Of a DNA stretch of 34,952 bases, positions 1 to 34,952 are shown in pieces. Position 1 is the first letter of the stretch; every line of letters begins with the position of its first letter. Where the stretch lies: the NCBI GenBank assembly GCA_012840075.1, contig DUMC01000083.1, forward strand, positions 1 to 34,952, read 5' to 3'. The translations under genes and the position numbers were made by a program. The notes beneath the pieces were generated by a model, which had not been told where the DNA came from, made no database searches, and saw only the letters and a program-made list of their open reading frames with translations. Origin of the DNA: Clostridiaceae bacterium. GTDB lineage: Bacteria > Bacillota > Clostridia > Acetivibrionales > DUMC01.

Positions 1-290
1 CTGCATACAATATCATTAACACACATGGCGACACAGTCAATTCCAACCGTATCATGCTTGTCCATAAGAAAGGCAATTTTCAGTTTTGTCCCTACACCGT
101 CCGTACCTGAAACCAACACCGGTTGTTTATATTTTTCCTTATTTAATGCAAAAAGTCCTCCAAAGCCTCCAATATCCGTTAAAACTTCATCTCTGAAAGT
201 TTTCCTTACATGATCCCTCATTAACTTCACTGCTTTATAACCGGCTTCTATATCAACACCAGCATCTTTATATGTTATCACTTTGACCAT
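1..290 (-). CDS. purM: Phosphoribosylformylglycinamidine cyclo-ligase (AIR synthetase), N-terminal part
   Basis: PurM closes the imidazole ring of FGAM with ATP to give AIR, the fifth step of purine synthesis, in the cytoplasm. Only about the first 96 residues are in the window; the gene runs off the left edge. The translation begins [20 protein letters not shown] and contains DIGGFGGLF and [11 protein letters not shown], the family's N-terminal signatures. It is the third gene of a purE-purF-purM run, 102 bases after purF. The start is not certain. The ATG at 290 directly abuts an AGGAG, leaving no spacer, whereas the in-frame GTG at 281 sits nine bases after the same AGGAG and may be the true start. 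The spacer before the gene carries two AGGAG-like boxes in a TATA-rich repeat. Confidence 0.93.
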
Positions 291-392
291 CTCCTATATC
301 TCTTATATCTCCTATATATTCTCATATATATTATATAATAGTTTTAGCTTCAGATGTTTTTTGCTTTCAATGATTTTAGCTCCCATATTTTA

Positions 393-1877
393 TTATCCTT
401 CACATCTCACATCCATAGGATATTTACCTGTGAAACAACCGCAGCAAAAACCGCATTTAGCTCCAATAGGTGTTTTTAACAATTCTTCCAGGCTTAAATA
501 TTCTAAACTGTCAGCACCCAACATATCTCGAATTTCATCCTTAGTATAAGTAGAAGCGACAAGATGCTCTGAAGACGGAGTATCAATACCAAAATAGCAG
601 GGAAATCTATATGGTGCGGAGCTTATTCTTATATGCACTTCCTTTGCCCCTGCCTGCTTCAACATGTGTACTATGGATTTTGTGGTAGTTCCTCTCACTA
701 TTGAGTCATCAACCATAACAATTCTTTTTCCTTCTATTTCACTTTTTATGGCATTGAATTTAATTCGCACAGCCATTTCACGTTGAGACTGGCCGGGTTT
801 TATGAATGTCCTGCCTACATATCTGTTCTTTATTAATCCTGAACCATATGGGATTCCTGACTGCCTTGAGAAACCGAGGGCAGCTATCAATCCGCTGTCA
901 GGTGCTCCAATAACAAGATCAGCATCTACAGGATACTCAATGGCAAGTAGTTTGCCTGCTTCCAATCTTGCCTGATAAACACTGGCACCATCGATATAGC
1001 TGTCCTGTCTGGCTGTATAAACAAACTCAAAGATACAAAGCGCAGTTTTTCCAGACACTTCCGTTTGAATCGATCTTAATTCGTTTTCTTGGATTACAAC
1101 GATCTCTCCCGGATTTATATCTCTTAAAAGTTTCCCTCCTACCGCGTCAATAGCTGAAGATTCTGAAGCAACGATGTATGAATTATCAAGTTTTCCAAGG
1201 CAAAGAGGCTTGATTCCAAAGGGGTCCCTTACAGCTATAAGTTTGTTTTGTGTCATAAGCACAAATGAGTATGCACCTTTAATATCTTCCATAACTTTAA
1301 CAATGGCTTCTTCAATATCATTACTTGTAATCCTATATATTGAAATCAAACTTGCAATCAATTCGGGATCATTATTAGTTTGGAATATAGCTCCTTTTTC
1401 TTCTAACTTTTGCCTTAAAACCGGAGTATTTATCAGGTTTCCGTTATATGACATCGCCATTTGTCCGGATTTATACTTTACCACAATAGGCTGAACATTT
1501 TCTCTATTGCCTATGTCTGTTGTATATAAAACATGCCCGATGGCAGCGCGTCCTTTTAAATGTTCTAAAATGGTGCTGTTAAACACCTCAGGAACCAGAC
1601 CGGTATCTTTATAATAAATAATTGTTCCTGAATCATTAACTGCAATGCCGGCTCCTTCCTGCCCCCTGTGTTGAAGAGCAAAAAGAGCGTAATATGTCAA
1701 TTGGGCAACGTCATGATTATCACAACTTAATATTCCAAAAATCCCGCAAGCATCCCTTGGCTTGTCCACATCAAAAGTTCCGTCAAAAGGACCGGCACTT
1801 GCCGGCATATCGTTTAACTTATTAGTATGCCTTAAAGTCTTCAAGGTATTGTCCATCATAACTACTTTCTCCTGCAT
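393..1877 (-). CDS. purF: Amidophosphoribosyltransferase (PurF)
   Basis: PurF transfers the glutamine amide nitrogen to PRPP to make phosphoribosylamine, the first committed step of purine synthesis. The protein is about 494 residues. The catalytic N-terminal cysteine lies in RDACGIFGIL near residue 44. The glutaminase domain follows (LQHRGQEGAG, SYNGNL), then the phosphoribosyltransferase domain with the PRPP loop IVMVDDSIVRGTT. A C-terminal cysteine group (KCGFCCGCF) and the cysteine in ALCIFEF fit the Bacillus-type enzyme with a 4Fe-4S cluster and a cleaved propeptide. The propeptide here would be 36-44 residues, longer than the 11 residues of B. subtilis. I chose the ATG at 1877, which shares one base with the purE stop and follows AAGGAAGG. 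Other possible starts are GTG 1880 and ATGs near 1862/1859, which follow AGGAG. Confidence 0.95.
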   Translation of the reverse strand: MQEKVVMMDNTLKTLRHTNKLNDMPASAGPFDGTFDVDKPRDACGIFGILSCDNHDVAQLTYYALFALQHRGQEGAGIAVNDSGTIIYYKDTGLVPEVFNSTILEHLKGRAAIGHVLYTTDIGNRENVQPIVVKYKSGQMAMSYNGNLINTPVLRQKLEEKGAIFQTNNDPELIASLISIYRITSNDIEEAIVKVMEDIKGAYSFVLMTQNKLIAVRDPFGIKPLCLGKLDNSYIVASESSAIDAVGGKLLRDINPGEIVVIQENELRSIQTEVSGKTALCIFEFVYTARQDSYIDGASVYQARLEAGKLLAIEYPVDADLVIGAPDSGLIAALGFSRQSGIPYGSGLIKNRYVGRTFIKPGQSQREMAVRIKFNAIKSEIEGKRIVMVDDSIVRGTTTKSIVHMLKQAGAKEVHIRISSAPYRFPCYFGIDTPSSEHLVASTYTKDEIRDMLGADSLEYLSLEELLKTPIGAKCGFCCGCFTGKYPMDVRCEG

Positions 1878-2392
1878 CACAAACCTTCCTTTTCAAGAAT
1901 TTCTTGTAATTTTGAGTTTTTTTCTTCAACTTTTTTAGCCAAAGCTTTTTTATATTCTTTCATCTTTTCTCTTAGCTTTTCATCAGAAGTTGCTAATATC
2001 TGTACTGCAAGCAAAGCTGCATTTTCGCCCCCGTCTATAGCTACAGTTGCCACGGGTACACCTGAAGGCATCTGAACAATTGACAGCAAAGCATCCAATC
2101 CATCAAGTGCGGAACCTTTTAATGGTACTCCAATAACCGGCAAAGCAGTATAAGCCGCTATAACTCCCGGTAAATGAGCAGCTTTACCTGCTGCAGCAAT
2201 AATTACTCCAAAGCCCTCTTTTTCGGCATTTCTTGAAAATTCAGCCGCAGCATCCGGTGTTCTATGAGCTGAACAAATCATAACTTCATATTCAATACCA
2301 AAATCTTTTAATAAACTTATACACCCTTTTAACTTGGATAAATCCGAATCGCTTCCCATCACTATGGCAACTTTTAATTTTTTATTCTCCAT
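1877..2392 (-). CDS. purE: N5-carboxyaminoimidazole ribonucleotide mutase (PurE)
   Basis: PurE moves the carboxyl group of N5-CAIR to carbon 4 of the imidazole ring to form CAIR. The 171-residue length is normal. Family marks are MGSDSDLSKLKG at the N terminus, CSAHRTPDAAAEF around residues 40-52, and AGKAAHLPGVIAAYT, the equivalent of the GGAAHLPG loop that binds the nucleotide. No purK lies next to it in the window, so the source of N5-CAIR cannot be told from here. It is the first purine gene visible on this strand and overlaps purF by one base, so the two are almost certainly co-transcribed. A GGAGG stands seven bases before the ATG. I saw no convincing purine riboswitch in the 109 bases upstream. 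Confidence 0.95.
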   Translation of the reverse strand: MENKKLKVAIVMGSDSDLSKLKGCISLLKDFGIEYEVMICSAHRTPDAAAEFSRNAEKEGFGVIIAAAGKAAHLPGVIAAYTALPVIGVPLKGSALDGLDALLSIVQMPSGVPVATVAIDGGENAALLAVQILATSDEKLREKMKEYKKALAKKVEEKNSKLQEILEKEGL

Positions 2393-2501
2393 AACATTTC
2401 CTCCGTTGGTGTCAGATTAGATTAATATAAAATTAATTACTATTTTGGATTCCATTTATTTCATTGAAACAACATCGACGCAAAATATAATTTCAACTTA
2501 T

Positions 2502-2714
2502 TTAGTCCCAATCTATCTCAGAATGATCAACTGTTTCTCCTCTCTCAATTTCCTTTTGAGCCCGCATTAATCGTTCTTTTTCAACAGGAGTAAGTTTAGT
2601 AAAATCACGATCCCAAGCAAGAACCATTCTTTTAATAATTTCAAATACTAATCTTTGTTCTTGCTCAGGCAGCATGTCAATCATATCAATTATCTGTTTT
2701 GATATTTTCGACAT
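2502..2714 (-). CDS. Small antitoxin-like protein of a RelE/ParE toxin pair
   Basis: This 70-residue, charged, helical protein resembles the small antitoxins that accompany RelE/ParE toxins in Firmicutes. Visible marks are MLPEQEQRLVFEIIKRMV, the segment AWDRDFTKLTPVEKERL, and the acidic tail ETVDHSEIDWD. By family analogy the tail would wrap and block the toxin, while the N-terminal part would dimerise and may bind the operon promoter. No helix-turn-helix is obvious. Three ATGs compete at 2723, 2720 and 2714. The last is preferred because AGGGAG directly abuts the first and lies nine bases before the third. The upstream toxin frame ends 13 bases before it, a toxin-first order. The reading frame is intact although the toxin is broken. 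Confidence 0.6.
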   Translation of the reverse strand: MSKISKQIIDMIDMLPEQEQRLVFEIIKRMVLAWDRDFTKLTPVEKERLMRAQKEIERGETVDHSEIDWD

Positions 2715-2727
2715 ATTCATCATCTCC

Positions 2728-2986
2728 CTACTTATAAATATCTCCTCTGGAGCCTATATCTTTGATCACTAAAACCTGTTCGCCACCATTGTTTATATAT
2801 TCATATAATACACGATATTTTCCAATCCGTAAACGGTATATTGAAGGATTGATATCTTGAATTTTCTTAATATCACCTTTTGGTGAAACCTCCGTCAATC
2901 CTTCTATTGCAGCTTTTATCTTTTGTTTCATTGATTTGTCAAGATTTTTTATAGCTTTTGCAGCAGTTTTTGTATATAATCTTCAC
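2728..2986 (-). pseudogene. RelE/ParE-family toxin, frameshifted near its start
   Basis: The open frame 2728-2931 encodes 67 residues with the C-terminal marks of RelE/ParE mRNA interferases: PKGDIKKIQ, YRLRIGKYRVLYE and IKDIGSRGDIYK. The first strand and helix of the fold are missing from that ORF. They are present upstream, where in-frame sequence reads TKTAAKAIKNLDKSM, but no start codon serves that frame before a TGA. A GTG at 2986, nine bases after GGGAG and two bases after the radical SAM stop, opens another frame reading VKIIYK. The two frames join perfectly if one A is removed from the A5 run at about 2968-2972. The full protein would be about 85 residues, the family's normal size. 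I infer a +1 frameshift mutation, phase-variable slippage, or a sequencing error. Translation from the ATG at 2931 would lack the N-terminal part. Confidence 0.65.
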
Positions 2987-2988
2987 AG

Positions 2989-3936
2989 TTACTTACTCCC
3001 TATATTTTTTACCCCATTTAAATAATTAAAATACTTGCCTTGATATCTGTTTTCTTTTATCATCTTATCTTCTATTATATCCCTTATTTTCCACCAGCTT
3101 ATACCCCAGTTACAAAAAAGGGTGCGTTCTTCCGGAGCTCGTCCTATCAGTCTCTGTACAACTATTTCAGGATTAAGGTATTCCAGGAAACTAATAATTC
3201 TTTCAATATATTCTTCGAGTTCAACAGGTTTTATTAGTTGCTTTTCATACATGTCACCTAAAATAGTATTTTTCAATATATATAACGAATGACACTTAAC
3301 CTGGTTTACCCTAAGAGCGGATATTATTTTCGCTCCTTCGATTACATCTTCAATATCGTCGTTAGGTAAATCGACTATATAGTGGGCACAGGATTCCATT
3401 CCATACTTATTTATTAAAACAACGGCATTAATAAACTCCGCTAAAGTATGCCCTCGGTTAAGAAATTTCAGTGTCTTGTAGTTTACGGTTTGAAGTCCCA
3501 ATTCCAGCAATATGTCAATTTTATAAGTATTTTTTACATAATTTAAAAAATCCAGTTGTTCTTCATAAATACAGTCAGGACGTGTTGATATATAAATTGC
3601 CACTAAGTCCTCAACTTCAACACAAGCTTCGGTTATATAGTTTTTAAAGTCCTCAAGCGGCAAATATGTGTTTGAAAAATTTTGGAAGTAGATAATGAAC
3701 TTCTCAGGTTTATATTTTGCTTTTATATATTCTGCATTTATTCTCAGTTGTTCACTTACGGTCATAGAAGGAGAGAGATTTTCAAATCCCGCTCCCTCCT
3801 CACCGCAAAAAATGCAACCACAGGTGCTAATTGCTCCGTCCCTGTTTGGGCACGTAACTGGAAGGTTAACAGGTAACTTGTATACTTTAGCTGAATATCT
3901 CTTTTTTAAGTAATCTGAAAACTTATAGTACAGCAT
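2989..3936 (-). CDS. Radical SAM protein, YhcC/TIGR01212-like
   Basis: This is a 315-residue radical SAM protein. Cysteines 29, 41 and 44 (in TCPNRDGAI and GCIFCGEEGAGFE) fit the cluster-binding pattern of the YhcC/TIGR01212 group, with an additional cysteine at 39. Further family marks are IYFQNFSNTY, YISTRPDCI and LELGLQTV. Proteins of this group bind a 4Fe-4S cluster and cleave S-adenosylmethionine. The reaction of the group is not firmly known to me; a tRNA- or translation-related role has been suggested for relatives. The ATG at 3936 gives a full-length N terminus (MLYYKFSDYLKKRYSAKVYK). The stop lies two bases before the original toxin GTG, so the toxin pair was probably read from the same transcript. 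No clear terminator lies between this gene and prfB. Confidence 0.85.
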   Translation of the reverse strand: MLYYKFSDYLKKRYSAKVYKLPVNLPVTCPNRDGAISTCGCIFCGEEGAGFENLSPSMTVSEQLRINAEYIKAKYKPEKFIIYFQNFSNTYLPLEDFKNYITEACVEVEDLVAIYISTRPDCIYEEQLDFLNYVKNTYKIDILLELGLQTVNYKTLKFLNRGHTLAEFINAVVLINKYGMESCAHYIVDLPNDDIEDVIEGAKIISALRVNQVKCHSLYILKNTILGDMYEKQLIKPVELEEYIERIISFLEYLNPEIVVQRLIGRAPEERTLFCNWGISWWKIRDIIEDKMIKENRYQGKYFNYLNGVKNIGSK

Positions 3937-4029
3937 TTATTAATCCAACCTTTAACTTAACTCCTACCTCTCTCCTTAATGCGGTATGTATTAACCTCAC
4001 ACATATATGACCTCACGCAAGTGTATAAT

Positions 4030-5134
4030 TCAAGCCTGGCCTCGTGTCAGGTATGCGTTTATAAACTCATCTATCTCCCCGTCCATAACAGCTTGAACAT
4101 TGCCATCTTCGTAATTTGTCCTATGGTCCTTTACTAATGTATAAGGACAAAATACATAAGATCTTATTTGGCTTCCCCAGGCAATCTCCATTTGAGGACC
4201 TTTAAGCCCGTCAATTTTTTCTTTATTCTCCCTTTCTTTCAATTCAAATAGTTTTGCCCTCAGCATTTTCATGGCTGTTTCCCTGTTTTGGTGCTGAGAT
4301 CTCTCACTCTGACATGTTACTACAATACCCGTGGGTATATGAGTAATTCTTACCGCAGATTCTGTTTTATTAACATGCTGTCCACCAGCGCCGCTGGAAC
4401 GAAATGTATCAATTCTCAAATCCTCCAGATTAATTTCAATTTGAATATTTTCATCAATTTCCGGTATCACATCAACAGATGCAAATGATGTATGACGTCT
4501 TCCCGAAGCATCAAAAGGAGATATCCTAACGAGCCTGTGGACTCCTTTTTCAGCTTTCATATATCCGTATGCATTTTCCCCAATTACATGTATTGTTACA
4601 CTTTTTATTCCTGCTTCTTCACCTTCGAGATAATCGAGGATCTTCACGGTATAACCTCTCTTTTCAGCCCATCTTGTATACATTCTCAATAACATCTGAA
4701 CCCAGTCCTGGGCCTCAGTTCCTCCCGCTCCTGCATGCAGACTTACAATTGCGTTATTTTTATCATAAGGACCATTTAATAATGTTTCTATTCTAAATTT
4801 CGATATATCCTTTTTTAAAATTTCAATACCTGTTTTTACTTCTTCGGTTACACTATCGTCATTCTCTTCCAACCCTAAATCATTCAGGGTTTTTAAATCA
4901 TCCCATGCTTTTTCTAATTTTTCATATTTTTCAAATTTATTCTTTATATTTTTTATTCTTTGAAGGATTTTTTGAGATTTTTCTATATCGTTCCAAAATT
5001 CAGGTTCAGTAGATTTTTGCTCAAGCTCATCCAATTCGTTTTTAAGAGCTGCAAGGTTAAAGTGAATCCCTCAATTCATCAATCTCCTGTTTTAACTCTT
5101 TTAATTCTAATTTGCATTGTTCTAATTCAAGCAC
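4030..5134 (-). CDS. prfB: Peptide chain release factor 2, expressed by programmed +1 frameshift
   Basis: RF2 recognises UGA and UAA stop codons and triggers peptide release at the ribosome. A first frame starts at GTG 5134 and encodes 25 residues (MLELEQCKLELKELKQEI, then DELRDSL) before a TAA. Skipping one base at CTT TAA C continues the protein as NLAALKNELDELEQ, giving about 367 residues, the family norm. The second frame holds the stop-recognition tripeptide SPF (in ISPFDASGRRHTSF) and the catalytic GGQ (SSGAGGQHVNKTES). A TGA immediately before the GTG rules out an earlier in-frame start. An AAAGGA lies about ten bases upstream. The frameshift is the usual RF2 autoregulation: scarce RF2 stalls termination and favours the shift. 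The stop used here is UAA rather than the usual UGA. Confidence 0.95.
5056..5062 (-). promoter_or_regulatory. prfB: RF2 programmed +1 frameshift site (CTT TAA C)
   Basis: The slippery codon CTT is codon 25 of the first frame, followed by the in-frame stop TAA and a C. A short Shine-Dalgarno-like AGGG lies five bases upstream of the CTT, in the place where the stimulatory internal SD is found in other prfB genes. The downstream frame begins AAC CTT GCA. The common form of this site is CTT TGA C; UAA is the variation here. Confidence 0.9.
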
Positions 5135-5269
5135 TCACCATCATTCCTTTCCATTGCGAAGTAAAAATTTGTCATTATTGCCTCCATGCATAGATAAACT
5201 TTTTATCTATTGCAGTTTTTGCAGCAACTTAATTCATTGTTTTCAAAATGTTTCATTTTTATTTTGCAT

Positions 5270-5752
5270 TTATTTTGCACTGATTTCATCACGCTCGGTC
5301 TTATTCTGAACCGATTTCATCACGTCCAGCACGCTTTTTATGCTCTCCAAGGGTAAATCTAATGATTGCACATACCTTGCAAATTTAATATATTGGAGGT
5401 TATTTTTGTCCATAACCCATTTTACTAATCCACTGTCCATAAAATCAAGTTTTTCTTTATTGATTATCTCATCACGTGTATTGCCTTCCTTGTTATTAGT
5501 TTCACTTACCCCTAGATTCTTATCATTTACATAAATATTTACATTTCTTTCGGTAGTTCTCCCTAACAGGTAATCCACCGTAACACCAAAATAGTCTGCC
5601 AATTTTATTAAAACTTTAAAATTAGGCTCTCTTCTTCCACATTCATATGAATTAACAGCTTGCCTTGTAACTCCCAGATGATCTGCAATATCTTTTTGTG
5701 ATAATTTTCTTTCTTCCCTAAGCTTTTTTATCATTAAAGCAAACTGCTGCAC
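5270..5752 (-). CDS. XRE-family DNA-binding regulator
   Basis: This 160-residue protein has an N-terminal helix-turn-helix of the Cro/CI (XRE) type. It reads LREERKLSQKDIADHLGV followed by TRQAVNSYECGRREPN, then the typical LIKLADYFGVTVDYLLGRT that ends the domain near residue 65. The remaining 95 residues are polar and unrecognised, and probably carry a dimerisation or ligand function. The start is taken at GTG 5752, because GAGGTGG lies five bases before it; the GTG at 5761 has no good ribosome site. It lies between prfB and the aminotransferase, on the same strand as both. The targets cannot be told from the sequence. Confidence 0.85.
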   Translation of the reverse strand: MQQFALMIKKLREERKLSQKDIADHLGVTRQAVNSYECGRREPNFKVLIKLADYFGVTVDYLLGRTTERNVNIYVNDKNLGVSETNNKEGNTRDEIINKEKLDFMDSGLVKWVMDKNNLQYIKFARYVQSLDLPLESIKSVLDVMKSVQNKTERDEISAK

Positions 5753-5912
5753 TTTTACCACCTCAATTTAACCGAACCTGTTTACAGGCTTTCTTAAACG
5801 ATTGTAAAAAATAAACATTTCAAAATATATATCGAATAAAACTAAATAATAAAATACATAAATAGTAAAATATTCAGAAAAAATTACCAAATAAAATTAT
5901 TATTCTATACAA

Positions 5913-7121
5913 TCATACTAAGGAGCTTACATAAGATTCTTTTGCCAAAGCTTTTTTATTATATCTTTTAGCAAAATTCTGTATTTTATTTAACGCCTTA
6001 ATAATATTCTCCATTGAGGTAGCATAAGTGGCCCTTATAAATCCTTCACCACATTCTCCGAAAGCATTGCCGGGAACTACGAGAACCTTCTCTTCCATCA
6101 AGAGCTTATCACAAAACTCTTCGGAACTTAAACCTGAGTTTTCTATGCATGGGAAAACATAAAACGCTCCCTGCGGCTCAAAACAATCGTACCCCGCCTT
6201 TCTGAAACCATCTACCATAACCCTCCGCCTTCTATTATACTCTCTTACCATAAATTGTACATCCCTATCGCTGTTCCTTAGGGCTTCAATTGCAGCTTTT
6301 TGAGCAGTTGTCGGAGAACACATTATGGCATACTGATGTATCTTAAGCATTGCTCCTATTAAATCAGGATGACCGCAAACATAGCCCAAACGCCAACCTG
6401 TCATTGCATAAGCTTTTGAAAAGCCGTTAATAACAATTGTTTTTTCCTTCATTTCCGGAAAATTAGCTATGGAAACATGCCCTTGTTCATAACTTAACTC
6501 AGCATAAATTTCATCCGATATTACAATTATATCTTTATCTTTTAAAATCTCAACTATTGCAGCAAGATCTTTTTTTGCCATAACAGCTCCCGTAGGATTA
6601 TTCGGATAAGAAAGAATAAGCACTTTTGTCCTTTCAGTTATTGCTTGTTCCAGAAGTTCAGGTGTAAGCTTAAACTGATCTTCTTTTCTTAAATTTATTG
6701 TCACGGGAGTTGCACCTGTTAATACCGTACATGGTTTATACGCAACAAAACATGGCTCTGGGATAATAACCTCATCACCTTCACTTACTAGACACCTTAA
6801 GGTTATATCTATCGCTTCGCTTCCACCAACAGTTACAATTATTTCATTTTTAGGGTTATAGCTAAGATTGAATCTTCTTTTCAGGTACCTCGATATTTCA
6901 TTTCTAAGTTCCATATACCCTGCATTAGGTGAATAATGAGTGTATCCTTTTTCGAGGGAGTATATGCCTTCCTCTATAATGTTCCATGGTGTAACAAAAT
7001 CCGGTTCACCTACTCCCAAGGATATAACATCCTCCATTTCATTTATCATATCAAAGTATTTTCTTATACCCGAAGGCAGAATATTTTTAACCCTGGGTAC
7101 AAGCATTTCGGATATGTTCAT
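5913..7121 (-). CDS. alaT: Class I/II PLP aminotransferase, probable alanine transaminase
   Basis: This 402-residue protein is a fold-type I, PLP-dependent aminotransferase of the aspartate aminotransferase group. It shows GVGEPDFVTPW at the N terminus, YPNNPTGAVM, the VISDEIYAEL segment whose Asp pairs with the PLP ring nitrogen, the PLP lysine in INGFSKAYAMTGWRLGYV, and a C-terminal arginine in GFIRATYA. Family membership alone does not fix the amino acid used. Two context points favour alanine: the Lrp-type partner gene overlapping it by four bases resembles the alaR-alaT (yugG-yugH) pair of B. subtilis, and the T-box leader upstream appears to read an alanine codon. The ATG at 7121 follows GGGAGG by ten bases. 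Other substrates such as aspartate or aromatic amino acids remain possible. Confidence 0.8.
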   Translation of the reverse strand: MNISEMLVPRVKNILPSGIRKYFDMINEMEDVISLGVGEPDFVTPWNIIEEGIYSLEKGYTHYSPNAGYMELRNEISRYLKRRFNLSYNPKNEIIVTVGGSEAIDITLRCLVSEGDEVIIPEPCFVAYKPCTVLTGATPVTINLRKEDQFKLTPELLEQAITERTKVLILSYPNNPTGAVMAKKDLAAIVEILKDKDIIVISDEIYAELSYEQGHVSIANFPEMKEKTIVINGFSKAYAMTGWRLGYVCGHPDLIGAMLKIHQYAIMCSPTTAQKAAIEALRNSDRDVQFMVREYNRRRRVMVDGFRKAGYDCFEPQGAFYVFPCIENSGLSSEEFCDKLLMEEKVLVVPGNAFGECGEGFIRATYATSMENIIKALNKIQNFAKRYNKKALAKESYVSSLV

Positions 7122-7621
7122 AAAACTACTACCTCCCTGTCATCAGTATCTGCCTTTTCAAAAATAGTGCCGTTTTCCTTGTATTTTTTAAGAACAAAAT
7201 GAGTTGATGTACTTACGACTGATTCAAGGGGTGCCAGCTTTTCTGCAACGAAGTTTGCAACCTCCCTTAGTGATTTGCCTTCGATTATAACGGTCAAATC
7301 GAAACCACCTGACATGAGATAGCAAGCTTTTACTTGAGGATATCTGGAAATTCTTTCAGCTACTTTATCAAAGCCTTCACCTCTCTGAGGAGTAACTTTT
7401 ACTTCTATAAGGGCAGTTACAGTTTCTTTAGGCGTTTTGTCCCAATCTACAATTGTTTTATACCCGGCTATTACATTTTCGTTTTCCAATTTACTTATAA
7501 TTTCCTTTACTTCTTCTACGCTTCTGTTCACCATTACCGCTATTTGCTCAATTGTATACTTGCTGTTGTTTTCAAGAATTTCTAATATTTCTTCCGTTAC
7601 ACTTAAATCTTTTTTATCCAT
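7118..7621 (-). CDS. alaR: Lrp/AsnC-family regulator, AlaR-like
   Basis: This 167-residue protein is an Lrp/AsnC regulator. The N-terminal winged helix reads TEEILEILENNSKYTIEQIA, then MVNRSVEEVKEIISKLENE and VIAGYKTIVDW. The second half is a RAM (amino acid binding) domain with VKACYLMSGGFDLTVIIEGK. Lrp proteins form octamers or dimers and sense an amino acid through the RAM domain. The stop overlaps the aminotransferase start by four bases, so the two form an operon, and the regulator probably controls the transaminase in response to an amino acid, plausibly alanine. The ATG at 7621 is chosen because GGAGG lies eight bases before it; the longer frame to 7636 has no such site. The leader upstream carries a T-box, giving a second level of control. 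Confidence 0.8.
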   Translation of the reverse strand: MDKKDLSVTEEILEILENNSKYTIEQIAVMVNRSVEEVKEIISKLENENVIAGYKTIVDWDKTPKETVTALIEVKVTPQRGEGFDKVAERISRYPQVKACYLMSGGFDLTVIIEGKSLREVANFVAEKLAPLESVVSTSTHFVLKKYKENGTIFEKADTDDREVVVL

Positions 7622-7828
7622 AAAACATACCTCCATAGTTTCATGTTTTTATTAATTTTTTGACACTACCCCTTTTTCATTCTTAGTTTCCTTAAAATTT
7701 ATAAAAAACAATTTTTAAGAATAATTAATCAAAGAAACATACTTAAAACATTATAGATAATAAATAATAATAACAATATAGATAATAAACAAATAATAAA
7801 ATTGATTAATTGATAGAATAATCAATAT

Positions 7829-8152
7829 AAAAAAACTTCCACCCCTCAAAACTGTTAAGGGACGAAAGTTCCATTTCGCGGTACCACCCTAATTGATACA
7901 AAAGTGTATCCACTCATTTAGCAGCAATTTAACTGCCCATTCAGCAGCATTTTACTGCTTTCCTCTGTAACGTGAGGAACACGGCTTATCCTACCTCAGG
8001 GATTTATAATAAGTCAATTCTCCCTCTTTTTCAGAAAGCAACTCCCGGGCTGCGTTCTATAACATGTTTTACCGGTATTCCACCAACCACCGGCTCTCTA
8101 TGAAAACATAATTATATACTCTTCCCGTTCATTGTCTTTCGGCATGTGATTT
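7829..8152 (-). promoter_or_regulatory. T-box leader, probably alanine-specific, with intrinsic terminator
   Basis: The minus strand carries a complete T-box. The conserved box AGGGTGGTACCGCG is at 7890-7877. The bulge UGGU (7886-7883) would pair with a tRNA end ACCA, as in tRNA-Ala. The terminator is a 14-pair stem between 7870-7857 and 7847-7834, with wobble pairs, followed by seven U (7835-7829). Stem I is recognisable: GAAAG at 8140 pairs with CTTTC at 8038, GGGAAGAGTA is at 8126-8117, and the distal part contains AGAGAGCCGG at 8099. The specifier loop reads GAA-C-GCA-G. By position relative to known T-boxes, the codon is GCA (alanine) at 8053-8051. Uncharged tRNA-Ala would stabilise the antiterminator and allow reading into the Lrp and aminotransferase genes. 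A 207-base AT-rich stretch with no other gene lies between terminator and start codon. Confidence 0.92.
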
Positions 8153-8158
8153 TTAATA

Positions 8159-8187
8159 ATAATAACAAAAAAATATTTCAAATGCAA
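8159..8187 (-). promoter_or_regulatory. Sigma-A-type promoter of the T-box operon
   Basis: TTGCAT (8187-8182) and TATTAT (8164-8159) are separated by 17 bases. The predicted start near 8152 lies about 12 bases before the first pair of T-box stem I. The promoter begins just beyond the stop codon of the DivIVA-like gene, so the operon has its own start. Confidence 0.65.
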
Positions 8188-8211
8188 GCAATTTTGACCA
8201 TGAAATTAAGC

Positions 8212-8733
8212 TTATTCCCTGACAGTTATTTGTTCTTCCGACTCAGTTGAAGAAGCAACTTCATCCAAAGCTCTATCATCATCCAAAAGGTTGACATCAA
8301 AAGCTCCGCTTGCTATACTGTCGAGTTGTTCTTCATATTTTTTTAAGGTATTGGTAATAACCGTTTTTAATGCACGTATTTGTTCTTTCATATCCACTAG
8401 TTTTTCTTTTTCTTTTTCGGTAATTTCCTGAATCTTATTTTTTTCTTCTATAGCCTTTTTTCTGGCTTCATCAATCATCAATTGCGCTTTTTCCTGAGCT
8501 TGAATCAAAACCTCTGCAATTCTTTCTTTTTCTTGATATATTCTCTCTTCTTCTGCTGCTATTTTTTCATATTTTTCCCTTAATTCTTCGTTTTCCTTAG
8601 TTAATCTATCTATCTCCGCTTCATATTCTTTTATTTTATTCTCATATCTTTTTACTAAGTCTTCAATATAAGAGTTTACGTCCTGCTTGTTAAAACCAAA
8701 TAATGCGGTTCCGAAGTGTTTTTCCCCTGCCAT
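8212..8733 (-). CDS. DivIVA-domain coiled-coil protein
   Basis: The 173-residue protein starts MAGEKHFGTALFGFNKQDVN, followed by SYIEDLVKRYENKI. This is the N-terminal DivIVA signature (hydrophobic FG.N..DV..Y element) that binds curved membrane in known members. From about residue 28 to 135 it is a continuous charged coiled coil rich in Glu and Lys. The tail is acidic (LLDDDRALDEVASS). DivIVA-type proteins mark poles and septa and recruit division, wall or sporulation factors; the exact partner cannot be told. The ATG at 8733 is chosen because GGGGGT lies eight bases upstream. The longer TTG frame to 8778 would place extra residues before the signature. It is separated from thioredoxin by a 650-base gap and is probably transcribed alone. 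Confidence 0.8.
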   Translation of the reverse strand: MAGEKHFGTALFGFNKQDVNSYIEDLVKRYENKIKEYEAEIDRLTKENEELREKYEKIAAEEERIYQEKERIAEVLIQAQEKAQLMIDEARKKAIEEKNKIQEITEKEKEKLVDMKEQIRALKTVITNTLKKYEEQLDSIASGAFDVNLLDDDRALDEVASSTESEEQITVRE

Positions 8734-9383
8734 ATGTAAAGACCCCCATAAATTGTTTTCAACAAATATCTTCCTCAAGTTACAATAAATAAAATATGTT
8801 TCAAATCAAAATTTTGTGCTAAATTACATGTGCTAAATTTTATGTGCCAAACTTTACCAAATGAAGTATCCGACAATGAGTATAAAGTATAATATAAGTA
8901 TATACTATGCATTCAATAAAAAATCCTTCTTTCTATAATGAAAATTCTTCGGTGAAAATTGTTCTTTTTATATAATACAGTATTGTACTCATATGTGGAA
9001 TAGCATATTGGTAAAATTATACAATGTGGTGGAAAGATCATGCATGATGGTAGCAAAATAATATTTAATAAGGTGACAAGATAATTAGCATGTTATTAAA
9101 GATTGTTCTACTTGTAAACCCCTTTGTATAGAGATGGGAAGGAAAATAATATACAATAAGAAAAGGAGAATAATTTTTTTAATCTAATCTCTCCCTCCAC
9201 CTCCCACCTCTAAACATATGTAGGGCAGTGTTTCTTTCTTATAAATCTTTGCACATCCGAAAACTTAAAACTGTTTAATGCCAATACTAATTTAATTAAG
9301 CATGAAAATATTTTTACAATATATTTAAAAAATTCTTTTACAATATATTCAAATATTTATAAATATTTTAAATGTAATAATTT
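8734..9383. other. Long AT-rich spacer between thioredoxin and the DivIVA-like gene
   Basis: No gene was found in either strand. A candidate promoter for the DivIVA-like gene lies on the minus strand at 8916-8889. Other things seen are two near copies of TGTGCTAAATT (about 8816-8840), a perfect 12-base palindrome ATCATGCATGAT at 9037-9048, and a 14-base direct repeat TTTTACAATATATT at 9312-9325 and 9336-9349. Around 9130-9230 the plus strand switches from purine-rich to C/T-rich, without a convincing hairpin. None of these could be assigned a role. Confidence 0.5.
8889..8916 (-). promoter_or_regulatory. Candidate promoter of the DivIVA-like gene
   Basis: TTGAAT (8916-8911) and TATTAT (8894-8889) are separated by 16 bases on the minus strand, about 155 bases before the ATG. 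The surroundings are very AT-rich, so a chance match is possible. Confidence 0.4.
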
Positions 9384-9716
9384 TTAAGATAAATATTTGT
9401 CAATTACTGATTTAAATTCCTGGGCACTTCTTGCTCCAACGATTCTTTCTACCATTTTACCTTCCTTAAATATCATTATGGTAGGAATACTCATGATTCT
9501 GTATTTTTCTGCTAATGCACCTTCATTGTCAACATTTACTTTCCCTACTGTAAGCTTTCCTTCATAAAATTCCGCCAGTTCATCAATAATCGGAGCTACT
9601 GCACGACATGGCCCGCACCATTCAGCCCAGAAATCCACAAGAAATAATTTGCCTGAAGAGATTACCTCCTCTTCAAAATTATCCTTCGTAAGCTCTTTAA
9701 CTTTTCCACTTGCCAT
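9384..9716 (-). CDS. trxA: Thioredoxin
   Basis: This 110-residue cytoplasmic thioredoxin reduces protein disulfides using electrons from thioredoxin reductase. The active site WCGPC is at residues 33-37 in FWAEWCGPCRAVAP. The buried Asp is in LFLVDFW, and the cis-proline is in MSIPTIMIF at about residue 78. The length is normal. The ATG at 9716 is used because AAGGA lies nine bases upstream; an in-frame TTG six bases earlier is unlikely. It stands alone, divergent from the carboxypeptidase gene, with a 294-base spacer between the two starts. No thioredoxin reductase gene is in the window. Confidence 0.95.
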   Translation of the reverse strand: MASGKVKELTKDNFEEEVISSGKLFLVDFWAEWCGPCRAVAPIIDELAEFYEGKLTVGKVNVDNEGALAEKYRIMSIPTIMIFKEGKMVERIVGARSAQEFKSVIDKYLS

Positions 9717-9898
9717 GAACAATCATCCTTTCGATCCAATTTTTATCTTCTTTTTTATAGATAAATAACAATAAGCTTTAAAACCTCAATTATATTTTAC
9801 CCCTTTATTTGATTAATTAACAAAAACTCATATGCTCTTTATATATTTCCCATTATATTTCTTCAAAATTATAAATACACTCTAAATTCACTCACACA

Positions 9899-9928
9899 TT
9901 GACTATCCTTCGTATGCATATTTATAAT
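9899..9928 (+). promoter_or_regulatory. Candidate promoter of the carboxypeptidase-like gene
   Basis: TTGACT (9899-9904) and TATAAT (9923-9928) are separated by 18 bases on the plus strand, about 80 bases before the ATG. Both boxes are close to consensus. Confidence 0.6.
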
Positions 9929-10010
9929 ATAATAAGGAAATGAATCAAATTAGGATAAAAAAATCATACGCTAAAACTTTAAATTCGTTGTGCACCCAGA
10001 GGTGAATTAA

Positions 10011-11399
10011 ATGATCGAAACTTTTAATAAAAAGCACTTTAACGATAAAAAGTTGACAAGCAGGATAACATCAAAAATTAAATATAAATCATTAAAGCAA
10101 TTCTCGCACCTTTTGCGTTTATTTATAATTTTTTTCATTACTTGCTTTGTTTTTTTGCAATCAATTAGCAATGCATACGCTAATAACGATCTTAATGAGT
10201 TTTCCCTTGATAGCGGGGACAAATCGGCTGGTCCTGCCATAAGAGCTCCTTCGGCTATTTTATTTGATGCGGAAAGAGGACAGATACTCTACCAAAAAAA
10301 TCCTGACTTAAAGCTTCATATTTCCGTAGCTAATAAAATCATGACAGCAGTTCTTACAATAGAGAAAGGGAACCTTGAAAATAAAGTTACGATCAGTAAA
10401 GAATCCTCTTCTTCGGAAGGCTCGGTTTTATTTCTCACTGTCGGAGAAAAATATGCAGTGGAAGATTTATTAAATGCAATAATCTTAACAAATGCAAATG
10501 ATGCGGCAAATGCCCTAGCTGAATATGTAGGCGGTGATATTAATAAATTTGTTGAAATGATGAACAACAAGGCAAAGGAACTGAAGATGGATAATACTTA
10601 TTTTGTCAATCCTACCGGTTTATCTGATGAAAAACAGTATACAACTGCCGCTGACATAGCAAAATTAATCAGGTATGCTCTTACTTTACCGGATTTTAAC
10701 AGGATTTTTTCCTATCGCGCAGTACCATGGATCAATTCAAAAAACAGCGTTGATTTATTGACTAATTCCAACAAATTATTCTGGAGTTATGACGGAGTTG
10801 ATGGCGGAAAAACGGGATATAACCAAATAGATAAGCAAAGTTCCATTACTTCGGCTACCAGAAGTGGCAGACGATTAGTTGCCATAGTTCTTGATGCCCC
10901 TGAAAATGATGTTTTAGCTGACTCCGTTGCTTTACTTGATTATGGCTTTAATAATTTCAAAAAAGGTATTTTAGTTTCAAAAAATCAGGCATTACATAGC
11001 ATTACGGTTGCTAATAAGGAAATTAACTTAATAAGTATAAATGATGTATATTATACCTTCCCAATAGGTGAAGACTATGTAAGTAATGTGGAAATCAACA
11101 TCACAAAAGATTTGAACCTCCCGATACTGAAAAGCAGAGTTATAGGAATAGCAAGGTATACTTTAAAGGATGGTACGGTCATTAATGTAAATCTCTATCC
11201 TGATACCGACGTTTATCCTCCGGAAAATCTTTACACAAAACTTGTCAATAATCTCAAAGAATACAAAGAGCTTTATATTCTTGTTGTAATACTGGTGATT
11301 GTTGAAATTTTAATTATTTTATATAAAATAATATCAAAAATTACCCAGTACTTCAAAAAATTCCGATCAAAACATGTAAAAACATCGGAAGAATCATGA
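10011..11399 (+). CDS. PBP5-type D-alanyl-D-alanine carboxypeptidase homologue with degenerate active site
   Basis: This 462-residue exported protein belongs to peptidase family S11 (DacA/DacF type), enzymes that trim the terminal D-Ala from peptidoglycan stem peptides. A signal peptide spans about residues 30-56 (LLRLFIIFFITCFVFLQ, then SISNAYA). A C-terminal membrane segment (LYILVVILVIVEILIILY) is followed by basic residues. The third catalytic motif KTG is intact (GGKTGYN, residues 267-269). The first is not: where SxxK is expected, the sequence is SVANK (105-109), with Val106 at the position of the nucleophilic serine and a serine one place too early. The second motif SxN is NAN (161-163). 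The protein may therefore be inactive or use an unusual arrangement. Its stop overlaps the stop of the converging activase-like gene. AGAGGTG precedes the ATG. Confidence 0.85.
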   Translation: MIETFNKKHFNDKKLTSRITSKIKYKSLKQFSHLLRLFIIFFITCFVFLQSISNAYANNDLNEFSLDSGDKSAGPAIRAPSAILFDAERGQILYQKNPDLKLHISVANKIMTAVLTIEKGNLENKVTISKESSSSEGSVLFLTVGEKYAVEDLLNAIILTNANDAANALAEYVGGDINKFVEMMNNKAKELKMDNTYFVNPTGLSDEKQYTTAADIAKLIRYALTLPDFNRIFSYRAVPWINSKNSVDLLTNSNKLFWSYDGVDGGKTGYNQIDKQSSITSATRSGRRLVAIVLDAPENDVLADSVALLDYGFNNFKKGILVSKNQALHSITVANKEINLISINDVYYTFPIGEDYVSNVEINITKDLNLPILKSRVIGIARYTLKDGTVINVNLYPDTDVYPPENLYTKLVNNLKEYKELYILVVILVIVEILIILYKIISKITQYFKKFRSKHVKTSEES

Positions 11400-12485
11400 T
11401 CCTGCTTCTATCCTTTCATACCTTAATAAGGAGGAAGACCATTTTCCACATCTGTCTCCCCAGCATGACATCACATTCTTTCCTGACATAATTTGTATAA
11501 TTTCACAAATATTAGAACACCCGTTACACTCTATTGTCTTTGTGCTATAAACATTATCTGCCGCTTCAAATCCGCGGAATTTAGTTTCAGATTGCTGATT
11601 CTCCATTTTTTCTCTGGCAATTATTGCTGCACCGTAAGCTCCCATCACGTCATAATGTTCAGGTATAATGATCTTTTGACCAAGAGCCTTCTCAAAGGCA
11701 GCAACAATACCCACATTAGCAGCAACACCACCCTGAAACACTATTGGCGGGTTGATTTCCTTTCCTTTTGCAAGGTTATTTAAATAGTTGCGAACCAGAC
11801 CTTCGCATAAACCACAGATAATATCTTCCAAACTATGGCCTGCCTGCTGCTTGTGTATCATATCGGACTCTGCAAATACCGCACATCTGCCTGCTATTCT
11901 AACAGGAGATTTGGACCGCAAGGCAAATTTTCCAAATTCGCTAATAGGAATTCCCAACCTCGCAGCCTGCCTATCAAGAAATGAGCCTGTACCTGCAGCA
12001 CATACGGTATTCATGGCAAAATCATAAACAATACCGTTTTTTAATATTATTATTTTGGAGTCTTGTCCACCTATCTCCAGAATGCTTTTTACATCAGGTA
12101 CGACTTTTTGGGCAGCCACTGCATGGGCAGTGATTTCGTTCTTAACAACATCCGCCCCTACGATAATAGCCGCTAAATGCCTTCCACTTCCTGTTGTACC
12201 TACCCCTTTTACTAAAGATTTAATACCCGATTGGTAATTAAATTGTTGGGCGGATTGTTCATTAAATTGACTGTAATTATCAAATTGTCCGTAATTTCCA
12301 TAATTATTTATTCTTTCATTCAACCTACTCCTTATATATTCTAGACCTTCACAAATAGCTTTTATTGGCTGCCCGTTTGTTTTTAAGTAAATCTTTTCTA
12401 CAATTTCTTCATTCTCATTAATAAGAACAAAATTAGTACTTACAGAGCCTACATCAATTCCCAGATAATATGTATTTTCCTTCAA
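11394..12485 (-). CDS. BadF/BadG/BcrA/BcrD-type ATPase (2-hydroxyacyl-CoA dehydratase activase-like)
   Basis: This roughly 363-residue protein is of the ASKHA fold family that includes HgdC, the ATP-driven electron donor of 2-hydroxyglutaryl-CoA dehydratase. Seen in order are LGIDVGSVSTNFVLI (phosphate 1), GVGTTGSGRHLAA, ILEIGGQDSKII (phosphate 2), NTVCAAGTGSFLDRQ with the cysteine of the activase cluster, and VFQGGVAANVGIV. A C-terminal cysteine-rich tail (IECNGCSNICEI, SCWGDRCGKW) is extra. An Asn/Gln/Tyr-rich stretch lies at about residues 58-86. I prefer the TTG at 12485, ten bases after GGGAG, because the family's N terminus starts just before GIDVGS; the frame is open to 12521. It overlaps the preceding gene by 32 bases. 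The substrate is unknown. Confidence 0.85.
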   Translation of the reverse strand: MKENTYYLGIDVGSVSTNFVLINENEEIVEKIYLKTNGQPIKAICEGLEYIRSRLNERINNYGNYGQFDNYSQFNEQSAQQFNYQSGIKSLVKGVGTTGSGRHLAAIIVGADVVKNEITAHAVAAQKVVPDVKSILEIGGQDSKIIILKNGIVYDFAMNTVCAAGTGSFLDRQAARLGIPISEFGKFALRSKSPVRIAGRCAVFAESDMIHKQQAGHSLEDIICGLCEGLVRNYLNNLAKGKEINPPIVFQGGVAANVGIVAAFEKALGQKIIIPEHYDVMGAYGAAIIAREKMENQQSETKFRGFEAADNVYSTKTIECNGCSNICEIIQIMSGKNVMSCWGDRCGKWSSSLLRYERIEAGS

Positions 12486-13569
12486 CTTGCTTTTTCTCCC
12501 TTCTTCTGTGCAATAAATCAATGAAAGCTTCTACTCTTGTAAAATAACCTGCTTCTCCTGTCATTTCATCTATTATTAAAGTCAAGACAGGAATGTCATA
12601 ATCCCTTTCCACTGCAGGCAATATACTTTCAGCTACAATTTCAGGCATACACGTTAATGGGTAAATCTGAATAACACCATCATAACCATCTTGTGCATAT
12701 AATATTGTGTTGCCGACGGTTTCCTGGGCATGGCCCCCAATCATCGTCCCAAGGTAAGGTCTGGCTGCTTTTGCAAATCTCAAGTCCCTGGGCAACTTCA
12801 AAGTTTGCTTTATTATATGCTCTGTTATCCAGTTACTTACAGTAACATAGCGATGTACTTCCACGCCCATCCCGCCTAACCTTTGCTGTATGCTAAAGCT
12901 TGTATAATCATCAATAGTTGTATATATTTCACCTACAATGCCGATTTTTAAAGGTTTAAAGCTTTCATCAGTTTTTATTTGCAGTAGTTTCTTTTCCGTC
13001 TCCTCGATAAATTTAATAATTTCCTTTGAACCTTTTAAGTTAATGACATCTCTTTTAAATTGATTATATATTTCATTAACGGCACCTTTTTCAACTTCCC
13101 GCGGTCGAATTTTAAATGTCAATCTTTCAAGATCATCTACTGCAATAGCTATTTTTGTGGCATTCTTAATTGCATGAAGAATTTTGAAAATACCGGCATT
13201 GTTAGTAAGATTCTTAATTCTTCTTAGAAACTCTTTAACATCTCCGTGGGGAGGTTCAAGAGTAATAACTTTCATATTGGTTCCCAGATCATGCAGTATT
13301 TCCCTATGCATTTCACAATAATATCCAAACCTGCAAGGACCGCATCCTCCTACCATTAAAACGGTATCTGCTCCCAATTCGTAAGCTTCCATCAGATTAC
13401 CTAATGTAATCTTCAAGGGAAGGCAGGCACATTCAGGTACATGCTTTGTACCTATTTCCAATGTTTTCTTGCTGGTAAAAGGAGGTAATATATAATCGAT
13501 ATCCAAATCATCTAGCAGAGCTTTGACACATATATACATGTTTCCCATGTGAGGAAATGTCACTTTCAT
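12454..13569 (-). CDS. CoA-enzyme-activase-associated protein, COG3581-like
   Basis: This 371-residue cytoplasmic protein resembles the COG3581 group found beside or fused to activase ATPases in clostridia. It begins MKVTFPHMGNMYICVKALLD and has two cysteine groups that could hold an iron-sulfur cluster: VPECACLPLKITLGN near residue 50 and GGCGPCRFGYYCEMH near residue 75. The C terminus has IDEMTGEAGYFTRVEAFIDL, a motif it shares with the neighbouring upstream gene. The fold is probably related to the 2-hydroxyacyl-CoA dehydratase subunits (HgdB/BcrC). The reaction is not known to me. The ATG at 13569 follows AAGGTGGAG by eight bases and lies inside the end of the preceding gene, an overlap of 62 bases. 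This points to tight translational coupling and fixed ratios. Confidence 0.75.
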   Translation of the reverse strand: MKVTFPHMGNMYICVKALLDDLDIDYILPPFTSKKTLEIGTKHVPECACLPLKITLGNLMEAYELGADTVLMVGGCGPCRFGYYCEMHREILHDLGTNMKVITLEPPHGDVKEFLRRIKNLTNNAGIFKILHAIKNATKIAIAVDDLERLTFKIRPREVEKGAVNEIYNQFKRDVINLKGSKEIIKFIEETEKKLLQIKTDESFKPLKIGIVGEIYTTIDDYTSFSIQQRLGGMGVEVHRYVTVSNWITEHIIKQTLKLPRDLRFAKAARPYLGTMIGGHAQETVGNTILYAQDGYDGVIQIYPLTCMPEIVAESILPAVERDYDIPVLTLIIDEMTGEAGYFTRVEAFIDLLHRRREKKQVEGKYILSGN

Positions 13570-14698
13570 ATTTCTTTCTCCACCTTATCATATCGATGAA
13601 CGCTTCTATTCTCGTATCCATTCCCGCTTCGCCTGTATGTTCGTCTATGGTTAATATTATAAAAGGTATGTTTTTATTCCTTCGTATAGCTCTTTCTACA
13701 AGATCACAAATAAAAGAATCTATACCGCATCCAAAACTCATTACGTATACGATTCCATCTATATCATTTCTATCAAGAAGATGGTAAGCACAACCTATAA
13801 TTTTTGAGCCAAAATACCAAAAAGTTTTTTTATTTAGCAAATTTGACTTTTCATTTATGATATTTTCATCAATCATATCTATTGTTATAATATTAGCTCC
13901 AAGGTTCCTTAATTTATATAAAGCATTCATATTACAGTAACTATCATAAAGATTATATCCATGACCAAGAACGGCAATATTCAATTTCATATTACTGTTA
14001 ATTCTATTTTTGCCATTAAATAAATTATTATCTTCCTCGCTCCTATCCCCATTGCATTTATCATCACACTTATCCTCACTGTATTTATCTTCATTATTTT
14101 TGTATTTATCTTCATTTTTTATGTTTATCATGTCGTATATTGGACTAAAATTTTGCTTATTACGGTTTTGTACCCTGTTCGCACTGTTATCGAGCAATTC
14201 ACCGGGGAAAATACCTTTCTTAACTTGTTGCCTAAACTCCCGGTAGCTTATTAAAGCCTTTTTGTATGCTTTCTTTATAGCTTTATTATCATCGGAAAAA
14301 TATCTTCCGATTTCAATTGCCGCTTTCAGTGCATTTTTTTCAGTTCTTCTTAAATTAATCTCGGTGTCAATTATTTCAGGCAAATCACTAAGAGTATTCC
14401 TTATCATATCCGGAATACCGCCGAACTTCGGGCATACATATTCTTTTTTTGATACACTGGTATATCTGGGCAAGAATAAGTAATCAACCTTATCTTTTAT
14501 ATTTTCAACATGTCCGAAAAATATCTTCACCGGTAAACATGCTTCATCCACACATTTTTTTACTCCTTCATCAAGAATTTTTCTTGATGTATGATCCGAC
14601 ACAACAATTTCCGCACCTAGTTCTTCAAAAAAGCTTTTCCAAAAGGGGTAAAACTGATAATAAAACAACCCGCGGGGAATTCCGATTTTTTTGCTCAT
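13508..14698 (-). CDS. CoA-enzyme-activase-associated protein, COG3580/DUF2229-like
   Basis: This 396-residue protein begins MSKKIGIPRGLFYYQFYPFW, characteristic of the DUF2229/COG3580 group. Conserved cysteines appear in KKCVDEACLPVKIFFGH, KEYVCPKFGGIPDMIRN and SFGCGIDSFICDLVE. The C-terminal LTIDEHTGEAGMDTRIEAFI closely matches the motif of the next gene. Between about residues 175 and 240 there is a low-complexity stretch rich in Asn, Asp, Lys and Glu with repeats of the type NEDKY/SEDKC. It probably forms a disordered insert. In several clostridia this protein, the COG3581 protein and the ATPase occur as one long chain; here they are three overlapping genes. It is first in the operon. Role inferred: part of an ATP-driven low-potential electron-transfer or dehydratase system of unknown substrate. 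Confidence 0.75.
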   Translation of the reverse strand: MSKKIGIPRGLFYYQFYPFWKSFFEELGAEIVVSDHTSRKILDEGVKKCVDEACLPVKIFFGHVENIKDKVDYLFLPRYTSVSKKEYVCPKFGGIPDMIRNTLSDLPEIIDTEINLRRTEKNALKAAIEIGRYFSDDNKAIKKAYKKALISYREFRQQVKKGIFPGELLDNSANRVQNRNKQNFSPIYDMINIKNEDKYKNNEDKYSEDKCDDKCNGDRSEEDNNLFNGKNRINSNMKLNIAVLGHGYNLYDSYCNMNALYKLRNLGANIITIDMIDENIINEKSNLLNKKTFWYFGSKIIGCAYHLLDRNDIDGIVYVMSFGCGIDSFICDLVERAIRRNKNIPFIILTIDEHTGEAGMDTRIEAFIDMIRWRKKYESDISSHGKHVYMCQSSAR

Positions 14699-14739
14699 TT
14701 TTTACACCTCAGATGATATTATTGACCTATGATAATTAA

Positions 14740-14757
14740 TTTATGCAATTGCATAAA
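14740..14757. promoter_or_regulatory. 18-base perfect palindrome, candidate operator of the activase-like operon
   Basis: TTTATGCAATTGCATAAA is a perfect inverted repeat 42 bases before the first start codon of the activase-like operon (minus strand). Its size and two-fold symmetry suit binding by a dimeric regulator. The regulator is unknown and no second copy was found in the window. A shorter related pattern (TGCATT-A-AATGCA) overlaps the phosphofructokinase promoter. Confidence 0.4.
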
Positions 14758-14812
14758 ATATAACATATTTAAGAAATACAGACATTTACTCATGCGTAGG
14801 TATGCAAATAAC

Positions 14813-14852
14813 AAAAAAAGCTGTCCTTCATTAAGAGATTAAGAAGGACAGC
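14813..14852 (-). terminator. Rho-independent terminator after the aldolase gene
   Basis: On the minus strand a ten-pair stem (GCTGTCCTTC at 14852-14843 pairing with 14829-14820, with a 13-base loop) is followed by seven T (14819-14813). It lies about 130 bases beyond the aldolase stop and about 115 bases before the activase-like operon, so it separates the two units. Confidence 0.85.
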
Positions 14853-14980
14853 CTTTATACTGCTTAAAATTACGAAAGATCTTAAAGCTGCTTACATCAA
14901 AAAAATTGCCAAACAAGTTATATTAACTATGTGGAAAACAGTTTACCTTTAGCTTAGCTATACGAAAAACAGCTTAGCCT

Positions 14981-15940
14981 TTAACCTTGATTAATGCTGT
15001 TTAATATTTCATCAGCTTTTCCTGCACAACCTAAAACGTTGACTAATTTATGTTTTACCAGCTGCTTTATTGATTCTCTGGCAGGTCCAAGATATTTTCT
15101 CGGATCAAAATCTTCGGGATGCAAAGCAAAATGCTTTCTGATAGCTGCTGTCATTGCAAGACGCAAGTCAGAATCAATATTTATCTTGCACACTGCCATA
15201 GAAGCTGCTTTTCTTAACATTTCTTCCGGTACGCCTTTTGCTCCTGGCATATTCCCACCATATTTGTTGATGTCTTCAACTAATTCAGGAATAACCGATG
15301 AAGCTCCGTGAAGAACTATCGGGAAACCAGGAAGTCTCTTCTGCACTTCTTCAAGAATATCAAATCTTAATTTCGGTTCTCCCTTAAACTTATATGCTCC
15401 GTGGCTGGTTCCAATTGCTATAGCGAGGGAGTCAACCCCTGTTCTTTCAACAAACTCCTGAACCTGGTCAGGATCAGTGAAAGCTGCATCTTTATCCGCT
15501 ACATTTATATTGTCTTCAATACCAGCCAGCCTGCCCAATTCACCCTCAACAACTACTCCTTTGCTATGTGCATAATCGACTACCTGTTTAGTTAACCTTA
15601 TGTTCTCTTCAAAATCATATTTTGAACCGTCAATCATTACTGATGTAAAACCACTGTCTACACAAGCTTTGCATATTTCAAAATCTTCACCGTGATCCAG
15701 GTGCAAGCAAATCGGCAATCCTGTGTCTTCTAAAGCAGCTTCCACAAGTTTCTTCAAATAAACAGGTTTTGCATACTTTCTTGCTCCTGCAGAAACCTGT
15801 AGAATTAACGGTGCGTTTACCTCCTTAGCTGCTTCGGTAATTCCTTGTATAATTTCCATGTTATTAACATTAAACGCACCTATTGCATAACCACCTTCGT
15901 AGGCTTTTTTAAACATTACTGTTGATGTAATTAATGGCAT
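14981..15940 (-). CDS. fba: Class II fructose-1,6-bisphosphate aldolase
   Basis: The enzyme splits fructose 1,6-bisphosphate into dihydroxyacetone phosphate and glyceraldehyde 3-phosphate, using zinc. The 319-residue protein shows ICLHLDHGEDFEICKACVDS (catalytic Asp82 and zinc ligand His83), GFTSVMIDGS, VEGELGRLAGIED, AIGTSHGAYKF (a second zinc ligand His) and IVLHGASSVI (the third), and a phosphate-binding NIDSDLRLA loop. AAAGGAGAG lies eight bases before the ATG. It is transcribed away from the PPi-dependent phosphofructokinase gene 2 kb off. The same two enzymes are near neighbours in Clostridium thermocellum as I recall. A long AT-rich region precedes it, and I could not choose a promoter there with confidence. 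Confidence 0.96.
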   Translation of the reverse strand: MPLITSTVMFKKAYEGGYAIGAFNVNNMEIIQGITEAAKEVNAPLILQVSAGARKYAKPVYLKKLVEAALEDTGLPICLHLDHGEDFEICKACVDSGFTSVMIDGSKYDFEENIRLTKQVVDYAHSKGVVVEGELGRLAGIEDNINVADKDAAFTDPDQVQEFVERTGVDSLAIAIGTSHGAYKFKGEPKLRFDILEEVQKRLPGFPIVLHGASSVIPELVEDINKYGGNMPGAKGVPEEMLRKAASMAVCKINIDSDLRLAMTAAIRKHFALHPEDFDPRKYLGPARESIKQLVKHKLVNVLGCAGKADEILNSINQG

Positions 15941-16439
15941 AATATCTCTCCTTTTACGAAATAAAATATAATTTTATAAATATTTTACTATAATAAACTA
16001 ATAAACTTTGCTTAACTTTAATTATTTTATATTATTATACATAAATTATTTTATATAGTTTTACATATTCTTAACATAAATTATTTCATATAGTTTTACA
16101 TATTCTTAATTTAATAAACATAATCTATGTTAAGTTTTTGACACATTTTAAATATAATTCTATCAAATTACGTTATAAAATCAAGAATTTTTAGGAAATT
16201 TAATTTTCAGAGGACAGATACTCATTTCAAAAGCACATTGAGGATCATTTTTACACTAACCAGTACTGAATATTCTTGGCGCCAGAAAACCCATAAAACA
16301 GCCCATACTCTATGGGTAAACTGACATGGGAAACTGATTTCGAAATCCTCAAGATACTAGAGGATATATTCAACTCCACTCGAGTATGGGCATGAAAAGA
16401 AAAGAATTTTTCAATATGGAACTTTAAGGGATTTGCTTT
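15941..16439. other. Spacer between the aldolase gene and a deletion scar
   Basis: The first 200 bases are very AT-rich and hold a 35-base tandem repeat. From about 16200 the composition changes to nearly balanced, like decayed coding sequence. On the plus strand two short open stretches are visible (EDRYSFQKHIEDHFYTNQY at about 16210-16270, and MGKLTWETDFEILKILEDIF at about 16310-16370), each closed by a stop. They match nothing I recognise and may be remnants of a lost gene. Confidence 0.4.
16039..16108. repeat. Two tandem copies of a 35-base AT-rich unit
   Basis: The unit runs 16039-16073 and repeats at 16074-16108 with a single difference (T versus C at the 14th base). Each unit starts ACATAAATTATT and ends ACATATTCTTA. 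It lies about 100-170 bases upstream of the aldolase start. It may be a simple slippage duplication. No third copy was seen. Confidence 0.9.
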
Positions 16440-16769
16440 TTAATCCATAAATGGCAGTTGTGAAGTGTCAAAGCCTGTGATTTTAAGCTTTGGTTGTTCA
16501 ATTGGCTTTCCGTTAACAGACATATGCTTTATACCCTCACTGACCGGGCTATACTCACATTCAAGGATACAACCTTCTCTGGCATAACGGGTTTTTCTTA
16601 TAAATGTTTGCCTCGAGTGCACCGATGATTGAAAGATATCTTTAATTTCGCATTCGGCAATCTGTTTCCTGAAGGCTTCAAAACTTTCCACCTCGTCTTT
16701 GCTCCTTATTTCAGCAATAAAACCATTGCCGGTAAGCAGGAATCCTCTTGCTGCAAAGTCTCTGGAAGC
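16440..16769 (-). pseudogene. C-terminal fragment of an unrecognised gene
   Basis: The frame is open for about 110 residues and ends at a stop at 16440. It begins without a start at a breakpoint near 16770, where a TAA (16775-16773) closes it. The sequence begins ASRDFAARGFLLTGNGFIAE and later has YAREGCILECEYSPVSEG and ISVNGKP-like MSVNGKPIEQPKL. It looks like the C-terminal, beta-rich end of a larger protein, possibly a polysaccharide-acting enzyme, but I do not recognise it. A GTG at 16691 gives an 83-residue ORF without a plausible ribosome site. Its missing 5' part and that of the divergent AraC fragment next to it end at the same point, which a single deletion explains. Confidence 0.55.
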
Positions 16770-17635
16770 ACCTTATTATAGGAATTGGTAGCAGCAGAGA
16801 TTTAGACAATATGCATATATCCTATCAGGAGGCTTTGGATGCAATTGACTATAGGGTTTTGTCAGGTGAAAGCGAAGTCATTCACATCAACAATTTCGAC
16901 ATTTTGGGCAAGACTCCCAAATATTTTTACCCTCTCCACAAGGAAAAGGCACTGATCGATGCCATAAAACTCGGAAACAGTGAACAAGCCATTAAAATTA
17001 TCAGGGAGGTTTTTAACGGAATCCCAAAATGTGCGGAGACAGCATCCTATATTCCCGAGATGCTCTGGCAGCTTATGAATGGGTTGTTCAGAGGCATTTA
17101 CAGCATGGGAATCAAATACGAAGATGTTTTTGGGAAAGACTTTTTTGATTCATATCAGGAATACAGAAGTAAAGCAAAAATAGAAGACATGCTCCAATTT
17201 ATAGAGGACCAGGTGGTCTGTTTAACAACTTTCATCAACAATAGGCGTGTCTACATCAAGGATAACATTATCGAGAAGATTAAAGATTATATCAAGGAAA
17301 ACTATAAGGAAAACATTTCACTCACCGATGTCGCTTCCATGGTATATATGAGCCCCTCTTATATCAGCTTTGCGTTTAAGGAGGCTACAGGTGAAAATTT
17401 TACTGAATACCTCACAAAAGTGCGAATCGAAAAAGCAATGGATCTTTTATTGTGTACAGAAAGTGACATCGATACCATTGCATCCAAAGTTGGATACGAA
17501 CCCCGTAGCTTCTTGAGAGCCTTCAAAAAATATACCGGAATGACTCCTACGGAGTACAGGAAAAAAATGGGGCTTGAAGCTTTAGCCAGGCAAAGTAGCA
17601 AACCAGCCATTTATAGCAAAACTATTATCAATTGA
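16769..17635 (+). pseudogene. AraC/YesS-type regulator, 5'-truncated
   Basis: About 289 residues of the C-terminal part of a large AraC-family regulator remain. HLIIGIGSSRDLDNMHISYQ, then EALDAIDYRVLSG, is the middle region typical of YesN/YesS-type sugar regulators. The C-terminal DNA-binding domain is complete, with two helix-turn-helices: ISLTDVASMVYMSPSYISFA and DIDTIASKVGYEPRSFLRAF, then YTGMTPTEYRKK. The sensory and membrane N-terminal half (normally several hundred residues) is absent. The frame is open to an ATG at 16748, but the first seven residues (MLQSLWK) come from the other side of the breakpoint and no ribosome site precedes it. It is followed by 312 bases before the phosphofructokinase gene. 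Probably non-functional, though a free DNA-binding domain could be made. Confidence 0.7.
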
Positions 17636-17835
17636 AATCATACATCATATGGATCATATTTATTTTATACTCCCCTAATAACACATTGAAATTTACCAAC
17701 TATTATGATATATTTTAACTTGATTTATTATTATATGAATTCAGGCTGAAAAAAGCCATGTTTTTAGCGGAAATTCGTATAATAATACATAAATATGCCT
17801 AAATAATGCGAAGATAAAAAACAAGGTTAAATGCT

Positions 17836-17864
17836 TTGCATTAAATGCATTGAATTACTATAAT
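17836..17864 (+). promoter_or_regulatory. Promoter of the phosphofructokinase gene
   Basis: TTGCAT (17836-17841) and TATAAT (17859-17864) are 17 bases apart, giving a leader of about 75 bases. A near-palindrome TGCATT-A-AATGCA (17837-17849) overlaps the -35 box and spacer and could be an operator. The rest of the 17636-17947 spacer is AT-rich, with a small GGCT/AGCC hairpin near 17745 and nothing else I can support. Confidence 0.65.
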
Positions 17865-17947
17865 TTTTAGTATTATTGTAATTTTATAACATTAAATAAA
17901 AGCATATTTATTGGTAAAGCAAAAATTTATTTTAAGGAGGATGTTAT

Positions 17948-19195
17948 ATGACTCAATTAAAAGGTGCTTGTATTTTCGGGCAATCGGGAGGACCTACATC
18001 AGTTATTAATGCCAGCGCCGCAGGTGTATTCCAGGAAGCTTTAAAGCAAGATTGTATTACTGCCGTATACGGAGCTGCTCATGGTATAAAAGGTGTATTA
18101 AATGAACAGTTATATGATATAAGCAAAGAAGACCCATACGAATTGGAACTGCTTAAAACCACACCATCATCAGCTCTAGGTTCCGTACGTTATAAACTGA
18201 AAGATCTTGATGAAGATGATACAGATTTCAAGAAAATTCTTGAAGTATTTAAGAAGTATAATGTAAGATACTTTTTCTACAACGGTGGAAATGACTCAAT
18301 GGATACCTGCTACAAAATCAGCAAGTATATGCAAAAAGTAGGTTATGAATGCAGAGTTATGGGTGTTCCAAAGACCATAGATAATGATTTATGGGGAACG
18401 GATCATTGTCCTGGATACGGAAGTGCGGCAAAATACATTGCAACTTCTATTATGGAAATTTATCATGATGCAAAGGTTTACGACAGAGGAATGGTTACAA
18501 TTCTCGAAATAATGGGAAGAAATGCCGGTTGGCTGACAGCCGCATCCGTCCTTGCCGCTTATAAAGGATATGGGCCGGACTTGATTTATCTTCCTGAAGT
18601 TCCTTTCGATATCGATAAGTTTATAGAAGAAGTTACAAAAATATATAAAAAGAATAATAATTGTATAGTTGCAGTTTCCGAAGGAATCAAGGATAAGGAC
18701 GGGAAATATATTTCCGAATATGGTTCTGACCTCGCAAAAAGCAAGGATGCTTTTGGACATGCTCAATTAGGCGGGCTTGCTGCAACATTGGCAAACTTTG
18801 TAAAACAAAAAACAGGAGCTAAAGTAAGAGGTATTGAATTTAGTTTGCTCCAAAGATGTGCAGCTCACTTAGGATCACTCACTGATGTAAATGAAGCTTA
18901 CATGGCAGGACAAGCAGCCGTTCAAAATGCAGTTCAGGGTATTACCGATAAAATGGTAGCCTTTGAAAGGGCTGAAGGTCCGGAATATAAATGTAATATT
19001 AAATTAATAGATCTTGCTGAAGTTGCAAATAAAGAAAAGAAAGTCCCCTTAGAGTGGATTACTAACGACGGAACATGGATTTCTGAAAAATTCATAGACT
19101 ATGCTATGCCATTAATACAAGGAGAATCAAGACCTCCAATGGTTGAAGGTCTTCCGAGATTTGCTAAATTAAAGAAAGTTTTGGTATCAAAATAA
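17948..19195 (+). CDS. pfp: Pyrophosphate-dependent 6-phosphofructokinase
   Basis: The enzyme phosphorylates fructose 6-phosphate to fructose 1,6-bisphosphate, here predicted to use pyrophosphate instead of ATP; the PPi reaction is reversible. The 415-residue protein begins with the diphosphate loop IFGQSGGPTSVINAS. GGNDSMDT at 113-120 replaces the GGDGS of ATP enzymes, and PKTIDNDL at 141-148 has the lysine typical of PPi enzymes in place of glycine. EIMGRNAGWLTAAS and RGIEFSLLQRC are further family marks. AAGGAGG lies seven bases before the ATG. The class II aldolase that uses its product is 2 kb away on the opposite strand. Substrate choice is inferred from these residues. No terminator was obvious after it. 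Confidence 0.93.
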   Translation: MTQLKGACIFGQSGGPTSVINASAAGVFQEALKQDCITAVYGAAHGIKGVLNEQLYDISKEDPYELELLKTTPSSALGSVRYKLKDLDEDDTDFKKILEVFKKYNVRYFFYNGGNDSMDTCYKISKYMQKVGYECRVMGVPKTIDNDLWGTDHCPGYGSAAKYIATSIMEIYHDAKVYDRGMVTILEIMGRNAGWLTAASVLAAYKGYGPDLIYLPEVPFDIDKFIEEVTKIYKKNNNCIVAVSEGIKDKDGKYISEYGSDLAKSKDAFGHAQLGGLAATLANFVKQKTGAKVRGIEFSLLQRCAAHLGSLTDVNEAYMAGQAAVQNAVQGITDKMVAFERAEGPEYKCNIKLIDLAEVANKEKKVPLEWITNDGTWISEKFIDYAMPLIQGESRPPMVEGLPRFAKLKKVLVSK

Positions 19196-19229
19196 ACATG
19201 CCATAATTTCTAAAACTTTAAAATTTTTC

Positions 19230-19258
19230 TTGTAACTTCAGGATAAAGGTGGTATAAT
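19230..19258 (+). promoter_or_regulatory. Sigma-A-type promoter of the zinc-ribbon gene
   Basis: TTGTAA (19230-19235) and a perfect TATAAT (19253-19258) are 17 bases apart, with a TG one base before the -10. Transcription would start near 19265, giving a leader of about 107 bases before the coding region. Confidence 0.75.
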
Positions 19259-19264
19259 CAAAAA

Positions 19265-19371
19265 AAAATACAAAAATAAGTGATTTAATTAACCTAAAAC
19301 CCTCTTACTCCTTAACAATTTGGAGGAAAGAGTAAAGTTAATTAAATCCAAGTTGTTAAGGAGGTATGTTT
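19265..19371 (+). promoter_or_regulatory. Leader with two mutually exclusive stems, one hiding the ribosome site
   Basis: Stem A pairs 19282-19293 (GATTTAATTAAC) with 19337-19348, twelve perfect pairs, and continues with TTACTC (19305-19310) against GAGTAA (19330-19335). Stem B pairs 19308-19323 (CTCCTTAACAATTTGG) with 19348-19363 (CCAAGTTGTTAAGGAG), 16 pairs with one G-U. Stem B buries most of the AAGGAGG ribosome site (19358-19364). The two stems interlock, so they cannot form together except as a pseudoknot. This is the layout of a translational switch. No run of U follows stem B, so it is not a normal terminator. The trigger (temperature, ligand, protein or a moving ribosome) is unknown, and I did not recognise a known riboswitch class. 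Confidence 0.7.
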
Positions 19372-19563
19372 GTGCCGGACAAAATTATAATTTGTAAAGA
19401 TTGTGGTAAAGAGTTCGTTTTCACAGAAGGTGAGCAGAATTTTTACAAGGAAATGGGATTTGAAAATGATCCTCAAAGGTGCCCCGAGTGCAGAAAAGCT
19501 AGAAAACAACAGAAAAGAAACAGTAAATTTGGTTCTCGCAGATTTGGTGGCGATAGGATCTAA
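19372..19563 (+). CDS. Small zinc-ribbon protein
   Basis: This basic 63-residue protein has two CxxC pairs spaced like a zinc ribbon: ICKDCGKEF near residues 7-10 and RCPECRKARKQQ near 37-40. Between them lies FTEGEQNFYKEMGF, typical of the probable zinc-ribbon family (zf-trcl) common in Clostridia. The tail is rich in Arg, Lys and Gly (NSKFGSRRFGGDRI), which suggests nucleic-acid binding. The function of the family is not established. The GTG at 19372 is chosen because AAGGAGG ends seven bases before it; the ATG at 19366 is only one base from that site. It has its own promoter, a structured leader and a hairpin after it, so it is a single-gene unit with translational control likely. Confidence 0.85.
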   Translation: MPDKIIICKDCGKEFVFTEGEQNFYKEMGFENDPQRCPECRKARKQQKRNSKFGSRRFGGDRI

Positions 19564-19581
19564 ATATTTAGCAATGGTAAC

Positions 19582-19610
19582 AATAGGGAGAGTTCGTCAC
19601 TCTCCCTATT
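19582..19610 (+). terminator. Hairpin after the zinc-ribbon gene
   Basis: AATAGGGAGAG (19582-19592) pairs perfectly with CTCTCCCTATT (19600-19610) around a seven-base loop, 19 bases after the stop. The U-run after it is weak (TTGGTTAT), so termination may be partial or the hairpin may mainly protect the mRNA. Confidence 0.7.
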
Positions 19611-19805
19611 TGGTTATATAGAGCATAGACAAGCATAGACAAGCTTTTTATTTGATCTTGATTTTGTATAAATATTTACCGTAGTTTTTCAATTTTTTCT
19701 AAAAAACAGCCAATTTTCATAAAAATTCTTATAATTACAATTTTATGATTGATTAACAAAACATAAGCACAACTATAACAGCCACGAAGCAGGAGGTGCT
19801 TAGTT

Positions 19806-21539
19806 TTGAATAATAAAATTCCCAATTATGGTTATGAACAGCGCAAAAAACGTCAAATTCGAGATATAAGAGATATGGTTTTGTCAAGTGTAGAAATTTA
19901 TAAGGATAAGCCTGCTTTTTGGGTAAAACAGAAAGACAAGGAAGGCTATCAACCTATATCTTATAACCGTCTGAAAGAGGATATGAATGCTTTAGGAACA
20001 GCTCTTATTGACTTGGGTTTAAAAGGAAAAAGAATTGCTGTCATTGGCGAAAACAGGTATGAATGGGCTGTATCTTACCTTGCTGTAGTTGCAGGAACGG
20101 GTATAGTTGTACCTATCGATAAAGAACTCCCTCCAAATGAAATTACAGGTTTAGTAAAACGTGCAGAAGTTGAAGCCATTATATTTTCAGGCAATAATTA
20201 TACGGCTATTAATGCAGTTTATGAGAATTATGGTAAAAATATAATCTACATTAATATGGACGGTTTAAAAACAGAAAATGGGATAATTGCCTACAATGAT
20301 CTGATTTTAAAAGGCAAGGACCTGGTTAATAAAGGTGATACCAGATTTATTAATGCAGAAATTAACCCTGAGGAAATGAGTATTCTTCTTTTTACGTCAG
20401 CTACCACGGACAGGTCAAAAGCAGTTATGTTATCCCACAAAAACATTTGTACAAATCTGATGGCTATGGCTACTATGATATATATAGATCCTTCAGACAT
20501 TTTCTTCTCCGTTCTTCCATTGCACCATACATATGAGTGCACCTGCGGGTTCCTATGTCCTCTCTACCTAGGAGCGTCTATTGCTTATTGCGAAGGATTG
20601 AGGCATATACAAAAAAATCTACAGGAATCAAAAGCCACAGTCATGCTTGGAGTACCACTCATTTTTGAAGCAATGTACAAACGGATATGGGAACAAGCTA
20701 AAAAGAACGGTTTGGATAAAAAATTGAAAATGGGAATAAAAATAAGCAACTTTTTGAAAAAATTCAATATTGATATTACAAGGAAACTGTTTGCCCCAAT
20801 TCATGACAACTTCGGAGGAAATATCAGGTTATTTATAAGCGGTGCGGCTGCAATAAATCCTGCAATTTCAAAAGGATTCAGGGATTTAGGTATATCTTTT
20901 TACCAAGGTTATGGGCTGACCGAATGCAGTCCTATTGTTACCGTAAACAGCGATATAGCTTTCAAAGATGATGCAGCAGGTCTTCCGGTTCCGGGAGTGG
21001 AAATTAGAATAGATCAACCTGGCGAAAACGGTATAGGTGAAATAGTAGTCAAAGGTGATAACGTTATGCTTGGCTACTACGGGGATCCAAATGCAACTGC
21101 TGAGGTATTGAAGGACGGTTGGTTCTATACAGGAGACCTGGGATATATAGATGAAGACGGCTTTCTCCATATTACGAGAAGAAAAAAATACGTTATTGTA
21201 ACTAAAAACGGTAAGAACATATATCCGGAAGAAATAGAAAGCCTTCTGAATGAAAGTGCGTATATTAAAGAATCCATGGTTTACGGCAAGGAGGATCCCA
21301 AAGAAGGTGATGTAATAGTATCGGCTGCAATAGTTCCTGATTTTGATAAAATCCGGGATGAATACGGCGGTAGAATGCTAACCCAAGATGAAATACGAGA
21401 ATTAATCCATAATGAAATAAAGCTGGTTAATAAAAAACTTGTAAATTATAAACATATAAAAAACTTCATCATTCGTGAAAATGAATTTGCCAAGACGACT
21501 ACCAGGAAAATAAAACGTTACCTTGAAAAAATGGACTAG
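19806..21539 (+). CDS. AMP-forming acyl-CoA synthetase-like protein
   Basis: This 577-residue member of the adenylate-forming ANL family is closest in layout to long-chain fatty acid CoA ligases. Marks seen are ISYNRLKEDMNALGTAL, VLPLHHTYECT (in FFSVLPLHHTYE), the A5-like YQGYGLTECSPIVTVN, GWFYTGDLGYIDEDGFLHIT, KNGKNIYPEEIE and the C-terminal lysine region FAKTTTRKIKRYL. The phosphate loop, usually TSGTTGxPKG, reads FTSATTDRSKAVMLS (196-210), so two glycines and the proline are replaced. The catalytic lysine near the end is present. The fatty acid or other acid used is unknown. The start TTG at 19806 follows AGGAGG by nine bases. The S41 peptidase follows 13 bases after the stop, so the two are co-transcribed. 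Confidence 0.85.
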   Translation: MNNKIPNYGYEQRKKRQIRDIRDMVLSSVEIYKDKPAFWVKQKDKEGYQPISYNRLKEDMNALGTALIDLGLKGKRIAVIGENRYEWAVSYLAVVAGTGIVVPIDKELPPNEITGLVKRAEVEAIIFSGNNYTAINAVYENYGKNIIYINMDGLKTENGIIAYNDLILKGKDLVNKGDTRFINAEINPEEMSILLFTSATTDRSKAVMLSHKNICTNLMAMATMIYIDPSDIFFSVLPLHHTYECTCGFLCPLYLGASIAYCEGLRHIQKNLQESKATVMLGVPLIFEAMYKRIWEQAKKNGLDKKLKMGIKISNFLKKFNIDITRKLFAPIHDNFGGNIRLFISGAAAINPAISKGFRDLGISFYQGYGLTECSPIVTVNSDIAFKDDAAGLPVPGVEIRIDQPGENGIGEIVVKGDNVMLGYYGDPNATAEVLKDGWFYTGDLGYIDEDGFLHITRRKKYVIVTKNGKNIYPEEIESLLNESAYIKESMVYGKEDPKEGDVIVSAAIVPDFDKIRDEYGGRMLTQDEIRELIHNEIKLVNKKLVNYKHIKNFIIRENEFAKTTTRKIKRYLEKMD

Positions 21540-21552
21540 AGGGGGATAGTTT

Positions 21553-22497
21553 TTGCTGGGAAAGTTTTTTCGAAAGAGAAGAGAAAAAATTGAGCTCTCA
21601 ACCGGAGAACAGTTAAAAAAGTTTAAAAAAAGGTTTTATATACTTTTAACAGTTTTTATTGTATTTACAGTATCAGTCGCATGTTATATATACCTAAATT
21701 ATGATTACCTTGTATTTAAGCATTTTATAGCACAGCACTATATTTATACAGACGCCTTGGATACTCTTTATGAAGATTATCTCAAGATGGATATAAACGG
21801 CAGGTATTATAGATATTTTGATTACATCGTAATAGCTTCCGTTACGGAAAAAATCCGCCAAATCAATCAAGATAGGTATACTTATCTTTATACGCCGGAA
21901 CAGTATACAAGGTACAAAGCGGAAGAGAAGGAAGAAGCTGAAGAGTCAGAATTCAAAATTCTTGACGATAAAACATGTTATATAAAAATAACAAATTTCT
22001 CCAAATACACATGGGAATTCATGAAGAGCCATATACAGGAAATGCAAAAATACCCAAATTTGATAATGGATTTGCGCAGCAACTCCGGTGGATTAATAAA
22101 TTCTATGAATAAAATGGCAGAATTATTTTTGCCAAAAGGTAGCATAATTGCCATTGACAGGATGAGATTATTTAGTAAAACATACAAATCAAAAAACAGT
22201 TCTCCTATAAAGCCTGAGAAAATAATCATCCTCCAGGATAAAAACACAGCCAGTGCTTCGGAAGGTTTTATTGCTGCTTTAAAAGACAACCTTGACAATG
22301 TAACTTTGATTGGAGAAACCACATACGGAAAAGGAATCGGACAATTCACCATGCCTTTAAAAAACGGCTTTGCTGTTAAAGCAACCACCATGCTCTGGTA
22401 CACACCAAAAAATGTAAACATTCATAAAAAAGGCATTGAACCGGACATTTTCTATAACGGTGAAGATATTATCGAATTTGCACGAAGCCAGGCTTAA
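21553..22497 (+). CDS. Membrane-anchored S41-family (C-terminal processing) peptidase
   Basis: This 314-residue protein has one N-terminal membrane segment (FYILLTVFIVFTVSVACYIY, residues 28-47) after a basic cytoplasmic start, so the peptidase domain faces outside. The S41 core is present: LIMDLRSNSGG (170-180), KNTASASEGF with the nucleophile in the SASE motif near 234-237, and TYGKGIGQF with the catalytic lysine at 260. I see no PDZ domain between the membrane segment and the core, unlike classical CtpA/CtpB. Such peptidases cleave exported proteins at exposed C-terminal tails, and in spore formers some cleave signalling proteins. The target is unknown. The TTG start lies after GAGGGGGATAG. 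The link with the preceding synthetase is only by position. Confidence 0.85.
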   Translation: MLGKFFRKRREKIELSTGEQLKKFKKRFYILLTVFIVFTVSVACYIYLNYDYLVFKHFIAQHYIYTDALDTLYEDYLKMDINGRYYRYFDYIVIASVTEKIRQINQDRYTYLYTPEQYTRYKAEEKEEAEESEFKILDDKTCYIKITNFSKYTWEFMKSHIQEMQKYPNLIMDLRSNSGGLINSMNKMAELFLPKGSIIAIDRMRLFSKTYKSKNSSPIKPEKIIILQDKNTASASEGFIAALKDNLDNVTLIGETTYGKGIGQFTMPLKNGFAVKATTMLWYTPKNVNIHKKGIEPDIFYNGEDIIEFARSQA

Positions 22498-22504
22498 AAT
22501 AAAA

Positions 22505-22622
22505 GGGGACATTCCTCTTCCTAAAAGAAATGCTTCTTGCTCTAGCGAGGTGTGTCCCCAATCAAAAAGGGACATTCCCCAACGTAAAAGGAATACCCTT
22601 AACTCGAGAGGGGTGTGTCCCC
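22505..22622. repeat. Tandem pair of REP-like structured repeats
   Basis: Copy 1 spans 22505-22559 and copy 2 22569-22622. Each has an outer stem (GGGGACA with TGTCCCC; one G shorter in copy 2), a TT/TG internal loop, then a four-pair stem and an inner hairpin. The four-pair stem is CCTC/GAGG in copy 1 and CCCC/GGGG in copy 2, and the inner hairpin is AAGAA/TTCTT in copy 1 and AAGG/CCTT in copy 2. Pairing is kept while sequence changes. They fill the gap between the peptidase stop and the converging ThyX-like stop and may terminate both transcripts. REP-type elements moved by RAYT transposases have this kind of form; no such transposase is in the window. Confidence 0.7.
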
Positions 22623-22627
22623 TTACC

Positions 22628-23881
22628 TCAGACCAACCTCTCCAACCCCCTTGCCCCCCAAATACAAGGTTCAGTACATGTCCAATCTGGAAATCTGCAG
22701 CGAGGTACTGCAACATAATTATTATTAGCATCTTTTTTTACGTACTGAATAAGAAAATTTTTAATTTCACAATACTCGTCATAAACTGTAGGATTATCTA
22801 AAGAGCTTGCATCACAAAAAGACTCATTAGCTTTACTATAAGACTCAAGAGCTTGAATATATTCAATCAAAGTTTTTGCAGTCTGCAAGGCTATCTCAAG
22901 TTGAGCGCTACCGCATAGCCTTTCTTTTGCCTTTAAAATGAAATTCTCGTAAGTACCCCTTTCGTTTATTTCAATTAACATTCCCTGAGGAAAGACTTCG
23001 GATACCGATCTAATATCCTTCAGCCATTCATTCTCAAGTTCATTGTTGCCACCATTATTTCCCGCTCTTATGATTGGCGGTATATAGAATTTCAAATCAT
23101 CTTGTGGAATGCGTATTCTGTAATCTAAAGTTCTGTGTCTTTGTGCTTGGGCAAGCTGAGCAAAGCTACCCAAATAATTTACCGAATAATTCTCTCCAAA
23201 TTCATTCCGTCGGCTCTTCCTAGTATCAAACAGCGCAAGTTTTCTGTTCTTTATGTTACTATTTAAATACGGAACATCAAACTCCCTGCATTCCTCTATG
23301 AAATTCTTCATGCAATCCTTAAGCTTTTTATTGAAATCGGTCTCCGGTTCTTCTTCAATAAACCTTTTCATTAAACTGATTATAATGCTTATCTGCCTTA
23401 AACTTACGGTATATGCCATGGTAGTAGGGGTAAATACGCTTATCATATATCTTGCATTTTCCTGAGCAAGTTTCTCAGCTTGTTTTTCCTTTATATGCGG
23501 ATAAACTTCACGTATTTTATTCTTCAAAATCTCTATCCATTTATTATATAAGAGTTCTTCCCGTCCATCTGGATTCATTTTTGTATATCTTGCCGACTTC
23601 TCCGATGTAGTGTAAAATCCTTCATTATTCAACACCATGGCAAGAATCTTTGGAATATCTTCAAATAGAAAATTATACGTTGGGTGGTCGTAGACGCTAT
23701 GATGCCCTGCTTTTAAAGTTCTCTGGACCCTTTTTTTTGTTTTTTCTTTATCCTCGTTTAATATAGCATCAAAATTATCCGGCATATAGCATATTCCCGC
23801 AGCTTTGCCTCCAAATTCCAATGCTTCTTCTATTGGCAACTTATATCCTTCCTTTGTAGAACCTATTATCCTTATTTTCAT
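22628..23881 (-). CDS. Double-length ThyX-like protein
   Basis: This 417-residue protein is related to flavin-dependent thymidylate synthases, which make dTMP from dUMP with FAD and methylene-tetrahydrofolate. Normal ThyX has about 220-250 residues and a joined motif, RHR followed seven residues later by the S of SxRY. Here the N-terminal half has the family's HHSVYDHPTYNFLFEDIPK and ends in TTSEKSARY, but NEG stands where RHR is expected. The C-terminal half has AQAQRHRTLDYRIR with RHR but no following SxRY. This looks like a fused duplication in which each half kept part of the site. Cysteines cluster at the end (CRFPDWTCTEPC). Whether it makes dTMP is unclear. GGGAGG lies five bases before the ATG. 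It is last in a run after rsmF-like and rsuA-like genes. Confidence 0.65.
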   Translation of the reverse strand: MKIRIIGSTKEGYKLPIEEALEFGGKAAGICYMPDNFDAILNEDKEKTKKRVQRTLKAGHHSVYDHPTYNFLFEDIPKILAMVLNNEGFYTTSEKSARYTKMNPDGREELLYNKWIEILKNKIREVYPHIKEKQAEKLAQENARYMISVFTPTTMAYTVSLRQISIIISLMKRFIEEEPETDFNKKLKDCMKNFIEECREFDVPYLNSNIKNRKLALFDTRKSRRNEFGENYSVNYLGSFAQLAQAQRHRTLDYRIRIPQDDLKFYIPPIIRAGNNGGNNELENEWLKDIRSVSEVFPQGMLIEINERGTYENFILKAKERLCGSAQLEIALQTAKTLIEYIQALESYSKANESFCDASSLDNPTVYDEYCEIKNFLIQYVKKDANNNYVAVPRCRFPDWTCTEPCIWGARGLERLV

Positions 23882-23908
23882 TTTGACCTCCCTTTATCCG
23901 AACAAGAA

Positions 23909-24643
23909 TTACTGACGCTTAACATACTCATACAGCATATCAAGTTCCTCTTGGTTTAGTTCCCTGAACTCACCGCTTTTCAGATTTTCATCAAGCTTAA
24001 CGTTAGCTATTGATATTCTCCTTAAGTATTTCACTTTCTTTCCTACAGCATCAAACATACGCTTTATCTGATGAAATTTGCCTTCATAAATCTCTATTTC
24101 TACTTCAGACCGATTTCCCTGCTTTAATATCTTTAGCTTAGCAGGAAGAGTTTTATATCCGTCATCCAAGATAACTCCTTCATTAAAGGCCATAACATCT
24201 TTTTCAGTCACTACTCCGTCAACAATGGCATAATAGATCTTCGGAACTTGGTTCTTGGGTGACAGAAGCATATGTGCTAATTCTCCGTCGTTAGTTATGA
24301 TTAAGAGCCCTTCGGTATCTATATCAAGCCTGCCTACAGGGAAAAGATTAAAAGTTTTATATTCATCAGGAAGCAAATCTATTACGGTCTCATATCTATT
24401 GTCTAAAGTTGCCGATATAACTCCTGCAGGCTTATTCATCATGATATATATAAATTCCCTGTAATACAATCTCTCCCCATCCACTTCAATTACACTCGTT
24501 TCAGGATCAATATGCATCCCGCTGTCTACGGCTTTTATTCCGTCAACTACAATTTTACCCTGTTTCACCAATTTTTTAACTTCTTTTCTGGTTCCATAAC
24601 CAAGGTTTGCCAAAACCTTATCCAAACGCTGCTTTTTGCCCAT
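23909..24643 (-). CDS. RsuA/RluB-family rRNA pseudouridine synthase
   Basis: This 244-residue enzyme converts a uridine in ribosomal RNA to pseudouridine. The N-terminal S4 RNA-binding domain is at residues 4-50 (RLDKVLANLGYGTRKEVKKL). The catalytic motif GRLDIDTEGLLIITNDG holds the nucleophilic Asp107. IMMNKPAGVISAT and YEGKFHQIKRMFDAVGKKV are further family marks. By length and motif it could be RsuA-like (16S U516) or RluB-like (23S); the sequence alone does not decide. AGGGAG lies eight bases before the ATG. It sits between the rsmF-like gene (60-base gap) and the ThyX-like gene (27-base gap), all in one direction. The pairing with another rRNA-modifying enzyme suggests a shared ribosome-maturation operon. 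Confidence 0.9.
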   Translation of the reverse strand: MGKKQRLDKVLANLGYGTRKEVKKLVKQGKIVVDGIKAVDSGMHIDPETSVIEVDGERLYYREFIYIMMNKPAGVISATLDNRYETVIDLLPDEYKTFNLFPVGRLDIDTEGLLIITNDGELAHMLLSPKNQVPKIYYAIVDGVVTEKDVMAFNEGVILDDGYKTLPAKLKILKQGNRSEVEIEIYEGKFHQIKRMFDAVGKKVKYLRRISIANVKLDENLKSGEFRELNQEELDMLYEYVKRQ

Positions 24644-24703
24644 ATGAATTACTCCCTTACTTTGCTACTCCCTCATTTTAGTACTCATTAAGCATATACT
24701 TCA

Positions 24704-26332
24704 TTAATCCTTTATTATCCTCCATCCTTTAGGATAAAGATTTTTCAACATACCCCCTGCTTGTTTGCCCCATCCTACTGTATAACCATCTACACAAATT
24801 GCTATATATCCTTTCGGGATGTCTTTTATTTTATCGGTCACAACAGTTTCACCTTTAAGATACCTGATAATTTCATCAGAATCGGATGGAAAATCTATTA
24901 CCTCATTTACATCATCCTTGTTTAACGCAATAATCAATGAATGAGACGGTTCAAAACGTCCTTTAGGAAAATTACCTACATGCCATCCAACCTTAACGGT
25001 CTTAATGCCGCTCAAGTCAGGCAATTTTTCCGGGAAATAGTAAAGGCTTCTCTCACTCAACATTAAATCTCCATCCAAAATTGCTGCAACAGTCTCCGCT
25101 CTAAAATGCTCTTTCAAGAAACTCTCAAGCAAGACATAATGTTCTCTTTTTAAATTGGTTAGATTACCATACTCTTTATGTTTGTATATATAATTATTAT
25201 AATCACTTGCATTATAACCTTTCTTTAGTACTGCAACAAAGTGTCCTTCTCCCTTAACTTTGTGAGGCCATAAACGTGCAGTATTCTTTAATGCTGCCTT
25301 GATTCTGTTTCTCTCTCGTTCTTCACTTTCTCCATCTCGTGTTATGTTTTCCTGCCTTATACTTTCCCCTCCTGCTTGTTCTCCTGATTGTAGCTCTTTC
25401 CATTCCTGTTCTTCCATTTCTAATTCTTCCGTTTCCAGTCCTTCTATTTCTTGTTCTTGCTCACTGTCCGCTTCTTCCCTTTCTTTATAGCGACATTTCC
25501 AACAATAATCCAACCATTCGGGTCTTCCATTTTCCATACCGGATGTTAAAGGTATTTCTTCTACTTCATAATTTTTGTGCTTTTTTAGAAAACTGCCTAT
25601 TACACCCTCGTTTTCCTCTGGAGAAAAAGTACACGTAGAATATACAAGCCTTCCCCCCGGTTTCAGCATAACATCTGCATATTCCAGTATATTCCTTTGT
25701 GTAGAGGCACAAGCTTTACATGTATATTTACCCCAGCTTCTTATTGTACTTTCATCTTTTCTGAACATGCCTTCCCCGGAGCAAGGAGCATCTACCAATA
25801 TTTTGTCAAAAAACCCCTTGAATTTTTCTGAAAGCCTTTTAGGTTTTTCGTTAGTCACTATAGCATTCCTTACACCACAAAGTTCCAGGTTTTTCAGCAG
25901 GGCTTTCAGTCTTTCAAAACTTACATCATTCGCAATAAGCAACCCTTTTCCTTTCATACTTGCAGCAATCTGAGTAGTTTTGCCACCCGGAGCTGCACAT
26001 AAGTCCAGGACTCTCTCCCCGGGCTTTGCATCCAGCACTGTCGCCGGCAGCATGGCACTAGGTTCTTGTATATAATATAAACCTGCGTGGTAGAAAGGAT
26101 GCTTCCCCGGAGAATCTTCTTTATTATAGTAAAACCCATCCCTTGTCCAAGGAATTCTTTCAACATTAAAAGGGGATATTTTTTCAAACTCTTCCACACT
26201 TATTTTTAACGTATTAACTCTTAAACCGTAATACCTGGGCATATCAAAAGATGCCAAAAAAGCTTCATACTCATCCTTGCCCAGTAAACGCTGCATTTTG
26301 TTTAAAAATTCTTCCGGTAACTTTATGTTCAT
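24704..26332 (-). CDS. rsmF: NOL1/NOP2/Sun-family rRNA m5C methyltransferase, RsmF-like
   Basis: This 542-residue methyltransferase transfers a methyl group from S-adenosylmethionine to cytosine C5 in ribosomal RNA. The order is an N-terminal PF-like part (FDMPRYYGLRVNTLKISV), the SAM site VLDLCAAPGGKTTQIA, motif IV DAPCSGEGMFRKD and motif VI YSTCTFSPEENEG, each with one of the two key cysteines, then an RsmF C-terminal RNA-binding part (KGRFEPSHSLIIAL, GYTVGWGKQAGG). A Glu-rich, low-complexity stretch of about 55 residues (roughly 300-355) interrupts the region after motif VI and is not part of the usual family. The ATG at 26332 is preferred over the TTG at 26350 because GGGAG lies eleven bases before it. 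First gene of the run leading to the pseudouridine synthase. Confidence 0.9.
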   Translation of the reverse strand: MNIKLPEEFLNKMQRLLGKDEYEAFLASFDMPRYYGLRVNTLKISVEEFEKISPFNVERIPWTRDGFYYNKEDSPGKHPFYHAGLYYIQEPSAMLPATVLDAKPGERVLDLCAAPGGKTTQIAASMKGKGLLIANDVSFERLKALLKNLELCGVRNAIVTNEKPKRLSEKFKGFFDKILVDAPCSGEGMFRKDESTIRSWGKYTCKACASTQRNILEYADVMLKPGGRLVYSTCTFSPEENEGVIGSFLKKHKNYEVEEIPLTSGMENGRPEWLDYCWKCRYKEREEADSEQEQEIEGLETEELEMEEQEWKELQSGEQAGGESIRQENITRDGESEERERNRIKAALKNTARLWPHKVKGEGHFVAVLKKGYNASDYNNYIYKHKEYGNLTNLKREHYVLLESFLKEHFRAETVAAILDGDLMLSERSLYYFPEKLPDLSGIKTVKVGWHVGNFPKGRFEPSHSLIIALNKDDVNEVIDFPSDSDEIIRYLKGETVVTDKIKDIPKGYIAICVDGYTVGWGKQAGGMLKNLYPKGWRIIKD

Positions 26333-26587
26333 GCTCAAACTTTCTCCCAAATAATTTCTAATTATTATACTTCTTATAATACTTTCATTTATAATACTTT
26401 CATTTATTATACTTCCATTAATTCCTCACTTCATTAATTATTTTATAATTTTATCATAATCATGCACATAGTTTCTATATTATGACTACAAACTTACAAT
26501 TTTTATCCAAAATTATAAGCACCGTTCAATTTTTATATTGGCTATTACTCAATTACACGATACACTTATTTCCATAGAGGTGATTTT
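26333..26587. other. AT-rich spacer before the rsmF-like gene
   Basis: About 26365-26415 holds imperfect tandem copies of ATAATACTTTCATTT. The remainder is AT-rich with no gene I can support. It should contain the promoter of the rsmF-like operon on the minus strand, but I could not pick one with confidence. Confidence 0.4.
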
Positions 26588-26766
26588 ATGGAATATCAAA
26601 GCATCACATTATCCTTACCTAAAGAACTAATAAAAAAATAAAGCATATAGTTATAGATAAACAAACATCAGTTTCCTGTCTGTTAACAAGTATATTGCAG
26701 GACATTGTGGATGCTGAAGACTCATACTTAAAACCAAAACAATTTAATTTCATATTGATTTATTGA
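26588..26766 (+). pseudogene. Ribbon-helix-helix antitoxin-like gene, frameshifted
   Basis: The ATG at 26588 follows AGAGGTGA and reads MEYQSITLSLPKELIKK, then stops at a TAA. This beginning is that of CopG/Arc-type DNA-binding proteins. If one A is added to the A7 run at about 26632-26638, the reading continues as IKHIVIDKQTSVSCLLTSIL, then QDIVDAEDSYL, the two helices of the fold, and ends at TGA 26764-26766. The restored protein would be about 59 residues. This is a single-base deletion in a homopolymer: real decay, slippage-controlled expression, or a sequencing error. No partner toxin is recognisable after it. Confidence 0.55.
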
Positions 26767-26826
26767 ATAATTGTAAATTCAATCTAGGTATAAAAGGTGA
26801 GACTTCATAGAAAAGGGATGATCTAC

Positions 26827-26930
26827 ATGAGCGATAAAACCAGCCATGTATTTGGAGTAAAGATTTGAACAACAAACTACTTTATGAAGGTATAATGGTA
26901 CTTAATCCATTTGAATGTAAAGAATATTAA
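26827..26930 (+). pseudogene. Possible decayed small gene
   Basis: An ATG with an AAGGGA eight bases upstream reads MSDKTSHVFGVK and then stops. Restoring one A in GTAAAG lets it continue as DLNNKLLYEGIMVLNPFECK and end at TAA 26928-26930. The joined frame would be about 35 residues. I do not recognise it. It may be a remnant of a partner of the ribbon-helix-helix gene just before it, or chance. Confidence 0.2.
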
Positions 26931-26981
26931 TATGCCATCAAATATTTAAAAATATATCTATGAAAAATCTTTAATTTGCTA

Positions 26982-27010
26982 TTGATATCATTAAATTACA
27001 GTGCTATAAT
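26982..27010 (+). promoter_or_regulatory. Promoter of the tRNA-Glu gene
   Basis: TTGATA (26982-26987) and a perfect TATAAT (27005-27010) are 17 bases apart, about 50 bases before the tRNA. Confidence 0.7.
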
Positions 27011-27060
27011 ATTTTCGTGGTTTTAAAAAGATTAAAGTTCATTGCAATATAAAAATATGC

Positions 27061-27135
27061 GGCCCATTGGTCAAGTGGTTAAGATACCGCCCTCTCACGG
27101 CGGAGTCAGGGGTTCGAATCCCCTATGGGTCACCA
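27061..27135 (+). tRNA. tRNA-Glu (anticodon CTC)
   Basis: The 75 bases fold as a complete cloverleaf. The acceptor stem is GGCCCAT with ATGGGTC, with one G-U. The D arm holds GGTCAAGTGGTTAAGATACC, the anticodon stem is CCGCC/GGCGG with loop CTCTCAC, and the T arm is AGGGGTTCGAATCCCCT. The anticodon CTC reads GAG (glutamate). The discriminator is A and the CCA end is encoded. It is a single-tRNA unit with its own promoter and terminator. Confidence 0.97.
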
Positions 27136-27152
27136 TAAGTGATAAATGCAAA

Positions 27153-27196
27153 AGGGTCAGGCTTATGTTTCATTCAAGCCTGACCCCTTCTTTTTT
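27153..27196 (+). terminator. Terminator of the tRNA, REP-like hairpin
   Basis: AGGGTCAGGCTT (27153-27164) pairs with AAGCCTGACCCCT (27176-27188) around an 11-base loop and is followed by TTCTTTTTT. It lies 17 bases after the tRNA. A degenerate second right arm, AAGCCTAACCCCG, follows at 27197-27209 with another run of five T. The GGGTCAGGC hairpin resembles short repeats often scattered in clostridial genomes. Confidence 0.8.
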
Positions 27197-27267
27197 AAGC
27201 CTAACCCCGTTTTTATACGTTTATCTTCCATTTACAACAACTTTATTCTTTACAACAACATTTATTC

Positions 27268-28209
27268 TTAATCTTGATATCTAGCCATGAAAGCTTTAAT
27301 TTCCTCCAGACTCTTTATTCCGGTTGTAGCTCCGACTGCCATTACACAATGAGTTCCTACTGCATTTGCAAATTTCCCGCATTCATATAAACTCCATCCC
27401 TTTGCGATGCCTGTGAGGAATCCTGCAGCAAAACAATCACCTGCTCCCGTAGTATCAATAGGTTTAATATCTCCATATGTTGGTATAGTATGTTTTTCTC
27501 CGCCGGAATCTTTTATGAAGCATCCATCTTTGCCCAATTTCACAACTGCTGTTTTTACTCCCATGGATAAAAATACGTCTGCTATGTCTTCAGGTTTTTC
27601 TTTTCCGCTTAATTGAACTGCTTCTTCGTAGCTAGGCATGAATATATCAATGTGTTTCATACATGGTTCAAGGACTTTCATCCAGCGACCTTTTGAATCC
27701 CAAGCTGTATCCAATGCCGTAATCTTGCCCATTTCCTTTGAGCGCTTCAATACTCTTGCACAAGGTTCCCCATCAAAATTAGGCATTAGCATAGTACCCG
27801 CAACAAAGACAATTTTAGATTTCTCAATTATATCATAAGCGACATCGGTATCCGTAAATTCCGCATTAGCTCCCAAGCTATGTATAAAGGACCTTTCTCC
27901 TCCTGAATCTACAAGCACAATTGACGCAGATGTACTGGATTTAGGGTCTACTACAAGTCCATCTACATTCACTTTTTCATCCTTTAGCACACTGTAAATA
28001 AATTTGCCAAAACCGTCGTCACCAATCTTTCCTATAATTGCCACATTCATTCCTATCCTGGCTAAGGCTATTCCTGAGTTTACGGCACATCCCCCGGTGT
28101 ACAACTGTAATTGGTCAACAAGAGCAAGCTTTCCTCTTCCGGGAAGTTTATCGACGGTTTTTGCTATACAATCTGCAACTAATATACCTACACAAGTTAC
28201 ATCAAACAT
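27268..28209 (-). CDS. PfkB-family sugar or nucleoside kinase
   Basis: This 313-residue kinase of the ribokinase/PfkB family uses ATP to phosphorylate a sugar, sugar phosphate or nucleoside. The substrate-side glycine pair is in LYTGGCAVNSGIALARIG, and the C-terminal signature with the catalytic Asp is IDTTGAGDCFAAGFLTGIA. FMPSYEEAVQL and VVKLGKDGCF are typical. The substrate cannot be fixed from the sequence, and the neighbouring genes give little hint; tRNA-Glu and the RNase H gene flank it. The ATG at 28209 follows AGAGGTGA by five bases, so the GTG nine bases upstream is less likely. Its stop lies 59 bases beyond the tRNA-side degenerate hairpin arm, on the opposite strand. Confidence 0.9.
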   Translation of the reverse strand: MFDVTCVGILVADCIAKTVDKLPGRGKLALVDQLQLYTGGCAVNSGIALARIGMNVAIIGKIGDDGFGKFIYSVLKDEKVNVDGLVVDPKSSTSASIVLVDSGGERSFIHSLGANAEFTDTDVAYDIIEKSKIVFVAGTMLMPNFDGEPCARVLKRSKEMGKITALDTAWDSKGRWMKVLEPCMKHIDIFMPSYEEAVQLSGKEKPEDIADVFLSMGVKTAVVKLGKDGCFIKDSGGEKHTIPTYGDIKPIDTTGAGDCFAAGFLTGIAKGWSLYECGKFANAVGTHCVMAVGATTGIKSLEEIKAFMARYQD

Positions 28210-28397
28210 ATGTATCACCTCTTTTGTCTATTCTAATTCTTTTATTTGAATAAATTTCTTCTTTTTTTCATTCTAGCATATATTAATAAAAGAATATAGT
28301 AATTTTTATTTGTTACTTATTTATTATTTATTTAATATTTCATTATTTCATTTAGTTTTTTTTAAGTGTTTTCAGTATTTGAAGCCTATCCAATTCT

Positions 28398-29444
28398 TCA
28401 TTCTTGTATGGGGTCCATAAAGCAATTCCAAAGTTTATCCAATTCGTTTCTTAATTCTTCATTCCGAATTTCATGATATCTTGGTTGAAGATGAAGCTTT
28501 GAAGTATTGTATATATTTATATAACCTAACGTTTCCCCGTCCTTTTCTAAACAAATTTTAGCAGCCATTCCATTGTCGATGCGTAAATATTCAGCCATAA
28601 ATCCGTGGTCTTCAAGAAAAAAGGCAAACTTTTCAGCTATTTCCTCCAGTTCATCCAATAAATTCTTAGAGTTTTCTTTATAATTATTACCTGAACTATT
28701 TTTAGATCCGCTTTCATGAGAAATATCTTTGCAATCTTCTATCAACACCTTGGAAGCTTGTGTTCTTGCTGCATTTCCGGCAAGCTTATCCGCTTTTTCA
28801 TTCCATCTTACTCCTGTGTGACCTGCAACTTTTCTCCAATTAATCTTGATACCGCAATTTTGCACGTAATCTTTATAAACCTCTGACATTAATGTTTTGG
28901 TTGAAAATTCACCTGCAATCCATTTTTCCAAATTGGCAAAATCATAGTATATTGTAACTTCGCTTATTCCTGCATCCTTGCACCATTTCAAAGCTTCAAT
29001 GACAGCAGTAATTTCACCTCCTACCTGTCTTGAACCCATAAAAACAGGATCAGTTACTTGACCTGATAATTCTTTATATAACCGGCCATTTTTCAATATA
29101 ACAACTCCATATCCGATATTATCATTTATAAAAGAACCATCAACGTAAATTTCAAAAATATCATTTCCTTCAGAAGTGACTAAAAGTTCACCTCTTTCCC
29201 ATAAGGTAACCAAATCTTGTTCTATTGATTTATCTTTCAACTCCTGCACACGTATTGAAAAAGTATTCTTTTTAGCTTTATAATCTATTATCAGGTTGCC
29301 GTAGTTTTTACCTTCTTTTTCAATGGAAATTTTAATAAAGTAATCCCTTACCATTACAATTTCGGATTTAATTCTCCACTTTGCCAATACTTGAATAAAT
29401 TCTTCCGCCTTCTTTCGTAACGTATCTTCGTATAAATATACCAT
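28398..29444 (-). CDS. RNase H-domain protein with two related flanking domains
   Basis: The 348-residue protein has an RNase HI domain in its middle (about 95-226). The four acidic residues of the active site are visible: Asp102 (IYVDGSF), Glu144 (GGEITAVIEAL), Asp168 (YYDFANLEKW) and Asp219 (VRWNEKADKLAG). The enzyme would cut RNA in RNA-DNA hybrids. The regions before (8-83) and after (263-340) look like two copies of one domain, with the shared pattern KI.(I/L)EK(E/D)G ... G ... LW. A Ser/Asn-rich linker precedes the second copy. The role of these domains is not known to me; they may bind nucleic acid as the HBD of eukaryotic RNase H1 does. TAGGA lies three bases before the ATG. No operon partner is evident. 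Confidence 0.85.
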   Translation of the reverse strand: MVYLYEDTLRKKAEEFIQVLAKWRIKSEIVMVRDYFIKISIEKEGKNYGNLIIDYKAKKNTFSIRVQELKDKSIEQDLVTLWERGELLVTSEGNDIFEIYVDGSFINDNIGYGVVILKNGRLYKELSGQVTDPVFMGSRQVGGEITAVIEALKWCKDAGISEVTIYYDFANLEKWIAGEFSTKTLMSEVYKDYVQNCGIKINWRKVAGHTGVRWNEKADKLAGNAARTQASKVLIEDCKDISHESGSKNSSGNNYKENSKNLLDELEEIAEKFAFFLEDHGFMAEYLRIDNGMAAKICLEKDGETLGYINIYNTSKLHLQPRYHEIRNEELRNELDKLWNCFMDPIQE

Positions 29445-30049
29445 TTTTCCTATCCTGCCACCTTTTTCTCCAGTATTTTAGTTTTCCATTTCCTACAAAT
29501 TTGCAATACATAAATTCACTAAATAAACTTCCACATTATATTTAATAGTTTTCATTTTAAAAATTTCTTAAACTATCAATTGACATAATTATACCTAATT
29601 TAAAATATTAATACAGCACATTTTTGATTTTGATGCCTATTTTTATACGATCGTTTATAACTCTTTTAATTTTAAAGCAATTCCCTTTTTATCTCTAATT
29701 GATTTCCTATTTTCCATTTTTCTCCTCTCTGCATCTTCGCCACCCCTTTTTATCTTTCTTGAAAATTCTATGACCTTCTTATATTGTTTAATATATTTTA
29801 AATAATATTTAAAAAGATATGAGTCACATGGTAAACATGTAGAAATATATTAACAAATTTGCATGTTTTACTTCATCCTCACAACTAAAACAGAAATAAA
29901 AAATTATTAAGACTTTCATGATATTATCCGCTACTCTACATGACATGATTTTTTCAGCAATTCTAAATGTTTTATTATTATATATCACAAACAAATTAAA
30001 ATCTTACTTAAAAAGTTATGTAGAAAATACAATTACTAGATAAACATAA

Positions 30050-30078
30050 TTGTAATGCATTTAATTATGTATTATACT
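30050..30078 (+). promoter_or_regulatory. Promoter-like pair before the ROK remnant
   Basis: TTGTAA (30050-30055) and TATACT (30073-30078) are 17 bases apart on the plus strand, about 145 bases before the ROK start codon. The gene is broken, but this signal may still be active. Confidence 0.5.
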
Positions 30079-30096
30079 ATACTATGTGTATATTTG

Positions 30097-30135
30097 TTGC
30101 TTTTTTTGAAATTGCTTTTTTTGAAATTGCTTTTT
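30097..30135 (+). repeat. Tandem 15-base repeat in the ROK leader
   Basis: The unit TTGCTTTTTTTGAAA occurs at 30097-30111 and 30112-30126, with a third partial copy (TTGCTTTTT) at 30127-30135. It lies just after the promoter-like pair, so its length could vary by slippage and change the leader. Confidence 0.85.
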
Positions 30136-30224
30136 AAGACGGCTTTTAGTAAATACTTTTTTCAAACTTTGTTTAAAAAATTCGTTGAACATTTTAAATA
30201 TTATTAAATAAGGGATGTGCTTCT

Positions 30225-30997
30225 ATGAAATCTAAAGGTAGTTTAGATTTAATAAGAGAAATAAATACTTCCATTATTTTGGATTTATTAAAAGAACGGG
30301 CTCTTCTTTCAAAATATGAAATTTCAAAGATTTCCGGATTAAGTGCACCTACTGTATCTAATATTATAAATGACTTGATAAGCATTAGATTTGTAAGAGA
30401 AGTAGGTATGGGAGAATCATTCGGTGGTAGACCTCCTTTACTTCTTGAGCTAAACCTTGAAGGTGGATTTATTATTGGCGTTGATATAGGTTCAGATAAT
30501 ATAAAAGCAATTGTTGTTGATATTTTAGGAAATATTATTTGTAAATACGAGATAGAAGTAATGCCTACAGATAAAGAATTTATTGTATTTGATAAGATAA
30601 TAACTGCAGTGTCAGAAGTTATGAGAATTTCCAATACTGTTGCAATACCGACGAATTACAAGCATTAACCGTAGAAAAGATAGCTAAAATGGCTGAACAA
30701 GGTAATGAAGCTTGTATAGAAATAATGAAAGAAGTAGGAAAATACTTAGCAATTGCTATATCTAATGTTTCAGTTTGCCTTGACCCTCAAATTATTATCG
30801 TCGGGGGAGGTATATCAGAGGCCGGAGATGTCCTTTTTAACCCTCTCAATGAATACCTTAGAAAAAACCTTAAACTTGCTAATCCATCATTAAAGGTAGT
30901 CAAATCAAAATTAGGCAGTGATGCTTATGCTATGGGTGCTGCCACAGCAGTTTTGCACCAAATATTCCAATCACCAAACAAATTTGTTAAAGTATGA
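30225..30997 (+). pseudogene. ROK-family (NagC/XylR-type) repressor with internal deletion
   Basis: The first part (30225-30668) holds a full N-terminal winged helix (SKYEISKISGLSAPTVSNII, then RFVREVGMGESFGGRPPLLL) and the start of the ROK sugar-kinase-like domain (FIIGVDIGSDNIKAIVVDIL). After MRISNTVAIPT it loses frame. The second part, in another frame from about 30645, reads DELQALTVEKIAKMAEQGNE and then IIIVGGGISEAGDVLFNPL, and ends normally at 30997 as in ROK proteins. The piece between, which should carry the CxCGxxGCxE zinc motif and the substrate site (about 140 residues), is missing. The total is about 250 instead of 390-400 residues. ROK repressors control sugar genes, so it may once have controlled the convergent UroD-like/FAD-oxidoreductase genes. 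Confidence 0.8.
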
Positions 30998-31007
30998 CCA
31001 CACCTTT

Positions 31008-32159
31008 CTACAGCCAACCGGTAAGTTTCGCTAATAACCTTGTATACTCAATAAAATTCGGCCATGAAATATCCGGTGGCACGCCGTGGTCACAGCCTGG
31101 TATAAATCCTCCGTCTTTCAGAAGCGGAGGAACTACCCTCATTACCTCATTTTCCATTTCTTTGCCGCCTTTTGCTATAGCCCTTTTATCTATTCCACCC
31201 CTATAAGCCATACTTTTTCCGTATATACGTCTGTAGTCAACTATATCATTATGTGCAGCTACTTCAACCGGTACACAGCAATTTATCCCTGATTCAATCC
31301 ATATAGGTATCAATTCACCTATGTAACCGTCAGAATCCATATCAATAATAGGACATCCACTGGCTTTAATTTGTTTCACCCATCGCTTATATGAAGGCAT
31401 GAGAAACTCCCTTGTCATAGCGGGAGAAATCATGCTGTGGGCTTTGAAAGCCATATCTTCAGATATTTGCACTGCATCAGGTTTTAATTTATCTATAAAC
31501 CTTGCTAATACCCGGGATACAAAATCCGTCCAGAATTCAATCATTTCATGCACAAAATCAGGTTCCTCAATAAACTTTATGCAAAGATTTTCAAAACCTA
31601 GCCATTCCCTTAGCTGCCAGAAAGGACCGTTAAATGAGATAGTAATTACATAATCCCTATTTTCCAGCTTTTTACATAACTCATCCAGGTTTTCAGGCAA
31701 ACGTTTAGGTTCATCCGGATTATACCTTTTTTTCATTTCTTCCCAGTCTTCCCTGGTTTCCACCGGAAATTTATGCCATTTTCTGGTAACAAAATCTTTT
31801 GCAGTCCTCAAATATGTATAGTCGTATTTATCGGATATTTCTGTTATTGCTCCCATCCAATCCTGTACAATATAATGGCCGTCTTTATGTTCAATAATCT
31901 TTTCCTCAAATTGGGGAATCATCTTAAAATCAACCGGAAAGGATTCTTTTTTAGGTGCAGGAGGATTTGGAATTCCCAATATATCCAATAAAGCATCGTA
32001 ATAATTCATATTTTCAGGCAATCCCTGTTTGTACCAAGCAGCAAGAGTAGATTCCCTTGGATGTCCGGGTTGAAGCGGAATTCTATCAGGATTGCCAAAT
32101 AAAATAGTTTCAATATATCTTTTTCTTTCAGACATTTTTTCCTTAGACCATTCTCTCAT
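31008..32159 (-). CDS. Uroporphyrinogen decarboxylase (URO-D)-family protein, not canonical HemE
   Basis: This 383-residue protein has the URO-D/MtaA-type barrel features: SERKRYIETILFGNPDRIPL at the start, ISFNGPFWQLREWLGFENL, KPDAVQISEDMAFKAHSMIS, and YGKSMAYRGGIDKRAIAKGG. Where MtaA-type cobalamin methyltransferases have HxCG zinc ligands, this protein has DSDG (in IIDMDSDGYIGEL). It is therefore neither a clear HemE nor a clear zinc-dependent methyltransferase. Relatives occur beside sugar-related genes, and their reaction is unknown to me. The ATG at 32159 follows GGAGG by eight bases; the ORF is open further upstream without a good site. It follows the FAD oxidoreductase gene by 235 bases on the same strand and ends ten bases from the end of the ROK remnant. 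Confidence 0.8.
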   Translation of the reverse strand: MREWSKEKMSERKRYIETILFGNPDRIPLQPGHPRESTLAAWYKQGLPENMNYYDALLDILGIPNPPAPKKESFPVDFKMIPQFEEKIIEHKDGHYIVQDWMGAITEISDKYDYTYLRTAKDFVTRKWHKFPVETREDWEEMKKRYNPDEPKRLPENLDELCKKLENRDYVITISFNGPFWQLREWLGFENLCIKFIEEPDFVHEMIEFWTDFVSRVLARFIDKLKPDAVQISEDMAFKAHSMISPAMTREFLMPSYKRWVKQIKASGCPIIDMDSDGYIGELIPIWIESGINCCVPVEVAAHNDIVDYRRIYGKSMAYRGGIDKRAIAKGGKEMENEVMRVVPPLLKDGGFIPGCDHGVPPDISWPNFIEYTRLLAKLTGWL

Positions 32160-32208
32160 ACCTTGTACCTCCATAAATTTATTATTATTCCTTTTCAACA
32201 ATCTTATA

Positions 32209-32329
32209 AGGGTAATAAATCAAGCAACTGATAAATTATCACGATAATACATTAATGCAAACTGTCGGAGAGGCACTCATTTTATATAGAGAAATATTCA
32301 ATGCATCCAGTTGCTGATTTATTGACCCT
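32209..32329. repeat. 121-base element bounded by 22-base inverted repeats
   Basis: The left arm 32209-32230 (AGGGTAATAAATCAAGCAAC, then TG) and the right arm 32308-32329 are inverted copies apart from one extra base in each. They enclose 77 bases between the FAD oxidoreductase and UroD-like genes. It may be a miniature inverted-repeat element or a large RNA stem-loop that adjusts expression of the downstream gene. No target-site duplication could be recognised. The stretch 32338-32394 after it is almost pure A/T with palindromes and no other sign. Confidence 0.7.
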
Positions 32330-32394
32330 TTAAATGTTTAACTACAGTTAAATATATAAATATATATTTAAAATATATATTTAATATTTAACAT

Positions 32395-34818
32395 TTAATA
32401 GACCCTTACCTCAAATATTTCCGCATAAGGATTGCCCCAAGTATCAATAACTTCTATTCTTATTCCCTTTGCTTTAATTTCATTTACATGTTCATCATCG
32501 ATTCCGCAATTACAATTTGAGAAATTGCTTAAATCTTCACTAAAAGAAAGTCTAACATACCTGCTCTTATTATTTCTTTCATGAATTAGAAGTCTTTTTG
32601 GCTGCAGGTGGTTTCCGTTATCATCCAATGCATATATTTTGTATTCTTTTACAAGCTCTTTAGGCATTTGGCTGTCTTCTTCCTTCCAAAATCCAGGGCG
32701 TAGGTTATTCCTTTCAGTATTTAAATTTGGATTGAAGAACAAAACTATTTCATTTATCGTTTTTTCTTCATCAAATCTCAAATCAATATATTGAGACTTG
32801 TCACGGCTTATCCTTCCAGATATCCAAAGGTTAGGCAGTATATATGGACGGTTATAACCATTAGTAACGTTTTCCGGGATGTATAAATTATTTATATCAG
32901 TAATACTTCTTATATCGTTTTTATCCTCGCTATAATTTACATTACTGCTGTCAACCAAATCCCTGCTATCACACACACTACATTTCTTGGAATTTGTTTT
33001 ATATCTAAAGCAAGGATTATAAACCCTTCGTCCGTCATTGACAAAGTAGTAAAATATACCTGTACAGGACTCTTTCGATTCATATATTCCTAAATTAGGA
33101 TTGGGAGATATTTTCAGAATCGCCGGACCTGTGTATTCAATATCAATATTAACAGGAATATCCACCCATATAGCTTTTCCTTTATTTAATCTCAATGTTA
33201 GTTTATTTATCAGTCTTTCCGGTATGAAGTTTTGAGGTCTATCAGGAATAAATAATGCTGCTTCGAGATTCGTATCTTCATTGACATCCATAAGGATTTG
33301 GAATGCATTTACATTCTTTACAACCGGAAAAGTGATATAAAGATCTTTAACAATTTGTTTTGAATGTTCAACCGGTATTATATTTTGGGGCGTTCTAAAA
33401 GATGATGCAGATACTTTAGCTTGTCTGGCTATATCCATGGGATCACTGTTTTTCATGCCTATTATGGTGCAATCTTCTTTTAGCAACTGATTCTTATAGT
33501 TCTCAAGCAATGCTTTATCTTCATAAATTCCCCTCGGACTTACTCCGTTATTAATACAGAAATATGCAGCCGTACCTATGGCATGGCCCATCATTGCAGT
33601 GGTGTTCATAACCCTCGTAGATGCAAATGCTATATGAGACGCGCTTATATTTCTTCCTGCAAATAAAAGATTATTAATATTCTTTGAATACATAGATCTT
33701 AACGGTATTGTATAAACTCCTACCTTGATTTGTTTACATGCCGGCTCCTTGGAATAAATTCCTTCCGGTGGGTGTGTGTCTATACTCCAACCTCCGTAAC
33801 ATGCTGCATCTTCAAAAATCCGCTGGGAAACAAGATCATCCTGCTTTAAGACATAGTCTCCTAATAACCTTCTGGATTCACGCTTTCCCGGAATATATGA
33901 AATCCACTCCAATGTGTAATAATCTGCGTCAAACTCACCGCTGTTTTTTATATAATCCCATATTCCGTATACGAGTTTTTGAAGTTCATCTTTTATTTTT
34001 TCATTATCACTTATAGTGTTTAGCGTACCGCCAAATTCGAACCACCAGTAATCACATCCTGAGCCTTTCACACTGACAATACGGTTGCCGTTAGCCAGTA
34101 TTTGCTTTATTTTTTGCGCATCATAAGCAAAGTCAGGTTTTACGTAACGAACTTTTCTGTCCGTTTTCTTTGTATAAAAAAAGATACTGCTTCCAAGAGT
34201 ATAATTGTCACCCTTGTCAGGAGCCATACTTTCTCCGTAAACATCTCTTCCTTCTCTGCCCATCATGTACTCTGCTCCTGCCAAGTATCCAAGGGTACCG
34301 TCTCCGGTGCAATCAGCAAAAATAGGAGCATGAAATTTGATCTTCTTTTCTGACCCCATTTGCCAACCGGTACAGGAAACAATACTGTTGGATTTAGGAT
34401 CTGTCGTAACTTCATTTATAAAAGTATTTAAAAAAAGTTCTATGTTTTCTTCTCTTTTAACAAAATCAAGAAGTACCGCATCCCAAAAATACGGATTACC
34501 TTCAGAGTTTCTATAAAGGTTTTCCAATTTCATCTCCCCGATAATACCCGTTTCCTCATAAAAGAAGTTTCCGCCTCCGATAGCACCAAGGGACCAAACC
34601 CTTATTTCACTGGAAGAATTTCCTCCCAAAATAGGTCTGTCCTGCACCAAAGCTACTTTTAAACCATTTCTTGCAGCAGCTATGGCAGCACATGTACCGG
34701 CCAGCCCACCGCCGACTACAACAAAGTCTTTGATTACATTAATAGCTTTAAAATCCCTTTTAGCGGAAATAGAATCAGCAATATTATCAATATGCGTATG
34801 TATATATTTGTTATCCAT
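32395..34818 (-). CDS. Large FAD-dependent oxidoreductase (FAD_oxidored family)
   Basis: The 807-residue protein starts with an FAD-binding fold: DFVVVGGGLAGTCAAIAAAR (GGGLAG at 36-41) and a following LGGNSSSEIRVW. FADCTGDGTLGYLAG and INNLLFAGRNISASHIAFAS complete the flavin domain, which resembles the FAD_oxidored family seen with glycan and sugar genes. The last 300 residues are beta-rich, with IDLRFDEEKTINEIVLFF and NKSRYVRLSFSEDL, suggesting a discoidin (F5/8)-like carbohydrate-binding module. No signal peptide is seen, so it is probably cytoplasmic. A Ser/Asn/Asp-rich linker (about 620-650) precedes the last domain. The substrate is unknown; an oxidised sugar or glycoside is a guess. AGAGAGGA lies upstream of the ATG. 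More genes of the operon may lie beyond the right edge. Confidence 0.8.
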   Translation of the reverse strand: MDNKYIHTHIDNIADSISAKRDFKAINVIKDFVVVGGGLAGTCAAIAAARNGLKVALVQDRPILGGNSSSEIRVWSLGAIGGGNFFYEETGIIGEMKLENLYRNSEGNPYFWDAVLLDFVKREENIELFLNTFINEVTTDPKSNSIVSCTGWQMGSEKKIKFHAPIFADCTGDGTLGYLAGAEYMMGREGRDVYGESMAPDKGDNYTLGSSIFFYTKKTDRKVRYVKPDFAYDAQKIKQILANGNRIVSVKGSGCDYWWFEFGGTLNTISDNEKIKDELQKLVYGIWDYIKNSGEFDADYYTLEWISYIPGKRESRRLLGDYVLKQDDLVSQRIFEDAACYGGWSIDTHPPEGIYSKEPACKQIKVGVYTIPLRSMYSKNINNLLFAGRNISASHIAFASTRVMNTTAMMGHAIGTAAYFCINNGVSPRGIYEDKALLENYKNQLLKEDCTIIGMKNSDPMDIARQAKVSASSFRTPQNIIPVEHSKQIVKDLYITFPVVKNVNAFQILMDVNEDTNLEAALFIPDRPQNFIPERLINKLTLRLNKGKAIWVDIPVNIDIEYTGPAILKISPNPNLGIYESKESCTGIFYYFVNDGRRVYNPCFRYKTNSKKCSVCDSRDLVDSSNVNYSEDKNDIRSITDINNLYIPENVTNGYNRPYILPNLWISGRISRDKSQYIDLRFDEEKTINEIVLFFNPNLNTERNNLRPGFWKEEDSQMPKELVKEYKIYALDDNGNHLQPKRLLIHERNNKSRYVRLSFSEDLSNFSNCNCGIDDEHVNEIKAKGIRIEVIDTWGNPYAEIFEVRVY

Positions 34819-34952
34819 TTTTATGTAACCATCCTCTCTTCCTATTAACTTTTAACAGAATGCCAGGTAAGGTTAGTTCATATGCAATGCTCATGCTGTT
34901 TATTACTATCATTATAATTATACATAATTTACAAAGAATGTGTATTAATTCA
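34819..34952. other. Right-edge spacer
   Basis: These 134 bases hold the ribosome site of the FAD oxidoreductase gene (near 34830) and probably its promoter. No further gene begins before the edge on either strand. Confidence 0.4.

Follow-up and report, generated by a model that had tools for sequence, protein, structure and literature searches.

A gene-specific leader with two competing predicted folds precedes zf_Tbcl zinc-ribbon genes in Clostridia

Results

The window, i.e. the whole stretch of 34,952 nucleotides that was analysed, carries on its plus strand at 19372..19563 a gene of the zf_Tbcl family (PF13451) encoding a protein of 63 residues when read from GTG 19372, or of 65 residues from ATG 19366, the longer reading scoring 87.4 bits with the family profile (cut-off 24; E 6e-25). 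This small protein ends in a basic tail, and the tails of its relatives are often rich in Gly, Arg, and Asn. Among solved structures, sequence matches were found only to zinc-finger chains such as that of ZNF568 (E 3e-9), which we take as a resemblance of spacing. A Shine-Dalgarno sequence (SD), AAGGAGG, lies at 19358..19364 (plus strand), 7 nt before GTG 19372 and 1 nt before ATG 19366; this spacing and the N-termini of relatives make GTG 19372 appear the better placed start codon (protein VPDK..), which corrects the start of the preliminary description. Indeed, with starts chosen by their SD, 108 of 110 loci have an N-terminus of the form M-x-D-K/R and the other 2 one of the form M-D-K/R; the SD-to-start spacing is 6–10 nt at the 96 loci with GGAGG.

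Upstream of the gene, a consensus scan predicts a promoter, TTGTAA - 17 - TATAAT with an extended −10 (19230..19258, plus strand, 10/12 matches), although this is weak evidence on its own, the scan having returned four promoter-like sites over 700 bases where 2.9 are expected. From this predicted promoter, transcription would start near 19265, so that the whole leader, at about 19265–19371 on the plus strand, would be part of the transcript. An inverted repeat is seen by eye 3' of the stop codon at about 19577, absent from the list of the terminator scan, and the gene may therefore be monocistronic. Elsewhere in the window, on the minus strand, lie a T-box leader (7855–8141; 137.7 bits) and a ThyX-like gene (22628–23881; Pfam Thy1, E 6.5e-17), whose product of 417 residues is longer than the 191-position family model.

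Folding of the leader yields two alternative structures. In fold A, found when the SD is blocked from pairing, a closing helix P1 and an inner helix P2 leave the SD free. P1 pairs GATTTAATTAAC (19282..19293) with GTTAATTAAATC (19337..19348) over 12 pairs, and P2 pairs CTCTT a CTCC (19302..19311) with GGAG ga AAGAG (19322..19332) over 9 pairs, the GGAG of its 3' arm imitating the SD. In fold B, a 17-pair stem with one G-U pair buries the SD, its anti-SD arm (19308..19324) overlapping both arms of P2 and its SD arm occupying 19347..19363; both arms are supported by the swap test described below (all coordinates on the plus strand). The unconstrained minimum is fold B, at −25.5 kcal/mol, and the SD-blocked folding, with P1 and P2, reaches −20.6 kcal/mol. 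P1 and stem B overlap at 19347–19348 only; in the folding model, the competition is mainly that of P2 with stem B for the anti-SD strand 19308–19324, more than that of P1 with B. The preliminary description had drawn this pair of competing helices correctly in its outline and in its 12-pair P1, while placing the competition elsewhere; its SD-hiding stem is present with 17 rather than 16 pairs, and its 6-pair inner helix (19305–19310 with 19330–19335) can be drawn, although SD-blocked folding prefers the 9-pair P2.

These structures stand out from chance to different degrees. A 136-base stretch folds with a z of −3.5, none of 200 shuffles being equally stable. Against 1000 dinucleotide-preserving shuffles in which the SD was kept, the cost of SD burial is in itself ordinary (325 reach the value of the window), the SD-free fold is unusual (6 equal it), and the two features occur jointly in a single shuffle. 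Among the leaders of 49 control genes, one has an opening cost as high and none has both features. All these results are computational, and pseudoknots, proteins, and ribosomes lie outside the energy model.

A zf_Tbcl gene is found in 53 of the 60 related genomes, and 80 further loci were taken from named genomes, the best among 419 candidates. By eye, the same plan with different letters is seen in many of the 110 leaders, but not in some, such as L030, L036, L039, L045, and L102. In the order of the window, this plan, also by eye, is GATTTAAT...CTCCTT...TTTGGA...GTTAAATCC...AAGGAGG. A Clostridium subgroup has GATTAACAACATTCC...GGAA...AATGTGAATC as its middle part, an SD stem that extends to the start codon, and a P1 that is mostly unchanged (GATTTAA with TTTAAATC); the GATTTAA core of P1 occurs in 41 of 64 aligned leaders. 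RNAalifold on sequence alignments recovered only a short consensus SD stem for this leader, and the folds were therefore assessed with arm swaps and pair counts.

The swap test asks whether the two arms of one leader give a better duplex energy together than when combined with arms from other leaders. L020, which is the same record as L057, was left out of the set of 35 leaders; the shuffle, start-spacing, and folding-order comparisons omit 14 of the 110 loci, in which the last 24 nt before the start have no GGAGG or the upstream sequence is too short. An alignment of 92 rows was reduced to 64 by removal of 25 rows without an SD-like end and of 3 antisense images or second hits; these 64 rows come from 64 different loci out of 66, all on the correct strand. 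Over the 64 leaders, own arms pair better in both folds, with z of −15.7 for B and −9.7 for A. The permutations do not model descent, and the result survived thinning to 28 leaders less than 70% alike (B −11.6, A −6.9). When the CTCC and GGAGG ends are taken off, stem B still reaches −7.8, and A stripped of every base of B −3.6. Between the P1 core and P2, fold A has weak support (−2.9; own arms better than the median in 18 of 28). The set of 35 leaders gave −11.4 for B, −6.9 for A, and −2.3 for the inner P2 alone, and the Clostridium subgroup (25 leaders) −5.4 and −2.7 for B and A.

Pair counts agree in part with the swap test. In an alignment of 23 leaders, 89.7% of the cells of P1 and B are paired, against 85.6% in shuffled and at most 56.4% in slid alignments, and 27 cells are double-changed where 10 are expected. 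In the same 23 leaders, two other counts do not clearly exceed those of shuffles: 40 of 500 shuffles have as many doubly changed pairs, and 38 of 500 as many further pair types. The helices of the two states exclude each other and are each kept by compensatory change, weakly so for the inner part of A. The covariation check that the preliminary description had proposed for orthologous leaders therefore speaks, through the swap z and the double-changed cells, for both folds of the bistable leader it had placed before a zinc-binding gene.

A covariance model of fold A, R1, built from 23 leaders, was used to follow the distribution of the leader. In 60 genomes, at E up to 1, R1 matches 88 places, 76 of them directly before zf_Tbcl genes, the others being 9 antisense images and 3 strays away from zf_Tbcl (E 0.16, 0.24, and 0.88). 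The antisense images (9/88) arise because the plan of the leader is nearly self-complementary, as can be seen on the minus strand of the window at 19282–19348. The distance from the leader to the protein match is 1–14 nt in 75 of the 76 cases and 124 nt in one, L154, in which the leader has an insertion before the SD. In L154 (G030:C279), this insertion follows the leader match at 1767–1854 and separates it from the SD; it is palindromic, spans about 90 nt, ends in GCGGCAATT / AATTGCCGC, and looks like a small mobile repeat.

Broader samples give the same association. In the class sample (291 genomes, E up to 0.1), 34 genomes have an R1 match and 163 a zf_Tbcl gene; the 45 matches comprise 2 antisense images and 43 sense matches, all 43 of which precede zf_Tbcl. 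The phylum sample (299 genomes, E up to 0.01) gives three matches, two of them at zf_Tbcl: the window itself, one zf_Tbcl leader outside the class, and a 47-base match (E 0.0099) with no zf_Tbcl open reading frame listed. Searches of more than 40 genomes used stricter filters, with which weak matches are lost. Judging from these matches, the strict R1 form appears to occur mainly in the order of the window and in some other Clostridia. The leader is thus linked to one gene family, as is required of an autogenous leader.

With the 4227 models of Rfam 15, the window gave two matches, a T-box and a tRNA, both away from the leader, and 17 related loci searched at E up to 1 gave six, none at a leader; at the sensitivity of Rfam, the earlier statement that no known RNA class has these sequences is borne out for the window and these 17 loci. 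A search of the open-licence literature returned no paper on the zf_Tbcl family or its leader, one match treating nematode regulators. The word zinc is absent from the accessible extract of a study on leaders induced by cold in an acetogen (PMC6239172).

R1 leaves 45 of the 121 zf_Tbcl places without a match, and 20 of these were read: three have an R1-like leader below threshold (by eye), 11 a second conserved leader, and the remainder consists of five two-domain proteins with neither leader and one single-domain gene with none recognised. The second leader, unrelated to the first, reads by eye TGCTA..CTATAAA..CTTATTA..CCGTGATGTATAAG..TTTATAG..TAGCA and is found at L172, L175, L177–L184, and L186 (e.g., L182:320–417, minus strand), where the paralogs have a ..TFTFTVGEQ.. 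segment and the leader stretch CCGTRATGTNTAAG is strongly conserved. It has no Rfam match near the gathering score, and RNAalifold gave no consensus structure for it. A sequence-only model of nine members, R2, finds 47 places in the 60 genomes at E up to 0.1, 16 of them below E 1e-9; these 16 strong matches all lie directly before zf_Tbcl genes, seven being at loci that are not members of the model, and it is to them that this specificity applies, the other 31 having E of 0.0019 to 0.1.

At L161–L168, L176, L185, and L187–L189, the zf_Tbcl paralogs are two-domain proteins that contain a second CxxC domain. In the L166 protein, the one scanned, this domain is a CxxC-x17-CxxC (NCBIfam TIGR04272). 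A fused cold-shock domain was considered and rejected for these proteins, none being present in those looked at (8 + 5), which have the second CxxC domain instead.

The order of folding during transcription was predicted for 35 leaders, grouped after their sequences had been seen, and for the 60 remaining zf_Tbcl leaders with a GGAGG core. In 34 of the 35, the early transcript, ending before the 3' arm of B, forms a long-range helix, and in 34 of the 35 the complete leader favours the closed state by more than 1.5 kcal/mol. The joint pattern of a long-range early helix, an SD buried at the end, and the loss of most early pairs is present in 26 of the 35 and 40 of the 60 leaders; the same criterion picks out 93 of 1050 shuffles and none of 53 other nearby genes. 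The A-to-B barrier given by findpath has a median of 19.7 kcal/mol and is below 10 in 6 of 35 leaders; with such predicted barriers, unaided refolding from A to B would be very slow in most leaders, and a model involving this change therefore needs a helper.

The predicted cost of opening the SD in the window stays within 5.8–6.7 kcal/mol from 5 to 65 °C. Its mean over the 35 leaders decreases from 6.6 kcal/mol at 15 °C to 4.8 kcal/mol at 45 °C, the SD being closed at either temperature, and opening is easier in the cold in 3 of 35. An RNA thermometer acting at equilibrium, one of the options of the preliminary description, is not supported by this near-flat cost in the window and by the small number of leaders that move toward opening in the cold. 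Barriers in the window of 7.2 at 15 °C and 24.3 at 25 °C derive from different A folds and are not comparable.

Discussion

Taken as a whole, the reading that we favour, with about an even chance of being right, is that of a gene-specific two-state translational switch that is open when nascent, closed at rest, and probably autogenous. Its parts do not have the same strength. As far as the folding models reach, the leader very probably acts as a switch, and this switch would presumably work in cells with state A as the productive state. During transcription, P1 and P2 would be the first helices to form, with the ribosome site accessible; as soon as the SD region is transcribed, the anti-SD strand could exchange P2 for pairing with the SD, and the greater stability of state B would keep the resting mRNA closed. 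That the zf_Tbcl protein is the signal, holding B or speeding the change from A to B, is put forward tentatively, at somewhat less than even chances. Autogenous control is suggested by the presence of the leader at one gene family, by a second unrelated leader on paralogs, and by the basic tails of the proteins. Gene specificity alone is no proof of autoregulation, and the confident matches of the leader model at zf_Tbcl genes keep the earlier proposal of autoregulation a reasonable idea. The GATTTAA core of P1 could be a candidate protein-binding site. A more specific version, unlikely in our estimate, is that the zf_Tbcl protein anneals RNA and shuts its own mRNA by speeding the refolding of a leader born open.

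Known systems offer partial parallels. In the accessible extracts on rpsO, which encodes ribosomal protein S15, different bacteria use unrelated RNA structures for this one protein, and a leader with two alternative conformations precedes one gene (PMC8470358, PMC5100602). The zf_Tbcl paralogs likewise have two unrelated leaders, which points to autogenous control. The zf_Tbcl case differs from rpsO in that the protein is a zinc ribbon of unknown function, that the SD lies in a long plain stem, and that binding of the protein to the leader is putative.

Among the other explanations, the one that fares best, although we hold it to be rather unlikely, is that P1 and stem B coexist as a long-looped pseudoknot serving as an operator, only P2 being exclusive with B. 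It is consistent with the overlap of P1 and B, which amounts to two bases in the window and to none, by eye, in the Clostridium subgroup, and with the good pair counts that P1 and B give together in the 23-leader alignment; the energy model used here excludes pseudoknots.

Doubtful to a greater degree is a kinetic cold thermosensor of the cspA type, in which the open fold made in the cold persists through slow refolding. The metastable open fold that forms first and the high predicted barrier fit such a sensor, and so does the comparison with E. coli cspA mRNA, by analogy the nearest temperature-linked one, which in the accessible extract has two leader folds and whose product is also small and probably RNA-binding (PMC9947658). 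However, the predicted balance of the zf_Tbcl leader does not shift open in the cold: the opening cost is nearly flat in the window and, over the 35 leaders, falls on warming, with 3 of 35 rising. Furthermore, no match of the cspA family was found in Rfam, and no match of the leader model lies beside a csp gene, the three strays having no recognised csp after them.

In translational riboswitches that sequester the SD, a strand is shared between an upstream helix and the helix that buries the SD. The zf_Tbcl leader shares a strand in the same manner, and its closed P1-P2 domain beside an SD-burying platform resembles a riboswitch layout, with a P1 core common to many members (41/64). A riboswitch in which a small molecule or an ion such as zinc would stabilise P1-P2 and open the SD is nevertheless improbable in our view: by eye, unpaired positions are poorly conserved between subgroups and no aptamer-like core is conserved across them, no riboswitch of Rfam matches, and confident model matches lie at one gene family only. 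Finally, it is very improbable that the inverted repeats act as DNA operator sites or for some other reason have nothing to do with RNA folding. The P1 arms do form an inverted repeat close to the predicted transcription start, whereas the SD stem shows compensatory pairing (z −11.6 after thinning, and −7.8 when its CTCC and GGAGG ends are omitted) and the folding-order pattern is in excess.

The gene-specific switch, as we read it, is a compact natural one in which the order of folding opposes the final stability and both folds are visible in evolution. The leader is of a class common to many Clostridia and outside Rfam 15 at the sensitivity tested, and it gives a first handle on the function of the zf_Tbcl protein. 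If zf_Tbcl does act as such an RNA annealing protein, a folding-order clock and a protein feedback would be joined in about 85 nucleotides, and the zf_Tbcl family would have come to control two leaders of unrelated evolutionary origin.
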